The position numbers were made by a program, and so were the translations under genes. Of a stretch of DNA of 64,000 nucleotides, positions 1 to 64,000 are shown one piece after another. The notes below the pieces were generated by a model, which was not told the DNA's origin, made no database searches, and was given only the letters and a program-made list of their open reading frames with translations. The stretch's first letter is position 1. Each line of letters begins with the position of its first letter. The DNA is taken from contig NZ_CP054140.1 of NCBI RefSeq assembly GCF_016446285.1, positions 725,501 to 789,500 on the forward strand. The letters are read 5' to 3'. This DNA is from Desulfobulbus oligotrophicus. GTDB taxonomy: Bacteria; Desulfobacterota; Desulfobulbia; Desulfobulbales; Desulfobulbaceae.

Positions 1-586
1 GGCCGGCAAGGCTGGTTTCATAACCGGGCTCTATGTGGTTCTGGTACCGTTGATCGGCCTGCTCTGGGGGCAGAAGACCACGGCCGGCACCTGGCTCGGT
101 GCAGCAGCCGCTGCTGTCGGCCTGTACTTGCTCAGTGTGAACGAGGACTTTTCCATAGAACCCGGAGATCTCTTAGAGCTGTTCGGCGCTGTTTTCTGGG
201 CAGGGCATGTGCTGGTTCTGGCCTACCTTTCGCCACGAACAAATCCGGTACGGCTGGCCATGGTCCAGTGCGTGGTCTGCGGTGTGTTGAGCCTGGCTGT
301 CAGCCTCGTCACCGAATCATTCAGCCTGGCTGCTCTTAGCGATGCCGCCATACCGCTCATCTACGGCAGTGTCTTTTCCGTGGCCGCCGGGTACACCTTA
401 CAGGTTGTGGTGCAACGCAAGGCACATCCTTCCCATGCCGCCATTCTTCTCAGCCTTGAGTCGCCCTTTGCCGCCCTGGGCGGTTGGCTCCTGCTGGGGG
501 AAATCCTCTCTGGTCGGGCCATGGTCGGCTGCGCGCTGATGCTGACCGGAATGCTGGCCTCCCAGCTGTGGACCAGAACACGGTAA
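1..586 (+). CDS. EamA/DMT-family permease, C-terminal part (5' end outside window)
   Basis: The frame is open from base 2 and reads AGKAGFITGLYVVLVP before any methionine, so the gene begins upstream of the window and only the C-terminal half is present. The visible 194 or so residues contain alternating hydrophobic stretches (about five membrane segments) and the motif region PFAALGGWLLLGE, typical of the second EamA repeat of drug/metabolite transporters. By family it is an inner-membrane exporter of small metabolites; the substrate cannot be told. A GTG at 35 could be mistaken for the start but lies inside a conserved helix. It is followed by 221 bases before the next gene. The family call is strong, the function is general. 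Confidence 0.85.
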   Translation, partial: AGKAGFITGLYVVLVPLIGLLWGQKTTAGTWLGAAAAAVGLYLLSVNEDFSIEPGDLLELFGAVFWAGHVLVLAYLSPRTNPVRLAMVQCVVCGVLSLAVSLVTESFSLAALSDAAIPLIYGSVFSVAAGYTLQVVVQRKAHPSHAAILLSLESPFAALGGWLLLGEILSGRAMVGCALMLTGMLASQLWTRTR

Positions 587-725
587 ACTACATCCCTAAA
601 AGCAGATCAACATGTCTGCAGGCGGTCTTTCCACCTGTTTCACCCGCATCTTCCCGGTTCAAGGCGATTGCCGGAACAACGGTGTGCTGGTAAGATAGCA
701 CCTGTCCTGAGACTTTTATCACCGA

Positions 726-765
726 CTGCCGGAGAGCACGATCAGATCGATCCGTTCTCCGGCAG
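726..765 (+). repeat. 10-bp inverted repeat in the ettA leader
   Basis: CTGCCGGAGA (726-735) and TCTCCGGCAG (756-765) are perfect inverted copies around a 20-base loop that is itself rich in GATC. The hairpin ends 42 bases before the ATG of the ABC-F gene. No T-tract follows, so it is more likely an mRNA structure or a protein site than a terminator. Its role is unknown. Confidence 0.45.
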
Positions 766-807
766 CGGTTGCAAATACATTTCCACAGAGGAGAAAAAAG
801 AGAATAC

Positions 808-2493
808 ATGGCCAATGAACCAAACAAAATCATCTATTCGATGATCAAAGTCAGTAAAAAATACAACCAGAAGCAAATTTTAAAAGACATCTCCCTCTCC
901 TACTTCCATGGGGCTAAGATCGGGGTGCTTGGCCTTAACGGCTCCGGCAAGAGTACCCTGTTGCGTATTCTGGCCGGTATAGACAAGGAACATGAGGGAA
1001 AGACCGTCCTCTCGGAAGGCTATACCATCGACTATCTGCCCCAGGAACCTGCTCTCGACCCGGACAAGACCGTCCGTGCAATCGTTGAGGAGGGGGCACA
1101 GACCACGGTTGACCTGCTCAACGAGTTCAACGCTATCAACGAAAAATTTGCCGAGCCCATGGACGATGATGCCATGCAGGCTCTGATCGAACGCCAGGCC
1201 CAGGTACAGGATCGACTTGATGCAGTGGACGCCTGGAACCTGGACTCACGCCTGGAGATGGCCATGGACGCCTTACGCTGTCCACCGGCGGACACACCCT
1301 GCGGTGTGCTTTCCGGTGGGGAGCAACGACGGGTGGCTCTGTGTCGTATCCTCCTGAAAAACCCGGATATCCTACTTTTAGACGAGCCCACCAACCACCT
1401 GGATGCCGAGTCTGTGTCGTGGCTGGAACAGCATCTGCAGAAATACCCAGGAACCGTGATCGCTGTTACCCACGATCGTTACTTTCTCGACAATGTGGCC
1501 GGCTGGATCCTTGAACTTGACCGCGGTCATGGCATTCCCTGGAAGGGAAATTACTCGTCCTGGCTGGAACAGAAGCAAAAACGACTGGCAACAGAGGAGA
1601 AAAAGGAAACGGAACGCCAACGTACCCTGGCCCGCGAGCTGGAATGGATCCGCATGAGCCCGAAAGGACGACGGACAAAGTCAAAGGCCCGCATCACAGC
1701 CTATGAAAACCTGCTCAATCAGCAGAGCGACAAGGTTGCCGCAGATCTTGAGATCTATATCCCACCGGGTCCGCGGTTGGGAAAACTGGTTATTGAGGCC
1801 AGGGATCTCAGTAAAGCCTATGAAGACAGGCTCCTGATGGATACGCTCAACTTCTCCCTGCCACCGGGCGGTATTGTCGGCATCATCGGTCCCAACGGTG
1901 CCGGCAAGACCACCCTGTTTCGCATGATCACCGGCCAGGAACAGCCCACCAGCGGGACGATTCGTGTTGGTGAGACGGTCAAACTGACCCATGTGGATCA
2001 GTCCCGGGAGGCACTGCAGCCGGATGACACGGTCTTTCAGGCGATCAGCGAGGGCCAGGAGACCATCTGGCTCGGCACCCGGGAGGTCAATGCCCGCGCC
2101 TATGTGGCTAAATTCAACTTCAGCGGCAGCGATCAGCAACAGAAGGTGAGCGAGATCTCCGGCGGCCAGCGTAACCGGGTCCATCTGGCCCGCATGCTTA
2201 AAGACGGTGGTAACGTGCTGCTGCTGGACGAGCCGACCAACGACCTGGACGTGAACACCATGCGTGCCCTGGAAGAGGCCCTGGAGAACTTTGCGGGCTG
2301 CGCGGTGATCATCAGTCACGATCGATGGTTTCTCGACCGTATCGCCACCCACATCCTTGCCTTTGAAGGCAATTCCGAAGTGGTGTGGTTTGAAGGCAAT
2401 TACTCGGATTACGAACAGGACTATAAAAAACGCAAAGGGGCAGATGCGGATCAACCCCACCGTATCCGCTACCGTCAGCTCACCCGCGATTAG
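808..2493 (+). CDS. ettA: Energy-dependent translational throttle protein EttA (ABC-F)
   Basis: 561-residue soluble protein with two ABC ATPase modules and no membrane segments. The first module has Walker A GLNGSGKST (about 42-50), signature LSGGEQRR and Walker B DILLLDEPTNHLD; the second has GPNGAGKTT, ISGGQRNR and VLLLDEPTNDLD. The N-terminus MANEPNKIIYSM aligns with the EttA subfamily, and the long charged linker between modules (KQKRLATEEKKETERQ) matches the P-site tRNA interaction motif. By family it binds the ribosomal E site and gates entry into elongation according to ATP/ADP ratio. The start at 808 is chosen over an in-frame ATG at 769 because it matches family N-termini and lies downstream of GAGGAG. 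It appears to be a single-gene unit with a leader hairpin. Confidence 0.93.
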   Translation: MANEPNKIIYSMIKVSKKYNQKQILKDISLSYFHGAKIGVLGLNGSGKSTLLRILAGIDKEHEGKTVLSEGYTIDYLPQEPALDPDKTVRAIVEEGAQTTVDLLNEFNAINEKFAEPMDDDAMQALIERQAQVQDRLDAVDAWNLDSRLEMAMDALRCPPADTPCGVLSGGEQRRVALCRILLKNPDILLLDEPTNHLDAESVSWLEQHLQKYPGTVIAVTHDRYFLDNVAGWILELDRGHGIPWKGNYSSWLEQKQKRLATEEKKETERQRTLARELEWIRMSPKGRRTKSKARITAYENLLNQQSDKVAADLEIYIPPGPRLGKLVIEARDLSKAYEDRLLMDTLNFSLPPGGIVGIIGPNGAGKTTLFRMITGQEQPTSGTIRVGETVKLTHVDQSREALQPDDTVFQAISEGQETIWLGTREVNARAYVAKFNFSGSDQQQKVSEISGGQRNRVHLARMLKDGGNVLLLDEPTNDLDVNTMRALEEALENFAGCAVIISHDRWFLDRIATHILAFEGNSEVVWFEGNYSDYEQDYKKRKGADADQPHRIRYRQLTRD

Positions 2494-2503
2494 GCCGGCA
2501 TGT

Positions 2504-2542
2504 GCTCCTCCGAGTATCTTTTCCGGCATGCCGCGGAGGAGC
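2504..2542 (+). terminator. Hairpin after ettA, possible terminator
   Basis: GCTCCTCCG (2504-2512) pairs with CGGAGGAGC (2534-2542), starting 11 bases after the ettA stop. The 9-bp GC-rich stem is suitable for termination, but no T-run follows, so it may be a weak or factor-assisted terminator or a 3'-stabilising hairpin. Confidence 0.4.
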
Positions 2543-2719
2543 CTCCAGCCACCTGTTGGTCTTGCCGTATAGCACAGCAGCCACATCACGGCCACCCGCC
2601 CCCGATTTCCTGTGGCATAAGTCCTGGTCCATGCTTATACATTTGACCTATGCCTGTTGCAGATCCGGATGCCTGTAAAACTTACGCCATGAAACACTCG
2701 CCACTCCAGTAAAGGACAG

Positions 2720-3877
2720 ATGACCATGAGCCCCTCTGCCGACAATGAACATGCACCACTGTTGGTGGAACGCCGATACTTTACCTTTGCCGAGCCTCCC
2801 AAACAGATGCAGCTCGACTGCGGTGCACACCTGGGCCCGATTACCCTTGCCTACGAGACACTGGGTGAGCTGAACGCCGACCGGTCCAACGCCATCCTGA
2901 TTCTGCACGCGTTCTCCGGTGACTCCCATGTTGCCGGCCGCCTGAGTATCGATGATGAACGACCGGGCTGGTGGGACAACATGGTCGGCCCGGGAAAACC
3001 GGTGGACACCTCCCGTTATTTTGTCATCTGCTCCAACATTCTCGGCGGCTGCTCCGGCTCTACCGGTCCCTCATCGATCGACCTTGCAACCGGTAAACCG
3101 TACGGCCTGCATTTTCCCATGGTCACCATCAAGGATATGGTGCGGGCGCAAAAACACCTGATCGATCACCTGGGGATCAGCACCCTGATGGCACTGATCG
3201 GTGGTTCGGTGGGCGGCATGCAGGTGTTACGCTGGTGTGCCGACTTTCCGGAAATGGTGGGTTCCGCCATTCCCATGGCCACAACCACTAGGCATTCGGC
3301 TCAGGCCATTGCCTTTAATGAGGTGGCACGACAGGCAATCATGGCTGATCCGGCCTGGAACAACGGTGACTACTATGGGGGGGGCGGTCCGGCCCATGGT
3401 CTGGCGGTCGCACGCATGATCGGGCACGTCACCTATCTGTCCGATGAGGCCATGCGGGAAAAGTTCGGTCGCCGTCTGCATCGCAACGCCCTTTCCTTTG
3501 ACTTTACCGGTGACTTCCAGGTGGAAAGCTATCTCCACCATCAGGGTAAAAAGTTTGTCAATCGTTTTGACGCCAACTCGCTGCTCTACATCACCAAGGC
3601 CGCCGACTACTTTGATCTTGAACGCGGCGGCAACCAGCTCATCAACGAAGCTCTTGCCAATGTACCCTTCCTCATCATCTCCTTTACTTCGGACTGGCTT
3701 TACCCCACCTACCAGTCCCGTGACATTGTCTCTGCCCTGAAAAAGAACGGCAGCGATGTCAGCTTCTGTGAGATTGAGGCTCAAGGGGGCCATGACGCCT
3801 TCCTGCTGCCGAACAGGCGACTGGATGGCCTGGTCAGCGGTTTTCTCGATCGGGTATATCATGACCGCTGTTTATAA
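2720..3877 (+). CDS. metX: Homoserine O-acetyltransferase MetX
   Basis: 385-residue alpha/beta-hydrolase-fold acyltransferase that acetylates the hydroxyl of homoserine from acetyl-CoA, the first committed step of methionine synthesis. Visible hallmarks are ILHAFSGDSHVAG near the N-terminus, the nucleophile elbow GGSVGGMQ with the catalytic Ser, the Asp region FTSDWLYPT and the His of QGGHDAFLLP near the C-terminus. Full length for the family. The start at 2720 follows AAAGGA. It overlaps the metW start by 17 bases, a conserved arrangement suggesting translational coupling. A succinyl-CoA preference, known in some MetX proteins, cannot be excluded from sequence alone. Confidence 0.93.
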   Translation: MTMSPSADNEHAPLLVERRYFTFAEPPKQMQLDCGAHLGPITLAYETLGELNADRSNAILILHAFSGDSHVAGRLSIDDERPGWWDNMVGPGKPVDTSRYFVICSNILGGCSGSTGPSSIDLATGKPYGLHFPMVTIKDMVRAQKHLIDHLGISTLMALIGGSVGGMQVLRWCADFPEMVGSAIPMATTTRHSAQAIAFNEVARQAIMADPAWNNGDYYGGGGPAHGLAVARMIGHVTYLSDEAMREKFGRRLHRNALSFDFTGDFQVESYLHHQGKKFVNRFDANSLLYITKAADYFDLERGGNQLINEALANVPFLIISFTSDWLYPTYQSRDIVSALKKNGSDVSFCEIEAQGGHDAFLLPNRRLDGLVSGFLDRVYHDRCL

Positions 3878-4496
3878 TCAGGAACTCGGCAATATGCGGT
3901 TTGATCTCCAGGTCATTGCCTCCTGGATTGAACCCGGCTCACGGGTGCTGGATCTTGGCTGTGGGAACGGTGATCTGCTGTATTACCTCAAGCATCACAA
4001 GCAGGTGATCGGCACGGGCATTGAATTTTCCGAGGAGAAAGCCGCCCGTTGCATAGAACGCGGTCTCACTGTGCTGCAGGGGGACTTCCGGCATGAAGTG
4101 AAAGACTATCCCAAAGGCCGGTTTGATGTGGTTGTGCTCAGTCAGACCCTGCAGCAGATTCAAGACCCCAAGGAACTGCTCATCGATCTGCTGTGGATCG
4201 GCCGGCGGGTGATTGTCAGCTTTCCCAACTTCGGCCACTGGTCAGCCCGGCTGCAACTCCTGTTCACAGGGATGGCACCAGTTAACGATCAACTGCCCTA
4301 CGAGTGGTACAATACTCCCAACATTCGGGTTATCACCATCAAAGATTTCAAACGTTTTTTACACCTGTTCGGCCTGCGCATTGTTCGCGAGGTGGCAATC
4401 AATACCCATCATCACGAATTCAAGGGCAATATTATCCGAACGTTGAAAAACCTGCGCGCCACCTACGGCATCATGATGCTGGAGCGCGTCACCTGA
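3861..4496 (+). CDS. metW: Methionine biosynthesis protein MetW
   Basis: 211-residue class I SAM-methyltransferase-fold protein. Motif I VLDLGCGNGDLL lies at about 30-41, followed by GIEFSEEKAARCIERG and VVVLSQTLQQIQDP, all typical of MetW. In proteobacteria metW follows metX and is needed for homoserine acetylation activity; its own methyltransferase activity is not established. An ATG in the same frame at 3756 lies inside metX, and the protein from 3861 (MTAVYNQELGNMRFDLQVI) matches family N-termini, so 3861 is chosen. It is followed after 23 bases by the serine acetyltransferase gene, linking methionine and cysteine synthesis in one transcript. Confidence 0.92.
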   Translation: MTAVYNQELGNMRFDLQVIASWIEPGSRVLDLGCGNGDLLYYLKHHKQVIGTGIEFSEEKAARCIERGLTVLQGDFRHEVKDYPKGRFDVVVLSQTLQQIQDPKELLIDLLWIGRRVIVSFPNFGHWSARLQLLFTGMAPVNDQLPYEWYNTPNIRVITIKDFKRFLHLFGLRIVREVAINTHHHEFKGNIIRTLKNLRATYGIMMLERVT

Positions 4497-4519
4497 ACTT
4501 TCTTTCCTCAGAGATTACC

Positions 4520-5484
4520 ATGCCGCAACACGACATACGAGCTGACAGTTGCAGAATCGAAGCCTTTACCGCCGAGCGGATGCGCAACCCGATACCGGCG
4601 GCAGTGAACGCCCTGGTTGAGGGCTTTAAAAACGGTCGCTGGACAAGTCATATCGAGCCGGTACCGATCCCCTCAAAGGGGGAGGTCATCGATCTGATCG
4701 AACAGGCGCAGTGTATTCTCTTCCCTGGTTTTTTTGCAAAAGACATCCTCAGACCGGAAAACCTGGACTATCATCTCGGCCGACAGCTCAGTCTGTTTTA
4801 CGAAAATCTGGCCAATCAGATCAGCTCGGCCATCCGTCATGACTGTTTCCGGCACAACCAGGCCTGCATCCTGTGCAATGAACGGAGCTATGAATACGCT
4901 GCAGCGCTGATCGACAGCCTGCCGACCATCCGTAATCTCCTGGAAACCGATATTGAAGCCACCCTGACCGGTGATCCGGCCGCCGGTAACGCAGACGAGG
5001 TTATCTTCAGCTATCCCGGGCTGTTTGCAACCATGATCTATCGGCTGGCCCATCGTCTCTATGAACTGAATGTTCCTCTCATCCCGCGGATCATGAGCGA
5101 ACATGCCTATCACCGCACCGCCATTGACATCAACCCGGAAGCCAGTATCGGCTCCCACTTTTTCATTGATCACGGCGCCGGAGTGGTGGTCGGTGCCACA
5201 ACCACCATTGGCAACAGGGTGCGGCTCTACCAGGGCGTTACCCTGGGCGCTCTGTCACTGCCCCGGGATGCCGGTGAACGGCTGCGCAATGTCAAGCGCC
5301 ATCCCACCATTGAAGACGACGTCATCATCTATGCCAATGCCACCATCCTCGGTGGTGCCACCGTGATCGGGGCACGATCCATCATCGGCGGCAACGTCTG
5401 GTTGACCGAATCTGTGGGCCCGGACACCAGAGTGATGCTCGAACCGCCCAAACTGGTCTACATCGGTGAAAAAGGAGAACAGTG

Positions 5485-5485
<1 letters not shown>
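4520..5485 (+). CDS. cysE: Serine O-acetyltransferase (long N-terminal form)
   Basis: 321-residue protein that makes O-acetylserine for cysteine synthase. The C-terminal third is a left-handed beta-helix of hexapeptide repeats (GAGVVVGATTTIGNRVRLYQ, GVTLGA, then IIYANATILGGATVIGA). The catalytic His lies in IDHGAG and the paired His in SEHAYHRTAIDINPEA. The N-terminal domain is longer than in E. coli CysE, resembling the roughly 300-residue serine acetyltransferases of several anaerobes. The ATG at 4520 starts a plausible N-terminus, MPQHDIRADSCRIEAF; an upstream in-frame ATG at 4304 is inside metW. The stop overlaps the start of the cysteine synthase gene (TGATG), which points to coupling. 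Confidence 0.9.
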
Positions 5486-6411
<926 letters not shown>

Positions 6412-6535
6412 CCCCGCCTGCCGGGACTGCCGGACACAGCTGAAGTGGACGGCCCATACCGATCAGAACCCGCTCTTTTTGTCGTGCAGCGGTTGCAATG
6501 ACCAACTGTACACGTGTGGAGTAATGGAACCAGCA

Positions 6536-6745
6536 ATGAAGGAACACCTGCGACAGACACTGCAGCGCCGCCTCGACATCCTGCGGGAGGAGACGGCCTT
6601 TTTCCCCGCTGATCTGGGTATCGAGCCGAAACAACTGCTCAGGGAAACCGTGGAAGAAGACCTGGCGATCGCCAAAGTTGATGGCAATCAGAAGGAGATT
6701 GAACAGTGGACCCTGGCCCTGTCTTTACTTGATGAACTCACCTGA
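6536..6745 (+). CDS. Small conserved hypothetical protein
   Basis: 69-residue soluble, acidic, helix-rich protein beginning MKEHLRQTLQRRLDILREE and ending ALSLLDELT; no cysteines or membrane segment. I do not recognise the family. ATGs at 6479 and 6524 are alternative starts; 6536 is preferred because the downstream sequence has clear amphipathic-helix character, but the ribosome site is weak. It sits 124 bases downstream of cysK on the same strand and may be the last gene of that operon. The next gene is convergent. Confidence 0.55.
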   Translation: MKEHLRQTLQRRLDILREETAFFPADLGIEPKQLLRETVEEDLAIAKVDGNQKEIEQWTLALSLLDELT

Positions 6746-6802
6746 CCATCCACCCGCCTTTCTGCTGATCCTTTCACCACTTGCAGCGGATACGACTGCA
6801 AA

Positions 6803-6835
6803 CACCCGGACAGTCGACTGCTGACCGTCCGGGTG
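6803..6835. terminator. Hairpin between convergent genes
   Basis: CACCCGGAC (6803-6811) and GTCCGGGTG (6827-6835) form a perfect 9-bp stem with a 15-base loop in the gap between the small gene ending at 6745 and the convergent gene ending at 6854. There is no long T-run on either side. The position suggests a bidirectional terminator. Confidence 0.5.
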
Positions 6836-6853
6836 AAGAGTACCGGCCACTGA

Positions 6854-8542
6854 TTATCTCTTGCGCGGATAGGGCCAGGCCACGATACCGCCCTCCATCA
6901 CCTTCACATTGGTGTACCCGTGGGCGCGGAGAATGCATTCAACTTCGTAACCCCGCAGCGAGATCTTACAAAAACAGATGATCTCAGCGGCTTTGTCCGC
7001 CGGCAGCTCATCCAGCCGGGAGCGCAGGGTGCCAAGTGGAATCAGGTGTTCGCCGACACCCAGGTGCATCTCCTCATACTCATCCGGGTTGCGGCCATCC
7101 AGAAGAAACAATTTTTCTCCGGCCTGCAGCTTTTCCCAGACCTCGCGTACACGTATACCGGTCATCCGCCCCTGCAGTTTATTCTCCATGATGTGGCCAG
7201 CGGTTATGAAGTGGTCAATGGCCGGTGAAAAAGGCGGAGCATAGGGCAGATCGGCATGAACAGTTTCGGCAAGGGTGAGTTTAGCCTGGACAGCCATGGC
7301 AGCGGTGGCGATCTGTCGACTGACATCGCCGAGACCAACGCACTGGTAACCGAGAATCTGCTGGTGTTCGTCAACCAGCAGTTTGGAGATGAGGATCCTG
7401 GCTCCCATGAACCCGGGCTTATCCGGGCTGGCATTCACCACCGTGGTATAGTTGCGCAAGCCGGACTTTTCAGCTGCCTGTTCGGAGAGGCCGGTGGAAC
7501 CGGCGGTGAACTGGAAGACCTTGCAGATGGCAGTATGCGCTGTGCCGGGAAAGGTGACCGTGTTGCCGACAACAATATTTTCGCCGACAACGCGCCCCGC
7601 CAGGTTGGCAAGGTCGCCCATGGGTGCAAACACCGGCTTCCGGGTGATACGACTCGGGATCTCCGTGCAGTCACCGGCTGCGTAAATGGCCGGATCCGAG
7701 GTCTGCAGGTACTGGTTGACCGTGATACCGCCACATTCACCGATACTCAGACCTGCTTCACGGGCCAGCCCGCTGTTGGGCCGCACACCAACCGCAAGCA
7801 CTGCCAGACCGCAGTCGATCGTTTTGCCGTCAGCCAGTTGAACACCGGTTAATCGGCCATTGTCGCCTATAAAAGCACTGACACCGACACCGGTCAGAAC
7901 CTGAGCCCCCTGGGATCGCATATGATTTTCAACAAGCTTGGCCAGGTCCCAGTCAAGAAAGTTGAGCACCTGATCCATTGCTTCGACGAGCGTCACCTGA
8001 ATGCCTGAACTCTGCAGCGCCTCACATACCTCAACGCCGATCAGTCCTCCACCGACTATCACCGCATTTTTAACCTCACCGGCATCACGGACCGCCCGCA
8101 GATAATCGGTGTCCGCCATGGTCAGCAGGGTGGTGATTCCTGCCAGATTAATCCCGGGAATCGGTGGTTTGACGGCAACAGCACCGGTGGCGATGACCAG
8201 TCTGTCGTAGGCTATGGTCTGCTCTGTACCGTTTTTAAGGTCACGACAGTGGACCTGCCTGGCGTTCCGATCGATGGCTCTCACCTCGGTTTCAACCAGG
8301 GCCTTGATATTTTTGGCCTTCTGGAAGAAGGTCGGATCACGGATGACACCGGCCGGCGTGCACAACAGCTGCCGGCGGTCGTTAAATACACCCCCGATAT
8401 AGTAGGGATAGCCGCAGGCGGCCATGGAGAGTTCCGGTGATTTCTGAATAATGGTGATGTCGGCAAATTCATCAAGCCGGCGTGCCTTGGACGCTGCCTT
8501 GGCTCCGGCAGCTGATCCACCGATCACAACAATCTTTTTCAT
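6854..8542 (-). CDS. CoA-disulfide/persulfide reductase with C-terminal rhodanese domain
   Basis: 562-residue FAD-dependent pyridine nucleotide-disulfide oxidoreductase fused to a rhodanese. The FAD Rossmann motif VVIGGSAAGAKAA opens the protein. SMAACGYPYYIG holds the single active-site Cys (about residue 43) that defines the CoA-disulfide reductase group. VIVGGGLIGVEVCEAL binds NAD(P)H, and YAAGDC closes the FAD site. Residues about 465-560 are a rhodanese domain with active loop CFCKISLRG. Family members reduce CoA disulfide, CoA persulfide or polysulfide with NADH, so a role in sulfane-sulfur metabolism is likely. It is divergent from the sigma-54 activator at 8712, with 169 bases between them. 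Confidence 0.9.
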   Translation of the reverse strand: MKKIVVIGGSAAGAKAASKARRLDEFADITIIQKSPELSMAACGYPYYIGGVFNDRRQLLCTPAGVIRDPTFFQKAKNIKALVETEVRAIDRNARQVHCRDLKNGTEQTIAYDRLVIATGAVAVKPPIPGINLAGITTLLTMADTDYLRAVRDAGEVKNAVIVGGGLIGVEVCEALQSSGIQVTLVEAMDQVLNFLDWDLAKLVENHMRSQGAQVLTGVGVSAFIGDNGRLTGVQLADGKTIDCGLAVLAVGVRPNSGLAREAGLSIGECGGITVNQYLQTSDPAIYAAGDCTEIPSRITRKPVFAPMGDLANLAGRVVGENIVVGNTVTFPGTAHTAICKVFQFTAGSTGLSEQAAEKSGLRNYTTVVNASPDKPGFMGARILISKLLVDEHQQILGYQCVGLGDVSRQIATAAMAVQAKLTLAETVHADLPYAPPFSPAIDHFITAGHIMENKLQGRMTGIRVREVWEKLQAGEKLFLLDGRNPDEYEEMHLGVGEHLIPLGTLRSRLDELPADKAAEIICFCKISLRGYEVECILRAHGYTNVKVMEGGIVAWPYPRKR

Positions 8543-8664
8543 GGATGCTATTCCTGTTGGTTGAGTAAAGAGTTCTGTTCATTACAGTCGTTCAGCATAC
8601 ATTTAATACCTGTGATCGACAAGTAATGTGCAGAATGATGATTGCATACCTCGACAATAATGAT

Positions 8665-8698
8665 GATAACTGTATACAATTCTTTGAATTGATAACTG
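8665..8698. promoter_or_regulatory. Repeat cluster upstream of sigma-54 activator
   Basis: Two direct copies of GATAACTG (8665-8672 and 8691-8698) flank a perfect inverted repeat CAATTC-TTT-GAATTG (8677-8691), ending 14 bases before the activator start. This could be an autoregulatory operator in the divergent promoter region. No known regulator is assigned. Confidence 0.35.
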
Positions 8699-8711
8699 CA
8701 GAAAACAGAGC

Positions 8712-10109
8712 ATGAGTAAAAAAACAGTCCAACAGCCCATCGAGGCGACCGACATTATTCTGGAAAGCATTTCAGACGGTGTGTTCACAGTGGACCATGA
8801 GTGGCGGATCACCTCGTTTAACCGGGCCGCTGAAGAGATAACCGGTGTACCGCGTCAAGAGGCCATTGGCCGGTTCTGCTGGGAGGTCTTTCGTTCCAAC
8901 ATGTGCGAGGGAGACTGTGCACTGCGTCGGAGCATGAAGGAGGGACGTTCCTTTGTCAGCAGCTCAACCTACATTATCTCCAGCGAAGGCAAGCGTATGC
9001 CCATCAACGTGTCCACGGCACCGCTCCGCAATGAGGCCGGTGAGATCCTCGGCGGAGTGGAGACCTTCCGTGACAACACGGTTGTTGAAGAGCTGCGTCG
9101 TGAGCTCAGCGGCACCTTTCACCAGGGAGATATGGTGAGCCGCAGCAAACTGATGCAACGGATCTTCTCCGTGCTGCCGCAAATCGCTGAAAGCGATTCA
9201 ACGGTCCTGATTGAGGGTGAAACCGGGACCGGCAAAGAGCTGATGGCCAAATGCCTTCACGAACTCTCAACCCGGCGGGAAAAACCCTTTGTGGCCATTA
9301 ACTGCGGCGCCCTGCCGGATACACTCCTCGAATCCGAACTGTTCGGCTACAAGACAGGGGCCTTCACCAATGCGGTGCGTGATAAACCCGGCTACTTTGC
9401 CGTGGCCGAAGGGGGGAGCATTCTGCTTGATGAAATCGGGGAGACCAGCCAGGCCTTTCAGGTCAAACTACTGCGGGTGCTGGAAGAACGGGAGTTTCAA
9501 CCCCTTGGGGGGATCACCCGCAAACATGCCGATGTTCGCATTCTGGCTGCAACCAATCGCGATCTCGAAGCTCTGGTCGACGAGGGTACGTTTCGTCGCG
9601 ATCTCTTCTACCGGATCAACATCGTCCGTTTAGTTCTCCCCCCTTTGCGTCAGCGCAAGGAGGACATACCTCTGCTGGTGGAACGGTTCATTGACAAGAT
9701 GAACCGTCTGCGCGGCAAGGCAGTCACAGGCCTGGAACCGGCGGCTCTGGAGCGGCTGATGAGTCATGACTATCCGGGCAATATCCGCGAGCTGGAAAAC
9801 ATCATCGAACATGCCTTCATCCTGTGCAGCCAGGGCCGGATAGGTCTGCATCATCTTCCCGCCTCCCTCAGTCCCCGGGAAGCAGCAGCAGAGGCAACTT
9901 CTTCTCTTTCTATCCGTGCACAACAGCAGACCACCGAAGCCGAGATAATTCGCGAAGCCCTCATCCGTAATGCGTACAATCGCCTTGCAACAGCCCGTGA
10001 GCTCGGTATGCACAAGAGTACCCTGTATCGGAAGATCAAGAGGCTGAACCTTGCACTGCCCAATGTTGACGGCCGCAGTACCCGCAAAGATCACCCTACG
10101 GTTGCATGA
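8712..10109 (+). CDS. PAS-domain sigma-54-dependent transcriptional activator (Fis family)
   Basis: 465-residue enhancer-binding protein. An N-terminal PAS domain (about 12-125; SDGVFTVDHEWRITSFNRAAEE) contains two cysteines in SNMCEGDCALR, a pattern common in anaerobe sensors of this type. The central AAA+ domain has Walker A GETGTGKE and Walker B SILLDEIGE. The sigma-54 contact loop reads GAFTNA instead of GAFTGA. The C-terminal Fis-type helix-turn-helix is RLATARELGMHKSTLYRKI. It lies directly upstream of the ORP-like genes, and the Desulfovibrio orp operons are controlled by sigma-54 and a cognate activator, so this protein probably controls the locus. The inducing signal is unknown; redox is plausible. 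Confidence 0.9.
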   Translation: MSKKTVQQPIEATDIILESISDGVFTVDHEWRITSFNRAAEEITGVPRQEAIGRFCWEVFRSNMCEGDCALRRSMKEGRSFVSSSTYIISSEGKRMPINVSTAPLRNEAGEILGGVETFRDNTVVEELRRELSGTFHQGDMVSRSKLMQRIFSVLPQIAESDSTVLIEGETGTGKELMAKCLHELSTRREKPFVAINCGALPDTLLESELFGYKTGAFTNAVRDKPGYFAVAEGGSILLDEIGETSQAFQVKLLRVLEEREFQPLGGITRKHADVRILAATNRDLEALVDEGTFRRDLFYRINIVRLVLPPLRQRKEDIPLLVERFIDKMNRLRGKAVTGLEPAALERLMSHDYPGNIRELENIIEHAFILCSQGRIGLHHLPASLSPREAAAEATSSLSIRAQQQTTEAEIIREALIRNAYNRLATARELGMHKSTLYRKIKRLNLALPNVDGRSTRKDHPTVA

Positions 10110-10132
10110 TCGCACCACTACAGTCGCACATC

Positions 10133-10148
10133 GTTGCACCCTTGCAAC
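10133..10148. promoter_or_regulatory. Candidate activator-binding site upstream of ORP-like operon
   Basis: GTTGCA-CCCT-TGCAAC is a perfect 6-bp inverted repeat about 115 bases upstream of a sigma-54-like promoter sequence, a normal distance for an upstream activating site. GTTGC elements also occur upstream of the other sigma-54 promoter at about 35300. Assignment to the activator at 8712 is inference. Confidence 0.4.
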
Positions 10149-10198
10149 TGTAGCCGGCGACGCAGCCGACACCCCATGCGCAGTCGACAGCATATGAT

Positions 10199-10222
10199 CA
10201 TGTAACTTCAGCATGTTACATG
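10199..10222. repeat. 8-bp inverted repeat CATGTAAC/GTTACATG
   Basis: CATGTAAC (10199-10206) and GTTACATG (10215-10222) are perfect inverted copies with an 8-base spacer, between the activator gene and the first ORP-like gene. It could be a second operator or the binding site of another regulator. No T-tract follows. Confidence 0.4.
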
Positions 10223-10247
10223 CAACAGGCCCCTGCTGCTTCTTTTC

Positions 10248-10263
10248 CGGCCCTATTTTTGCA
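10248..10263 (+). promoter_or_regulatory. Sigma-54-like -24/-12 sequence
   Basis: CGGCCCTATTTTTGCA has the GG and GC dinucleotides separated by exactly ten bases and a TTGCA -12 element; the -24 element deviates by one base from TGGC. The predicted transcription start (about 10274) would fall next to the ATG at 10275, leaving almost no leader, so the element may be fortuitous or give a leaderless message. Confidence 0.35.
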
Positions 10264-10274
10264 GAAGAAGTGGT

Positions 10275-10772
10275 ATGAGAGCACGACGAACCATTGCCAT
10301 CACGGTCTGGGGTGAACGGATTTCACCGGTCTTTGACTCAGCACGCACCCTGTTGATTGTTGAGATTGACGGGAACACCATAATCAACAGCGCCCATCTC
10401 ACCTTTGATCCGGATCGACCGCTTGAACTTGTGCAGATGTTACAAAGACAGCAGGTGGCGCTGGTTATCTGCGGTGCGGTCTCAGAACAACCGGCAGCCA
10501 TTCTTGAAACCGCAGGAATCCGGCTGCTTCCTTTTGTAGCCGGTGAGGTGAACCACATACTTGAGCGGTACTGCAAAGGCCGCTCTCTTGGTCGTGAATT
10601 CAGAATGCCGGGTTGCAGCAACAACTTCTGCTGCCACGGGAGGATTCGGCGCGGCAGAGAGATCAGTATAACAAAGTTGCCGCAGCAATACGGCAATCGA
10701 AAACGGGCTGGTTGCACTGACCTGTTGCCACACCGTCAGAGCAATGGTTCTGAGAAGCCAACACAAAAATAA
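10275..10772 (+). CDS. NifX/NifB-type dinitrogenase iron-molybdenum cofactor-binding protein
   Basis: 165-residue protein. The first 105 residues match the NifX/NifB-C (MTH1175-like) fold: IAITVWGERISPVFDSARTLLIVEI, then ALVICGAVSEQPAAILETAGIRLLPF. The C-terminal tail is basic and Cys-rich (MPGCSNNFCCHGRIRRGRE), as in several such proteins from anaerobes, and could bind a metal. Orange Protein, the Mo-Cu cluster carrier of Desulfovibrio, belongs to this fold family. It is the first gene downstream of the sigma-54 activator. The exact metal and partner are unknown; nitrogenase genes are not present in the window, so a role in nitrogen fixation is not implied. Confidence 0.8.
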   Translation: MRARRTIAITVWGERISPVFDSARTLLIVEIDGNTIINSAHLTFDPDRPLELVQMLQRQQVALVICGAVSEQPAAILETAGIRLLPFVAGEVNHILERYCKGRSLGREFRMPGCSNNFCCHGRIRRGREISITKLPQQYGNRKRAGCTDLLPHRQSNGSEKPTQK

Positions 10773-10802
10773 CAGAGTAAACTTCAATAAGGAGCAATAC
10801 AT

Positions 10803-11036
10803 ATGCCAGGAATGAATGGAAAAGGTCCCATGGGAACAGGGCCGGTCGGCAAAGGCTTCGGTCCCTGTCAAACAGATACTGCAGGCCGGATGACGGAAGA
10901 AGAGCAAAGACAACAACCCGCTGACCTGAACCGGGCACAGGGTCTGCGCCGGGGTAACCGCTGCGGCTGCGGTGCGGGCAGAGGTGCTGGAGGCGGGCGA
11001 GGCGGTGGCCGCGGACAACGTGGCGGCAATCGATAG
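10803..11036 (+). CDS. DUF5320-type glycine-rich small protein
   Basis: 77-residue protein starting MPGMNGKGPMGTGPVGKGFGPC, the hallmark start of DUF5320 proteins, which accompany NifX-like and MinD-ferredoxin genes in anaerobes. The C-terminal third is almost pure Gly/Arg with two Cys (RCGCGAGRGAGGGRGGGRG). The start is supported by AAGGAG nine bases upstream of the ATG. Function is unknown; the Cys and Gly pattern suggests a flexible metal-binding or scaffold protein. It lies 30 bases after the NifX-like gene in the same operon. Confidence 0.75.
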   Translation: MPGMNGKGPMGTGPVGKGFGPCQTDTAGRMTEEEQRQQPADLNRAQGLRRGNRCGCGAGRGAGGGRGGGRGQRGGNR

Positions 11037-11124
11037 CCTTCTCCGCCCGATGTTGTCCTTCTCAAAGAAAACAGTTGTCCGTCCTTCAGGTTATGGCGGT
11101 AACAATTTTTTACGGAGTATAATT

Positions 11125-11523
11125 TTGACCATTGTTTTTATTGCCAAGGATTTCTCGCGCTTCGGCGCCCTTGTCTCCCGTCTGCGCCGGGAAAAGCATG
11201 TCGACCTGATTCCTGTGGTGACCGGCGCGGCCGGGTTGAGCCACCTGCAGGATGCATCGATTGATCTTGTCATTGTTGATGAACAGCTGGAAGACATGAG
11301 CGGTCTGGAATTTATCAACCGGTTGGTGAAGGTGAATCCCCTTGCCAACACTGCTCTTGTCGGTGCTCTGCCGGAAGAGGAGTTCCATGAGAGCACTGAG
11401 GGGTTGGGAGTTTTGCTGCAGCTGCCCCGTCAGCCCGGCGAACAGGATGCTGAAACGCTCCTGGCCGCTCTGAACAAGATCTCAGGATTGCTGCAACCGG
11501 CAACCGTACAGGCTGACTTATGA
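11125..11523 (+). CDS. Degenerate receiver-domain protein (TTG start)
   Basis: 132-residue protein with the alpha/beta pattern of response-regulator receivers (TIVFIAKDFSRFGALVSRL ... DLVIVDEQLEDMSGLEFI). An Asp is present at the phosphorylation position (IVDEQ), but the acidic pair of strand 1 is missing (IAKD), and the usual C-terminal Lys-Pro is replaced by LPRQP. It is therefore probably a pseudo-receiver used for protein contact rather than phosphotransfer. The TTG at 11125 is chosen because GGAG lies seven bases upstream; the in-frame ATG at 11051 has no ribosome site, and one at 10972 overlaps the preceding gene. Its stop overlaps the next ATG (ATGA). Confidence 0.7.
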   Translation: MTIVFIAKDFSRFGALVSRLRREKHVDLIPVVTGAAGLSHLQDASIDLVIVDEQLEDMSGLEFINRLVKVNPLANTALVGALPEEEFHESTEGLGVLLQLPRQPGEQDAETLLAALNKISGLLQPATVQADL

Positions 11524-12383
11524 TTATCAGTATTGCCAGTGGAAAAGGCGGTACCGGCAAGACCACCGTGGCCACCAACCTGGCGCAGGTCCTCGGCAAC
11601 CGGGTGCAGTTGCTCGACTGTGATGTTGAAGAGCCGAACGCCCATCTGTTCTTACAGCCGACCTTTACCCAAAGCGAGCCGGTGACAACGCCGATTCCGC
11701 TGATTGACGAGACAAAGTGTACCTTCTGTCGAAAATGTGCGGATTTCTGCGAATTCAACGCCTTGGCCGTGGTGGGTAAACAGGTGCTGGTTTTTGCCGA
11801 ACTCTGTCACAGCTGCGGTGGCTGCATGCTCGTCTGCCCGGAAGGAGCGATCACGGAAACCAGCCGCGAGTTGGGTACGCTCAATGTAGGGAACGCCGGG
11901 GAGGTTGCATTTGTCAACGGTCGTCTTCGGGTGGGCGAGGCCATGTCACCACCCCTGATTAAACGGGTCCGGGCTGCGGCTGACCCTGATCGCATCACCC
12001 TGATCGACGCCCCTCCGGGAACGTCTTGCCCTGTGATCGCGGCCATGCACGAAACCGATTTTGTCCTTCTGGTGACCGAACCCACCCCCTTTGGCTTGCA
12101 TGACCTCAAGCTGGCGGTGGAGGCCGTCAAACTGCTTGGTATTCCTGCCGGGTTGGTTGTCAACCGGGCTGATATCGGTGATAACGCCGTCTTTCAGTAT
12201 GCTGAAGAAGAGGAACTCCCGCTGTTGCTGACCATCCCCTTTGACCGGCAAATTGCCGAGGCCTATTCCCGCGGCAGGATGATGGTTGATGCGTTACCTG
12301 AGTGGCGACATCAATTTATCGAGCTGTTTGCTAAAATTGAACAGATCGTCAAGGTCAACAAGGAGGCGGCATGCGTGAATTAG
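11520..12383 (+). CDS. MinD/Mrp-like P-loop ATPase with inserted 2[4Fe-4S] ferredoxin domain (ORP-type)
   Basis: 287-residue cytosolic ATPase. The N-terminus IASGKGGTGKTTVATNLA is the deviant Walker A of the MinD/ParA/Mrp class. A ferredoxin-like insertion at about 60-105 has two cluster motifs, CTFCRKCADFC and CHSCGGCMLVCP. Switch II is LIDAPPGTSCPV. Paired copies of this architecture are the orp ATPases of Desulfovibrio and relatives, believed to act on metal-sulfur cofactor assembly with NifX-like proteins. It overlaps the upstream receiver gene by 4 bases and the next ATPase by 13 bases, so the two ATPases are probably made in equal amounts. Confidence 0.88.
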   Translation: MIISIASGKGGTGKTTVATNLAQVLGNRVQLLDCDVEEPNAHLFLQPTFTQSEPVTTPIPLIDETKCTFCRKCADFCEFNALAVVGKQVLVFAELCHSCGGCMLVCPEGAITETSRELGTLNVGNAGEVAFVNGRLRVGEAMSPPLIKRVRAAADPDRITLIDAPPGTSCPVIAAMHETDFVLLVTEPTPFGLHDLKLAVEAVKLLGIPAGLVVNRADIGDNAVFQYAEEEELPLLLTIPFDRQIAEAYSRGRMMVDALPEWRHQFIELFAKIEQIVKVNKEAACVN

Positions 12384-13276
12384 TTATCATCAGCGGCAAA
12401 GGAGGGACCGGTAAAACCAGCCTGACCGCCGCTCTTGCGTCCCTTGCCGTCAACACTGTGCTGTGCGACGCCGACGTGGACGCTGCTGATCTGCATCTTC
12501 TGATGCAGCCTGAAATACGGCAGCACCACGATTTTATGGGCGGCAAATCAGCCAGGATCAACCCCGACCTTTGCACCGGATGTGATACCTGTCGTACCCT
12601 CTGCCGCTTCGACGCCATCAGCGAGCGGCTGGTGGTCGACCCTATCCGGTGCGAAGGCTGTGGTGTGTGCGTTCACTTTTGCCCGGCCGGGGCCATTGAA
12701 TTTCCGGTCCAGCGCTGTGGTGAATGGTATGTCTCAGACACCCGTTTCGGCACCATGGTGCATGCCCGGCTCGGCATAGCTGAAGAGAACTCGGGCAAGC
12801 TGGTCAGTTTGATCCGCAAAGAGGCACGACAACTCGCAGAAGAGCACGGCCATGACCTCATCCTCACCGATGGCCCTCCCGGAATCGGTTGCCCGGTGAT
12901 TGCAGCCATCGGCGGGGCCACGGCACTGCTTATCATCACTGAACCCACGGTTTCAGGTGTACATGATATGGAACGTGTGCTGGATCTCGCCGCTCACTTC
13001 AACGTACCGGGCATGGTGTGTATCAACAAGTTCGACCTCAACCCGGCAATGACCGAGACCATCGAGAATATTGCCCAAAAACGTAATGTAGCGGTTCTGG
13101 GAAAGATACCGTTTGATCCGGTCTTTACCCATGCCATGGTCGCCGGCAAGACCCTGCTTGAGTACGGCGAAGAAACACCGACGCATGAGGTGGTTCGGGA
13201 GATCTGGAACAAGATCATCACCTCACCTTCCATGCATTCCTATGGAATCGTGGATTTAAAAGCAACAATTCAATAA
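12371..13276 (+). CDS. Second MinD/Mrp-like ATPase with ferredoxin insert (ORP-type)
   Basis: 301-residue paralogue of the preceding gene. It has deviant Walker A ISGKGGTGKTSLTAALA, an insert with CTGCDTCRTLCRFDA and CEGCGVCVHFCPAGA (each four Cys, for two [4Fe-4S] clusters), and switch II LTDGPPGIGCPV. The Asp-to-Thr-Asp wording differs from the first copy (LIDAPPG), and the inserts are only moderately similar, which suggests an old duplication and a heterodimer. Its start overlaps the previous coding region, indicating translational coupling. The NifX-like genes that follow are the likely client or carrier proteins. Confidence 0.88.
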   Translation: MRELVIISGKGGTGKTSLTAALASLAVNTVLCDADVDAADLHLLMQPEIRQHHDFMGGKSARINPDLCTGCDTCRTLCRFDAISERLVVDPIRCEGCGVCVHFCPAGAIEFPVQRCGEWYVSDTRFGTMVHARLGIAEENSGKLVSLIRKEARQLAEEHGHDLILTDGPPGIGCPVIAAIGGATALLIITEPTVSGVHDMERVLDLAAHFNVPGMVCINKFDLNPAMTETIENIAQKRNVAVLGKIPFDPVFTHAMVAGKTLLEYGEETPTHEVVREIWNKIITSPSMHSYGIVDLKATIQ

Positions 13277-13305
13277 CGATAGATGAACAAAAGGAGAAGA
13301 ACACC

Positions 13306-13680
13306 ATGGTGCGATTAGCGATCCCCTCCGAGGGACAGGGTGGTTTAGACGGCATGCGATCAGGTCATTTCGGCCACTGCGACGTCTTTACCTGCATTGA
13401 TATCGAGAACGGGAAGATCACTCAGGTATCGATCCTACCCAACAGAGAACATGTGCAGGGCGGGTGTATGGTACCGGTTAACCTGTTGGCCGAAGCCGGA
13501 GTCAATGCGCTGGTTGTCGGCGGTATCGGCATGAGACCTCTGATGGGATTTAAACAGGCTGGTATAGATGTCTACCACGACGGCGTCCGTCCGGAGATCC
13601 GACCGGTGGTTGAAGATTTTTTGACTGGCAATCTGTCTAAAATCACAGATGACCAGGTCTGCGGCGGCGGGCAGCGTTAA
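13306..13680 (+). CDS. NifX/NifB-type cofactor-binding protein
   Basis: 124-residue protein of the dinitrogenase iron-molybdenum cofactor family: RLAIPSEGQGGLDGMRSGHFGHCDVFTCIDIENGKI, followed by VNALVVGGIGMRPLMGFKQAGIDVYH. The early SGHFGHC segment and the GGIGMRP loop are the usual metal-cluster ligands and fold markers. It ends with a short tail, VCGGGQR. It lies 29 bases downstream of the second ATPase with AAAGGAG as ribosome site. It is probably the Orange-Protein-like component of the locus, though I cannot tell whether it binds Mo-Cu, Fe-Mo or another cluster. Confidence 0.82.
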   Translation: MVRLAIPSEGQGGLDGMRSGHFGHCDVFTCIDIENGKITQVSILPNREHVQGGCMVPVNLLAEAGVNALVVGGIGMRPLMGFKQAGIDVYHDGVRPEIRPVVEDFLTGNLSKITDDQVCGGGQR

Positions 13681-13701
13681 ACCGGTCACCAGGGAGACAA
13701 C

Positions 13702-14061
13702 ATGAAAGTAGCGGTAACATCCAAAGGGGTTCTGCTCAGCAGCGAGGTTGACCCTCGTTTCGGTCGCGCCCCCTACATTGTCATTGTCGATACCGAAACA
13801 ATGGAATTTGAGGCTGTGGACAACAGCGCCAACGTCAACGCATTCCAGGGCGCAGGTATCAAGGCGGCAACCATGGTCAGTGATAAGGGCGCTGCAGTGC
13901 TGATGACCGGTTATTGCGGGCCCAAGGCCTTTACAACACTGGAAGCGGCCGGCGTCAAGGTGGTCAGCGATGTAACCGGTACTGTCCGTGATGCTGTCAA
14001 CGCGTTCAAAGAAGGGGCCGTCACGTACTCCAGTGCACCGAACAAGGAGGCGCACTGGTAA
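13702..14061 (+). CDS. NifX/NifB-type cofactor-binding protein (last ORP-locus gene)
   Basis: 119-residue protein of the same family: KVAVTSKGVLLSSEVDPRFGRAPYIVIVD, then VLMTGYCGPKAFTTLEAAGVKVV. Here the ligand region has PRFGRA in place of GHFGHC, so the two neighbouring paralogues probably differ in the cluster they hold. The single Cys in TGYCGPKA is typical of the DVU2108/Orange Protein subgroup. GGAGACAAC precedes the ATG. A strong intrinsic terminator 38 bases downstream ends the operon here. Confidence 0.82.
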   Translation: MKVAVTSKGVLLSSEVDPRFGRAPYIVIVDTETMEFEAVDNSANVNAFQGAGIKAATMVSDKGAAVLMTGYCGPKAFTTLEAAGVKVVSDVTGTVRDAVNAFKEGAVTYSSAPNKEAHW

Positions 14062-14098
14062 GAACAGGGTTATCGTATCCTGTATAGCTGTCCATAAC

Positions 14099-14147
14099 GA
14101 CCGTTTAGAAGTGGAGCCTTTTCCTGTCTTCTAAACGGTCTTTTTTT
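14099..14147 (+). terminator. Intrinsic terminator of the ORP-like operon
   Basis: GACCGTTTAGAAG (14099-14111) and CTTCTAAACGGTC (14128-14140) form a perfect 13-bp stem around a 16-base loop, followed immediately by seven T residues. This is a textbook Rho-independent terminator for the plus-strand operon. Confidence 0.93.
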
Positions 14148-14256
14148 ATGTAAACATCAGGGAACGATCACCAAACGAGTTCTGCCTCATTCTTCCTTGG
14201 CACCAGAGCCGACAGCGCATCCTGCACACCGTGTGGTGCGGTGGTAATCCCAGGCG

Positions 14257-15525
14257 TTACCGTTTTCCCACCACCTCGTCTTCACGCACTTTGGACAGGA
14301 TGAGGGCGCCGATCGCGAACAAAACCAGCAAACTGAGTACACCCCAACGGGTATCGCCTGTCAGCCGACCGACCAGCCCCATCAGAAACGGTCCGGTGAT
14401 GGCGGCAAATTTCCCGAACACATTGTAGAAGCCAAAAAATTCAGCACTTTTTTCCGGAGGAATCAGGCGACCAAAAAAGCTGCGGCTCAGTGCCTGAATC
14501 CCCCCCATGGCAGAGGCAACAAGGAAGGCAATGCCCCAGAAAGCGAGCTTTTTCCAGAGCGGATCAATAATTGCCGGCAGAAAAAAGGCACCGACCGTTA
14601 CCAGGCAGTAAAGAAGGATACCGGCCATCAGCATGGTTTTGGCGGTATACCGGGTGGCCAGGCGGCCGTAGATCAGGGCAAAGGGAAAGGCAACGATCTG
14701 AATAAACAACAGAACCACAATCAACAGCGAAATGCTGAAGCCAAGGTCACGGCCGTAGGCCGTAGCCATGGTGATAATGGTATCAACACCATCGATATAA
14801 AAAAAATAGGCCATGAGAAAGAGAAAGGCCTGCGGATACTGCCGGATCTCGAGCATGGTCTTCCCAATGCGGCGGAAGCTGTCACGAAAAGGTGTAGACG
14901 AAACAGGCAGTGCATGGATCTGCCGCAGGGTACCAACAGCGGGCAGCGAAAAACCCAGCCACCAGAGACCGACAACAACAAAGCCGATCCGTACCGATCC
15001 AACCGGCAGGGTATCACCGCCACCACCGATGAAAAGAAGTCCGATAACACCGACAAAAGGAATAACTGATCCGATATACCCATAGGCGTAACCGCGGGCG
15101 GAAATCAGATCCATGCGCTCAGGGGTGGTCACATCGACCAGAAAGGCGTCATAGAAGATATTCGCCCCGGCCCAGCCGACCCGGGCAAGAACAAACAGCA
15201 GAAGACAGAGCAGCCAGTGTCCTGCAGGGACAAGGGAAAGCGTTAAGTTGAAAAAGACACCGGCTAAAAGAAAACCAACGAAAAATATCTTTTTCCGGCC
15301 GGGATAATCGGCCATGGCCCCGAGCACCGGGGCAAGCAGCGCCAACGCGAGGGAAGCGGCAGCATTGGCAAACCCCCAGTTTGCCGTAGCAATGTGGGAA
15401 GGCTGCCCGGCAGCCATCACATCCTTGAAATAGATCGGCATGATCGCCGTGACCATAACCAGCACAAAAGCTGAATTGGCAACGTCGTAAAGAATCCAGT
15501 GGCGTTCTTCTCTGGTCATGTGCAT
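14257..15525 (-). CDS. MFS transporter, UMF1/Atg22-like family
   Basis: 422-residue membrane protein with about twelve hydrophobic helices. The opening EERHWILYDVANSAFVLVMVTAIMPIYFKD is the signature of the UMF1 (Atg22-like) branch of the major facilitator superfamily, as are the GAMADYPGRKKIFF loop and GGIQALSRSFFGRLIPPEKSAEFFGFYNVFGK. The branch is broadly linked to amino-acid or peptide efflux, but the bacterial substrates are unknown. Two close ATGs (15525 and 15519) are possible starts; neither has a strong ribosome site. It stands alone, convergent to the ORP-like operon. Confidence 0.88.
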   Translation of the reverse strand: MHMTREERHWILYDVANSAFVLVMVTAIMPIYFKDVMAAGQPSHIATANWGFANAAASLALALLAPVLGAMADYPGRKKIFFVGFLLAGVFFNLTLSLVPAGHWLLCLLLFVLARVGWAGANIFYDAFLVDVTTPERMDLISARGYAYGYIGSVIPFVGVIGLLFIGGGGDTLPVGSVRIGFVVVGLWWLGFSLPAVGTLRQIHALPVSSTPFRDSFRRIGKTMLEIRQYPQAFLFLMAYFFYIDGVDTIITMATAYGRDLGFSISLLIVVLLFIQIVAFPFALIYGRLATRYTAKTMLMAGILLYCLVTVGAFFLPAIIDPLWKKLAFWGIAFLVASAMGGIQALSRSFFGRLIPPEKSAEFFGFYNVFGKFAAITGPFLMGLVGRLTGDTRWGVLSLLVLFAIGALILSKVREDEVVGKR

Positions 15526-15704
15526 ACAGATTTGCTCGTTCGTCTATCCGGCAGATGCTTGAGGTTGAACTCAGCGGTGAAAGTGCGGTCTGTCTTTCAC
15601 CTGTCTGGCGGTAACCGTCAGCACGGTCCCTCTGCCTCTTTTGTTACGTAACGGTCATCATCAGGTACAACTGATACTGTTGAGAAGGGACTCTGCGGAT
15701 ATTT

Positions 15705-16136
15705 TTAGAACGAGTAGACCCTGATGTCGGTGAACTCTGCACCGACCCGGTTTTTACTCAGGCTTTTGAGCCGGATTCTCCGCATTACCATCGATCCGGA
15801 GACCGAACGGTATTTGATGCGGAGATCATGTGCCTTAGCAATGCTGCGGCTGTACTGTGCAGGGACAGTAAAACCAACCCCCCCAATGGAGATATCGCTG
15901 AGATAAACCGGACATTCACTGCCGTTCTGAAGAATGATATAGGCCTTGCCACAGGTGGACTCTCTGCCGGATGCCCGGTGGTTCAGGGTGTAAAAGGTGG
16001 AATGTCCACAGGTACAGCGCACCATCTTTTTCCGTAACCCCGCCGGAATAACGACATACTGTTTTTTAGCGCAGCGATCGCAGGTGGTACGGATTCTTCC
16101 GTCCTTAACGTTGATGCTTTTGGTTCGGCCTGCCAT
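15705..16136 (-). CDS. PilZ-domain protein with N-terminal Cys-rich ribbon
   Basis: 143-residue cytosolic protein. The N-terminus carries CDRC and CTCG pairs that resemble a small zinc ribbon. Residues about 52-140 are a PilZ domain with the cyclic-di-GMP motif RASGR and, 20-odd residues on, DISIGGVGF. Both halves of the binding motif are intact, so it probably binds c-di-GMP and signals to motility or surface functions. The start at 16136 is chosen because GGAGG precedes it; the frame stays open upstream to 16274 without such a site. It is a single gene with its own promoter candidate. Confidence 0.82.
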   Translation of the reverse strand: MAGRTKSINVKDGRIRTTCDRCAKKQYVVIPAGLRKKMVRCTCGHSTFYTLNHRASGRESTCGKAYIILQNGSECPVYLSDISIGGVGFTVPAQYSRSIAKAHDLRIKYRSVSGSMVMRRIRLKSLSKNRVGAEFTDIRVYSF

Positions 16137-16169
16137 GGGAACCTCCAACTGTTGAGACGATTTCCTCCA

Positions 16170-16198
16170 AATACACCCCGCCCGGGAAATTTTGTCAA
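16170..16198 (-). promoter_or_regulatory. Candidate sigma-70 promoter of the PilZ gene
   Basis: On the minus strand TTGACA (16193-16198) is separated by 17 bases from TGTATT (16170-16175), about 34 bases upstream of the PilZ start. The -35 is perfect and the -10 weak. Confidence 0.45.
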
Positions 16199-16275
16199 TG
16201 GGGAAGACGGGGACTGCCCTGTATTCTGCAGTGCAGAGAGCAATCGCGGATAAAAATGAGGCGGTGAAAAACAAA

Positions 16276-16304
16276 TTGACACTTTCAGGTGGTTTTTGTA
16301 TTGA
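16276..16304 (+). promoter_or_regulatory. Candidate sigma-70 promoter of the universal stress gene
   Basis: TTGACA (16276-16281), a 17-base spacer and TATTGA (16299-16304) form a good sigma-70 promoter on the plus strand. Transcription from about 16311 would give a 130-base leader for the gene at 16440. Confidence 0.55.
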
Positions 16305-16318
16305 ATGTTATGTGCTTT

Positions 16319-16361
16319 TTGGAGGTTATGCTTTACCTGTGCACCGTTGCCTCCAATTTTT
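16319..16361 (+). terminator. Leader hairpin with T-tract upstream of universal stress gene
   Basis: TTGGAGG (16319-16325) pairs with CCTCCAA (16350-16356), followed by five T residues, all between the promoter and the start codon. It has the form of a weak terminator or attenuator. The loop contains an 11-codon open frame beginning ATG at 16328, but its ribosome-site spacing is only two bases. Confidence 0.35.
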
Positions 16362-16439
16362 AACAGGTTCAGCCACCCGATGATCTGCCGGCCCCGAGCC
16401 TGGTCGGCCTAACGCTCCAAACACCACAAAAGAGGACAC

Positions 16440-16937
16440 ATGGTTCCGGCACCGATTATTCAAACTATTCTCTATGCAACTGATCTGGGGAAAAATGCCC
16501 GAGCAGTTTTTCGTCTGGCTGTCAGCATGGCCCGTCATTACGATGCCCGTCTGCTGATACTCAACGTTGTTGAACCGCTTGGTACCACCGGTTCCACCAT
16601 CATTGCCAACTATCTTTCCGGTGAAACTGCAGAAAAGATCAACAGGGATGCTGCCCATGACATCCTGCACCATATGAAAGAACGGTTAGCCAGGTACAGT
16701 AAAGAGGAAATGGATGCCTTTGGCTTGGACTGGGCACCGCCAACCGATATTTTAGTGGCCACCGGTATACCCAGCGAGGTCATTTTACAGATTGCCAAGA
16801 GGTACGAGGCAGACATGATCGTTGTGGGCACCTCATCCCGCTCATTTCTTGGCAGTGCAATGATGGGCTCCACTGCTCGCCGTGTTTCCCGGCACAGTAC
16901 TATCCCGGTGCTGGTGGTTCCAATCACTGAAGAGTAG
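16440..16937 (+). CDS. Universal stress protein (UspA family)
   Basis: 165-residue single-domain Usp: IIQTILYATDLGKNARAVFRLAVSMA at the N-terminus and the nucleotide-binding motif VVGTSSRSFLGSAMMGSTARRV near residue 138, matching G-2X-G-9X-G(S/T). ATP binding and a role in stress survival are expected from the family; the partner is unknown. AGAGGACAC precedes the ATG. It is preceded by a promoter and leader hairpin and appears monocistronic. Confidence 0.88.
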   Translation: MVPAPIIQTILYATDLGKNARAVFRLAVSMARHYDARLLILNVVEPLGTTGSTIIANYLSGETAEKINRDAAHDILHHMKERLARYSKEEMDAFGLDWAPPTDILVATGIPSEVILQIAKRYEADMIVVGTSSRSFLGSAMMGSTARRVSRHSTIPVLVVPITEE

Positions 16938-17459
16938 GGCCTGCGGATGGACCGGTGCATCTCTGCTGCCTGCTGACACGGCGCGTCCGAAATATCGGGG
17001 AGGCGTCGCAGACATGGTCATTGGTACAAAGAGTACCGATGACCATAACATAGCAGTGCCCGTGTACAAAATGAATCTCTCCCAGGCTCCAACTGCTGCG
17101 ACAAAGCCAGCAGCACTGAGGAAAACTCACATCTTTGTGCCCAATCGCCGGCCTGAACACCTTCTTCATCATTTCCCGGACACGCTGCATACAGCCGACA
17201 ATACTCATACCGGTTAGCAACAGTACTTTTTTAGTTGCAACAACGACGTCAACGGCTGCCTGATCTGTTCAGGTATCGATAAACCGCTGCTGCGGGAAAT
17301 GCATTGCCGCAGTGCAAAGCAGGGCAAACAAATCACTTTTCCCAACGGAAATATCGTGTATGTTAAACAACACAAAAAAAGGAGTCGGGAGACGGCAAGA
17401 GATATTCACCATCCCTTGCCGGGACAGACACCACATTTCAAAATAAAAAGGAATACAAT
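16938..17459. other. 522-base gap with no recognisable gene
   Basis: Short open frames occur on both strands here, but none shows a ribosome site, family motif or codon pattern like the neighbours. The last 110 bases (AT-rich, with AAGGAATACAAT before the ATG at 17460) are the leader of ilvC. I see no T-box or leader-peptide pattern. Confidence 0.5.
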
Positions 17460-18935
17460 ATGAGACAAAACTATTTCAACACCTTACCGCTGCGTTTGCA
17501 GTTGGAAGAGTTGGGCAAATGCCGTTTTATGGATGAATCCGAATTCGCTGACGGTGTGAGCAGGCTCAAAGGTAAAAAGATCGTCATTGTCGGTTGTGGT
17601 GCCCAGGGGTTACACCAGGGGCTGAACCTGCGTGACTCGGGTCTGGACGTGTCGTATGCCCTGCGCGACTCCGCCATTAACGGGAAGCGACAGAGCTGGA
17701 AAAATGCCACTGATAACGGTTTCACCGTGGGCAACTATCAGCAGATGATTCCCACCGCCGACCTGGTCATCAACCTTACCCCTGACAAACAGCACTCCAA
17801 TGTTGTCAATGCGGTTATGCCTCTGATGAAACAGGGGGCCTGCCTCTCCTACTCGCACGGGTTTAACATCGTTGAAGAGGGAATGCAGATTCGTCCCGAC
17901 CTGACCGTCATCATGGTGGCTCCGAAAGCGCCGGGAACCGAGGTGCGTGAAGAGTATAAGCGAGGTTTCGGTGTGCCGACTCTGATCGCTGTACATCGGG
18001 AGAATGATCCCAACGGTGATGGGTGGGACATTGCCAAAGCCTACGCCGCCGCTACCGGCGGTCATCGGGCCGGTGTTCTGCAATCGTCCTTTGTGGCTGA
18101 GGTCAAATCCGATCTGATGGGTGAACAGACCATCCTCTGCGGGATGCTCCAGGCAGGCAGCCTGCTCTGCTTTGACAAGATGGTCAATGAAGGCATTGCC
18201 CCTGATTACGCCGCCAAACTGATCCAGTATGGCTGGGAAACCATCACTGAGGCGCTTAAACACGGTGGCATCACCAACATGATGGACCGGCTGACCAATC
18301 CCGCCAAACTGCAGGCTTTCTACCTCTCCGAAGAGATCAAGGAGATCCTGACACCACTTTTTGAACAGCACATGGACGACATCATGAGTGGGGAGTTCTC
18401 CAGAACCATGATGGAAGACTGGGACAATGACGACAAAAACCTGCTTGCCTGGCGTGCACAAACAGCGGAAACAGGTTTTGAAAAAACAGCCTCTTCTGCA
18501 GTTGCAATCAGTGAACAGGAGTATTTTGAGAAAGGTATCTTAATGGTGGCCATGATCAAGGCAGGGGTGGAACTGGCCTTTGACATCATGGTTGCCTCCG
18601 GTATCAGGGAGGAATCGGCTTACTATGAGAGTCTGCATGAGGTACCGCTGATCGCCAACCTGATTGCCCGCAAAAAACTCTATGAAATGAATGTGGTCAT
18701 CTCTGATACCGCTGAATACGGCTGTTATCTGTTTGCACATCAGGCAGTGCCGCTACTGGCCGATTTCATGAAGGAGATCGGCACCAATGTCATTGGCAAG
18801 GGGCTGGATGTCAAGGACAGTGCTGTGGACAATATTGAACTGATTGCGGTCAATGCCGCTATTCGTTATACCGTTGTCGAGCAGGTGGGCGAAGAACTCC
18901 GCTCGCACATGAGTGCCATGAAGCCGATCATCTGA
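17460..18935 (+). CDS. ilvC: Ketol-acid reductoisomerase, class II (long form)
   Basis: 491-residue NADPH- and Mg-dependent enzyme that converts acetolactate and acetohydroxybutyrate to dihydroxy acids in valine, leucine and isoleucine synthesis. It is the long class II type with a duplicated knotted domain, starting [21 protein letters not shown], with Rossmann motif [18 protein letters not shown], then [12 protein letters not shown] and [15 protein letters not shown]. Sequence resemblance to enterobacterial IlvC is strikingly high throughout. Many Desulfobacterota carry the short class I enzyme, so a transferred origin is possible. No other branched-chain genes are adjacent; a terminator follows directly. 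Confidence 0.95.
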
Positions 18936-18957
18936 CGGTTTTTTTCACAGTGCAATG

Positions 18958-18987
18958 CCCCCTCTGCTGCCCGGAGGGGGTTTTTTT
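18958..18987 (+). terminator. Intrinsic terminator of ilvC
   Basis: CCCCCTC (18958-18964) pairs with GAGGGGG (18974-18980) around a 9-base loop, followed by seven T residues, 22 bases after the ilvC stop. Confidence 0.9.
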
Positions 18988-19054
18988 ATGTGGCGGACAA
19001 TCTTCTGTTGCCTCCCCCAAAAACCGCAGACCATCGCTGCTATCAGCGCGATAT

Positions 19055-19942
19055 TCACTGTGTCCGATGGGCAGTCCACTCCTGATACAATAGAGAAACC
19101 ACGATCAAGAACAGCCCGATAAACGTTGCGGGATGGATCTGTTCATCGATGAACAGGTGCAGGAAGAGCAGGGATAAAAATGGCGTCAGGTAGATCAGAT
19201 TACTGAGGCGGGCCGTTGAAGACGAGAGCTTAAGGGCTGTCATCCAGAGAACAAAGGTCATCCCCATTTCAAACAGCCCGATGTAGATGAGTGCAGGCCA
19301 GGCAGCCTGGGGTGGCCGGACAAATCCACCAAACAGGGGGCTGACCAGCAGCGTACAGACCAGTCCGGAACAAAAACCAAGGAAGAGCTTAAGAACCGGA
19401 TCAACATCGTCTTTGGTATTGAGGAGCCAGAAAAAGGCCCAGATCACTGTTGAGCCGGCGGTCAGAAGCAACCCTGACCCGCTGAGTTCACCAAAGCCGA
19501 TAAACTGTCCCCGAGTGGCGATTATGATCGCTCCGATAAAACTGACACCAATGGCAGCGAGTTGACGTTTTTTGAGTGATTGCCCCAGGATAGGAGCCGC
19601 CAGCAGTGTCAGGACCACGGGCCACCCGTAGTTGAGGGCCATGGCGACCTGACCGGGCAGTCGGGCATAGGCGGCAAAAAGAACCAGGTAGTAACAAAAG
19701 GGGTTGAGAATACCGAGTAAGAGAGCCCTCCATACGGCTGAAACCGGGACAACTGTCAGCCCGGCTGATCGGCCCCGGACAAGCAGAAGCAGCAGCAGAG
19801 AAAGAGTTGAGATTGCCGTTGCATACAGCAGCAGGGAAAACGGGTCCACATGGCGCAGACCGATCTTGAAGGCCGAAGCTGCGCCACCCCAGAAGAGGAT
19901 GACCAGGCAGGTGAGAAGCGTGGCTGTTGCCCGCCGGCTCAC
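19055..19942 (-). CDS. EamA/RhaT-family drug/metabolite transporter
   Basis: About 295 residues with ten hydrophobic segments in two EamA repeats: LVILFWGGAASAFKIGLRHVDPFSLLLYA in the first and GSTVIWAFFWLLNT at the start of the second. By family it is an inner-membrane exporter; substrate unknown. The start is uncertain: the frame is open to an ATG at 20056, but that would overlap the convergently oriented reading of the upstream proline gene's 3' end by 52 bases and add a non-hydrophobic, Cys-containing N-terminus unlike the family. A GTG at 19942 or TTG at 19972 gives a normal N-terminus. It follows putA on the same strand and may be co-transcribed. Confidence 0.82.
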   Translation of the reverse strand: MSRRATATLLTCLVILFWGGAASAFKIGLRHVDPFSLLLYATAISTLSLLLLLLVRGRSAGLTVVPVSAVWRALLLGILNPFCYYLVLFAAYARLPGQVAMALNYGWPVVLTLLAAPILGQSLKKRQLAAIGVSFIGAIIIATRGQFIGFGELSGSGLLLTAGSTVIWAFFWLLNTKDDVDPVLKLFLGFCSGLVCTLLVSPLFGGFVRPPQAAWPALIYIGLFEMGMTFVLWMTALKLSSSTARLSNLIYLTPFLSLLFLHLFIDEQIHPATFIGLFLIVVSLLYQEWTAHRTQ

Positions 19943-20004
19943 AGCAGGGCGGAGTTTTTTACGTGTTGACAAAGAGTACCGCCAGGCCTGATCGGATGGA
20001 CAGC

Positions 20005-23000
20005 TCAATCCACCGCACGTTCGCCCACATTCCCATACCGGTGATAGTTGTTGCACATTGCCTGCTGCCGCAGATAGTGGAGCAGTTCAAACCGGCCTTC
20101 CATGCACACCGGTGTCCGGGCAATCCACGTTCCGGTACGGGCGGCGGCTGTGAGCACTGCAACAGGAACCCGGTCCGGTGCTGCGTAACGCAGGCGCTCC
20201 AGACTGCTGATTCGTGCGGCCAGCTGCTCATCGGTTTCAGTTACCAAAGAGACACCGTGCAAGAATCGTTTGCCCTGGTGCCCTGTTAAAAATTCAACGA
20301 CCTGGTTTGTCAGATCCGGCGGCAGAGAAAGACCGGGGGTGCAGCCGGCGAAGAGAGCGGCGGCACAGCGTGCCAGCGTGGCAAACAGACTGTCATCAGG
20401 ATGGAGACGAATAACCAGATCCTTGATCGGCAACCAGCGCAGCTGATTGTCCTGACCGCGAAGATGGAAGTAGTCCCGGGTTAGTCCGTAACAGGTTTCC
20501 ATACTGTGGATATAGCTGGTTACCGCTCTGATGGTCTGTTCAAGATCCCCCCGAAATGACGGCCAGTGCCCCCATCGGAGCAGACGACGCCACTCCTGTG
20601 TGATCACAAAAAGTCTGTGCTCACCGCTGGGCGGTGTCATTGCAGGCGGCTCGGTTTCCGTGACACACATGAACTGACTCACGTACTCGATACTTCCGGC
20701 CTTGAGCCCCGGCCCCAGGGATGATTTCCCCATCCCCCCAAAGGGTTGACGCAGGACAATGGCGCCGGTGGTGGAACGGTTGATGTACAGGTTACCGGCC
20801 CTGATCCGTGCCTTCCATGTCTCCTGCTCCCGGGTGTCCAGGCTCTCCAGGCCACTGGTCAGACCGTAACCGGTCTGATTGACAAGGTTGATCGCCTCAT
20901 TGAGATTCTCGGCCCGCATCACCCCCAAAACCGGCCCGAACAGTTCGGTCAGATGGGTGAAACTTCCCGGTCGGACCCCGTACTTAATACCCGGCGACCA
21001 GAGCTGTGGATTTCCATTGACCATGGTTGGCGCCAGGGCCCACTCCTCACCGGCCTCCAGGGTGGTCAGCCCTCGCAGCAGCTCACCGGCAGGTGGCCGA
21101 ATGAGCGGTCCGAGGCGGGTGGCAAAATCCCATGCTGAACCGACCTGTATGCTGGCAGCGGCATCCACCAGCTGCCGACGAAAACGACTGTCGTCATAGA
21201 CTGTTTTTTCTAAAATAAGCAGTGAAGTGGCGCTGCATTTCTGACCGCTGTTTGAAAACGCCGAGTGAAGGACGTTTTTAACTGCCTGGTCGCGATCGGC
21301 CATGTCGGTGACGATGGTGGCGTTCTTGCCGCCGGTTTCTGCCGCCAGATACACCCCCGGACTTTGCGCGAGGATACGCAGACCGGTCTCGGTTCCACCG
21401 GTGAGGATGATGGCGGACACACGCTCATCCGCAGTGAGGATCGGGGCAACGTCCGCACCCGAACAGGGAAGGAACTGCAGCGTTTTTTGCGAAACGCCGG
21501 CCTCCCAGAAACATTGGCAGAGACGATAGCCGGTCAGCACGGCATCTGATGAGGGCTTGAAGATAACCGTATTGCCAGCGGCCAGTGCTGCGGCAATCCC
21601 GCCGCAGGGGATGGCGATGGGGAAATTCCACGGCGCAATAACCAGCACCGTACCCTGCCCAGAGAGCTGCACGTTCGGTAAGGTATCAAATTCGGAGGCT
21701 GCCAGGGGATACAACTCGGTGAAATCAATCGCCTCGGAAACCTCAATATCGGCCTCGGTGCAGATCTTACCGGTTTCAGCCATCGCCATCCCGACAAGAT
21801 CCGCCCGGGCGGCCCTGAGAGCCATGGCTGCCTGTGACAACACCCGGTGCCGCTCACGGCTGTTCAAACGGCGCCAGCCATCCGTATCAGCAGTTGCAGC
21901 CGTCAGAGCGCGGTGGGCATCCTCAGCCACACCCCGGACATAACGGCCAACGAGCATTCCAGGGCGACTGGGATCATGACAGTCGACAACCGGACGATCT
22001 TGCGCAAGGATTTCACCGTTAATAACCAGAGGAACAGCAATCACCTCTTCCTCTTGCACCTTGTGCCATTGCTCGCGAATTGCCTCAACCCAGCCGCGGT
22101 TAGCAGCCAGAGCCCAGTCTGTATCCGGCTCATTGACAAAAAACGAGCGCGGGACAACAGGCTTTTGTGCGGTAAAGGTTTCAGCCCCGCGGTTCTGGGT
22201 ACGATTGGGAGTTGTCCGGACGGTCGTTGTGCAGGAACGGCGAAATCCAGCCTCAAGCATCTTCCATTGAGGGGAGCCGACCTTAAGACGGGGGGCAAAT
22301 CGCAAAAAATTTTCCGGGGCGGTATTTTCATCCAAACGGCGGATCAGGTAGGCAACGGCATTGATAAACTCGTGTTGAGCGGCAACCGGTGCATACAGGA
22401 GCAGGTCTGCCCCTGATTCCTGAAGAGCACGGCGTACATGATCAGCCATGCCTTCCAGCATCTCGTAACAGAAAAAAGATTCAACACCGTTGGCCCTGGC
22501 AAGGACACCGGCATAGGCAAGGTCAAAGAGATTATGGGAGGCTATACCAAGATGCACCGCACGGATATTTTCCGGCTGCATCCCGTAGGCGATCATCTGT
22601 TTGAAGTTGGCATCAACCTCCAGTTTGGTATCGTAGGGTGCCTGCGGCCAGTTGTTTAAGGCGGCATCAAGCTTTTCCATCTCCATGTTGGCCCCTTTCA
22701 CGATCCTGAGTTTGATGGGACCGCCCCCCCGGGCCTGTCGCTTTTGCGCCCAGGCGGTCAGCTCCTGCTGAATGGCATAACTGTCCGGCAGATAGGCCTG
22801 GAGCACGATACCGGCTGAAAGTTCAAGAAACTCCTCCTGGTCTAAGGTCGTTGTAAACACATGATAGGTAATCTCCAGATCCCGGTACTCTTCCATATCC
22901 AGGTTGACAAATTTAGCACCAGTGGTGCCGTCGGGACGGTTGACACTGTGTTTCCCGGCTGCCCGGTAGATAGCGGTCAGGCGCTCCCTGAGGAGATCAA

Positions 23001-23592
23001 CGGTCTGCCTGAAGGCCAGAGAACTGATCTGAGAGTAGAGGGTGGAAATTTTAATGGAGATACATTCAATCTCCGGGTCAGCCATGTCTTGCATGTAGGT
23101 GGCCAGCCGATGGGCGGCCTCTTCTTCACCGAGAACCGCCTCACCGAGGTGGTTGATGTTCATACGCACACCCTGCTGGTGGCGCTGACGAAGATGGGCG
23201 TGCAACCGGTCCAGCTCTCCCGGAAGAATGACCTGCCCGGCTCCGGAACGCATTCCCTTGATCAGGGGCGAGACCACCGGTGCAGTCAACTGTGGAGGCA
23301 AGGATGCGAACAGACGGAGCGCCAGCCGTTCCGTCAAGGTCAGGCTGCGGGGCAAACCGTGCTTGCGGAGCAGGCTGCGGAGCTGATCAGCCACCCTCTG
23401 GTGGGAATCAGGCCGAAAACTCTGATCAATAATGCGACTGAGGAGCACCTTGTCTCCGGGATTGGCCATCAGCCGCTGTAAGCGGCGCTGATAGCCCTGT
23501 TCAGCACGGGTAAGCAGCTGGTTGGCACGATTTTGCCACTGTTCGGCCAGGGTCACTGTCTGGTCAATGATCAACGGATCGAGGTCGGGCAT
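20005..23592 (-). CDS. putA: Bifunctional proline dehydrogenase / L-glutamate-gamma-semialdehyde dehydrogenase
   Basis: 1195-residue enzyme that oxidises proline to glutamate in two steps. Residues about 90-470 form the FAD-binding PRODH barrel (LRIVKGANMEMEKL; YEMLEGMADHVRRAL; the RRLDENTAPENFLRF active-site helix). Residues about 530-1000 form the aldehyde dehydrogenase, with LVIAPWNFPIAIPCGGIAAALAAGN, catalytic Glu in AETGGKNATIV and Cys in SNSGQKCSA. The last 190 or so residues are a further domain of the long PutA type. There is no N-terminal ribbon-helix-helix, so it is not the autorepressor type. Electrons presumably enter the quinone pool. It probably lets the cell use proline as carbon and energy source. 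Confidence 0.93.
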   Translation of the reverse strand: MPDLDPLIIDQTVTLAEQWQNRANQLLTRAEQGYQRRLQRLMANPGDKVLLSRIIDQSFRPDSHQRVADQLRSLLRKHGLPRSLTLTERLALRLFASLPPQLTAPVVSPLIKGMRSGAGQVILPGELDRLHAHLRQRHQQGVRMNINHLGEAVLGEEEAAHRLATYMQDMADPEIECISIKISTLYSQISSLAFRQTVDLLRERLTAIYRAAGKHSVNRPDGTTGAKFVNLDMEEYRDLEITYHVFTTTLDQEEFLELSAGIVLQAYLPDSYAIQQELTAWAQKRQARGGGPIKLRIVKGANMEMEKLDAALNNWPQAPYDTKLEVDANFKQMIAYGMQPENIRAVHLGIASHNLFDLAYAGVLARANGVESFFCYEMLEGMADHVRRALQESGADLLLYAPVAAQHEFINAVAYLIRRLDENTAPENFLRFAPRLKVGSPQWKMLEAGFRRSCTTTVRTTPNRTQNRGAETFTAQKPVVPRSFFVNEPDTDWALAANRGWVEAIREQWHKVQEEEVIAVPLVINGEILAQDRPVVDCHDPSRPGMLVGRYVRGVAEDAHRALTAATADTDGWRRLNSRERHRVLSQAAMALRAARADLVGMAMAETGKICTEADIEVSEAIDFTELYPLAASEFDTLPNVQLSGQGTVLVIAPWNFPIAIPCGGIAAALAAGNTVIFKPSSDAVLTGYRLCQCFWEAGVSQKTLQFLPCSGADVAPILTADERVSAIILTGGTETGLRILAQSPGVYLAAETGGKNATIVTDMADRDQAVKNVLHSAFSNSGQKCSATSLLILEKTVYDDSRFRRQLVDAAASIQVGSAWDFATRLGPLIRPPAGELLRGLTTLEAGEEWALAPTMVNGNPQLWSPGIKYGVRPGSFTHLTELFGPVLGVMRAENLNEAINLVNQTGYGLTSGLESLDTREQETWKARIRAGNLYINRSTTGAIVLRQPFGGMGKSSLGPGLKAGSIEYVSQFMCVTETEPPAMTPPSGEHRLFVITQEWRRLLRWGHWPSFRGDLEQTIRAVTSYIHSMETCYGLTRDYFHLRGQDNQLRWLPIKDLVIRLHPDDSLFATLARCAAALFAGCTPGLSLPPDLTNQVVEFLTGHQGKRFLHGVSLVTETDEQLAARISSLERLRYAAPDRVPVAVLTAAARTGTWIARTPVCMEGRFELLHYLRQQAMCNNYHRYGNVGERAVD

Positions 23593-23994
23593 GGGATCAC
23601 CTTGCAGTGCAGAGAATGAGATAATAAAATCGCTATGTTGGATAGGGATATCCAGAGGAAAACCATCTGGGCCGAAAAGAGATCTGCCCGGGTTGCAAAG
23701 CAGCGGGAAGTTAACCTGATCAGCCTGTGCATGGTGGATCTACCCACGGCTGCCGGAGTCGATTCGATGTCCTGATCGCGGCTCTTTGCAGAGACACTAT
23801 TTTCCGGATGCCTGGAGCTGAAATCCAGACTGTCGGGGTCGTTGATACAGAGCAGCAGACTCGTGTTCATGGGGCAGCCGAATGTGTACTCCGGCGCATC
23901 GGTCTGTTCACCGTTCTGCAGTTCAGGCCACCGGAACAGCCCGGTATATCTGTCGGATACACAAAGAGTTGATCCGGTGCAACTGAAGGGATAG
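23593..23994. other. 402-base gap with no recognisable gene
   Basis: A minus-strand open frame spans most of the gap and runs into putA, but it lacks a ribosome site and has no recognisable motif. Upstream of putA only a short AT-rich tract is visible. Nothing further is seen. Confidence 0.45.
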
Positions 23995-24420
23995 TTACAG
24001 GGTTTTATCCTCAAGGTTGATCAGGGCCTTCTGAGCTGCCAGCTCCACCTTTTCGATGAGTTCACGGACATCAATGGGCTTGAGACAGTAATCAAAGGCC
24101 CCGCTTTCCATTCCCTCTATTCCGGATTGCACGGAAGCGTGGCCGGTGAGAATAATCACCTCAACCAGTGGCCAGTGTTCTTTGATCTTACGCAGGCACT
24201 GAATGCCGTCCATGCCGGGCATGTTCATGTCCATGATCACCACATCCAGGCGTTGATCTTCCAAAAGTTCCAGCGCTTCAAAACAGCTTCCGGAAACACT
24301 GAGACGGATCCCGGCCCGGCCCAGGTGCTTTTGCATGATCTCCTTGAACTCGGACTCATCATCAACCAGCAGCAGATGAATTTTTAATGCAGCATCAAGG
24401 CCTGCAAACTGATTACTCAT
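23995..24420 (-). CDS. Single-domain response regulator
   Basis: 141-residue stand-alone receiver. The acidic pair is in LLLVDDESEF, the phosphorylatable Asp in VVIMDMNMPGMDG, the switch Thr in ILTGHAS and the Lys in CLKPID. There is no output domain. The protein belongs to the same subfamily as those encoded at 27115, 34596 and 42349, all with ILTGHxS and a KPxE/D..ELxEK helix. No kinase lies next to it; the one sensor kinase in the window (40578) is a possible partner. AAGGAC precedes the ATG. Confidence 0.85.
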   Translation of the reverse strand: MSNQFAGLDAALKIHLLLVDDESEFKEIMQKHLGRAGIRLSVSGSCFEALELLEDQRLDVVIMDMNMPGMDGIQCLRKIKEHWPLVEVIILTGHASVQSGIEGMESGAFDYCLKPIDVRELIEKVELAAQKALINLEDKTL

Positions 24421-25067
24421 GGTTCAGCTTGTCCTTTATCTCGTGAATAACGCTGACTGGGCAGCAGTGCACACGGCCATTATTTATCAGCATTTTTTCA
24501 GATAGTACACATGAACGGCAAGATGATCGAGACTGTCGAGCTCCCCAGCCGCAGCTGCTCCGATCCTTCTCCGTCCACTGGTCAAGTCTGTCGACTCAGG
24601 TATTCATTTTAGACAGACAGGAAAACAGTAACGCCCCATGGCCGGTCTTCCAGCAAAACCGCGACCAGAGCATTCTGTTATCTTGATTTAGCGAACGAGA
24701 GTACAACACTTTTCCGAAATAAGAAAATAATTTATCGTGCTCAGGAAAAAGTGAGCCCTGCAATCAAGGGATATCAGCCTGGAGAGACGCCAATTCAAAC
24801 CGGAATCTGATGGATTCTGCATGCGCCGGAGGAGCTTAAGAAGCAAAATGAGCGGTTGGTTATGTACCATGGGACACGAGCGTGCCCATTGTGCACCGGC
24901 TCTGTCAACCCGGTCTTGCCGGTGAGCGGAGGACTGCTGTGATCTGAGGTTTGTACAGGTGGCGGCACAACATCTGGTCGCACCGGGTTATGGTACTGTC
25001 ATGGAGAAGGCCGCGACAAGGTCTGTCGCGGCCGTTGCAGGATCAATCCAGATGTTGGAGTGATCGA
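24421..25067. other. 647-base gap with no recognisable gene
   Basis: No open frame with a ribosome site or family motif is visible on either strand. The right end holds a 10-bp terminator-like hairpin (25009-25033). The left 200 bases are the probable promoter region of the response regulator at 24420, but no clear -24/-12 or -35/-10 pair stands out. Confidence 0.45.
25009..25033 (-). terminator. Hairpin terminating the TauE/SafE operon
   Basis: GGCCGCGACA (25009-25018) and TGTCGCGGCC (25024-25033) form a perfect 10-bp stem with a 5-base loop, 35 bases past the stop of the minus-strand gene at 25068. On that strand it is followed by TTCTCC, a weak U-tract. Confidence 0.65.
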
Positions 25068-25769
25068 TCAATGGTCAAGCTTGATACCTAAGCCTTCAAA
25101 CAAGTACAGCAGCCCGTACCCGTACCACATGGTGTAGATAACGTAAAAGGCCAGCGCGGCAATCAGAAGAACCATCTCTTCCTTCACCGGTTTAGCCTCC
25201 ACCTCGTAGAAGTTGTAGGCAGGTTCCACAGACTTTGCCATACAGTTTTTAACAAACTTCGCCTGCTCGAATTGACCGGACCCGGTGAAGTCTTTTTCCA
25301 TGGCATCAAGAGCCTGGTGCCACGAATAAACAACCTGCCGTTCAGTCACCCCATACTTGGTTTTCAGAGCGGTACCGTCATTTTTGTACATGAGATCAGC
25401 ATCGCTGAGTATGGTGGCCATCATTGCTCCGAAATCACCACTCACCTGTACCTGGTCACCTTCAGTGGTGGCATCGATGGTGTTCGTGGTCAACAGCTGG
25501 GCAACAATGGCGGCGTCGGCTTCATTTTTCATCTTCAACGTGGCAGAAAACTGCTGCCCGTCGTACTTCTTTGCCTGTTCCAGCTGACCGGGGATATAAT
25601 AGGCTGAACTTTTTGCCAACTGGTTGAAAAAGTTATCAAGATAATCGAGTCCGTTCACCTTCTGACCACCTGCACCTGGAAACAGCGGCGAAAAGATGGC
25701 AAAAAGAACGACGAAGAAGGAGGCCAGCAGGACTATGCTGGTGGTTTTAAGTTGTGCTGAACTAGCCAT
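25068..25769 (-). CDS. Uncharacterised membrane-anchored protein next to TauE/SafE permease
   Basis: 233-residue protein with one hydrophobic helix at each end (about 10-30 and 196-222) and a soluble middle of about 160 residues, so the centre probably lies in the periplasm. The central part has YYIPGQLEQAKKYDGQQFSATLKMKNEADA and a Cys in KNCMAKSVEP. I do not recognise the family. It starts one base after the TauE/SafE stop, with AGGTGA as ribosome site, so it is almost certainly co-translated and may be an accessory or substrate-binding partner of that permease. A terminator-like hairpin follows. Confidence 0.7.
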   Translation of the reverse strand: MASSAQLKTTSIVLLASFFVVLFAIFSPLFPGAGGQKVNGLDYLDNFFNQLAKSSAYYIPGQLEQAKKYDGQQFSATLKMKNEADAAIVAQLLTTNTIDATTEGDQVQVSGDFGAMMATILSDADLMYKNDGTALKTKYGVTERQVVYSWHQALDAMEKDFTGSGQFEQAKFVKNCMAKSVEPAYNFYEVEAKPVKEEMVLLIAALAFYVIYTMWYGYGLLYLFEGLGIKLDH

Positions 25770-25770
25770 A

Positions 25771-27051
25771 TCAGTTCACCTCTTTTGGTCTCAGAACACT
25801 GAGGTTGGAGAAAAAGCAGTAAAAAACCCATACCGCAAAGGTAGTGATAATGATGAAAAATCCGGCATTACCTATCATGTCAGCGATTTTAATGACGTCT
25901 TGCGACAGGCTGATATAACCCATCTTTACCAGTTTGTCGGGAAGAGCACAGACCCGGTTCAGGAAACCCGCGCTGACGGTTATCGCATAGAATCCGCGGA
26001 TAGTGGTCCCTGGAACCACCTTGGTAACAATTGAACCGATCTGGATACCGATCAGTGAGCCAAGCAGCATGCCCATGGCCAGGGTATAGAAGATGAAGCC
26101 ATAGATGGCATACTGACCAATGGCGGCGTACCCGGCGGTAAAGACAATCTGGAAGATGTCGGTCCCGACGGTGGTCATGGAGGAGACGCCCAAACCGTAG
26201 ACGAACATCGGGAAGGTCAGAAATCCGCCGCCAACGCCCATGATCGCCGCTGCCATACCAACGATAAACCCGGAGATAACCAGAAAGAGAGCCGATATCC
26301 GGCGACCGCCGGGGGTAACAGATTCATCAAAGGTCAGCATCGGCGGAATATTGATGGACTGCAGACGTTTACCCATTGCCGGAATCTCTTCAGCGATCCT
26401 GGTTGCTCCTTCTGCAACCACCACCTTCTTGGAACGGGATTTGAGATAATCGCTCATGGCATAGTAGGCCAGGAAACCAAGGATAATCACATAAACAGAG
26501 GTGATAAACATGTCACTTAAGACCGGATTGGCGTCATAAATACTCCGGTTGATGTAACCGCCGACCGTGGTTCCCACAACGGCACCGATCAGAAAGGTCA
26601 CCGCCAGCGACACCGAGATATTACCGAGCTTGCGATGGAGAACCGAGCCCATGATCGCCTTGGCAAAGATGTGAAACAGGTCCGTACCGACTGCAAGGAT
26701 ACCTTTGACGCCGGCACTCATCAGCGCCGGTGCGATAATAAAGCCGCCACCAGCCCCGATACAACCGGTGATCAGACCGGCACACAGGCCGACCAGCACA
26801 GAGGCACCGAAAATAAGGTTGGTATAATGAGAGGGGCCATAGGCCGACTTACCGCCGATAAAAGACGGCAACGCCTGGCCGATGGCGTCTGCAAAGGCAT
26901 ACCCTCCCAAAAAGACGGGAATCATCAGTAAACCGAGCACCAGCAGCCGCTTGCGACTCTTCAGAATGTTGGTGGACATTTCCAATTCCCATCGGGCATG
27001 GGCCCTGGCCCCGGCCATCATGAATTGGTTCAGATCACGAAAAAAATTCAT
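25771..27051 (-). CDS. TauE/SafE-family sulfur-anion permease
   Basis: 426-residue membrane protein with about eight to nine helices arranged as two repeats, each with the family's glycine motif: GCIGAGGGFIIAPAL (about 100) and GVGGGFLTFPMFVYG (about 275). Family members export sulfite, sulfoacetate or related organosulfur anions. An N-terminal 30-residue cytosolic segment precedes the first helix, and a hydrophilic loop of about 45 residues separates the repeats; this long form is common in sulfate reducers. It is preceded by a receiver gene (27115) and followed by a partner membrane protein, so transport may be under two-component control. Confidence 0.87.
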   Translation of the reverse strand: MNFFRDLNQFMMAGARAHARWELEMSTNILKSRKRLLVLGLLMIPVFLGGYAFADAIGQALPSFIGGKSAYGPSHYTNLIFGASVLVGLCAGLITGCIGAGGGFIIAPALMSAGVKGILAVGTDLFHIFAKAIMGSVLHRKLGNISVSLAVTFLIGAVVGTTVGGYINRSIYDANPVLSDMFITSVYVIILGFLAYYAMSDYLKSRSKKVVVAEGATRIAEEIPAMGKRLQSINIPPMLTFDESVTPGGRRISALFLVISGFIVGMAAAIMGVGGGFLTFPMFVYGLGVSSMTTVGTDIFQIVFTAGYAAIGQYAIYGFIFYTLAMGMLLGSLIGIQIGSIVTKVVPGTTIRGFYAITVSAGFLNRVCALPDKLVKMGYISLSQDVIKIADMIGNAGFFIIITTFAVWVFYCFFSNLSVLRPKEVN

Positions 27052-27114
27052 TGTTTTCTCCTTTCTGCTGTCAATGCAAACAGCCTGATTGTTGTGGACG
27101 AAAACCCCACCGAT

Positions 27115-27543
27115 TCAGCTCGGCCGGGACATATCTTTTTTAATTTGGGCCATCTCGATTTTTTCCTGCTGACTCCGCTTGCGCTCATAGGCGGCATTGA
27201 GTTTTTCAACCAGCGGATCGAGTTCCATGGGCTTCATCAGATAATCAAAGGCGCCATATTTAATGCCGTTGATTCCGGATTCCACCGATGCATGTCCCGT
27301 GAGCATGACAACTTCGGTCATCGGTGCAATTCGTTTGATCTCCCGCAGAGTTTCGATACCGTCACGACCCGGCATTTTCACGTCGAGCAAAACAACATCA
27401 TAGTTTTTCCTGGTGATCATTTCCAAAGCTGTGTCTCCGTCCGGTGCGCTTTCGCATTCAAGATCGCGCTTCGTCAGACGTTTGGTGGTCATTTCACGAA
27501 ATTCCTCTTCATCATCAACAATCAAAACAGTGTACAGTGCCAT
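27115..27543 (-). CDS. Single-domain response regulator
   Basis: 142-residue stand-alone receiver: acidic pair IVDDEEEF, phospho-Asp in VVLLDVKMPGRDG, Thr in MLTGHAS, Lys in LMKPME. GAGGAGG precedes the ATG. It heads the TauE/SafE operon (63 bases upstream of the permease). With no DNA-binding domain it must act by protein contact, perhaps with one of the two sigma-54 activators or with a kinase elsewhere. All phosphorylation residues are intact, unlike the pseudo-receiver at 28838. Confidence 0.86.
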   Translation of the reverse strand: MALYTVLIVDDEEEFREMTTKRLTKRDLECESAPDGDTALEMITRKNYDVVLLDVKMPGRDGIETLREIKRIAPMTEVVMLTGHASVESGINGIKYGAFDYLMKPMELDPLVEKLNAAYERKRSQQEKIEMAQIKKDMSRPS

Positions 27544-27786
27544 AATATTCCTCCTCTTTGTTGGGGGTGCGGATACAGAACAACGGGATACCTGCGGACG
27601 GCTTCAACCGAAAAGCAGTGGCCCGTAAAACGATTCGACAGGGAGAAACCGGGAACAGACCAATGGATTCTCCCGTCGGGGTTTTTCCTGATAAGAGGTC
27701 ACGACGATATGGAAGCCGTCGCGCTGTTGGTCTCCCCTTTTTGACATATACTGATGCAGAGAAGCGGTTCATCCTGTTTTCCTCTG

Positions 27787-28320
27787 TCATTCGTTCAGAA
27801 ACTGGTCGAGCCCTGAAGTCCGGCCGCTGGTCAGTGTGAAAATCGGGATGGAGCTGTTCGCACTTCGGTGCAGGACACTTTCAGTATCCTGGTGGCTGGT
27901 TTCCTCCTGCAAAAGAACAATTTTATCCGGGTTGAAGGTGATGATCTTGAGCTCGATATTGTCGTCGAGTCGAACAACATCGAAGATATAGGAGGTTTGT
28001 TGGCGCAGCCGGTACAGTGCCCAGATGACTTCGGTGGTCACTGCATGGTGAATGGACTCACCCGCAAGAACAAACAGTACTTTTTTACTGTTGCCTTGCA
28101 GCAGACGGGCCGGAATAGGTATATTGTGCCGGACAAGGTGCTGCACCAGGTCATGTGAATGGATCAGCTTCTTTCCGCCGATATCGATGACCGGGATGAC
28201 TCCCTTTTCAATCCACTTTTCAAACCGCTCATCAGAAACAGAGCAGATGACCGCAGCCTGTTGCAGATCGAGGTACTCGTGACCACTCGATACATGTTGT
28301 GAGCTGGTCTGATTTGTCAT
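27787..28320 (-). CDS. Helix-turn-helix (excisionase/MerR-like) protein with receiver-like C-terminal domain
   Basis: 177-residue protein. Residues about 14-65 form a MerR/excisionase-type winged helix (YLDLQQAAVICSVSDERFEKWIEKGVIPVIDIGGKKLIHSHDLVQHL, given here only as its start and end pattern: LDLQQAAVICSV and KLIHSHDLVQHL). Residues about 78-177 have an alternating strand/helix pattern starting KKVLFVLAGESIHHAVTTE, like a receiver but without acidic pocket residues. This looks like a DNA-binding protein with a degenerate sensor domain. GGGAGAAG precedes the ATG. It is monocistronic, lying upstream of the receiver-TauE operon, which it may control. Confidence 0.6.
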   Translation of the reverse strand: MTNQTSSQHVSSGHEYLDLQQAAVICSVSDERFEKWIEKGVIPVIDIGGKKLIHSHDLVQHLVRHNIPIPARLLQGNSKKVLFVLAGESIHHAVTTEVIWALYRLRQQTSYIFDVVRLDDNIELKIITFNPDKIVLLQEETSHQDTESVLHRSANSSIPIFTLTSGRTSGLDQFLNE

Positions 28321-28837
28321 GTCTTCTCCCTGCTGTCACTGGAAAATCATCGATTCCCTGTCTTTTGATTTGCACAGAAGAGACCAGTCTCGGACCTTTC
28401 GCTATATAATTATTTTTTATATGTAATATCAGTTCATTGAAAGCAACGGGCTTTGTGACACGTCAATGATTCACAAGACTCTTCTGTGTACATCCGGTAA
28501 CACACAAAAAGACATCTCTATGCAACTAATTGATATTACTGATTAAAACTGAATGTGTAAAAACAGTGACAACCGTCGTGTTTTCCATTGTTTTGTGCAT
28601 GAATGGTAACAGAAGAAAAAATGAGAACCTGCGGGAATGAAATAAGGACATACGCCTGTATCAGGCCCCTGGGCGCATATCTGACAGGTGATACACCACC
28701 TGAAAAAGAGAACCGTTCTGCCTGCGCTTTGACAGGCACACAGCAGTGTAGAGATTCTGACAGAACGGGGAACAGGCAAGGCAGGGACACAGCAGCACCT
28801 GATCTGCCGCTATGCGAAAGAATGACCGGAACCGTCG
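28321..28837. other. 517-base AT-rich gap with no recognisable gene
   Basis: The gap lies between the HTH gene starting at 28320 and the pseudo-receiver ending at 28838, both on the minus strand. It includes a strongly AT-rich core (about 28400-28440, TATATAATTATTTTTTATAT) that could hold the promoter of the HTH gene, and a widely spaced 10-bp inverted repeat. No coding frame with a ribosome site is visible. Confidence 0.5.
28373..28488. repeat. 10-bp inverted repeat with 96-base spacing around AT-rich promoter region
   Basis: CACAGAAGAG (28373-28382) and CTCTTCTGTG (28479-28488) are perfect inverted copies flanking the AT-rich core upstream of the HTH gene. They could be two operator half-sites bridged by DNA looping, or the arms of a small element. 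Chance occurrence is possible. Confidence 0.35.
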
Positions 28838-29221
28838 TCACTCCATGGTGGAGATGTGCCGGTTGCAGGCCAGATGGATTTTTTCGATCAGCTCTCCCAA
28901 TTCAACAGGTTGAGGGAGGCTGTCAAAGGCACCGAGTTCCAGACCTCGTATACCGGTTGTCGTGGCTCCCTTGCAGATGAGCAGAATAACCTCAATATTC
29001 CGATTGCGGCTTCTGAGCAGACGCAACGTTTCAAGGTCATCATCATGCTCAGCCCGAAGATTGAGGACCACCACGTCCGGAGGTCGCACCAGGACGGTTT
29101 CCAGTGCTTCACGCCGGTTATCAGCGGCAGTGGCATCAAAGCCCCATGAACGTAACCGATCGGTAAGGATGTCGCTGAATTCCTCATCTTCGGCAATGGT
29201 AAGCACGCGAACAGGTTGCAT
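28838..29221 (-). CDS. Pseudo-receiver protein (phospho-Asp replaced by Asn)
   Basis: 127-residue receiver-fold protein (RVLTIAEDEEFSDILTDRLRSWGF). The acidic pair is present (AEDEEF), but the phosphorylation Asp is Asn in VVVLNLRAEHDDD, the Thr position is in LLICKGA, and the Lys-Pro is replaced by LPQPVE. It therefore cannot be phosphorylated in the usual way. The ATG at 29221 is chosen because GGAG lies eight bases upstream; an in-frame start at 29248 is possible. It is the last gene of the operon sigma-54 activator, NifX-like protein, pseudo-receiver. Confidence 0.75.
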   Translation of the reverse strand: MQPVRVLTIAEDEEFSDILTDRLRSWGFDATAADNRREALETVLVRPPDVVVLNLRAEHDDDLETLRLLRSRNRNIEVILLICKGATTTGIRGLELGAFDSLPQPVELGELIEKIHLACNRHISTME

Positions 29222-29260
29222 ACAGTGCTCCAGCGGCTTGACGCACACTGTTGATGGAGG

Positions 29261-29602
29261 TCATTCAACCTGTGCTGACGGTAAAATCATGCCGGACAGC
29301 AACTCTCCCTCCAGATAACGCTGCAGGGCCTCTGCATGGCTGCCGATGACCCCGTCATACACCTTGATCTTTTTCCAGATAAAAAATTTATGATAACTCT
29401 CTTCAATGCCGCCGCAGATCACACAGTCGACCCCTTCCTTGACAATGAGATCGCTTAACTCTTCAGCACTTCGGTGAGGCAGAATAATTGTCCGGGGTTC
29501 ACCATGCAGGCGCTGACCGTCATGTTCAGCAATCATGACCTCCGTGGCCTGATCAAACCTGGGGGCTATGCTGGAGTCTTGAATAGTGAGGAGTATCTTC
29601 AT
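29261..29602 (-). CDS. NifX/NifB-type cofactor-binding protein
   Basis: 113-residue protein of the dinitrogenase iron-molybdenum cofactor family: KILLTIQDSSIAPRFDQATEVMIAEHDGQ, then VDCVICGGIEESYHKFFIWKKIKVYDGVIG. It has a single Cys in VICGGIEE. Its start overlaps the stop of the sigma-54 activator by four bases (ATGA), so the two are translationally coupled. This repeats the activator-NifX pairing at 8712-10772 and suggests that the NifX-like protein acts together with the activator, perhaps as a metal-cluster or redox sensor. Confidence 0.82.
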   Translation of the reverse strand: MKILLTIQDSSIAPRFDQATEVMIAEHDGQRLHGEPRTIILPHRSAEELSDLIVKEGVDCVICGGIEESYHKFFIWKKIKVYDGVIGSHAEALQRYLEGELLSGMILPSAQVE

Positions 29603-31020
29603 CCCTGTTCGTTGTTCGGTTCGGTTGGGCTCATCAGGCCATGGATTTTAAGTTTACGCCAGAGTGTCGTACGTCCCCATCCCAGCAGGGCAGCAGCTTT
29701 GGAGCGATTACCGCGGGTTTGCGTCAGGGTATCGATAATCATCTCCTTTTCAATGCTCAGCCAGTCTCTGTTGGTCTCCCGGGGACGATCAGGTCTTTCC
29801 GGGATTGAAGAGAAAAGCGGAGAGGCCGCGGACGGTTGGGAGGCTGATCTGGTATGAGCCAGCAACTGTTTTGGTAAGTCATCAACTCCGATCTGCTGGT
29901 GTTGGCAGATATTTGTACAGTACTCGACAACATTACGTAACTCGCGGATATTACCGGGAAAGGCATAGTCCATCAGCAAACGGAGAGCTTCATCGCTGAA
30001 GGTTTTAACGCTGCCGCCGGTGCGTTCGGCAAAAAACCGCAAAAAATGGTTTATAAGGAAGCGGATATCAGACTCCCGCTCCCGCAACGGCGGTAAATGC
30101 AGCTGAAGAACATTGAGCCGGTAAAAAAGATCTTCACGGAACAGTCCCTGAGAGACGCGTTCTTTAAGCGGACGATGGGTGGCCGCGATGATTCGCACAT
30201 CCACCTGCACCTTGCGTTCACCACCCAGCGGGAAAAACTCGCGGTCATCAAGCACAGAAAGCAGCTTGACCTGGAGCGGTAACGGCATGTCGCCGATTTC
30301 CGTCAGGAACAAGGTGCCTCCCTGGGCCAGTCGAAACATACCGGGTTTGTCTTTGGTAGCTCCGGTAAAGGCCCCTTTCACATAACCAAACAACTCTGAT
30401 TCGAGCAGGGCCTCTGGTAAAGCGCCACAGTTGATCTTGATAAAAGGCTTACTGCCTCTGTTGGATCGCTTGTGAATGGCCTCGGCGATCTTGTCCTTGC
30501 CTGTACCGGTTTCACCGGTAATAAGCACCGAAGCCTCGGTATGCGCCATCAGGGGGATCAGTTCAAACACCTCCCGCATCTTGGAACTGTGGCCGATGAT
30601 CGACTCGGAAATGGCACTGTCGCCCTCCAGACCTGCGGGGCTCACCACTGCAGAGAGGTCATCAAGAACGATGATCAGACCGACTGTCTGTTCATCAACG
30701 GTTTGCAGGGGGGTGATGGTAAAACGCATGGGGATCTTGCGACGATCCCGGCTGACGATATCACCTTCAACCACCATGGGATCACCACCGGCAAGCACAT
30801 CACGAAATGTCCGTCCACGCCGGGCGATGTTGGAACGGAGCACAAAATCAACAAACACACCGTGCGCATCAGCCGACATTACTCCGGTAAGGGCTTCAAG
30901 CGTGTTATTAATTGCCACGATCTTGCAGTCCCGATCGGTCACTGCGATACCGTGGGGGACGGCGTTGAGCAATGCCGGATACATGCCTTGCGATAGGATG
31001 TGCGTGAAATTGTCATTCAT
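29599..31020 (-). CDS. PAS-domain sigma-54-dependent transcriptional activator with altered Walker B
   Basis: 474-residue enhancer-binding protein. An N-terminal PAS domain (about 14-125, GIAVTDRDCKIVAINNTLEAL) is followed by an AAA+ domain with Walker A GETGTGKD and a standard GAFTGA loop. The Walker B region reads GTLFLTEIGD: the usual Asp of the DE pair is Thr (codon ACG), which should impair Mg-ATP handling. The C-terminal Fis-type helix-turn-helix is GNRSKAAALLGWGRTTLWRKL. The start at 31020 follows GAAAGAACG and fits family N-termini; the frame is open to 31050. It heads an operon with a NifX-like and a pseudo-receiver gene. Confidence 0.88.
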   Translation of the reverse strand: MNDNFTHILSQGMYPALLNAVPHGIAVTDRDCKIVAINNTLEALTGVMSADAHGVFVDFVLRSNIARRGRTFRDVLAGGDPMVVEGDIVSRDRRKIPMRFTITPLQTVDEQTVGLIIVLDDLSAVVSPAGLEGDSAISESIIGHSSKMREVFELIPLMAHTEASVLITGETGTGKDKIAEAIHKRSNRGSKPFIKINCGALPEALLESELFGYVKGAFTGATKDKPGMFRLAQGGTLFLTEIGDMPLPLQVKLLSVLDDREFFPLGGERKVQVDVRIIAATHRPLKERVSQGLFREDLFYRLNVLQLHLPPLRERESDIRFLINHFLRFFAERTGGSVKTFSDEALRLLMDYAFPGNIRELRNVVEYCTNICQHQQIGVDDLPKQLLAHTRSASQPSAASPLFSSIPERPDRPRETNRDWLSIEKEMIIDTLTQTRGNRSKAAALLGWGRTTLWRKLKIHGLMSPTEPNNEQG

Positions 31021-31071
31021 CGTTCTTTCTGATGCCGCACGGAAAATCAATCAGCAGTGTCTCTTCCTGGT

Positions 31072-31106
31072 CCACTGCCCCCGGTCATGATGCCGGAGGG
31101 CAGTGG
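31072..31106 (-). terminator. Hairpin between NhaD gene and sigma-54 activator
   Basis: CCACTGCCC (31072-31080) and GGGCAGTGG (31098-31106) form a perfect 9-bp stem, with an inner CCGG/CCGG pair. It lies 35 bases beyond the NhaD stop on the minus strand. No T-run follows, so it may be a terminator aided by Rho or a read-through hairpin. Confidence 0.5.
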
Positions 31107-31140
31107 AAAACAGAACATTACAGCAGTCCATGGAACATGC

Positions 31141-32427
31141 TCAGTGGAGGAGCTTGTACTGAGCAATATATACAAAAATGCCGCCAAAATAGCCGACAGC
31201 GGCCAACAGGCCTATCTTCCGAGCATACCAGAAGAAATGAATCTTCTCCAGTCCCATCGCAGCAACACCGGCAGCAGAACCGATGATGAGGATGGAGCCG
31301 CCGGTTCCGGCACAGTAGGCTAAAAATTCCCATAAAAAGCTGTCGGTTGGATAGGTGGCCATGGGATACATGCCCATGGAGGCGGCAACCAGCGGGACAT
31401 TGTCGACCACGGCACTGACCAGACCGATCAGGGTAACAATGATATCCTCACGACCTATGGTCTGGGTCAGCCAGGCAGCCAGATTGCCCAGGATATGTGA
31501 GTGTTCCAGGGTGGAAACAGCCAACAGGATGCCGATGAAGAAGACGATGCTGCTCATATCGATCCGGCTCAGAGCATTGACCAGGCTGAGATGTTGCTTG
31601 AAATCATTTTCCGGTTTTTTCCGATGAAGGATCTCTCCGACCAGCCAGAGGATCCCAACGCCGAAAAGGATGCCCATGAAGGGCGGCAGATGGGTGACCG
31701 CCTTGAAGATCGGCACGGAGATCAGGGTTGCCATCCCCATAAAGAACATAAAGTTCTGCTCAAAGGAAGTGGTCTCAAACCCGGGCCGACGCTCAACAGA
31801 ACTGGGGGAAACAACCTCCCGGCCGCGCATGCTGTAACTGGTGATGATCAACGGGATAAGCAGGCAGACAATAGAGGGGAGCACCACCCCTTTGATGATG
31901 TTGAGGCTCGTGATCTGACCGCCTATCCACAGCATGGTGGTGGTCACGTCACCGATCGGGCTGAAGGCGCCGCCGGCATTGGCGGCGATAACGATCATCC
32001 CGGCAAAAAACAGCCGGTCGTCATGGCGATCCAGCAGTTTCTTGACCAGGGAGATCATGACAATGGTGGTGGTCAGGTTATCAAGGATAGCACTGAGAAA
32101 AAAAGTGACAAAGCAGACCAGCCAGAGCAGGGTGCTCAGTTTGGTGGTCCTGATTCGACTGGTGATGGTGTAAAAACCGTTGTGGGCATCAACCACCTCG
32201 ACGATGGTCATCGCACCCATAAGAAAGAAGATGATCTGAGCAGTGGCAGACACTGATTCCCGCAGATTTTCGGCAACAAGAACAGTGTCGCTGCTGTTCA
32301 GGGCATAGATTGTCCAAAGCAGACCTGCAGCCAGCAGAGCTGAAGCCGACTTGTTCACCTTGAGCGGATGCTCAAGGGCAATGGCCGCATAGGCCAGCAC
32401 AAAAACAATAACCAGGGCGGTGAGCAT
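31141..32427 (-). CDS. nhaD: NhaD-type Na+/H+ antiporter
   Basis: 428-residue membrane protein of the ion transporter superfamily with eleven or so helices. Characteristic segments are SAILDNLTTTIVMISLVKKL, AANAGGAFSPIGDVTTTMLW and GLVSAVVDNVPLVAASMGMYP, the paired Asp-Asn and helix-break motifs of NhaD. It exchanges Na+ for H+ and so contributes to ion homeostasis or to recycling a Na+ gradient. It is the last gene of an operon with a receiver, a CBS protein and a Na+-coupled DASS carrier, which suggests that it returns the Na+ taken up with the anion. Confidence 0.88.
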   Translation of the reverse strand: MLTALVIVFVLAYAAIALEHPLKVNKSASALLAAGLLWTIYALNSSDTVLVAENLRESVSATAQIIFFLMGAMTIVEVVDAHNGFYTITSRIRTTKLSTLLWLVCFVTFFLSAILDNLTTTIVMISLVKKLLDRHDDRLFFAGMIVIAANAGGAFSPIGDVTTTMLWIGGQITSLNIIKGVVLPSIVCLLIPLIITSYSMRGREVVSPSSVERRPGFETTSFEQNFMFFMGMATLISVPIFKAVTHLPPFMGILFGVGILWLVGEILHRKKPENDFKQHLSLVNALSRIDMSSIVFFIGILLAVSTLEHSHILGNLAAWLTQTIGREDIIVTLIGLVSAVVDNVPLVAASMGMYPMATYPTDSFLWEFLAYCAGTGGSILIIGSAAGVAAMGLEKIHFFWYARKIGLLAAVGYFGGIFVYIAQYKLLH

Positions 32428-32524
32428 GGTAACTCCTGAAGAAACCGATAAAAGATGATAAGTTACCCTCCTCCGGAGTGCTCCCGAAGGAGGGTGAGCC
32501 GCAAAACTGTGTGTTGGTTATTAT

Positions 32525-34015
32525 TTATTGTTGTATTGGAGCGAACACCTCCATGCCCATCAGCGGCCAGACAAAGGACACAAAGGCCCACAGAACTACC
32601 ATCAGCATGATGGATGCCAGGATCCCGAACTTGAGAAATTCGCCGGGGGTGAACTGCTTGGAGTTGTAGGCAATGGCGTTGGGAGCAGCGCCGATCAGGA
32701 GCATAAAGGGCATACCGGCCGTGGCCAGAGCGGAGAAGAGAATAACCTCACCGGCAACCCCCAGATAAGGGGCAATAACCAGGGCCACGGGCAGGGAGAT
32801 GGCAATGGCGGCAACGTTCATGATGGAGTTCGTCATGACCAGTACAAAAAAGGCCATTCCCATGATAAAGACCACTGCCGGGGCCTTCTGAAACAGCACC
32901 AGCCAGTTGACAGCCATCCACTTGGCCGCACCGGTCTGCCAGAGACAGAAACCGATGGACATGGCACCGGCGAACAGCAGGATGATGTTCCACGGAATAT
33001 CTTCCAGATCATCAAGATCAAGGATCTTGCAGACAAAAAACAGGATGGTGGAGCTGAGCAGGATACCGGTCTTGTCCAGATTGTCCAACGCCGGGATAAA
33101 GCTTTTCAGAGCGATGAGCAGAACCACACCGAAGATGATGCAGGCCGCCACAATTTCATTACGGGTGATACCACCCAACTCCTTGTACATCCGGGAGGCT
33201 TTTTCTTTCAACCCGGGAATACGATCCCGTTCAGGTTTACTGAGGACCATGAAAAAACCCCACAGCAGAAAGGTCATGAGCCAACCCAGGGGGAACATGT
33301 AGTAGGTCAGCGTGCCAAAACCGATTTCCACATTCATCATGTCTTTATAAAAACCAAGGGCCACAGCGCCGCGAGCAGCACCCAGGAGGGTTACCACGGA
33401 ACCGGCACCGGCTACATAGGCCATACCCATGAACAGACACCTGCCGAACTTAGTGGGTGTCTTCTCATTCGTGTACAGGGCATAGATTGCCATCAGCAGC
33501 GGAAACATGGTGGCGGCAACGGCGGTGTGGGCCATGACATGGGTCAGGGCGGCGGTCATGAGGAAACAGCCGAGCATGATCATCGATGTTCGTTCACCGA
33601 TGATTGAGAGCATCTTGTAGGCGATCCGGCGGGTCAGACCGGTCTTGGTAAAGACCATGCCGATGACCACTGAACCGAAGATAAACAGTACCGAGGGATC
33701 CATATAGTCTTTAAAAGCCTCGGTCGGGGTACGAATGAGAAACAGGGCCTGCAAGGTACCAATCAAAAGACTGGTAACACCGATCGGCACCACTTCAAAG
33801 ATCCACCAGGTGGCGGCAACGGCAAAGACAGCCAGCGCACCCTTGGCCTCTTTGGACAGTACAAAATGTTCTCCCTTGGGATCAATGGCATCCGGCCACG
33901 GGGGAGCGTAATAGATAATAAAAAACAGGGCGAGTCCGCCGACGAGAAACAGGGTGCGCTTCCAGTCGAACGGGGCCTTCGTTTCCGGGAGTTCTTTGAC
34001 GATCATAGCAGACAT
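32525..34015 (-). CDS. DASS-family (SLC13) Na+/anion symporter
   Basis: 496-residue membrane protein with about 12-14 helices. The family's ion-binding segments appear as TALTHVMAHTAVAATMFPLL and VMTNSIMNVAAIAISLPVAL, and the C-terminal half has APNAIAYNSKQF. The DASS family carries dicarboxylates or sulfate with Na+. In a sulfate reducer, sulfate or a C4-dicarboxylate is the likely substrate, but the sequence does not decide this. The usual SNTAT motif is degenerate in the second repeat (TNSIMN). AAAGGA precedes the ATG. It lies between the CBS protein and the NhaD antiporter, in an operon with a sigma-54 promoter. Confidence 0.86.
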   Translation of the reverse strand: MSAMIVKELPETKAPFDWKRTLFLVGGLALFFIIYYAPPWPDAIDPKGEHFVLSKEAKGALAVFAVAATWWIFEVVPIGVTSLLIGTLQALFLIRTPTEAFKDYMDPSVLFIFGSVVIGMVFTKTGLTRRIAYKMLSIIGERTSMIMLGCFLMTAALTHVMAHTAVAATMFPLLMAIYALYTNEKTPTKFGRCLFMGMAYVAGAGSVVTLLGAARGAVALGFYKDMMNVEIGFGTLTYYMFPLGWLMTFLLWGFFMVLSKPERDRIPGLKEKASRMYKELGGITRNEIVAACIIFGVVLLIALKSFIPALDNLDKTGILLSSTILFFVCKILDLDDLEDIPWNIILLFAGAMSIGFCLWQTGAAKWMAVNWLVLFQKAPAVVFIMGMAFFVLVMTNSIMNVAAIAISLPVALVIAPYLGVAGEVILFSALATAGMPFMLLIGAAPNAIAYNSKQFTPGEFLKFGILASIMLMVVLWAFVSFVWPLMGMEVFAPIQQ

Positions 34016-34053
34016 GGTTTTTTTCCTTTAGCAGTAAACGGGCACGGAAGGGC

Positions 34054-34572
34054 TTACAGTGAACACCTGGAAGCCAGGGCTTGAAACACGTCGACCAGGA
34101 GGATAACACCGATAACGGTATCATTCTCGACCACCGGCAGCGAGCAGAGCCGCTGATCCACCATCACTTCCGCAGCATGGAGCGGATGCAGACGAGCCTC
34201 AATCGATTCAATCGGCGGCTGCATGAATCCACGGACCGGCTGCCCCCCCTGGCGTTTGCATTCTTCCTGAAAGCTGTCTTCCATTAAAATGGCCAACTCG
34301 GAAAAATATATGGGCTTACCGTAAAAAAAAGATCGCTTCCGATCAAGAAACAGGCTCGGGAAATAACAGGTCAGAATGTTCCGCAGGGTCAGGCGGCCGA
34401 CATACTGGAAGTGTCTGTTGATCACCAGCAGCTCGTTGTACTTCAGTCTGCCGTTGTCATCAACGTGGGTGAAGAGCTGCCCCACAGCATCGTGCACCGG
34501 AGCATTGGCGCGCACGTGGGGATACTGTTCCAGCGGGATAATAAGGTCCTTGATAATGGGCATTGTATTCAT
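34054..34572 (-). CDS. Tandem CBS-domain protein
   Basis: 172-residue soluble protein with two CBS motifs. The first is at about 10-60 (LEQYPHVRANAPVHDAVGQL, LLVINRHFQYVGRLTLRNIL). The second is at about 120-172 (LHPLHAAEVMVDQRLCSLPV, TVIGVILLVDVFQAL). CBS pairs bind adenine nucleotides and often regulate transporters, so this one probably adjusts the DASS carrier downstream (39-base gap) according to energy state. AAGGAGA precedes the ATG. There is no membrane segment or DNA-binding region. Confidence 0.83.
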   Translation of the reverse strand: MNTMPIIKDLIIPLEQYPHVRANAPVHDAVGQLFTHVDDNGRLKYNELLVINRHFQYVGRLTLRNILTCYFPSLFLDRKRSFFYGKPIYFSELAILMEDSFQEECKRQGGQPVRGFMQPPIESIEARLHPLHAAEVMVDQRLCSLPVVENDTVIGVILLVDVFQALASRCSL

Positions 34573-34595
34573 GCCTTTCTCCTTGTGGGTTGAGG

Positions 34596-35036
34596 TTACC
34601 AGCTCTTGCTCTTGACGATCCTGCGCAATTCTTCCTGTGATTGCTTTTGCAGGACCAGCATCTTCTGGCCTTTGGCCTCACCGATCTTTTCCAGGAGCTC
34701 GGAGAGCTCAACAGGCTTCTGCAGAAAGTCGGTAGCACCGAGCTTCATGGCTTCTACGCCGCTCTTTATGGAGCCGTGACCGGTGAGCATGATGATCTCC
34801 GCCCCGGGGTTATCGGCCTTGATCCGACGCAGGGTCTCCAGACCGTCGATACCGGGCATGGACAGATCAACAACAATAGCATCATACTCCTGTTCTTTGG
34901 CCTCGATAACCGCCTGCTCACCGCTGGTGACGGCACTCACCTTCAGTCCCCGCAGCTCAAGCCGATTAGACAATGTTTCCAGAAATTCTTTTTCGTCGTC
35001 AACGAGCAGAACCTTTGCCTCCATGTTATTCTCCAT
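34596..35036 (-). CDS. Single-domain response regulator heading transporter operon
   Basis: 146-residue stand-alone receiver with intact residues: VLLVDDEKEF, AIVVDLSMPGIDG, MLTGHGS and QKPVE. The C-terminal helix continues into a charged tail (KGQKMLVLQKQSQEELRRIV). GAGGAG lies eight bases before the ATG. It is the first gene of the operon receiver-CBS-DASS-NhaD, which is read from the sigma-54 promoter at 35146-35161. A second in-frame Met (MEAKVLLV) is four codons later. Confidence 0.86.
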   Translation of the reverse strand: MENNMEAKVLLVDDEKEFLETLSNRLELRGLKVSAVTSGEQAVIEAKEQEYDAIVVDLSMPGIDGLETLRRIKADNPGAEIIMLTGHGSIKSGVEAMKLGATDFLQKPVELSELLEKIGEAKGQKMLVLQKQSQEELRRIVKSKSW

Positions 35037-35145
35037 AGTCTCTCCTCTGATACTGTTTTACATTGAAAGTGCGTAGCTGCTTACCACAGATGAGCAATGA
35101 TATCCGTACCGGAACTGAATCACTATTCAGTTTCAATCAGGAAGT

Positions 35146-35161
35146 TGCAAGGCTGGGGCCA
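35146..35161 (-). promoter_or_regulatory. Sigma-54 promoter of the receiver-CBS-DASS-NhaD operon
   Basis: Read on the minus strand, TGGCCCCAGCCTTGCA matches the -24 (TGGC) and -12 (TTGCA) elements with exact spacing. The predicted start near 35135 gives a 100-base leader for the receiver gene at 35036. Confidence 0.75.
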
Positions 35162-35301
35162 ACTTCATCATTTTTTATGTTTTTTAATAAAAAACAGTAA
35201 ATTACCGTATAAATTGTAAATAGGAATGTTTTCTATAATAGGCGTTACGAAACAATTAGAAACTTTTTGCAACAGATAACTGTTTCAAAATGTTTCCAAC
35301 C

Positions 35302-35330
35302 GTTGCGTTGGGTTTCTGGTTGTTGCATTG
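35302..35330 (-). promoter_or_regulatory. Candidate enhancer site for a sigma-54 activator
   Basis: GTTGCGTTG (35302-35310) and GTTGCATTG (35322-35330) are near-identical direct repeats spaced 20 bases apart, two helical turns, about 150 bases upstream of the sigma-54 promoter. An overlapping inverted repeat CCGTTG/CAACGG (35300-35305, 35332-35337) encloses them. Confidence 0.45.
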
Positions 35331-35453
35331 CCAACGGTCGAGTGATGCGACGGGTATGCGCCGGACGAATGTCCGGATGAAAGACGGGTGGCAGCCGCCG
35401 GAACTGCAGCGCCACCCGGGATGCTGAAGGGTGCGAGAAGAGGCGCAGTCCGG

Positions 35454-36047
35454 TTAAAGCACGCTCACCACACCGGTGGCCATGTCGTAATAGGTGGCAA
35501 CCACGAACACTTTGCCGGCAGCCACCATATCGGCGATAACCGGCTCTGACTCGGCAATTTTTTTAGCCGTGGTCCGGGCCAGCTCTTTAGAGGCATTGTC
35601 ACACCAGTTGCCCTCAAGCCCCATGGTATGTTTTAAGGCAGTAGCAAGCGGCGGAATCAGGGTGGCCATGTGACCATAGGCCTTGGCACCCCTGGAGGCC
35701 GCATTGATGGCCCCACACGAGGAGTGCCCCATTACCATCACCAGAGGGGTGTGAAGATGCGCCACAGCATACTCAATGCTGCCGAGCATGTGATCACTGA
35801 TCACACCGCCCCCCACCCGGAGAACGAACAGGTCCCCCAGCCCCTGATCAAAGATATCCACCGGCGGCACACGGCTGTCCCCGCAGGTCAGAATCGCGGC
35901 AATCGGCTCCTGGCCATCAAGCAGTTTTTTGCGTGACTCGTTGCAATGATTCGGGTGTTCAAGCTGTCCCCTGACAAAGCGCTGGTTGCCGGTCAGCAGA
36001 ACTTCAAGCGCCTCTCGCCCGGACAACCGTGGTTTTGTTACAGTCAT
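35454..36047 (-). CDS. Beta-class carbonic anhydrase
   Basis: 197-residue zinc enzyme interconverting CO2 and bicarbonate. The zinc ligands are visible: Cys in AAILTCGDSRVPP (with the Asp-Arg dyad) and His...Cys in VMGHSSCGAINAA. It is a typical short beta-type enzyme. AAAGGAG precedes the ATG. There is no signal peptide, so it is cytosolic, probably supplying bicarbonate for carboxylations or balancing CO2 from oxidation. It is monocistronic and divergent from the TetR gene. Confidence 0.92.
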   Translation of the reverse strand: MTVTKPRLSGREALEVLLTGNQRFVRGQLEHPNHCNESRKKLLDGQEPIAAILTCGDSRVPPVDIFDQGLGDLFVLRVGGGVISDHMLGSIEYAVAHLHTPLVMVMGHSSCGAINAASRGAKAYGHMATLIPPLATALKHTMGLEGNWCDNASKELARTTAKKIAESEPVIADMVAAGKVFVVATYYDMATGVVSVL

Positions 36048-36254
36048 GGCGTGCTCCTTTATAATTGGAGTGTTTCATTGTGGAACAGGATGGACCACAC
36101 CGACGCTTTTGCCGACGCCGCCCCCCTACGGAAAATTGGGGCTTTTTATCAGCATCAATGTGTTTCTGCAAGAAAATAACAAGAAGCATACAGAAAAAAA
36201 ATCCCGAGCCACACTGTTCACGACCAGATTTTTTAAGGCAGTACGAACAGCACA

Positions 36255-36274
36255 GTGTCGTATTATTGCGACAC
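36255..36274. repeat. Inverted repeat GTGTCG-N8-CGACAC
   Basis: A perfect 6-bp inverted repeat with an 8-base spacer in the divergent region between carbonic anhydrase and tetR. It could be an operator for a dimeric regulator. There is no T-tract, and nothing else in the 36048-36375 stretch is recognised. Confidence 0.35.
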
Positions 36275-36375
36275 ATGATAACCAAATTGTCTGCTTTTGG
36301 TTCAACATGTTCCTCGAGTGGTAAAACCTGCGTTGAAAACGCCTCAACGATTTTTCCGACCCCACTGATTTTATC

Positions 36376-36404
36376 TTGACGGTTGGTCAAAATGTATTTA
36401 ATAA
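36376..36404 (+). promoter_or_regulatory. Sigma-70 promoter of the tetR-sulP operon
   Basis: TTGACG (36376-36381), a 17-base spacer and TAATAA (36399-36404) form a good promoter. The palindromic operator at 36418-36433 lies just at the expected transcription start. Confidence 0.6.
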
Positions 36405-36417
36405 TCGATTTAAAACT

Positions 36418-36433
36418 GACTGAGTACTCAGTC
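36418..36433. promoter_or_regulatory. TetR-type operator (16-bp perfect palindrome)
   Basis: GACTGAGTACTCAGTC is a perfect palindrome 14 bases downstream of the -10 element and about 20-50 bases before the tetR start. This is the normal form and place of a TetR-family autoregulatory operator. Confidence 0.75.
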
Positions 36434-36464
36434 GAAATCCAATTTACATACCGTGCCGTTGTCC

Positions 36465-37070
36465 ATGCAAAAAAAAGACATGAAAAAAAAAGAACTGATT
36501 CTCCAGGCGGCAACCTATCTCTTTGCCCGCAAAGGATACAGCGATACTGCCATGCACGAACTGTCGAAGATGACCGGTACCGCAGAGGGAACGATCTTCT
36601 ATCATTTCAAAAATAAACAGGGAATTTTCCTGGCGATCCTTGAGGATCTCAAAGAGACGATCCTGCCGGAATTTGAACAGTATCGAAAGGTGGAATCAGA
36701 AAAAACCGGGCTGGACATGGTTATGGAAACGATCTCTTTCTATCTGTACATGGCGAAAAACCGGGAAGATCTGTTTGCCATTCTTCACCAGCGACATCCC
36801 TACGAGCTGGCAGTCAGCAATGCCGAGTGCCGCGACATTCTTGAGGCCATCTACAACTGCTTTGTCGACATCTTCGAGTCCGCCATTGTTGCCGGACAAG
36901 CCGATGGGTCCATTCACCCTGCCATTGTCGCCCGTAAGTCAGCCCTGATCGTTTTCGGCATGGTGGACAGCATGGTTCGATTTCGCATGAACAACCTCTA
37001 TGATGTCGAAGCGCTGTACAGTGAACTGACCGAATCCTGTCGTCGGATGCTGAAAAGTGAACACTGTTGA
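36465..37070 (+). CDS. TetR/AcrR-family transcriptional regulator
   Basis: About 201-residue repressor. The N-terminal helix-turn-helix is clear: KKELILQAATYLFARKGYSD, then LSKMTGTAEGTIFYHFKNKQ. The C-terminal two thirds are helical with no further motif, forming the ligand and dimer domain. Starts at 36453, 36465 and 36480 are all possible; 36465 is a compromise. It probably represses its own operon through the palindrome at 36418 and so controls the SulP transporter 59 bases downstream. The inducer is unknown. Confidence 0.88.
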   Translation: MQKKDMKKKELILQAATYLFARKGYSDTAMHELSKMTGTAEGTIFYHFKNKQGIFLAILEDLKETILPEFEQYRKVESEKTGLDMVMETISFYLYMAKNREDLFAILHQRHPYELAVSNAECRDILEAIYNCFVDIFESAIVAGQADGSIHPAIVARKSALIVFGMVDSMVRFRMNNLYDVEALYSELTESCRRMLKSEHC

Positions 37071-37129
37071 TGTGGTAAAAATACCGTCACTCATAGACCT
37101 ATAGAACGATCCGAGGTGAAACGAACAGT

Positions 37130-39304
37130 ATGATAAAGCGAATTTTTCCTTTCCTTGACTGGTTCTCCGGCTACAATTTGCCTTTTTTGAAGGCAGACGC
37201 GGTTGCCGGACTGACCGTTGCCCTGGTCCTGATTCCTCAGTCCATGGCCTATGCCCAGCTGGCCGGGATGCCGGCCTATTACGGTCTCTATGCCGCCTTC
37301 CTGCCACCGATGATCGCCGCCCTCTTCGGATCGAGCCGACAACTTTCCACCGGGCCGGTGGCGGTGGTTTCGCTGATGACCGCAGCTTCACTCGAACCTC
37401 TGGCCACTGCCGGCAGTGAAAGCTTCATCGCCTATGCCATTCTCCTGTCCCTGCTGGTCGGCCTGTTTCAACTAAGCCTGGGGATTCTCCGGCTGGGACT
37501 GGTGGTCAACTTCCTCTCCCACCCGGTGGTGAACGGTTTTACCAATGCCGCCGCCATCATCATTGCCACCTCACAGGTGTCAAAGATGTTCGGCGTCAAT
37601 GTGGACAGTGCAGAACATCATTATGAAACGATCATCAAGGTCGTCCAATCGGCTCTCCACTATACCCACTGGCCCACGTTGCTGATCGGTCTGCTGGCGC
37701 TGGTCATCATGGTTGTTCTGAAGCGTATCGCTCCAAAGGTGCCAAACGTGCTGGTGGCGGTGGTTGTCACAACGCTCCTCTCCTGGTTGATCGGCTTTGA
37801 ACACAATGCCGGCAGCAGCAGCACTGCACTGCAGTCACCGGTTGCGCTGGAAAAAATACTCTCCTTTAACGAGGCCGTGGAAGGCATTGCGCCTCTGGCG
37901 GAAGAGCGGACCAAGACCAGCAGGATTCTGGAGGAGGCAAAAAAAGGCAACGATGCCATTGCCCGGCTTGATGCGGAACATGACGACCGGGTCATCCAGT
38001 CCAAGATTGAAGAACTCAAAGACAAGGCGCATCTGTACCGGGAAGAGATCCGGCTGCTGCTGTTTAAAGCTGTCCGTCAACCGGATGACACAGTGCTGTA
38101 CTATCAGGACGACCAGGTACCTGCCGGGGCCGTAACCGACGGTCGCACCTGGCGCATTCGTGTTGGCAACAAACCCATCGCTCTTGAGAAGATACCTCTG
38201 ACCGGTGGCGGTGAGGTGATCGGCACGGTACCCGGGGGCTTGCCCGCCTTAAGTGTGCCAAAGCTTGATTTCAGTGTGCTGCTGCACCTCTTTCCCTATG
38301 CCGCCATTATTTCCCTCCTGGGTTTCATGGAGGCCATCTCCATTGCCAAGGCCATTGCCAGTAAAACCGGTCAACGTATCGACCCCAACCAGGAGCTGAT
38401 CGGACAGGGACTGGCCAACATTGTCGGCGCCATTGCCAAAAGCTACCCTGCTTCCGGTTCATTCTCCCGTTCAGCAGTCAACCTCCAGGCCGGTGCAGTC
38501 ACTGGTTTTTCGAGTGTCTTCACCAGCCTCACCGTGGTTATTGCGCTGTTATTCTTCACCCCCCTGCTCTACCACCTGCCACAGTCAGTGCTGGCGGCCA
38601 TTATCATGATGGCGGTCATCGGCCTCATCAATATTTCGGGCTTTCTGCATGCCTGGAGAGCGCAGTGGTACGACGGCCTGATCTCTATCCTCTCATTTCT
38701 TTGCACGCTCTGGTTTGCGCCGCACCTTGATAAAGGCATTATGCTCGGAGTCGTGCTCTGCCTTCTGGTCTTTCTCTATAAAAATATGCGCCCGGTTATC
38801 ACCTCGCTGACCCGCGACCGCAGCCGGGTACTGGTCTGTGCCGTAACCAGGGGCCTTGAAGAGTGCAAGTATCTGTCGATTATCCGGTTTGAAGGGCCTT
38901 TGTTTTTTGCCAACGCAAGTTATCTTGAAGACAAGATCTCGGACCTGATGCTCTGTAAGACCACCCTGCGTCACATCTTAATCGTTGCCAACGGCATCAA
39001 TGACATTGACGCCTCCGGTGAAGAGACATTATCCTTGCTCGTCGGAAGACTCCGCAGTGCCGGCATTGATGTCTCGTTCAGCGGCATCAACGACACTGTC
39101 ATGAAGGTGTTGATCCGCACGCATCTGTTCAACAAAATCGGTGCCGACCATATCCACCCGACCATGGAAGAGGCCCTGCTCGTCATCCATCCGAACGTCC
39201 ATACCAGAGAGGAGATAGCACGCTGCCCCCTGGGCAACCATCCTCAACCCGAGATCATTCACCCCTTAGGAGAGAGTTCCCATGTCTGTGATAACTGTAT
39301 TTAA
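37130..39304 (+). CDS. SulP-family anion transporter with STAS domain and large internal insertion
   Basis: 724-residue membrane protein. The N-terminal part has the SulP signature (AVAGLTVALVLIPQSMAYAQLAGMPAYYGLY), and the C-terminal part (about 580-690) is a STAS domain with VANGINDIDASGEETLSLL. Between helix groups, at about 235-365, lies a hydrophilic, probably coiled-coil insertion (EERTKTSRILEEAKKGNDAI, SKIEELKDKAHLYREEIRLL) that ordinary SulP carriers lack. Family members take up sulfate or bicarbonate. Its end overlaps the start of the kinase-like/receiver fusion by 23 bases, and a sensor kinase and further receivers follow, so it may be part of a transport-linked signalling operon. 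Beta-carbonic anhydrase is encoded nearby, which fits bicarbonate as well as sulfate. Confidence 0.87.
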   Translation: MIKRIFPFLDWFSGYNLPFLKADAVAGLTVALVLIPQSMAYAQLAGMPAYYGLYAAFLPPMIAALFGSSRQLSTGPVAVVSLMTAASLEPLATAGSESFIAYAILLSLLVGLFQLSLGILRLGLVVNFLSHPVVNGFTNAAAIIIATSQVSKMFGVNVDSAEHHYETIIKVVQSALHYTHWPTLLIGLLALVIMVVLKRIAPKVPNVLVAVVVTTLLSWLIGFEHNAGSSSTALQSPVALEKILSFNEAVEGIAPLAEERTKTSRILEEAKKGNDAIARLDAEHDDRVIQSKIEELKDKAHLYREEIRLLLFKAVRQPDDTVLYYQDDQVPAGAVTDGRTWRIRVGNKPIALEKIPLTGGGEVIGTVPGGLPALSVPKLDFSVLLHLFPYAAIISLLGFMEAISIAKAIASKTGQRIDPNQELIGQGLANIVGAIAKSYPASGSFSRSAVNLQAGAVTGFSSVFTSLTVVIALLFFTPLLYHLPQSVLAAIIMMAVIGLINISGFLHAWRAQWYDGLISILSFLCTLWFAPHLDKGIMLGVVLCLLVFLYKNMRPVITSLTRDRSRVLVCAVTRGLEECKYLSIIRFEGPLFFANASYLEDKISDLMLCKTTLRHILIVANGINDIDASGEETLSLLVGRLRSAGIDVSFSGINDTVMKVLIRTHLFNKIGADHIHPTMEEALLVIHPNVHTREEIARCPLGNHPQPEIIHPLGESSHVCDNCI

Positions 39305-40508
39305 TGCGTTGTACTGTAATGAAGAGCTGATCGTACCGCAGCTGGTGAAAAAGACCGGGTATCGGCTGGTGGAAGATGCCGAGATTGTGGATCAGGCCTG
39401 TACGTTGTCAGGCCTTTCTGCGGATCGGATCAGCCGGGCTTTCACGGCCAAGACGTCGCTCTTCAACCCCTTCACCCATGAAAAAGAACGGTCCATCGCC
39501 TATCTGCGCCTGGCGGTGGCCGACATCCTCTCCCAGGGCAACCTGGTGGTCCACGGTTTCTGTGCCCACTTTATTCCACCACCTGTGACCCATGTTCTGC
39601 GTCTCTGTCTGGTGGCGGACATGTCGTATCGGTTGCAGCAGGCCGGGCGTCTCTCTTCCCCGGAAAAGGATGTCCTTAAAGTTATCCATAAAAACGATGA
39701 AGATAAGAGTGCCTGGACCCAGCAGCTGCTGGGCAATGCCGATCCCTGGGATTCAGCACTGTACGATATCGTCATTCCCACCGACAAGATCGGTGCGGAA
39801 GAAAGCGTGCATCTGATCATCCGTAATCTCAACACCGATGTGCTTGTGCCGACCGCGGCATCGCTGGCCGCACTGGACGACTTCCGTCTCCTAGCCACTG
39901 TCCAGGTTGCACTGACCCGGGAAGGACACGACGTCAGCGTTGCTGTTCAAAGTGGTGCGGTGACGCTGACCATTGAAAAGAATGTGCTCATGCTCAGTCG
40001 GCTTGAGCAGGAATTGAAAGAGATTGTCGAAAATATCGAAGGCGTGAAAACCGTCACCACCGAAGTCGGTAAAGACTTTCATCAGGCTGATATCTATCGC
40101 AAACTCGATTTCCAGGCCCCTTCCCGGGTGCTTCTTGTGGACGATGAACGCGAATTTGTCCAGACCCTTTCTGAACGGCTGCTGCTTCGCGATCTGGGCT
40201 CAGCCATTGCCTATGACGGTGAGTCGGCGCTTGAGATGGTTCGTGAAGACGAACCTGAAGTCATGATTCTCGACCTGAAGATGCCCGGCATTGACGGCAT
40301 AGAGGTACTGAAACAGGTCAAGGCGACCCAGCCGGAAATTGAGGTGATCATCCTCACCGGGCACGGCAATGAAACCGACCGTGAAACCTGTATGCAACTG
40401 GGTGCGTTTGCCTATCTCCAGAAACCGGTCGATATCGACATCCTCAGTGAAACGATGAAACAGGCCAATGAAAAGATCATGCGCCGTCAACAGGGAGAGC
40501 TGAGCTGA
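39282..40508 (+). CDS. Cytidylate-kinase-like / BON-like / receiver fusion protein
   Basis: 408-residue three-part protein. Residues 1-190 match the cytidylate-kinase-like fold (VFNALYCNEELIVPQLVKKT start, with FTAKTSLFNPFTHEKE and a DILSQGNLVVHGFCAHF segment), but the usual P-loop glycine/lysine set is not intact. Residues about 200-270 look like a BON domain (VQVALTREGHDVSVAVQSGAVTL, EIVENIEGVKTVTTE). Residues about 282-405 are an intact receiver (LLVDDEREF, VMILDLKMPGIDG, ILTGHGN, QKPVD). It presumably links phosphorylation to the upstream SulP carrier or to its partner kinase. AGGAGAG precedes the ATG. Domain calls 1 and 2 are by pattern only. Confidence 0.72.
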   Translation: MSVITVFNALYCNEELIVPQLVKKTGYRLVEDAEIVDQACTLSGLSADRISRAFTAKTSLFNPFTHEKERSIAYLRLAVADILSQGNLVVHGFCAHFIPPPVTHVLRLCLVADMSYRLQQAGRLSSPEKDVLKVIHKNDEDKSAWTQQLLGNADPWDSALYDIVIPTDKIGAEESVHLIIRNLNTDVLVPTAASLAALDDFRLLATVQVALTREGHDVSVAVQSGAVTLTIEKNVLMLSRLEQELKEIVENIEGVKTVTTEVGKDFHQADIYRKLDFQAPSRVLLVDDEREFVQTLSERLLLRDLGSAIAYDGESALEMVREDEPEVMILDLKMPGIDGIEVLKQVKATQPEIEVIILTGHGNETDRETCMQLGAFAYLQKPVDIDILSETMKQANEKIMRRQQGELS

Positions 40509-40577
40509 GCACAGGCCCCATCGTGGTCATGCCGAGGACGTGCCTGCTCCGTACACACCTTAGCCCGGAGAGTCGCC

Positions 40578-42368
40578 ATGCCGCTTCTGGATCGTTTTAA
40601 GCCAAAGTTTCTCGATCATCATGATCAGAGCTCCGGCATGTACAAATCACTGTTTAACTTTCGGCTCCTGTGGAAGCAGTCCATTGCCATCACCCTGGCT
40701 GTGGTCCTGCTGCCGCTGTTCACCCTGGCCTTTGTAAACTATCGGGTCAGCACGGATGCCGTGGAGTCGGAATTACTGCTGCGCACCAGCCGCCTGGTCT
40801 CCAATGCCCGGCGGACCCTGACCGCGTATCTGCATGAACGGATCATTGCGCTGAACTTTCTGATCCTTGATACCAGCTTTGAACAGTTAAACAGCCAGAC
40901 CCGCCTGGGAGATCTGCTCAATCATCTGAAAAGCGGTCTGGGCGAGTGGCATGACCTTGGTCTTATTGATCATACCGGTATCCAGGTGAACTATGCCGGC
41001 CCGGACAACCTCAGGGGCATCGATTACAGCCGGCAGGAGTGGTACAGCAAGCTGAACTACAAAGATCAGGAAAGTTATCACGATACCATTGGCATGCGTT
41101 CGGATATCAGTGATATCTTTCTGGGGTTCAGAAAGGCGCCGCATCTGGTGGTCTCGGTTCTGCACAACAATCCTGAGGGTCAGCATTACATCCTCCGCGC
41201 CGGTCTGCAGATCGCCCCGCTCAACAACATCCTCACGCATCTGGAGGTTCGCGGTGACGGTGATGCCTTCCTCATCAACCATAAAGGAGTGATACAAACA
41301 CCTTCCCGGTATTATGGCGAAATCATGACCCGATTCCCCTTGCCGGTCCCGCCGCCCTCCGACCGTACCGAGGTCTTTGAGGGTAAAGATCACCTGGGAC
41401 GCGCCATTGTCACCGGGTACGCCTACATCACCGGCACTCCTTTCATCCTCATGGTCATCAAGCAGAAGAGCACCCTCATGGCCGGCTGGGAGGCTGCACG
41501 AACAAAGCTGCTCATCTTCCTTGCCGGTTCGGTCCTGGCCATCCTGGCCGTGGTGTTCAGCATCTGCACCTACCTGGTCAACAGTATCTACCGGGCTGAT
41601 CAAAAACGGCTGGCCTCGCTCCACCAGGTGGAATATGCCAACAAGATGGCATCCATCGGCAGGCTGTCGGCCGGTGTTGCCCATGAGATCAACAATCCGC
41701 TGGCCATTATCAATGAAAAGGCCGGGCTGATCAAAGATCTGTTCACGTTTCGTCAGGAATATGCCAACGATCACCGTCTTATCGGCCTGGTCGAGGCCAT
41801 CATTGCGGCGGTTGACCGGTGCGCGACCATCACCCGGCAGCTACTCAACTTTGCCCGCAACATCCAGGTCACCCTTCAGAAGGTTGATATCAGACAGGTG
41901 GTGGCGGACGTGCTTGCCTTTCAGAATAAGGAGGCAGGCTACCGCAACATTGAGATCAAGGTGGCGATATCCGAAGATGTCCCTGAGTTTTTCAGTGACC
42001 GCGGCAAGTTGCAACAGATATTCATCAACCTGGTGAACAACGCCTTTGCCGCCATGAAGGAGGGCGGCCGACTTGAGATCCTGTGTCGGCTCAGTGATGA
42101 CGGGTCGCACATTGTCACCAAGGTCAGTGATACCGGGTGCGGCATTCCACCGGAAAACATCAAGAAAATATTTGAGCCCTTTTTCACCACAAAAAGCGGC
42201 AGCGGCGGGACAGGGCTGGGTCTGTCCATCACCTATGGTCTGGTCAGAGAGATAGGTGGAACGATTGATATCGAAAGTACCATTGATACGGGAACAAGCT
42301 TCACCATTACTTTGCCGGTCGAGTACCCAAAACAACAAGGAGAGCACAATGCGCCTATTGCTGGTTGA
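40578..42368 (+). CDS. Membrane sensor histidine kinase
   Basis: 596-residue kinase. Membrane helices at about 35-55 and 308-332 enclose a periplasmic sensor of about 250 residues of the Cache type (YSRQEWYSKLNYKDQESYHD, DAFLINHKGVIQTPSRYYG). The cytosolic part has the phosphorylation site GVAHEINNPLAIINEKAGLI, the N box QIFINLVNNAFAAM and the G boxes DTGCGIPP and GTGLGLSITYGLV. All catalytic motifs are intact. Its stop overlaps the start of the next receiver gene by 20 bases. It is the only complete kinase in the window and the likely phosphodonor for the receivers at 39282 and 42349. Confidence 0.9.
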   Translation: MPLLDRFKPKFLDHHDQSSGMYKSLFNFRLLWKQSIAITLAVVLLPLFTLAFVNYRVSTDAVESELLLRTSRLVSNARRTLTAYLHERIIALNFLILDTSFEQLNSQTRLGDLLNHLKSGLGEWHDLGLIDHTGIQVNYAGPDNLRGIDYSRQEWYSKLNYKDQESYHDTIGMRSDISDIFLGFRKAPHLVVSVLHNNPEGQHYILRAGLQIAPLNNILTHLEVRGDGDAFLINHKGVIQTPSRYYGEIMTRFPLPVPPPSDRTEVFEGKDHLGRAIVTGYAYITGTPFILMVIKQKSTLMAGWEAARTKLLIFLAGSVLAILAVVFSICTYLVNSIYRADQKRLASLHQVEYANKMASIGRLSAGVAHEINNPLAIINEKAGLIKDLFTFRQEYANDHRLIGLVEAIIAAVDRCATITRQLLNFARNIQVTLQKVDIRQVVADVLAFQNKEAGYRNIEIKVAISEDVPEFFSDRGKLQQIFINLVNNAFAAMKEGGRLEILCRLSDDGSHIVTKVSDTGCGIPPENIKKIFEPFFTTKSGSGGTGLGLSITYGLVREIGGTIDIESTIDTGTSFTITLPVEYPKQQGEHNAPIAG

Positions 42369-42708
42369 CGACGAGGAAGAACTGGTGTCCACCCTGGCGG
42401 AACGGCTGACGATGCGAGGCATTGACGCCACCTGGGTGACGAATTATCAAGAGGCACTGGCAGCGGTCGAACGGGAGCATTTTGATCTGGCGCTCCTGGA
42501 TGTCCGCCTGCCGCAGATGAATGGGCTTGAACTCAAACGGCTGATTGCCGCCCGTCGACCGGAGATGAAGTTTATCTTTCTTACCGGCCACGGCTCGGAA
42601 GAGGATTTCGAGGCCTGCTCAGCGGAAAGCGGGCCGGAGTACTACCTGATCAAACCGGTGCAGATCGAGGTCTTAATGGCCAAGATCAACGAGCTCACCC
42701 AACCATGA
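42349..42708 (+). CDS. Single-domain response regulator
   Basis: 119-residue stand-alone receiver with LLVDDEEEL, phospho-Asp in LALLDVRLPQMNG, Thr in FLTGHGS and Lys in LIKPVQ. The start at 42349 follows AAGGAGAG; an in-frame ATG at 42256 lies inside the kinase gene. It overlaps the kinase by 20 bases, so the two are a cognate pair. A degenerate kinase-like gene follows after 12 bases. Confidence 0.86.
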   Translation: MRLLLVDDEEELVSTLAERLTMRGIDATWVTNYQEALAAVEREHFDLALLDVRLPQMNGLELKRLIAARRPEMKFIFLTGHGSEEDFEACSAESGPEYYLIKPVQIEVLMAKINELTQP

Positions 42709-42720
42709 GGAAAAATTGCC

Positions 42721-43383
42721 ATGTATGACCAGTCAGCCACTGCCGACAGCCGGGGACTCCACTTTTTCGGTGTCATGACAGCGTCCATTTCCCATGAACT
42801 GAAAAATGCCCTGGCCATTATCAATGAAAATGCCGGTCTGCTGGGCGACCTTGCTCTGCTGGCGGAGAAAGGCCGCCCCCTGGAGCCGGAAAGATTGAAG
42901 GTGCAGGCGGAAAGGATCCGGCAGCAGGTACGACGCGCCGATGATATTATCCGTCGGCTCAACCGTTTTGCCCACAGTGCCCATGAAGGCCCGACAGGTA
43001 CTGATATCTATGAGGTGCTGGAGTTTACCCTTGCCCTGGCTGCCCGTCTGGCGGCCATGAAAAGTGTCAGCCTGACCGTACAGGGCGGCCCCCCCCTGCA
43101 GCTTGAAGTGCGACTGTTCCAACTGGGAAATCTGCTGTGGCTGTATCTGCAACAGGTCTTGGCAGTGGTACCGGACGGGCCTTCCGGTGTTGTGTTTGCA
43201 GCCTCGGACGCAGGAGAAGCGGTGATGGTCAGCTTACGCTGCGACAAGGTGCCGGCAACGACGATTGTGGCGGCTGTTGAGCAGGAGGGACAGCCTCTCC
43301 TTATGACCCTGGGGGCGACTGTCCATCTTGAGACAGACACCCTGCTGCTGCGCATCCCCAAAAGATCGCAAGTGATGCGGTAA
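42721..43383 (+). CDS. Histidine kinase-like protein lacking ATP-binding motifs
   Basis: 220-residue soluble protein. Its first 90 residues form a dimerisation/phosphotransfer helix pair with a clear H box (ASISHELKNALAIINENAGLL) closely resembling that of the kinase at 40578. The second half aligns only in outline with an ATPase lid: N box, DxGxG and GxGLG motifs are all missing. It could be a phosphotransfer protein or a decoy that binds the neighbouring receiver. GAGGAAAA precedes the ATG. It is the last gene of the signalling operon. Confidence 0.7.
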   Translation: MYDQSATADSRGLHFFGVMTASISHELKNALAIINENAGLLGDLALLAEKGRPLEPERLKVQAERIRQQVRRADDIIRRLNRFAHSAHEGPTGTDIYEVLEFTLALAARLAAMKSVSLTVQGGPPLQLEVRLFQLGNLLWLYLQQVLAVVPDGPSGVVFAASDAGEAVMVSLRCDKVPATTIVAAVEQEGQPLLMTLGATVHLETDTLLLRIPKRSQVMR

Positions 43384-43511
43384 TACGCCGAACACTTTTG
43401 TTCTCTGGGGGTCAGGTGTCCGGCTTGTACGGGAAGCTGCGCATTGTGTCCACCGGCACCTGGCAGGAAGCAAGAATGTATTGCCGTAACCACTCTGTTT
43501 AAAAAACATTT

Positions 43512-44009
43512 CTACGTCAGCAGCTGCCCCCAGTCAAGTTTCGGAAAGGTCTGATGCAGCATATGGTCGTCATCCACGCAGCACTCTGTCAGCCGGCTGA
43601 AGGTCTTTCTTGCCGCAGGCAGCACCAGGTCCGGCGGACAGACTGTATCGTGCCTGCCGATCACCAGGAGCGTCGGCACCTCCAGCAATTGCTCCGGCGG
43701 CTGATACTCATCGAAGTTGAGCGCCGGTGCCAGCAGGACAAGGCGTTTACACCGCTGGGCGTGCATCCTTGCAAAACAGGCTGCCATCAGACCGCCGAAG
43801 CTCGACCCCACAAGGATGAGACGATCCTGCATGTCCCGGGTGTGGTGCTCCAGCTGATGGAGTCGCTGGTTCAGGTCACCGTCAAAGTTCCACATCCGGA
43901 CCATGGGAAAATGCGCTGTGAACCAGCGGGCCTTGGTTCCTTTGATAGAGGATTCCCTCCCATGGAGAAAGATGGGCGTGACGGATGCGTTGTTGGTCGT
44001 GACTGACAT
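43512..44009 (-). CDS. Alpha/beta hydrolase (small esterase-like)
   Basis: 165-residue single-domain hydrolase: oxyanion region PIFLHGRESS, nucleophile elbow VGSSFGGLMA, Asp in VIGRHDTVCPP and His in DDDHMLHQTF. The triad is complete. Family members of this size are esterases or thioesterases of unknown substrate. The ATG at 44009 follows AAGAGG and gives the usual N-terminus; an ATG at 44054 is an alternative. It lies 55 bases from the CDF transporter gene on the same strand and may share its transcript. Confidence 0.8.
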   Translation of the reverse strand: MSVTTNNASVTPIFLHGRESSIKGTKARWFTAHFPMVRMWNFDGDLNQRLHQLEHHTRDMQDRLILVGSSFGGLMAACFARMHAQRCKRLVLLAPALNFDEYQPPEQLLEVPTLLVIGRHDTVCPPDLVLPAARKTFSRLTECCVDDDHMLHQTFPKLDWGQLLT

Positions 44010-44064
44010 GATGCCTCTTGTGTATGGACCGGATGAGCTGCAAAAGCAACACATCTTGGGTTAA

Positions 44065-45024
44065 TCACTGTCGGATCGGTCGGGGCGGCACCTTGAACGA
44101 TGCCGCTTGCCGGCAATCCTCAACCGGGTGGTAATGCACATATACCCGGCGCAGATTTTCAATATCGGTCAGGAGCGTTTCTTCCACTTCTGTGGCAATA
44201 CGGTGCCCCTGAACAACAGTCTGTGTACCATCTATGCCGATGGTGATATTCACAACCAGGTAGGGCCCGAAGCGATGGGCATGGATCTCTTCAATGACCT
44301 TGATACCGCTGACCTGCTGCAGGGACATCCGCATTGTTTCGGCCAGTTCTTTGCCGGGCAGGGTGTCCATGAGATCAGCTGTTGCCGAACGCAGGATCTC
44401 GATCCCGGTCATCAGAATAATAAGACTCACCACTGCACCGGCCAGAGGATCGATCCAGGGGTAGCCGAGTCGACCGAAAAAGATGCCGCTTGCTGCGGCA
44501 GCCGAGGCAAAGATATCGTTGCGATGGTCTTGCGCCAGGGCATGGACCGCGGTATTCCCTGTTTGCCGGCTGACACCGTAGGTCCAGACACTGAGACCGC
44601 ATTTCAAAAAAACGGCAAAAAGCGCCACCCACAGTGCTGAAATCGAGGCCCCTGCCGAATCCGGGCGGACGGTCAGCAACTCGTACACCGTATTGAGCGA
44701 ATGCCAGAAGATGGCAATGGCAGTGGTGATGACAAAGGCACCGACAACCACTGTTGCCACACTTTCAAACTGCTCATGGCCATAAGGATGCTCATGGTCC
44801 GCCGGTTTACCGGACAGCCGGACAAAGATACTCACAACAATACCATAGGCCACGTCTGAGGTGGAGTTGATACCGTCTGCCAGTAAAGCCGGGCTCTGCG
44901 CAACAACGCCGATAACGGCCTTCAGAACGGCGAGGAGAATATTGGCGGCCAACCCGACCTGAACAGCCAGCATGCTGTTTTGTCTGCGTTGCTCGTCACA
45001 ACCACTGTTCAGGTCTGGATTCAT
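44065..45024 (-). CDS. Cation diffusion facilitator family transporter
   Basis: 319-residue membrane protein with six helices and a cytosolic C-terminal domain. The metal site is visible as LLADGINSTSD (helix 2) and ALAQDHRNDIFAS (helix 5), and the loop EHPYGHEQFES is typical of the Zn/Fe/Mn exporters of the FieF-like group. The family exports divalent metals in exchange for protons. The C-terminal region (EEIHAHRFGPYLVVNITIGI) is the regulatory metal-binding domain. AGGA precedes the ATG. The metal cannot be told from sequence; iron or zinc is likely. Confidence 0.88.
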   Translation of the reverse strand: MNPDLNSGCDEQRRQNSMLAVQVGLAANILLAVLKAVIGVVAQSPALLADGINSTSDVAYGIVVSIFVRLSGKPADHEHPYGHEQFESVATVVVGAFVITTAIAIFWHSLNTVYELLTVRPDSAGASISALWVALFAVFLKCGLSVWTYGVSRQTGNTAVHALAQDHRNDIFASAAAASGIFFGRLGYPWIDPLAGAVVSLIILMTGIEILRSATADLMDTLPGKELAETMRMSLQQVSGIKVIEEIHAHRFGPYLVVNITIGIDGTQTVVQGHRIATEVEETLLTDIENLRRVYVHYHPVEDCRQAASFKVPPRPIRQ

Positions 45025-45178
45025 CTAAAAATCCTGCTAAAAGTCATCTTGACGCACCGGCTGCAACCGGGCAAAGTATCTGCTTCTTCAGCTGGTTATA
45101 CCGAATAACGGATTTGAAGCAACCGTTTTTGCCGGCGGATCCGTTGCCCAACGATAAAAAGATACTGGAGAAAAATCA

Positions 45179-46576
45179 ATGCCATATCGTATCGAACACG
45201 ACACCATGGGAGAGATCGAGGTTCCATCTGAGCGACTTTGGGGGGCCCAGACCGAACGCAGCCGCCACAACTTTCGCATCGGTGAGGAACGCATGCCCCT
45301 GGCCCTGATCTACGGATTAGTCCGTCTGAAACGGGCCTGTGCCGAGGTCAACCACAATCTGGGTCGGTTGCCGTCAGCAATCCGGGATCTGATCTTCCAG
45401 GTCTGCGATGAGATCCTCGCCGGTCAGCATGACCAGGACTTTCCGCTTTCTGTCTGGCAGACAGGAAGCGGTACCCAGACCAATATGAATGTCAACGAGG
45501 TGATCGCCAACCGGGCAAGCCTGCTCAAACAGGGCCACCTCCAGCATCCCCGGCCGGTCCATCCCAACGACCACGTGAACATGTCGCAAAGCTCCAACGA
45601 CATTTTTCCGGCCGCCATGCACGTAGCGGCGGTGTTCGCACTCGAAGACCGGCTGTTACCGGCGGTGGAGGTGTTGCAGCACACCCTGACCGATAAAGCC
45701 GAGGCCTTTGCCGACATCATCAAAATCGGACGGACCCACCTGCAGGACGCCACCCCCCTGACCCTTGGTCAAGAGGTAAGCGGCTGGGCAGCCATGCTGG
45801 CCAGTAACGTCAGGCAGCTGCAAAAAAGCCTGGAACACCTGCGGGAACTTGCTGTCGGCGGTACAGCGGTCGGCACCGGGCTGAATGCGCCTGCGGGTTT
45901 CGGGGAGGCGGTTGCAGCAACACTCAGTCGGACATGCGGCAAAACCTTTGTTGCCATGACCAATACCTTTCATGGGCTGACCGGACATGACCAGCTGGTT
46001 TTCGCCCACGGTGCCATCAAGGCACTGGCGGCCAACCTGATGAAGATTGCCAACGATATCCGCTGGCTGGCCAGCGGGCCGCGCTGCGGTATCGGAGAAA
46101 TCACCATCCCGGCCAATGAACCCGGGAGCTCGATCATGCCGGGCAAGGTCAACCCGACGCAGGCCGAGGCGGTCACCATGGTGGCCTGTCAGGTCTTTGG
46201 CAACGATGCGGCCATCGGCTTTGGAGCCAGCCAGGGTAATTTTGAGCTGAATGTCTTCAAACCGCTGATCATTTACAATGTGCTGCAATCGATTACCCTG
46301 CTGACCGATGCGATCCTCTCCTTTCATCAGCACTGTGCAACCGGCATTGCTCCGGTCCGGGAACAGATCGACCACCATCTCCACCGCTCCCTGATGCTGG
46401 TCACAGCGCTCAACCCGCACATCGGCTATGAAAAGGCGGCAGCTGTTGCCAAAAAAGCCTATACCGAAAACCTGTCGCTTCGCGAGGCTGCCCTGGCGCT
46501 TCATCTGCTCACCGGCGAGGAATTTGACCGCATCGTCCGTCCGGAAACCATGATCGGTCCCTCATCATCCCGGTGA
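45179..46576 (+). CDS. fumC: Class II fumarate hydratase
   Basis: 465-residue oxygen-stable homotetrameric fumarase that interconverts fumarate and malate. It has the signature [11 protein letters not shown] near residue 320, the substrate segments [14 protein letters not shown] and [14 protein letters not shown], and [18 protein letters not shown]. Full length for FumC. ATACTGGAGAAAAATCA precedes the ATG. In propionate-metabolising Desulfobulbaceae it would serve the methylmalonyl-CoA route; here it is a single gene, convergent with the thioesterase gene. Confidence 0.94.
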
Positions 46577-46620
46577 GCAGGCAGAACCTGTTCATGGATG
46601 TCGGTACCGACAACAGATGC

Positions 46621-47043
46621 TCAGGTGTCTGCTTTCGATTTCCTGATCGGTTGCTTGCGGCCGTCTTCACCAAGAGCCACATAGGTGATGGCCGCCTCGG
46701 TTACCTTAAAGTTGGTGAACTGGTTCTTGTCGGCATGGAGGATCGGACGAACCCAGACCTCAAGCATGATCGTCACCGAGGTAGTGCCGATGCGTTGCAC
46801 CCTGCCGTAACAGCAGACCACATCCCCCACCCGGACCGGTTTGATGAACTGCATACTTTCCACAGCCACGGTGGCGGTGCGGGTGCGGGTCACCTCTTTG
46901 GCCATCATGCTGCCGGCTAAATCCATCTGCGCCATGATCCAGCCGCCAAAGATATCGCCGTTGAAACTCGTATCTGCGGGCAGGGGCATCGTCCGCAACA
47001 GCAGCTCTCCCTGCGGCCCTGCAACGGCCTGTGTCTGTGTCAT
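46621..47043 (-). CDS. Acyl-CoA thioesterase (hotdog fold, YciA-like)
   Basis: 140-residue hotdog-fold protein: TMPLPADTSFNGDIFGGWIMAQMDLAGSMMA holds the catalytic Asp and the glycine-rich turn of the YciA/acyl-CoA thioesterase group, then VAVESMQFIKPVRVGDVVCCY. It hydrolyses medium- and long-chain acyl-CoAs in the family. The ATG at 47043 is preferred over a GTG at 47049 because AGGAGG is correctly spaced from it. Cytosolic, monocistronic. Confidence 0.88.
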   Translation of the reverse strand: MTQTQAVAGPQGELLLRTMPLPADTSFNGDIFGGWIMAQMDLAGSMMAKEVTRTRTATVAVESMQFIKPVRVGDVVCCYGRVQRIGTTSVTIMLEVWVRPILHADKNQFTNFKVTEAAITYVALGEDGRKQPIRKSKADT

Positions 47044-47157
47044 CTGCACACCTCCTTCTTTCCTGACAGACGGGTTGCTGTTCTATAGTGGATTTTTTGT
47101 GTTTGCGAAACAGGCAAGGTCAGGGAAAATAACTGGTGATGAAAACTCTCCTCTGGC

Positions 47158-47163
47158 TATAAT
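47158..47163 (+). promoter_or_regulatory. -10 element of the selenoprotein-bioFG operon
   Basis: A consensus TATAAT lies 51 bases before the ATG at 47214. The -35 region (TGGTGA near 47134) is weak. Transcription would start at about 47170. Confidence 0.4.
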
Positions 47164-47213
47164 GGCTCCTCATAACTGAATAAACCGTGCCACAGATGCA
47201 ACAGGAGGATTGT

Positions 47214-47552
47214 ATGCAGATTGAGTGGGCGTACCTGAGAAAAGGCTGAGTCTCAAGCGCCAAGGCACTGGATGTGCTGCAACGGCTTGACCTGCCGATC
47301 AAAGAGAGAATGGATGCCAAAAAAAACACCCTTGCCGCTGAAGATGCCTGGAATCTGCTGCGCACTGCCAGGCAGGTGCTGGTTGCCCGGGGTAAAAACT
47401 TTCAGGTGTTTGCCCCGCAAACCGACAGTAAAGAAGACCTGCTCGCCAAGGCCTTGGGACGGACCGGCAATCTGCGGGCACCAACCATACGAATCAACGA
47501 TGAGATCTGGGTGGGGTTTAGTGAAAGTCTCTACGCCCGTCTACCGGGGTGA
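47214..47552 (+). CDS. ArsC-like selenoprotein with in-frame UGA (Sec12)
   Basis: 112-residue protein if TGA at 47247-47249 is read as selenocysteine. ATG 47214 has an ideal AGGAGG five bases upstream and reads MQIEWAYLRKG-U-VSSAKALDVL, then continues in frame as LQRLDLPIKERMDAKKNTLA through GRTGNLRAPTIRINDEIWVG. The fold pattern is the thioredoxin-like ArsC/Spx family, where a CxxS or UxxS motif sits after the first strand; an ArsC family (seleno)protein group with just this arrangement is known. A hairpin with a UGGAU loop follows the UGA at a suitable distance. The stop overlaps the bioF region. A gene finder ignoring Sec would start at a later codon and lose the active site. Redox function is inferred. 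Confidence 0.78.
47254..47289 (+). promoter_or_regulatory. Candidate bacterial SECIS element
   Basis: Directly after the UGA, CAAG (47254-47257) pairs with CTTG (47286-47289), and GCAC (47265-47268) pairs with GTGC (47274-47277), closing a TGGAT loop. The loop begins 19 bases after the UGA and holds the GG found in bacterial SECIS loops. Fold drawn by eye. Confidence 0.55.
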
Positions 47553-47557
47553 CAACA

Positions 47558-48739
47558 ATGGCTGATCTGTATCAACAGCTCGCCGGTGAACTCCACAAAA
47601 TTGACCAGCAGGGGCAGTTGCGCAACCTTGTTACAGTCACCCACCATGACCGTGGTGAAATAGAGATAGCCGGTCATCGTTACCTTAATCTGGCGGGCAA
47701 CGATTATCTGGGTCTGGCGGCCAACCGGGCAATGATTGCCGGTTTTTATGCAGAGCAGAACCGTCAGAATCTGCTGGAATGCTACGGGCTCGGCAGTACC
47801 GCCTCACGACTGATGACCGGCAGCACAAAACCCTACGCCCGGCTCGAACAGCAGTTGTGCACACTGTACGGTACCGAGGCCGCCCTTGTCTTCAACTCCG
47901 GGTATCATCTCAACATCGGTATTCTGCCGGCGCTGGCCGGCAAGCAGGACCTCATCCTGGCCGACAAACTCTGTCACGCCAGCCTGATTGACGGCATGCG
48001 GTTGTCACCGGCCAGGCTCATCCGTTACCCTCACCTTGACTATGCCGCCATTGAGGATCTGCTCTCTCGCCATCGGGACAAATATCGCCGGATTTTCATT
48101 GTCACGGAATCGATTTTCAGTATGGATGGTGACACAGCCGACCTAGCTGAGCTGGTTCGCCTTAAAGACCGCTGGCAGGCGGTGCTCTATGTTGACGATG
48201 CCCATGGCGTTGGTATCCGGGGGGCAACCGGGTGCGGGCTGGCAGAGGAGATGGGGGTGCTTGACCGGATAGAGATCCTGACCGGTACCTTTGGCAAGGC
48301 CTTTGGCGGACAGGGTGCCTTTGTGGTCGGTACCCGGGTTCTGATCGACTATCTGCTCAACACGGCCAGGTCACAGATCTTCACCACCGGGCTGCCGCCT
48401 GTTTCCGTACACTGGCTGTGCACGGTACTGCAGCAGATGCCGCAGATGCAGGCCCAGCGGACCGGGGTTGCCGAGCTGGCCGATCGCCTTCGCGAGGCAT
48501 TGCGAGCAGAAGGACTACGAACCCATGGCAGCAGTAATATCGTGCCGGTGCTCATCGGTGATGCCGCCACAGCAGTGGCCGCAGCCGAGCGTATCTGTGC
48601 GGCCGGATACTGGGTCAAGGCAGTGCGACCACCGACAGTGCCTGCAGGCACATCTCGCTTGCGGCTCTCGTTGAATGCGGCCATGGCGTGGGAACAGCTG
48701 GCACCGTTACCCGGTCTTATTAAAGCAGCACTTACCTAG
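47558..48739 (+). CDS. bioF: 8-amino-7-oxononanoate synthase
   Basis: 393-residue PLP enzyme that condenses pimeloyl-thioester with alanine in biotin synthesis. Marks are NDYLGLAANRAM at the N-terminus, GSTASRLMTGSTKPYARLEQ, the Asp-His pair in YVDDAHGVGIRG and the PLP Lys in LTGTFGKAFGGQGAF. Full length. The ATG at 47558 follows GGGGTGA; a GTG at 47549 is an alternative start that would overlap the selenoprotein stop. It is followed directly by bioG. Confidence 0.93.
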   Translation: MADLYQQLAGELHKIDQQGQLRNLVTVTHHDRGEIEIAGHRYLNLAGNDYLGLAANRAMIAGFYAEQNRQNLLECYGLGSTASRLMTGSTKPYARLEQQLCTLYGTEAALVFNSGYHLNIGILPALAGKQDLILADKLCHASLIDGMRLSPARLIRYPHLDYAAIEDLLSRHRDKYRRIFIVTESIFSMDGDTADLAELVRLKDRWQAVLYVDDAHGVGIRGATGCGLAEEMGVLDRIEILTGTFGKAFGGQGAFVVGTRVLIDYLLNTARSQIFTTGLPPVSVHWLCTVLQQMPQMQAQRTGVAELADRLREALRAEGLRTHGSSNIVPVLIGDAATAVAAAERICAAGYWVKAVRPPTVPAGTSRLRLSLNAAMAWEQLAPLPGLIKAALT

Positions 48740-48754
48740 AGCGGATATACACCC

Positions 48755-49414
48755 ATGCAAACCATCTGGCTGCAGCAGCACTGTCACCGGGAATGCATCC
48801 TTTTTTTTAACGGCTGGGGCATGGATCAAACCCCGTTTCACACTCTGCCCGCCACCCGTCACGACCTGTGCATGGTCATCGATTACCGCACACTGCCACC
48901 CATTGATCTCCAGATGTTTGCCGACTATCACCGGCTGCACCTCGTTGCCTGGTCCATGGGTGTCTGGGCGGCTGCCCATCTCCTGGCCGGGCAGGCGGAC
49001 CGTTTCACCACCAGCACCGCCATTGGCGGTACGCTCACGCCGATCGATAACCAGCGCGGTATTCCGGCGGAGAGCTATAACGCCATGCTCGACCACTTTA
49101 CCGCTGACACTGTCGAGCATTTTTACAGCAGCATGTTTGACAGCCACGAACAGCTGACCACCTTTCTGGAAAACCGGCCTCAACGACCGCTGAACGAACT
49201 CCGGGAAGAACTGGCCGCATTCCGGGACGCTGCCCTTGATGCAGGCCCGGCCCGCAACATGTACTCTCGAAAAATTATCACCAGTCGCGACCGTATCTTT
49301 TCAGCCCGCAATCAACGGCGTGCCTGGGGTAAAGACAGTGCCGAAGTTTGCAACTGGCCGCACTTCCCCTTTTATAACCTGACCGACTGGCACCAGCTGC
49401 TCGACACGCCCTGA
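48755..49414 (+). CDS. bioG: Pimeloyl-ACP methyl ester esterase BioG (DUF452)
   Basis: 219-residue alpha/beta hydrolase of the DUF452/BioG group: ILFFNGWGMDQTPFH (oxyanion region), nucleophile elbow HLVAWSMGVWAAAHLL with the catalytic Ser, and the C-terminal His in WPHFPFYNL. BioG removes the methyl group from pimeloyl-ACP ester and so ends chain elongation before BioF acts. It starts 15 bases after bioF. No bioC methyltransferase follows; instead the restriction island begins, so the biotin operon may have been split or bioC lies elsewhere. Confidence 0.87.
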   Translation: MQTIWLQQHCHRECILFFNGWGMDQTPFHTLPATRHDLCMVIDYRTLPPIDLQMFADYHRLHLVAWSMGVWAAAHLLAGQADRFTTSTAIGGTLTPIDNQRGIPAESYNAMLDHFTADTVEHFYSSMFDSHEQLTTFLENRPQRPLNELREELAAFRDAALDAGPARNMYSRKIITSRDRIFSARNQRRAWGKDSAEVCNWPHFPFYNLTDWHQLLDTP

Positions 49415-49649
49415 TTCCTTTGTCCGACAGACCCTATGGCGCGTTGCAACAGATTTTGCAGGCAGGATATCTTGAACTTAAAATAACGAGAGGCCTGGAT
49501 AGGCACAAAATACAGTTTCCCTGATAGAGATGTAAAGTCAGGTTCTGTCAGTCAGTGCAGTGTAAAGGCTGATGGTTTTGCTGATCGTGGCAACCTGATT
49601 CAGGGGATGATGCAGGGTGGCTGCTATTTCATCTTGTTTCTCTTTTACA

Positions 49650-52600
49650 TCACGTCTTCGGATGAACAATACTGCCTTGCGGTCCACTCAGCCGGTCATA
49701 AACCTGGCTGCCCAGCCATTTGGAGACCACATCCTGGAGTTCCGGTTTGCTCATGTAGTCGGTAAACAGCTCCTCGTTGAGTTCCATACGCTCGATGAAC
49801 AGCGATTCCAGCACCTGGCGAAAGACCAGTTGAAACTTGTCAAGGGAGTTCACTTCGGCTGCCTGGCGCAAGGATTCGTTCCGGCTGGCGGCCTCGGCGA
49901 TCTGATCGAAGAAAAGCTGATCCGCTTCACTCAACTCAGCGCCGAAACGTTCGTTGATGATATCTATAAGGCGGGAGAGCGTTACGTACTGCTCATGATT
50001 TTCCGCAGTGCCAACCTCGCGCGGTCCGTCGAGCGGCCTGGCATACCCCTCAGCCAGGTTGATCGAGCCTTCGCTGATCTTCTGCAGCCGATAGTAGTCA
50101 AGCTCAACTTCCTCATCAAAATGGTATCCCGGTCCGGTCTTACGCCTGGGTAGTTTCAAGACCAGGTAGCGCAGATACGTATAGAGCTTTTCCAGATCAC
50201 TGTCCTGATAGGGGATGACCTGGCTCAAAAAGCTGTAGAGAGTGCGAAACGCCCGGGTTTTGCCGCGCCACAACTCGGCCTCTTCCTCTTCATCATTTTG
50301 CAGCTGGACAAAACGGGCCACAGCCTGATCAAGCAGGGCGTTCAGATTCTTATGATCAGTCGGGCTCTGGCGACGTTTGGGCGCAAAGAAGATACGTGAA
50401 AATTCATCCACCTCATCTTGCAGGTAGATGCCTGACCCGTCCAGCTCGGCCTGCACCTTATACATTCGATCCGGATCAACTTCTTCGCCCATGACCGAAC
50501 CGTCGTAATACTGACGAAACGCCTCCTGAATCTCGGCCGGGTCGTTGACAAAGTCGAGCACAAAGGTGTCGTCTTTCAGCGGATGGGTGCGGTTCAGACG
50601 CGACAGGGTCTGCACCGCCTGGATCCCGGCCAATCGCTTGTCCACATACATGGTGTGCAGCAGCGGCTGGTCAAAGCCGGTCTGGTACTTCTCCGCCACC
50701 AGCAGCACCTGGTAGTCGGGTTTAGCAAAGGTGCTTGGCAGTTCCTTTTCCTTCAAGCCGTGATTCATCTCGACTTCGGTGTAGGTTTTCTCCGGCAGCT
50801 TGTCGTCTTCCACTGTGCCGGAAAAGGCCACCAGGCTTTTGATGGGATAGCCCTTTTCGCTGATGGTGCGATCGAATTCCTGTTTGTAACGCACTGCCTC
50901 CAGCCGCGAGCCGGTGACCACCATGGCCTTGGCCTGACCACCGATCTTGTGGCGGGTGTGTTGCTGGAAATGCTCGACCATCACTTCAGTCTTTTGACCG
51001 ATATTGTGCGGATGCAGACGCATGAAACGCGCCAAAGCCCGGGCTGCCTTTTTACGTTCAACGTTAGGGTCATCCTCAGCCTTTTTAATCAGTCTGTAGT
51101 AAGTCTTATAGCTGACATAGTTTTTCAGCACATCCTCGATAAAGCCCTCTTCAATGGCCTGGCGCATGGTGTAGCGATGAAATGGTTCGCTGCCCCGACC
51201 AAAGATTGCCAGCGTCTTGTGCTTGGGCGTGGCGGTAAAGGCAAAAAAACTCATGTTGGGCTGGCGGCCGCGCTTGGCCATGGTCCGAAACAGCCGTTCC
51301 AGCTCTTCTTCACCTTCTTCCTGGGCTGCCTCCCTGGCCTTGCGGATCAATTCCATACCACCCAGCACACCTTTCAGCTCGGTGGCGGTCTCCCCTGACT
51401 GGGAACTGTGGGCCTCGTCAATGATCACCGCGTATTTGCTTGTGGGCAGATGGCTGCTGCCCTCGCCTCGCTCCTCGGCCAGTTTCATCAGTTGCCCGGA
51501 AACAAAGGGAAACTTCTGCAAGGTGGTGATGATGATCGGCACGCCCGACTCCAGGGCCTCGGCCAGTTGGCGCGAATCCTCATCAATCTTCTGCACCACC
51601 CCCTGGCGATGATCGAACTGATAAATGGTGTTCTGCAGCTGCCGGTCAAGCACCACCCGGTCGGTAATCACCACCACGCTGTCGAAAATGCGTTCGTCCT
51701 CACTGCTGTGCAGGGAGGAGAGCCGGTGGGCCAGCCAGCCGATGGTGTAGCTTTTGCCGCTGCCTGCCGAGTGTTCCACCAGATAGTTATGCCCCACGCC
51801 CTCGCAGCCCGCCGCTGTAACCATCTGCCGTACGGCCTGCAACTGGTGGTAGCGGGGAAAGATCATGGTCTCCTTGCGCACCTTTTTGCCCTGATCGCTG
51901 ACCTTCTCATCGATATCCAGATGGAGAAAGCGGGCCAGCAGATCCAGCAGGCTGTCACGGCTTAACACCTCTTCCCAGAGGTAGGCGGTCTTGTAATTGC
52001 GGCCGTCTTTATCCGGCGGGTTACCTGCACCACTGTCCCAGCCCCTGTTAAAGGGCAGAAAATGGGTGCTGGTCCCGGCCAGGCGGGTGGTCATGTGTGC
52101 CTCTTCGCTATCCACGGCAAAGTGTACCAGGGTGCGTTTGGTAAAGAGGAAGATCGGCTCACGCGGGTCGCGATCATGACGATACTGGTGAATGGCATTG
52201 GCCACTGTCTGTCCGGAAAGGGGATTTTTCAACTCCAGGGTCACCACGGGAATACCGTTGATACTCAGTACCACATCCAGTGATCTTTTGTTTTTACTGC
52301 TGAAATAGAGTTGCCGGGTGATGCCCAGGCGATTGGCACGGTAGTGCGCCTCCAGTTCCGGGTTGAGGCCGTGGGCCGGGCGAAAAAAGGCGATACGCAG
52401 GGTCCTGCCAAAGCACTTGAAACCCTGGCGCAGGGTGGTCAGAACACCGTGGGTATCCAGCCATTTGCAAAGTGCCAAGAGCACCCGCTGGCCGGTTTCA
52501 ACGCCGTGCAGGTCCTCCAGCTTTTCCCAGGTTTTGTCCTGGGTTGCACGGATAAACGCCAAGGCCTCATCAGGGAAGATGGCCCGCTCGGTGTCAAAAG

Positions 52601-52685
52601 CACCTGAGTCGAGTTTGCTGTAACCATCAGCCAGTAAGACTTTCTCAATGGCGGTTTCAAAAGCAGCTTCGGAGGTGGGTTTCAT
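49650..52685 (-). CDS. hsdR: Type I restriction enzyme, R subunit
   Basis: 1011-residue restriction and translocase subunit. The N-terminal nuclease has the PD-(D/E)xK core with VVLSINGIPVVTLELKNP (Glu-x-Lys). It is followed by an SF2 motor with Walker A HSAGSGKSYTIGWLA, DEAH box VIIDEAHSSQSG, FFAFTATPKHKTL and a second RecA-like fold ending in AVQTLSRLNRTHPLKDDTFVLDF (motif VI region). The C-terminal helical part contacts the methylase. The start at 52685 forms ATGA with the stop of the OLD-type ATPase gene, so it is coupled to it. It is the last gene of the island operon. Confidence 0.94.
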   Translation of the reverse strand: MKPTSEAAFETAIEKVLLADGYSKLDSGAFDTERAIFPDEALAFIRATQDKTWEKLEDLHGVETGQRVLLALCKWLDTHGVLTTLRQGFKCFGRTLRIAFFRPAHGLNPELEAHYRANRLGITRQLYFSSKNKRSLDVVLSINGIPVVTLELKNPLSGQTVANAIHQYRHDRDPREPIFLFTKRTLVHFAVDSEEAHMTTRLAGTSTHFLPFNRGWDSGAGNPPDKDGRNYKTAYLWEEVLSRDSLLDLLARFLHLDIDEKVSDQGKKVRKETMIFPRYHQLQAVRQMVTAAGCEGVGHNYLVEHSAGSGKSYTIGWLAHRLSSLHSSEDERIFDSVVVITDRVVLDRQLQNTIYQFDHRQGVVQKIDEDSRQLAEALESGVPIIITTLQKFPFVSGQLMKLAEERGEGSSHLPTSKYAVIIDEAHSSQSGETATELKGVLGGMELIRKAREAAQEEGEEELERLFRTMAKRGRQPNMSFFAFTATPKHKTLAIFGRGSEPFHRYTMRQAIEEGFIEDVLKNYVSYKTYYRLIKKAEDDPNVERKKAARALARFMRLHPHNIGQKTEVMVEHFQQHTRHKIGGQAKAMVVTGSRLEAVRYKQEFDRTISEKGYPIKSLVAFSGTVEDDKLPEKTYTEVEMNHGLKEKELPSTFAKPDYQVLLVAEKYQTGFDQPLLHTMYVDKRLAGIQAVQTLSRLNRTHPLKDDTFVLDFVNDPAEIQEAFRQYYDGSVMGEEVDPDRMYKVQAELDGSGIYLQDEVDEFSRIFFAPKRRQSPTDHKNLNALLDQAVARFVQLQNDEEEEAELWRGKTRAFRTLYSFLSQVIPYQDSDLEKLYTYLRYLVLKLPRRKTGPGYHFDEEVELDYYRLQKISEGSINLAEGYARPLDGPREVGTAENHEQYVTLSRLIDIINERFGAELSEADQLFFDQIAEAASRNESLRQAAEVNSLDKFQLVFRQVLESLFIERMELNEELFTDYMSKPELQDVVSKWLGSQVYDRLSGPQGSIVHPKT

Positions 52686-54394
52686 GGCTTGCCTTTCTGC
52701 ACAGTGAAACAAGATTGCACCAGATCGCAGAAGTTTTTCAACTTGTCATCCGCAATTTGATTAGCGGCGTAGCAGTAAAGCAGGTGCTGGGGCTTCCTGT
52801 GTGGTGAGCCTGGTGGAGTGACATTCAGAGCTGTTTCAAGGTCCTTCTGGATCGTTACAATCGCATTGGTGAAGTGATCGTGCTTTGAGTCGGATATAAG
52901 CTGGTTCAATTCCTGATGTTCGTTCTTGTTTTCATCGTCATCATGAAGAACAGCATGAGTGACACCAAGCGCACTTAGCAAACTCATGAAGCGATGGATG
53001 TTGTATTTCCCCAGGCAGTCCAAGACATAAGTCCCCTGCGGAATCACCAATTTCGAATCATCCAGCAATCGGTTGATTAGCGCCGTCTCGCTAGGACCTT
53101 CCACTAACAAGACTTTTTGAGCAAAAAACAACCCAGCACGATCAGGATTCAGCCAAAGAAAATATTTGACTGCTTCCATTTCAGGCTTGAGGTCATCGGC
53201 CTGCATATTTTTTTTGACTTTGGAATATTTGTCGGCGACTTTTTCAATAGCCTTATTTGCATCAATAATGTCATCCCACTGATCTTGGCCTACCTGGAAC
53301 GTCGAGACGATGCCGTTAATCCGCTGGGCTCTAATGATGGCCGGAATTCGAATGGCGTTTCTGCTCACAAAATGTGCAGAGTGAGTAGAACAAACAATCT
53401 GCCAATCTTCAGTTTCACTCACCTTAATTAGACTTCTGGCAAGGTCGTCCTGTTGCGGCGGGTGCAAAAACGCTTCCGGTTCTTCGAATAGAACAAGGTT
53501 GAGCGAGGGGGTGAAATCTTTGGCCTTCTTTGAAGTCTTTTGAGGCACATACTTTGCGCCGAGCTGAATCAGAGAATAGATGAAATGCCGCTGGAATCCA
53601 GAGCCGAAATATTCAACACCTTGGGACTTTTCATGGTAATTGTCCCGGATGTCCCATCCAAGCATGGATTTGATGATCTCCGCCGTGGATGGAGTGGTGA
53701 ACTTTAGGTTGAAGTTGGTCTGCCACGGCGCAAGCAGCTCGTTCAAGTCGTTCTCGAAATTTGAAAGGGATCGATTGTCCTCTGTTTCTACAGATCGAAC
53801 ACTTCCCGCAAATGTGGTGACGCTTTCCGTCAGCGCTTTATATGCCTCGCTCTTCTCGACGACATCCGACATGATGTTGGTGATCAGGTCGCGCAGAGCT
53901 GACGGGCCGCTGAGCTTGGTGTGTTCATCAACCTTGCTAATGGCAGGGATATATATGAGATCGCCAAATTTGCCGCTCTGAACATTCTTGGCGCCGTAAA
54001 ACGGCTCCTTCGACAAGGTGTCGTCGGACTTGTATCCAACAATTGATCCTGTGGCATTCTTGCCATCGTGTAACCTCTCTGACGTTTGGAAATATTTTCT
54101 GACTTTCAGGTCTTTATTGGCCGTTTTGTATTCATCTTTCAGGGAATCGTGCTCCTGATCGCTCAATGCAAAGGTCAGCTCAACCCATGACTCCTGATCA
54201 GCAGCACCTTTAAAAGGAAAGTCACAATCTTTTTTGAATTTGAAACCGTCTTTCTCATAAAAAGCCCGGATGCCATCAATGATGGTGCTCTTTCCGGCAT
54301 TATTCGCGCCAACCAAAAGGCCGTAAGAATGCAAATTCATCGACGCATCAAGTATGCCACGGAAATTGTGAATGGTGACATGAGTAAGTTTCAT
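52682..54394 (-). CDS. OLD-type ATPase/TOPRIM endonuclease embedded in the type I operon
   Basis: 570-residue ATPase of the OLD/RecF-like ABC group. Walker A GANNAGKSTIIDGI lies at about 33-46, the signature-like region is GVEYFGSGFQRHFIYSL, and the Walker B region is LNLVLFEEPEAFLHPPQQ, followed by the H loop CSTHSAHFVSR. From about 415 a TOPRIM domain begins (KVLLVEGPSETALINRLL) with DxD in AVLHDDDENKNE. OLD proteins nick or cut DNA and act in phage defence. It lies between hsdS and hsdR with four-base overlaps at both ends. The gene appears more AT-rich than hsdM and hsdR. Whether it modulates the restriction enzyme or acts alone is unknown. Confidence 0.85.
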   Translation of the reverse strand: MKLTHVTIHNFRGILDASMNLHSYGLLVGANNAGKSTIIDGIRAFYEKDGFKFKKDCDFPFKGAADQESWVELTFALSDQEHDSLKDEYKTANKDLKVRKYFQTSERLHDGKNATGSIVGYKSDDTLSKEPFYGAKNVQSGKFGDLIYIPAISKVDEHTKLSGPSALRDLITNIMSDVVEKSEAYKALTESVTTFAGSVRSVETEDNRSLSNFENDLNELLAPWQTNFNLKFTTPSTAEIIKSMLGWDIRDNYHEKSQGVEYFGSGFQRHFIYSLIQLGAKYVPQKTSKKAKDFTPSLNLVLFEEPEAFLHPPQQDDLARSLIKVSETEDWQIVCSTHSAHFVSRNAIRIPAIIRAQRINGIVSTFQVGQDQWDDIIDANKAIEKVADKYSKVKKNMQADDLKPEMEAVKYFLWLNPDRAGLFFAQKVLLVEGPSETALINRLLDDSKLVIPQGTYVLDCLGKYNIHRFMSLLSALGVTHAVLHDDDENKNEHQELNQLISDSKHDHFTNAIVTIQKDLETALNVTPPGSPHRKPQHLLYCYAANQIADDKLKNFCDLVQSCFTVQKGKP

Positions 54395-55707
54395 ATCCGC
54401 ATCTCCTTTTTTGAAATCTGGCCGGTCACAGCGGCAGTGATCAGGGCGGCACGGCGTTCTCGTAGAAGTCTTATAGAGTTCTCAAGCTCTTTCTTGACAT
54501 TCTTGGTCCCTTCATTCCCCTGCTTTATCAGGAGCAGAATACGTACTTGTTCTTCGATAGCGGGTATCGGGATTCGGAAATTACCAATCTGATCGCAGGT
54601 AATAGCACCCTTAGTGCTTCCAGCACCATCACTGTCACTCCTCAGGAAAGAATAGGCCCGAACTAGAACAAACCGCAGGTATTCGGCCAATAGTCGACCA
54701 TCCTGTGGCTTTAGATAGGCGAGATGCTGATTTATTGTTGCATGGCGCATCAATATAGACGCCATACCGCGTGTCTTTCCCTGGCCGGTGATGCCAACCA
54801 GAACAGCAGGGGGTGAGATTATCGGCAGGTGGCATTCCTTCAAAGCTTTGTCTGTAACACCACGTGATGCTCCTGTAACGACTTCCATGTTGACGACGGA
54901 GCTGTTCATCCAAGGGAATCCTTCGTCATCCCAGTAATCTGAGTTGTCGACCGTTGGTGTCGAACCATTTCCCACCGTTGCCACGTATTTTATCGGTAGG
55001 ATCTCCCAATGTGCCGGGATATCTTCCAGCCAGTCGAGGCCCGAGGGTTTGAGAGGCACGGTGGGGTCGAGGCCACGGGTGACAGCGCGGCTGATGAGGG
55101 CAGCACGCTTTTCTTCCAGCAGGGCCAGCATCTTTTCCTTTTCCGCTACCAGCGCATCAATGCGCGCGGTTTCGCGGTCGAGGTAGTCGGCGATCAGGCG
55201 TTGGGTTTCACTATCAGGATAAGGCAAGTGATGTTGGCGCAGCAGATCAGGCGATACCCGCTTGAGGCCTCCTGCACCCGTCATGGAAGCCTCACCCTCC
55301 TGCTTGAAGGATGAGGATTGGAAGTAGTAGAAGAGAAATTTTCGATTGATCTTTTTAGGCCTTATGACAAAAAGCTCCGAGCTTCCGAATCCTTTGCCAC
55401 CTTCAAGATTTTGAACAACAGCAATGTTACCATTTTCAAAACAAGGCGTGACCTTGGCAAGAACAATATCGCCTTCTTCAAAGGCATTGTAAGAAGATGT
55501 GTACCTGGAAAATTTATCGGTATTCGGAAAAAAATAGCCGTTCTTAACCCTGTCCATGGGTAGAAAGGTCAATTCGTCGTCCTCTTCAAATTCACTGAAA
55601 TCGACAGAGGGGTTAAGCTGGCAAACATAACGCAACGGAATGGTTTTCCAATCAATTCTTCGTGTCTTCATTCCTTCGTGTGAGCCCTGCATCTCCCTCA
55701 ACTTCAT
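54391..55707 (-). CDS. hsdS: Type I restriction-modification specificity subunit
   Basis: 438-residue S subunit with two target-recognition domains. The first is at about 18-180 (IPLRYVCQLNPSVDF, ending LRQHHLPYPDSETQRLIADYL) and the second at about 235-405 (WEILPIKYVATVGNG, ending IPIPAIEEQVRILLLI). Each is followed by a helical spacer (ALLEEKRAALISRAV; LLRERRAALITAAV). The repeat of RAALI in both spacers is the usual conserved region. It sets the DNA target of the methylase and nuclease. The ATG at 55707 overlaps the RhuM stop (ATGA). The sequence recognised cannot be read from this. Confidence 0.92.
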   Translation of the reverse strand: MKLREMQGSHEGMKTRRIDWKTIPLRYVCQLNPSVDFSEFEEDDELTFLPMDRVKNGYFFPNTDKFSRYTSSYNAFEEGDIVLAKVTPCFENGNIAVVQNLEGGKGFGSSELFVIRPKKINRKFLFYYFQSSSFKQEGEASMTGAGGLKRVSPDLLRQHHLPYPDSETQRLIADYLDRETARIDALVAEKEKMLALLEEKRAALISRAVTRGLDPTVPLKPSGLDWLEDIPAHWEILPIKYVATVGNGSTPTVDNSDYWDDEGFPWMNSSVVNMEVVTGASRGVTDKALKECHLPIISPPAVLVGITGQGKTRGMASILMRHATINQHLAYLKPQDGRLLAEYLRFVLVRAYSFLRSDSDGAGSTKGAITCDQIGNFRIPIPAIEEQVRILLLIKQGNEGTKNVKKELENSIRLLRERRAALITAAVTGQISKKEMRI

Positions 55708-56720
55708 CGCTCTGTCTTCTTCTGTTCAAGTTGTTTTTCAATCCGCGCAAGCTCTGCCATGTCCTCAGCATCGGCCTGTCTGGCCTCGGCAATACGGCGG
55801 TTTTCATCAAAGGTGTTGAAGCGTTCGTGGACGATACGTTCCATGGCCTCACGTGAAACACTGCCGGTGTGGGTGAGTACCGCCCTTTCGTTGAAGTCCA
55901 ACAGGCGATCCACATTCAGCCGCCAGTAATCAAGGGTAAGTTGCTTACGCTCCTTTACCCGTAATTCAGCCTGTTCCAGAAAGATGACTACCAGCCGGTT
56001 GAGGGTGTCCACCTCGTCAGCAGACAGGTAGTTCTTGGCCACGATTACATCGTGTTTGCGTACCCGCGAACCGCTCCAGCTGGTGAGGGCCATGTTGGGA
56101 ACATTCGGATCGACGCGAGAGACAACGATCTCAGCGGCGGTCTGCCCGGTGACAGCAAAGAGCAGTTTGTTCTGAGTTTCAGCAAAAAAGAGCCGGGCGA
56201 CGTGGTCATCGGAACGGTAGTCGGAGCTGAGCGCAAAGAGGTCGCGCACTTTCTGGTAGAAGCGTTTCTCCGAAGCGCGGATTTCGCGGATGCGGGCCAG
56301 CAGCTCGTCAAAGTAATCCCAACCGCCAGGGTCTTTGAGCCGCTTGCCATCCATGACAAAGCCCTTGACCAGGTACTCAGCCAGGTGGGCGGTGGCCCAC
56401 TGACGGAACTGGGTACCGCGCGGCGAGCGCACCCGGTAGCCCACGGCCAGGATCATGTGTAGGTTGTAATGTTTGGTCTTGTAGCGTTTGCCGTCTTCGG
56501 CAGTTGTCAAGTATTCCTTGACAACTGAAGCTTCAGGCAGCTCCTCTTCTTTGAGGATATTTTTGATATGCAGGCTGATGTTCTGCTTGGTGGTATCAAA
56601 CAGCACGGCCATCTCGCCCTGGTTGAGCCAAACGGAGCCATCCTGAGCTTGCAGTTGGATTTGTACCTGTCCATCCTCAGTACGATAAACGATCAGCTCC
56701 CCACGGTCTGGTGTACTCAC
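55704..56720 (-). CDS. rhuM: RhuM-family protein inside the type I operon
   Basis: 338-residue protein of the virulence RhuM family. The N-terminal part has VWLNQGEMAVLFDTTKQNIS (helix-turn-helix-like), followed by the family hallmarks YNLHMILAVGYRVRSPRGTQ and FRQWATAHLAEYL. The C-terminal third contains LTLDYWRLNVDRLLDFNERAVL and a charged helix ending KQLEQKKTER. RhuM genes are often carried within type I systems, but their biochemical role is not known. The start codon is GTG, overlapping the previous stop (GTGA). It is coupled to the DUF1016 nuclease upstream and hsdS downstream. Confidence 0.86.
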   Translation of the reverse strand: MSTPDRGELIVYRTEDGQVQIQLQAQDGSVWLNQGEMAVLFDTTKQNISLHIKNILKEEELPEASVVKEYLTTAEDGKRYKTKHYNLHMILAVGYRVRSPRGTQFRQWATAHLAEYLVKGFVMDGKRLKDPGGWDYFDELLARIREIRASEKRFYQKVRDLFALSSDYRSDDHVARLFFAETQNKLLFAVTGQTAAEIVVSRVDPNVPNMALTSWSGSRVRKHDVIVAKNYLSADEVDTLNRLVVIFLEQAELRVKERKQLTLDYWRLNVDRLLDFNERAVLTHTGSVSREAMERIVHERFNTFDENRRIAEARQADAEDMAELARIEKQLEQKKTER

Positions 56721-57835
56721 TCCGTTACCTCCCGTAACTGCTCATCAATGAACCGCTGCATCTCTTCTTTCTGCGGCAACTCCAGCAGGTATTTGGAAAC
56801 GAACAACTGGTTGTCCATGCCGGCCAGCGCATATTCAACAAGGACGTGGTTCTTGCCGGTGCAAAGCAGGATGCCCACCGGCGGGTTGTCACCATCGGTC
56901 ATCATGTTAGCCTTGTACCAACTGACGTAGGTATTGAGCTGGCCAAGGTTTTCATGGCTGAATTTTTCCAGCTTCAGTTCCACCAGTACATGGCATTTGA
57001 GAATACGGTGATAAAAGACCAGATCAACAAAGAAATGCTCGTCACCGATGAGAACCCGCTTCTGGCGCGCTTCAAAGCAGAAGCCGTGCCCCAGTTCAAG
57101 CAGAAACTCCTGTAGCTTTTCGGTAAGCTGCTGTTCAAGATGCGATTCACTCATCACCTCGGCCGATTTGAGACCCAGAAATTCGAAAACATAGGGATCG
57201 CGGATGTTGAAGACCGGCTGTGGTTCGGCATACTGCTGCACTTGTTTGGCCAGCTTCTTCTTTTCTAGCGAAAGTCCTGAACGCTCGTAGTAGAGGCTGT
57301 TGATCTGGCGTTTCAACTCGCGCACAGACCAGTTGCCGCGTATGCACTCCACCTCATAAAAGGCTCGTTTGGTGGCATCGTCAATGGCGATGAGCTGTTC
57401 AAAATGGGTATAGGACATGGAACCGATGAGTTTCTGGGGGTCAATTATGGAAAGTGCGGTCGCTGACCGCACAATTCGGGAGTCACGGTCTCCCGCATCC
57501 ATAATATCTTTAAAATCCATTGGTTGAAATTGTGGGGGCAGTGACCGCACTATTTGTGGATAGACGTGGTAAAATCGGAGATACCAATATAGCTGGCGCT
57601 TCCCGCAGATACTCACTCCGGAACTCTGAAGCTCTGTGGAAAGCCGTCCCAATAAGTTCTCCCCATATTCAGCCCGGTCTTTGCCGTTCAACTCGTACTC
57701 GGCAATGTAATACCCGATCAGCCAGTTACGCAGGGTCAGACTGATGTTGACAGCTCTGCCAGCCTGGGCTGCCAATTTACGGTGGGCGGTCTGGATGCTG
57801 TTAACCAACTGTGCAAAGCTGGCCTCATTTTTCAC
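56717..57835 (-). CDS. PDDEXK nuclease-domain protein (DUF1016/YhcG)
   Basis: 372-residue protein of the DUF1016 family. The N-terminal half is helical (NISLTLRNWLIGYYIAEYEL, GLSIC-type KRQLYWYLRFYHVYPQIV). The C-terminal half is a PDDEXK nuclease with FFVDLVFYHRILKCHVLVELK, carrying the Asp and Glu-x-Lys active-site residues. Members are frequent beside type I and other defence genes; the activity is not established. The start is GTG at 57835, overlapping the hsdM stop (GTGA). It ends with LREVTE, the same six residues that end hsdM, because the junction sequence is duplicated. Confidence 0.87.
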   Translation of the reverse strand: MKNEASFAQLVNSIQTAHRKLAAQAGRAVNISLTLRNWLIGYYIAEYELNGKDRAEYGENLLGRLSTELQSSGVSICGKRQLYWYLRFYHVYPQIVRSLPPQFQPMDFKDIMDAGDRDSRIVRSATALSIIDPQKLIGSMSYTHFEQLIAIDDATKRAFYEVECIRGNWSVRELKRQINSLYYERSGLSLEKKKLAKQVQQYAEPQPVFNIRDPYVFEFLGLKSAEVMSESHLEQQLTEKLQEFLLELGHGFCFEARQKRVLIGDEHFFVDLVFYHRILKCHVLVELKLEKFSHENLGQLNTYVSWYKANMMTDGDNPPVGILLCTGKNHVLVEYALAGMDNQLFVSKYLLELPQKEEMQRFIDEQLREVTE

Positions 57836-59970
57836 TCCGTCACCTCCCGCAAGAGCGCCATGATCCGCTTTTCCACTGCCTCTAGCTCTGCATCGATCTC
57901 AGCCAGTGGTCGCGGCGGCTGGTACTGGAAAAATTCGCGGTTAAAGTTGATCTCATACCCCACCTTGCCGATGCCGCCGTCCTGTTCGTCCAGGGTCCCA
58001 CGGTCGATCCAGGCGTCAGGCACATAGGGCCGCACCTCGCGCAGTACATAGCTGACAATATCTTCCTTCAGAGGGATATTCTCAAAGTCCTTCAGCGCCT
58101 GGTCGGGTTCGTACTCGACAAACCTACCCTTGCGCGTTTGGTTCAGGCCCAGCAATTCTTGAATTTCTTCCTGTCTTCGTGCCTTCGTGTGAGCCAAATC
58201 CTGGCCGGGAAACAACGCTTTGGTATCCAGAGCGGCCTCCTTGTGCACTTTGGCGATAACCGGCACAGCCTCGGGGTCAACCTCAGTAAAGGCATCACGA
58301 AAGGCTTTTTTCTGTGCTGTACCCTTGGCTCCCTTGGCCCAGCCTTCCAGATCGTCAGACAGGTCTTTGACAATCTTCTGCACCTGGCTCCAGACGCTGT
58401 TCCAGTCGTAATGCGGTTCACTGCCCAGTGCATCTTCAATGACCAACACCGCGTCGAGCAGTTCCGGGCAGGTGTTCAGGTAGCGATCCTTGGCCTCCTG
58501 AGTGATCTGAAACTTCAGGCGTAGCGGGCGCAGGATGCTGACGCGGCGGTAGCCGAAATAGGTATTATCAAAGACTTTGCTGGTCGTTGATTCGGTCAAT
58601 GCGCCGTGCTCACGGCTGATTTTATTGATAGCCTTTTCATCCAGCCAGCGGCGCTTGTTGCCCAGACTGCGTTTCATCGGTGTCCAGCGCTCGCGGGCAT
58701 CGATCAGCTGGATCCTGCCCTTGCGGTGCTTTTCCTTGCGGTTGCTGAGCACCCAGACAAAGGTGCCAATGCCCGTGTTGTAGAACATCTGTTCGGGCAG
58801 GGCGACAATGGCTTCCAGCCAGTCGTGTTCTATTATCCAGCGGCGGATTTCACTTTCACCACTACCAGCACCGCCGGTGAAGAGAGGCGAGCCGTTGAAA
58901 ACAATGGCAATACGTGAGCCTGGTTTATCAATGTTGCCCTGCTGCCATGGCTGAAACTTGGCGATCATGTGGATCAGAAAGAGCAGTGCACCGTCGTTGA
59001 CGCGTGGCAGCTTGCCCCTGTAGCCGCGAAAGTCATCCAGGCGGTCGATGGCTTTCTTCTCTGCCTTCCAGTCCACGCCAAAAGGAGGGTTGGCCAGCAG
59101 GTAGTCAAAGCGTTTGCCGGAGAACTGATCGTCAACCAGGGTGTTGCCGTACTCAATGCGGCTGTCTCGGTGTCCTTTGATCAGCAGGTCGGAGGCGGCC
59201 ACAGCATAGGAGCGCGGGTTGTAGTCCTGACCGTAGACCTTGACTGTGGCCTGTTCGTTGTGAGCGCGAATCCAGTTCTGGCTTTCGGCCAGCATGCCAC
59301 CGGTACCGCAGGCCGGGTCACAGATAGTGACAATCTTGCCTGCCTGGGTAAGCACCTGGGTATCAGGTTCCAGCAGCAGGTTGACCATCAGACGGATGAC
59401 CTCGCGCGGGGTAAAGTGATCACCAGCCGTTTCATTGGCTGCTTCATTAAAGCGCCGGATCAGGTCTTCGAACACCAGCCCCATGGTGATGTTATCCACA
59501 TGGCGGGGGTGCAGGTCGATTTCAGCAAATTGGGCTACCACTTGATAGAGTCGGTTAGCTTCTTCGAGTTTGGCAATTTCCTGTTCGAACTCAAAGCGTT
59601 CGAAGATCTTGCGGATGTTCTCGGAAAAACCGTTGATGTAATCAGTCAGATGACGGCCGATATTGTCCGGGTCGCCCTTGAGCTTGGGAAAGTCGAGCTG
59701 ACTGTGATTGTGAAAGCCAAGTGGCTGGCCGTTGTCGTCTGTGGCCAGTGTATTGAGCACTCCATCCACCAGCTGCGGGTTTTTATCCTTCAAGGTATTA
59801 AAACGTTTGAGTATCATCTCCTTGGTGGGAGCCAGCACCGCGTCAAAACGGCGCAACACCGTCAAAGGCAGCATGACCCGTTCGTACTGTGGCGGCCGGT
59901 ACGGTCCGCGCAGGAGGTCGGCCACAGACCAGATGAAGTTTGCCAGCTGCTGAAAATTACCAGAAGTCAT
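57832..59970 (-). CDS. hsdM: Type I restriction-modification DNA methylase subunit
   Basis: 712-residue N6-adenine methyltransferase subunit. It has an N-terminal helical domain (FIWSVADLLRGPYRPPQYER), the SAM-binding motif TICDPACGTGGML at about 215 and the catalytic motif LLANPPFGVDW (NPPF) at about 300. The C-terminal 200 or so residues (KKAFRDAFTEVDPEAVPVIA) are longer than in classical HsdM, as in the type I forms of about 700 residues. It methylates host DNA with HsdS and so protects it. AAGGAC precedes the ATG. It is the first full-length gene of the island operon. Confidence 0.94.
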   Translation of the reverse strand: MTSGNFQQLANFIWSVADLLRGPYRPPQYERVMLPLTVLRRFDAVLAPTKEMILKRFNTLKDKNPQLVDGVLNTLATDDNGQPLGFHNHSQLDFPKLKGDPDNIGRHLTDYINGFSENIRKIFERFEFEQEIAKLEEANRLYQVVAQFAEIDLHPRHVDNITMGLVFEDLIRRFNEAANETAGDHFTPREVIRLMVNLLLEPDTQVLTQAGKIVTICDPACGTGGMLAESQNWIRAHNEQATVKVYGQDYNPRSYAVAASDLLIKGHRDSRIEYGNTLVDDQFSGKRFDYLLANPPFGVDWKAEKKAIDRLDDFRGYRGKLPRVNDGALLFLIHMIAKFQPWQQGNIDKPGSRIAIVFNGSPLFTGGAGSGESEIRRWIIEHDWLEAIVALPEQMFYNTGIGTFVWVLSNRKEKHRKGRIQLIDARERWTPMKRSLGNKRRWLDEKAINKISREHGALTESTTSKVFDNTYFGYRRVSILRPLRLKFQITQEAKDRYLNTCPELLDAVLVIEDALGSEPHYDWNSVWSQVQKIVKDLSDDLEGWAKGAKGTAQKKAFRDAFTEVDPEAVPVIAKVHKEAALDTKALFPGQDLAHTKARRQEEIQELLGLNQTRKGRFVEYEPDQALKDFENIPLKEDIVSYVLREVRPYVPDAWIDRGTLDEQDGGIGKVGYEINFNREFFQYQPPRPLAEIDAELEAVEKRIMALLREVTE

Positions 59971-60098
59971 GGGTGGGTGTCCTTATTGTCGAGTTGCAGC
60001 TTGCCTTGTTCCGCTATGCGTATACAAAAGACCTTGAATTGCCTTCTTGCCAGTTTAAAGAAAACCGTCTTTGCAAAATTTTCTGCTGCCTTTGCCAT
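59967..60098 (-). CDS. Possible small leader protein upstream of hsdM
   Basis: A 43-residue basic open frame (MAKAAENFAKTVFFKLARRQ start, ending LQLDNKDTHP) that ends in the same four-base ATGA overlap with hsdM as the genes of the island use among themselves. A GAGG lies nine bases before its ATG at 60098. It has no recognisable family. The overlap could be chance; the frame is open upstream to 60173. Confidence 0.3.
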   Translation of the reverse strand: MAKAAENFAKTVFFKLARRQFKVFCIRIAEQGKLQLDNKDTHP

Positions 60099-60523
60099 AT
60101 TGGTTTGCCTCAATTCCTGGTGCGCCACCAAAATGCATTGGCGCCAAGCGAACGTAAATTGTTCAACGCACAATTATGCCCTCAATCTAGCAGGTGACAG
60201 CGCATGTGGAAAGCACAAGGTTGGCGATTATTCCCAAACCTTTTGCCATATTCTGCAACCAGTCCATAAGCAAAGGCCATGGAAATCAACAAACGGTGCG
60301 TGAGCCGCAGGTCAGTCCCACAGGGATGCCACTGTAAAGCAGCGCACAAACCGGATGAGATCCGGATAACAGGGATAAGAATGTGAATAATTTTGAGGCA
60401 AGAGGGAAGCAGAGTATGACGGACTTTTCAAAAAAAGTGATGGCAGTACGCTACTCTGAAAGTGACATAATCTGCCGGTGGTACGCAGCAAAAGAAAACC
60501 CATCTCTCCAGGGTCATTCTCTG

Positions 60524-60543
60524 AAAAGACGGGTTTGTCTTTT
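60524..60543. terminator. Bidirectional terminator-like hairpin
   Basis: AAAAGAC (60524-60530) and GTCTTTT (60537-60543) form a 7-bp stem with a 6-base loop, with the T-rich arm on both strands. It lies about 90 bases after the minus-strand feoC-like gene and may end the feo transcript. Confidence 0.5.
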
Positions 60544-60551
60544 GTTCATGA

Positions 60552-60576
60552 TGGAAGCACCGGGTGTTGAACCCGG
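60552..60576 (-). other. tRNA 3'-end-like fragment (T arm plus acceptor strand)
   Basis: Minus strand: a 5-bp stem CCGGG/CCCGG closes the 7-base loop TTCAACA (T-loop consensus TTCRANY), followed by a 7-base acceptor-like strand TGCTTCC and A. The 5' half of a tRNA (D arm, matching acceptor GGAAGCA) is not present upstream. It may be a remnant att site of an element integrated at a tRNA gene, or chance. Confidence 0.35.
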
Positions 60577-60632
60577 ACCTGTTACACCCGTTCCTGAAGG
60601 TTGATCAACAGGCGGTACGTGCAGCCCGAAAC

Positions 60633-60854
60633 CTATTCAATCCACTCGTACACCTCGATGGTTGCCGGGTCGCACTGACAGCACCCCTTGCAGGGCGCAG
60701 CTGAACCAGGACGCTGCCGCACCTTGCCCTTGTTGACCCACACGTCGAGCAGCGGACGGACGGTTTCAGTATCGGTTTGAAAATGTAACGCCATGTCCTG
60801 CAAGGGTACGATCTTGCGTGACTGCAGGTATTTTTTTAATTGAATCAGATCCAT
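60633..60854 (-). CDS. feoC: FeoC-like winged-helix protein
   Basis: 73-residue protein with an N-terminal winged-helix pattern (MDLIQLKKYLQSRKIVPLQDMALHF, QTDTETVRPLLDVWVNKGKV) and a cysteine cluster CKGCCQCDP near the C-terminus. FeoC proteins carry such Cys residues and bind an oxygen-sensitive Fe-S cluster or regulate FeoB stability. It lies 7 bases downstream of feoB on the same strand, as in other feoABC operons. Confidence 0.82.
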   Translation of the reverse strand: MDLIQLKKYLQSRKIVPLQDMALHFQTDTETVRPLLDVWVNKGKVRQRPGSAAPCKGCCQCDPATIEVYEWIE

Positions 60855-60861
60855 AGCATCC

Positions 60862-63228
60862 TCACTGTTCTCCTGCCGAGCCGGCTACCGCACCGGGTGT
60901 TATCACAACAGCTCCGGCCTTTTGTCGTTGCCGTGAACGGCTGACCAGATACAGGGCCAGAACCACAGCTGCAAGGGCCACCAGATCAGCGCCAATGACA
61001 GTGGCCGAATAACGCGGATGAGCGGTAAAGTTAGCCACCTGGTAAAAGAGGGTGGCGGCCAGATAGGCCATAAAGGTTGTCCAGAAGCCGGCGAAAAGGG
61101 TCCAGGCCAGGTTGGTCTCCCGGTACACCGCAGCAATGGCGGCACTGCACGGGAAATAGAGCAGCACGAACAGCAGGTAGGCAAAGGCGGCACTCTGACT
61201 GCCGAACAGGCGCACCATCGAGCCAAAGGTTGCCTCACTGACCTCCTGCTCTTCGGCAGCACTTGACAGATCACTGACATCACCTATCGACAGGCCGAGC
61301 GGATCGGTCAGCGTGTCGAGCATACCCCGTGCATTCTCAGGGATGGTGGCAAAAGCCGCAGCAATGCCGCCCCAGAAATCAAAGCTCTCCTCTGCCTCGG
61401 CTTCCGCCTGCTCCTGCTGATCGAAACCGGCATACAGGGCATTCAAGGTGCCCACCACAGCCTCCTTGGCAAAGATACCGGTAAACACACCGAGCGTGGC
61501 CGGCCAGTTCTCAGCACTGACGCCAAGCGGCTCAAGGGCCGGGGTAATGACCTGGCTGGCCGCTGCCAACACGGACTTGTCGGCATCTTCGTTGCCAAAG
61601 CTTCCATCCGTGCCCAGAGAGTTGAGGATGGACAGTACCATGATCACCGGAATCAGCACCTTGCCTGCTCGGAAAAGAAAGGAGCTGAGGCGATCGTAAG
61701 TGCGCATCAGGACGGTGCGTACCGAAGGCAGGTGGTACGGCGGCATCTCCATAATAAATGGGGTTGTCTCGCCCTTGAGCAGGGTGTTTTTAAGGATAAG
61801 ACCGGTGAGCACAGCAAAGCCGATACCGATCAGATACAGAAAAAACACGAGGTTCTGCCCGTTGGTGGGAAAGAAGGCGGCCGCAAAAAGGGCATAGACC
61901 GGCAGGCGCGCCCCACAGGACATAAAGGGGTTCATCATGATGGTTAGGATACGATCGCGCTCGTTTTCCAGGGTACGGGTGGCCATGATCGCCGGTACGT
62001 TGCAGCCGAAACCGACCAGCATCGGGACAAAGGCCTTTCCGGGCAGGCCGATGAAACGCATAAACCGGTCCATAACAAAGGCGGCCCGTGCCATGTACCC
62101 CGAGTCTTCCAGAACAGAAAGGCAGAGAAACATGAAGCCGATGGGAGGGATGAAGGTGGCCATGGTCTGGATACCGCTGCCGATACCGGTCGCCAGAACG
62201 GCAACCAGCCACTCGGGGGTGCCGAAACCACTCAGCAGTTCACCCAGCCCGTCTACAAAGATCGTACCGGCCAGCTCATCAAAAAAATCAATAAATATCT
62301 CGCCCATATTGATGGTGATCATGAACATCAGATACATGGCCATCAAAAAGACGGGAATACCAAACACCCGGCTGAGCACTACCCGGTCGATACGGTCGGA
62401 CAGGGCGGCACCGGCCTGTCCCTGCTTTTTGATCAGATCGCGGGTCAGCCAGGAAACAAAGCCATAACGGGCCGAGGCAATGACAATATCCGCCTCTTCA
62501 TCCAGATCTTCCTCGATCTTATCCTGCAGGGTCCTGACGGTGTCGAGGACTTCCTGACGCAAAGAGACCTGTGATGCCGCATGATGATCGCCTTCGAGCA
62601 GCTTAAGCGCCAGCCAGTGCGGATCGAGCTTCGTGGCTGCGCAGGCTTCCTTAAGCTGAACCGCCAGGCTCTCTCTGGCCGCCTCCACCGGCTCCGGGTA
62701 GATCAACTCCGCTGTCGGCGCGGCAATGGTTTCGACTGCAGCGAGGATCGCCGCTTTCAGCTCCTTAACACCCTCATCCTTTGAGGCAACCAGAGGGATG
62801 ACCGGACAGCCAAGCCGCTCGGCCAGGCCCTTGACATCGATGGACAGTTTACGCTCGGCAGCCATGTCCATCATATTGAGCGCGATGATCATGGGCACAC
62901 CCATTTCCAGCAGCTGGCTCGTCAGGTAGAGGTTGCGCTCGATGTTGGACGCATCAACGATGTTGACGATCAGATGGGCTTCGCGGGACAGGATGAAATC
63001 GCTGGCTACCTGCTCATCCAGGCTTGAGGCGGCCAGAGAGTAGATACCGGGGGTATCGATCACCACCACCTTCCGGTCGCCGTCCTGGTACCAGCCGGTC
63101 TTGCGGTCAACTGTCACCCCGGGCCAGTTGCCGACCTGCTGCTTGGCACCGGTCAGACAGTTGAACAGGGTGCTTTTACCGCAGTTCGGGTTGCCGACAA
63201 CACCAATGGTAAAGGTATGAGTGCTCAC
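60862..63228 (-). CDS. feoB: Ferrous iron transporter FeoB
   Basis: 788-residue inner-membrane protein. The N-terminal G domain has G1 GNPNCGKST (about 11-19), G2 GVTVDRKTG, G3 DTPGIYSL and G4 ALNMMD; a helical spacer follows to about 275. The membrane part has two Gate regions, with LMVGFGCNVPAIMATRT and SCGARLPVYALFAAAF and, in the second, YFPCSAAIAAVYRE. GTP hydrolysis drives or gates Fe2+ uptake. The start at 63228 overlaps the feoA stop by four bases. It is typical full length for FeoB and the main ferrous iron importer expected in an anaerobe. Confidence 0.95.
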   Translation of the reverse strand: MSTHTFTIGVVGNPNCGKSTLFNCLTGAKQQVGNWPGVTVDRKTGWYQDGDRKVVVIDTPGIYSLAASSLDEQVASDFILSREAHLIVNIVDASNIERNLYLTSQLLEMGVPMIIALNMMDMAAERKLSIDVKGLAERLGCPVIPLVASKDEGVKELKAAILAAVETIAAPTAELIYPEPVEAARESLAVQLKEACAATKLDPHWLALKLLEGDHHAASQVSLRQEVLDTVRTLQDKIEEDLDEEADIVIASARYGFVSWLTRDLIKKQGQAGAALSDRIDRVVLSRVFGIPVFLMAMYLMFMITINMGEIFIDFFDELAGTIFVDGLGELLSGFGTPEWLVAVLATGIGSGIQTMATFIPPIGFMFLCLSVLEDSGYMARAAFVMDRFMRFIGLPGKAFVPMLVGFGCNVPAIMATRTLENERDRILTIMMNPFMSCGARLPVYALFAAAFFPTNGQNLVFFLYLIGIGFAVLTGLILKNTLLKGETTPFIMEMPPYHLPSVRTVLMRTYDRLSSFLFRAGKVLIPVIMVLSILNSLGTDGSFGNEDADKSVLAAASQVITPALEPLGVSAENWPATLGVFTGIFAKEAVVGTLNALYAGFDQQEQAEAEAEESFDFWGGIAAAFATIPENARGMLDTLTDPLGLSIGDVSDLSSAAEEQEVSEATFGSMVRLFGSQSAAFAYLLFVLLYFPCSAAIAAVYRETNLAWTLFAGFWTTFMAYLAATLFYQVANFTAHPRYSATVIGADLVALAAVVLALYLVSRSRQRQKAGAVVITPGAVAGSAGEQ

Positions 63229-63464
63229 TTATCACCCTCCGCAACCAGAAGCGTCTTTGCCTCGTCCCGGCGCAGACTGAGGCTGTAGTTCCGAACCGAA
63301 ATCTCCACAGGATCCCCCATCGGGGCCACCCGTATTACTTTGAACGCAGTCCCCTTGGTGAGCCCCATTGCCAGAAGCTTCTGGCGATATCCCCCGGCCT
63401 TCCGGGTAAAACCGACAACGGTTCCTGCCTGGCCCACGGCAATTTCATTGAGTGTTTTTTCCAC
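63225..63464 (-). CDS. feoA: FeoA-domain protein
   Basis: 79-residue SH3-like protein: LNEIAVGQAGTVVGFTRKAGGYRQKLLAMGLTKGTAFKV ... DPVEISVRNYSLSLRRDEAKTLLV. This is the FeoA pattern (MGL-x-KG followed by GDPVEI). FeoA binds FeoB and supports iron uptake. It overlaps feoB by four bases and is preceded by a second feoA-like gene, so the operon carries two FeoA proteins, common in Desulfobacterota. Confidence 0.9.
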   Translation of the reverse strand: MEKTLNEIAVGQAGTVVGFTRKAGGYRQKLLAMGLTKGTAFKVIRVAPMGDPVEISVRNYSLSLRRDEAKTLLVAEGDK

Positions 63465-63712
63465 TACTCCACCTTGATAACGTTAATTTTATGCGCCATA
63501 CCGCCACCCAGACCGTACCGGCACCCGGATTTTTCAATGAGCACAGCACCGCTGGGCTGCTTGTGCACAACCACAAGCGTGTCCTCAACATTGATGCCCA
63601 TACTCAACAGGCGCCCCCGAAACTTGTGGCCACCACGCAGGGAAACAACTTTGACCACCTCGCCTTCACCGGCAAGAACGAGGGGATGTGAAGGAATATA
63701 ACTGTTCGCCAT
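63464..63712 (-). CDS. Second FeoA-domain protein
   Basis: 82-residue SH3-like protein: HPLVLAGEGEVVKVVSLRGGHKFRGRLLSMGINVEDTLVVV, then GAVLIEKSGCRYGLGGGMAHKINV. It keeps the LLSMGI and GxxL patterns of FeoA but is clearly diverged from the copy at 63225. Its stop and the next start share one base, so the two are coupled. It is the first gene of the feo operon, reading from the iron-box promoter. Confidence 0.87.
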   Translation of the reverse strand: MANSYIPSHPLVLAGEGEVVKVVSLRGGHKFRGRLLSMGINVEDTLVVVHKQPSGAVLIEKSGCRYGLGGGMAHKINVIKVE

Positions 63713-63825
63713 GATCTGCCCCCAAAGGTGTTGTCTTGAGATGATGCTGTGAAGTTACAATCTTGCCCTAAAGAAATAAATTCCGGGCCACACAGGTGCA
63801 CCCGGATAACGAACCGCTAACTTGC

Positions 63826-63854
63826 TTAGGATTACCTAAATTAGGACTACCTAA
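63826..63854. promoter_or_regulatory. Tandem DtxR/IdeR-like iron boxes
   Basis: TTAGGATTACCTAA (63826-63839) and TTAGGACTACCTAA (63841-63854) are two copies of the TTAGG-N4-CCTAA palindrome, 15 bases apart. They overlap the -10 and start site of the feo promoter, so an iron-loaded DtxR/IdeR-type repressor would block transcription. Confidence 0.75.
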
Positions 63855-63880
63855 ATAGCCGGTCCCGGCTCAATTGTCAA
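63852..63880 (-). promoter_or_regulatory. Sigma-70 promoter of the feo operon
   Basis: On the minus strand TTGACA (63875-63880), a 17-base spacer and TATTTA (63852-63857) form a strong promoter about 140 bases upstream of the first feoA start. Confidence 0.75.
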
Positions 63881-63913
63881 CCATCAAAAGCAGGCTCATT
63901 TTAAAAATATGGG

Positions 63914-64000
63914 GTGTTTCAGGCGTTGGTGGATTGTTTCAACTCAATCACACTGGTCGGGATAACCGGTGAAAAGGTCGTCGGTCGCCGCATCCTGGCA
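63914..64000. other. Possible partial coding region at right edge
   Basis: A plus-strand frame from GTG 63914 reads VFQALVDCFNSITLVGITGE to the window end, and two minus-strand frames ending at about 63918 and 63945 are also open to the edge (one ends SVIELKQSTNA). None has a ribosome site or motif that decides the strand, so I leave the gene undefined. Confidence 0.25.

Follow-up and report, generated by a model that had tools for sequence, protein, structure and literature searches.

The window analysed here is a stretch of 64,000 nts from Desulfobulbus oligotrophicus, in which a small gene with an in-frame TGA lies between a divergently transcribed thioesterase gene and two genes of biotin synthesis (Table 1). 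As the preliminary description had noted, a ribosome site and ATG are followed after 11 of the 112 codons by TGA, and the same frame then stays open for 100 codons up to the next TGA. When the first TGA is read through, the N-terminus is MQIEWAYLRKG-U-VSS. The only standard ORF (genetic code table 11) in this frame starts at GTG 47274 and encodes 92 residues, missing 20 of the 112 codons; the earlier statement that conventional gene calling would discard the first third was therefore overstated. A scan of the whole window for ORFs with UGA read-through gave 252 candidates, and a promoter scan upstream of the selenoprotein gene found no sigma-70-type site. On the opposite strand, an HsdR-like type I restriction subunit gene (49650-52712; TIGR00348, 211.3 bits, cut-off 284.55) is placed tail-to-tail with bioG.

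Table 1. Coordinates of the genes and sequence features at the locus (window numbering)
Feature	Position	Strand	Details	Basis
YciA-like acyl-CoA thioesterase gene	46621..47049	-	divergent upstream neighbour	NF007970, 153.6 bits (cut-off 162)
Shine-Dalgarno-like AGGAGG	47203..47208	+	5 nt upstream of ATG 47214	sequence reading
ArsC/Spx-like selenoprotein gene	47214..47552	+	112 residues, Sec12, stop TGA 47550-47552	family model, conservation, predicted fold
In-frame UGA	47247..47249	+	codon 12, putative Sec	one TGA at 53/53 places in the host family; TGT in L152 and L173
Possible lower SECIS helix	47253..47290	+	47253-47258 with 47285-47290	single-sequence fold alone
Codon 15 (AGC)	47256..47258	+	Ser	Cys in 105/108 Sec homologues
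Apical hairpin, putative bacterial SECIS	47264..47278	+	5-bp stem 47264-47268/47274-47278, loop UGGAU 47269-47273	
bioF-like gene (8-amino-7-oxononanoate synthase)	47549..48739	+		TIGR00858, 422.2 bits, just below the cut-off of 426.45
bioG (pimeloyl-ACP methyl esterase)	48755..49414	+		PF04301, 104.4 bits (cut-off 27)

A search of the translated product against NCBIfam, proposed in the preliminary description, returned the curated family NF041106 (ArsC_rel_Se_1, "ArsC family (seleno)protein") with a score of 109.3 bits (cut-off 85), residues 3-107 of the protein being aligned to profile positions 1-107 (the full 107). The gene is thus not hidden in the sense first supposed, since annotation that uses this model would find it. 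Homologous genes were present in 52 of 73 genomes of the host family (its own included) at 53 places, all 53 with exactly one in-frame TGA. In a sample of 395 genomes from the phylum, 36 genomes yielded a match at E 0.001; each of the 28 above the cut-off contained one TGA (seven of these 28 genomes also belong to the 73-genome set), and among the eight weaker matches below the cut-off five had a TGA and three lacked any stop. A scan of named genomes detected at least 573 relatives, of which the best 80 were kept, so that the counts for these 80 and for the 110 distinct loci below describe a near-relative sample. Among these best 80, 77 could be parsed (all except L163, L172, and L177): 74 combine UGA with Cys at position +3, one combines UGA with Ser, and two (L152 and L173) have TGT, encoding Cys, at the UGA site followed by Cys. 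A Cys aligned with UGA is the classic sign of a Sec site. In the tree, L152 and L173 form one group nested among Sec-containing forms, and given this placement they are likely to represent Sec-to-Cys reversion. Both carry the motif CASC and are located upstream of ComM-like genes. Moreover, ahead of the UGA, all 46 proteins that were aligned share W5, A6, Y7, R9, K10, and G11, so that conservation is found on both sides of the codon and does not begin only after it.

The Sec machinery, whose absence would have spoken against the gene, is complete in the host genome (one contig of 3.1 Mb). The selC gene scored 71.5 bits, above the cut-off, and was identified by ARAGORN as tRNA-SeC with the anticodon tca; other tRNA-Sec matches in this genome are below the cut-off and are probably ordinary tRNAs. 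The selB (347.7), selA (619.2), and selD (361.5) genes each exceeded the curated cut-off. The host selD gene (L018 1501-2442) contains one in-frame TGA near its start (AAGUAAKLGPGDL), and SelD itself is apparently a selenoprotein. Across the 73 genomes, the association between selA and the NF041106 gene is weak (45 with both, 14 with selA only, seven with the gene only, seven with neither; Fisher p 0.096). The seven gene-only genomes are drafts with a completeness of 56-93%; L063, the nearest relative of the window's gene, comes from one of these drafts (G024). All five genomes of one genus (g11) lack both selA and the gene, three of the five having a strong bioF-like match, and no Cys version of the gene was found in these five genomes. 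Counter to a simple rule linking selA and the gene, another genus (g12) has selA in all eight genomes and the gene in only two.

Further examination of the region downstream of the UGA confirmed the hairpin with a UGGAU loop that had been reported previously (Table 1). Taken alone, the window's hairpin is no better than chance when compared with dinucleotide shuffles (z -0.41), and an equally stable fold is reached by 6.5% of synonymous recodings, so the case for a SECIS element at this locus comes from the family. In the 108 genes obtained by removing the two Cys loci from a set of 110 distinct loci, the real 24-nt stretch was more stable than the average synonymous recoding in 98% of cases (mean z -1.55), whereas mean z values lay between -0.23 and +0.04 in five control stretches taken from these genes; 36 of the 108 genes were individually at or below 5%. 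In the folding check advised at the outset, the hairpin forms but is not significant by itself; the family-wide test supports it as a putative SECIS element. Codon 18, which encodes Ala in all 68 genes compared, is GCA in 51 of them versus 108 of 625 Ala codons later in the genes, and codon 21, where it encodes Val, is GTG in 52 of 53 cases versus 125 of 398 Val codons later on. Together, these two codons build the stem GCAC...GUGY, which encloses a loop of AGGCU, AGGAU, AGGUU, or similar. In 57 of the 108 genes, all four pairs of exactly this stem can form; the other 51 have fewer, and some of these appear to pair with a shift of two bases downstream. Codon choice after the UGA thus shows the constraint that a SECIS hairpin would impose. 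Rfam returned only a chance-level snoRNA and no SECIS match in this region, for which its library may lack a suitable model, and no match at the gathering score in the whole window. Nine loci outside the strict sequence pattern (L034, L087, L102, L107, L108, L110, L111, L119, and L120) were excluded from the sets of 68 and 110. A looser pattern read six of them (five distinct proteins, L087 being a second copy of L034), all of which have UxxC, and the L034 protein enters the 110-locus set via L150; L110, L119, and L120 were unread, the latter two being below the family cut-off.

The family model, the selABCD genes, the conserved UGA, the Cys-containing homologs, and the codon constraint all agree with the original reading of this gene as a selenoprotein gene, and codon 12 of 47214-47552 is almost certainly decoded as Sec.

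The window's protein is an exception to the UxxC motif and is filed in NF041106 by its curated score. Among the 110 distinct loci, 105 have UxxC, three have UxxS, and two have CxxC. The three UxxS proteins are that of the window (UVSS), that of L063 (81% identical to it), and that of L127 from Desulfobulbus sp. Emb289P4bin76, and none of the three contains a Cys anywhere. A sequencing error is unlikely because UxxS occurs in three genomes. The Ser is encoded by AGC, AGT, and TCC; AGC and AGT are each one first-base change away from a Cys codon, and TCC is one second-base change away. Well-supported branches of the tree require two separate changes between UxxC and UxxS, so the resolving Cys has been lost at least twice with Sec retained. 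In the literature searched, chiefly open-licence papers and as far as their available text goes, no report of the loss of the +3 Cys in NF041106 was found. These variants are natural one-selenol forms beside two-residue relatives and could show whether the resolving Cys matters.

The preliminary description had the frame end just before bioF and considered a place at the head of a biotin operon odd. The gene does adjoin bioF; in fact, the GTG start of bioF overlaps its stop by 4 nt (GTGA, 47549-47552), with ATG 47558 as an alternative start. The position also stands, but it is the rule rather than an oddity in the host family, since 48 of the 52 genomes that have the selenoprotein gene carry bioF directly downstream of it in the same orientation. 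The exceptions are G038 and G048, which have no strong bioF match (completeness 85% and 90%), G065, whose copies are elsewhere, and G030, where the contig ends. G065 has two diverged copies (L051 and L073), and its strong bioF match is on a different contig. The tally in the 73 genomes counts strong matches only, none of which reaches the TIGR00858 cut-off of 426.45 (best 426.3), so the identity of bioF rests on near-cut-off scores together with its bioG and bioC neighbours. Downstream of the 110 loci, bioF was found at 49 (by tblastn), bioG at 45, and bioC at 13; the commonest upstream neighbour tested was the thioesterase (19 loci). A simple ORF caller recovered bioF at only 38 of the 110, perhaps because long antisense ORFs displaced genes. 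For the 40 of 49 linked loci with an assigned bioF start, the median gap to the selenoprotein gene is +3 nt and nine loci, including the window, have -4, although at least two values (-337 and -217) reflect wrong start choices. A bioC-like gene was not detected in the neighbourhood of the window's copy, and the host bioB is far off (C1:1332298-1333185). In the tree, all 49 bioF-linked loci are in one clade of 56 rows, with at least six label changes; of its other seven rows, six have no bioF nearby and one (L125) is at a contig end.

Such a linkage would be explained if the protein had a dedicated accessory role in biotin synthesis, with a step or substrate of BioF, BioG, or BioC as its target, and both the 48 of 52 family genomes with bioF next to the gene and the prevalence of bioF, bioG, and bioC over the upstream thioesterase among the 110 loci are in favour of it. 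We nevertheless consider this explanation unlikely. In twelve of the 73 family genomes, a strong bioF-like match occurs without an NF041106 gene, which indicates that the selenoprotein is dispensable for biotin synthesis as such, G038 and G048 have the gene with no strong bioF match, and outside the one clade the gene sits elsewhere, so that the linkage may be inherited co-regulation only. A related idea concerns the UGA itself. Stop-start overlaps such as GTGA are a typical arrangement for translational coupling, and given this overlap the translation of bioF could depend on UGA decoding. It is conceivable, though rather improbable, that in Desulfobulbaceae the supply of selenium gates biotin synthesis, the UGA being both the active-site codon and an operon attenuator. 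Were a ribosome to halt at codon 12, about 300 nt would go untranslated and the coupled bioF-bioG genes would be deprived of translation, and only a Sec-decoding ribosome would reach bioF, which the selenoprotein gene overlaps or abuts; the protein, with its lone selenol in the UxxS lineages, may itself serve the biotin pathway. With the bioF linkage retained for so long, a link between selenium and biotin in sulfur bacteria becomes open to testing; no paper on the biotin-operon position or on such a link was found in the open-licence literature searched.

Outside the bioF clade, the gene occurs in several other contexts. Eight loci have a pyridine-nucleotide oxidoreductase gene upstream (249.8 bits to TIGR03169, cut-off 310; of the kind found N-terminal to SelD) and a rhodanese-rubrerythrin fusion gene downstream, and four of these eight also have a Fur/PerR-family regulator. 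A rubrerythrin and a peroxiredoxin-like gene are near L151, and further neighbours include topoisomerase subunit A with NFACT, a class-III aminotransferase, and a ComM-like gene. This variety of neighbours suggests that the gene encodes a general thiol/selenol redox protein, which may have links to peroxide stress and to sulfur or selenium transfer and which, in a single lineage, came to head the biotin operon and has mostly stayed in that position. In Desulfocapsa-like genomes, a TGA occupies the active-site position of the rhodanese part (YURSG) in the rhodanese-rubrerythrin gene directly downstream at eight of 14 loci: L160 (4336-5139), L159, L161, L165, L169, L174, L185, and L157. Two selenoprotein genes apparently occur in tandem there. 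In five of these eight (L159, L160, L165, L169, and L174), the fusion gene is preceded by the NF041106 gene with a stop-to-start overlap at the same position. Rhodanese selenoproteins with UxxG are listed in a 2026 review (PMC13188914).

An AlphaFold2 model of the protein (50 proteins, Cys for Sec) had a pLDDT of 95.6 and a pTM of 0.88, and its predicted fold is Spx/ArsC-like. The best solved matches in Foldseek were Spx proteins (best E 9.6e-5, TM about 0.5). The VIA-align comparison gave Z 9.1 for the Spx structure 3ihq_A (88 residues, 2.7 A, about 20% identity), about 7.7 for arsenate reductases, and about 7 for glutaredoxin-like proteins, values below 8 possibly carrying little meaning according to the notes of the program. 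A profile of 50 sequences matched Spx with E 1.5e-4 and aligned the Sec with the first Cys of the Spx CxxC motif; a single-sequence PDB search gave weak matches alone (Spx E 0.39). The family model, the predicted fold, and this alignment bear out the initial view of an ArsC/Spx-like protein in which Sec replaces the active-site Cys.

Both ArsC and Spx have an Arg directly before a conserved Pro, and in ArsC this Arg is catalytic. In the present family, 50 of 50 proteins have Ala immediately ahead of the conserved Pro90 and the invariant Arg (R88) one place earlier, so that LRRP of Spx is aligned with LRAP of the NF041106 homologs, which points to an active site unlike that of a canonical arsenate reductase. 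In addition, searches up to E 1 returned neither TIGR00014 nor any ArsC model besides NF041106 in NCBIfam, and no ArsC match in Pfam, where only Glutaredoxin appeared (15.7 bits, cut-off 22.9). We therefore regard it as quite unlikely that the protein is an arsenate reductase, whose Sec would attack arsenate and whose As-Se intermediate would be reduced by glutathione/glutaredoxin, even though the fold is ArsC-like, arsenate reductases are among the Foldseek and VIA-align matches, the NCBI family name is "ArsC family (seleno)protein", and a separate Sec-containing arsenate reductase, TIGR00014 with UxxS, appears in a table of PMC13188914. That entry makes Sec and UxxS compatible with such activity, and it also means that UxxS as such is not new. 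It is very unlikely that the protein regulates transcription as Spx does, its selenol serving as the redox switch. Spx proteins are the best fold and profile matches (best profile E 1.5e-4), but these matches are weak, with about 20% identity, and Spx senses through its CxxC pair; most homologs have UxxC, and the window's protein has a single selenol and no Cys. Least credible by far is that the UGA is a true stop behind an 11-codon leader peptide, with the remainder translated from GTG 47274 or belonging to a decaying gene: the 92-aa ORF and the insignificant hairpin of the window fit this, but invariant residues flank the UGA in the 46 aligned proteins, every above-cut-off place in the family and phylum searches has one in-frame TGA, two homologs have TGT at the site, and a start at residue 21 would leave the predicted fold without its first strand and without most of its first helix.

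The protein is most likely, judging from its sequence and relatives, a one-selenol thiol oxidoreductase that is recycled by external thiols. SelB and Sec-tRNA would decode the UGA at codon 12, aided by the hairpin 15-29 nt past it, and the selenoprotein would be made as the first cistron of a co-transcribed bioF-bioG operon. Sec12 is predicted to be just before the first helix, at the place of the first reactive Cys of Spx. Since position +3 is Ser and Cys is absent throughout, its selenol would be the sole thiol-type redox centre of the protein. It would attack a disulfide or a similar oxidised substrate and then be reduced back by an external thiol, as in a monothiol glutaredoxin, with no internal Sec-Cys bond being formed. 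To this explanation as a whole, comprising a SelB-decoded selenoprotein with an Spx/ArsC fold, the lone-selenol monothiol cycle, and the position as first cistron, we assign a probability of about 0.82.

The selenoprotein family is already known, and the window's gene adds one member that is ordinary for it. A paper of 2006 (PMC1794560) already lists ArsC-like selenoproteins, from Desulfotalea psychrophila and Desulfuromonas acetoxidans; they share the family name and come from related sulfur bacteria, and, matched by description, they are likely to belong to NF041106. The 2026 review (PMC13188914) gives "Arsenate reductase-like protein, NF041106, UxxC", and a 2022 review (PMC9312934) contains a corresponding row. 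Compared with the other members of NF041106, the window's protein has the same place of Sec and is likewise a small single domain, but it differs by UVSS and the absence of Cys. The Sec-containing arsenate reductase TIGR00014, as entered in the 2026 table, shares the Sec and the Ser at +3 but is described by a different model, to which the window's protein has no match up to E 1. Arsenate reductases (3f0i and 3rdw) have the fold class in common (Z 7.7), whereas the window's family has Ala before the Pro and no Pfam ArsC match. Spx proteins (3ihq, 3gfk, and 1z3e) are alike in predicted fold and align their first Cys with the Sec, but they are only about 20% identical to the window's protein, which has Sec in place of this Cys and Ser at +3.
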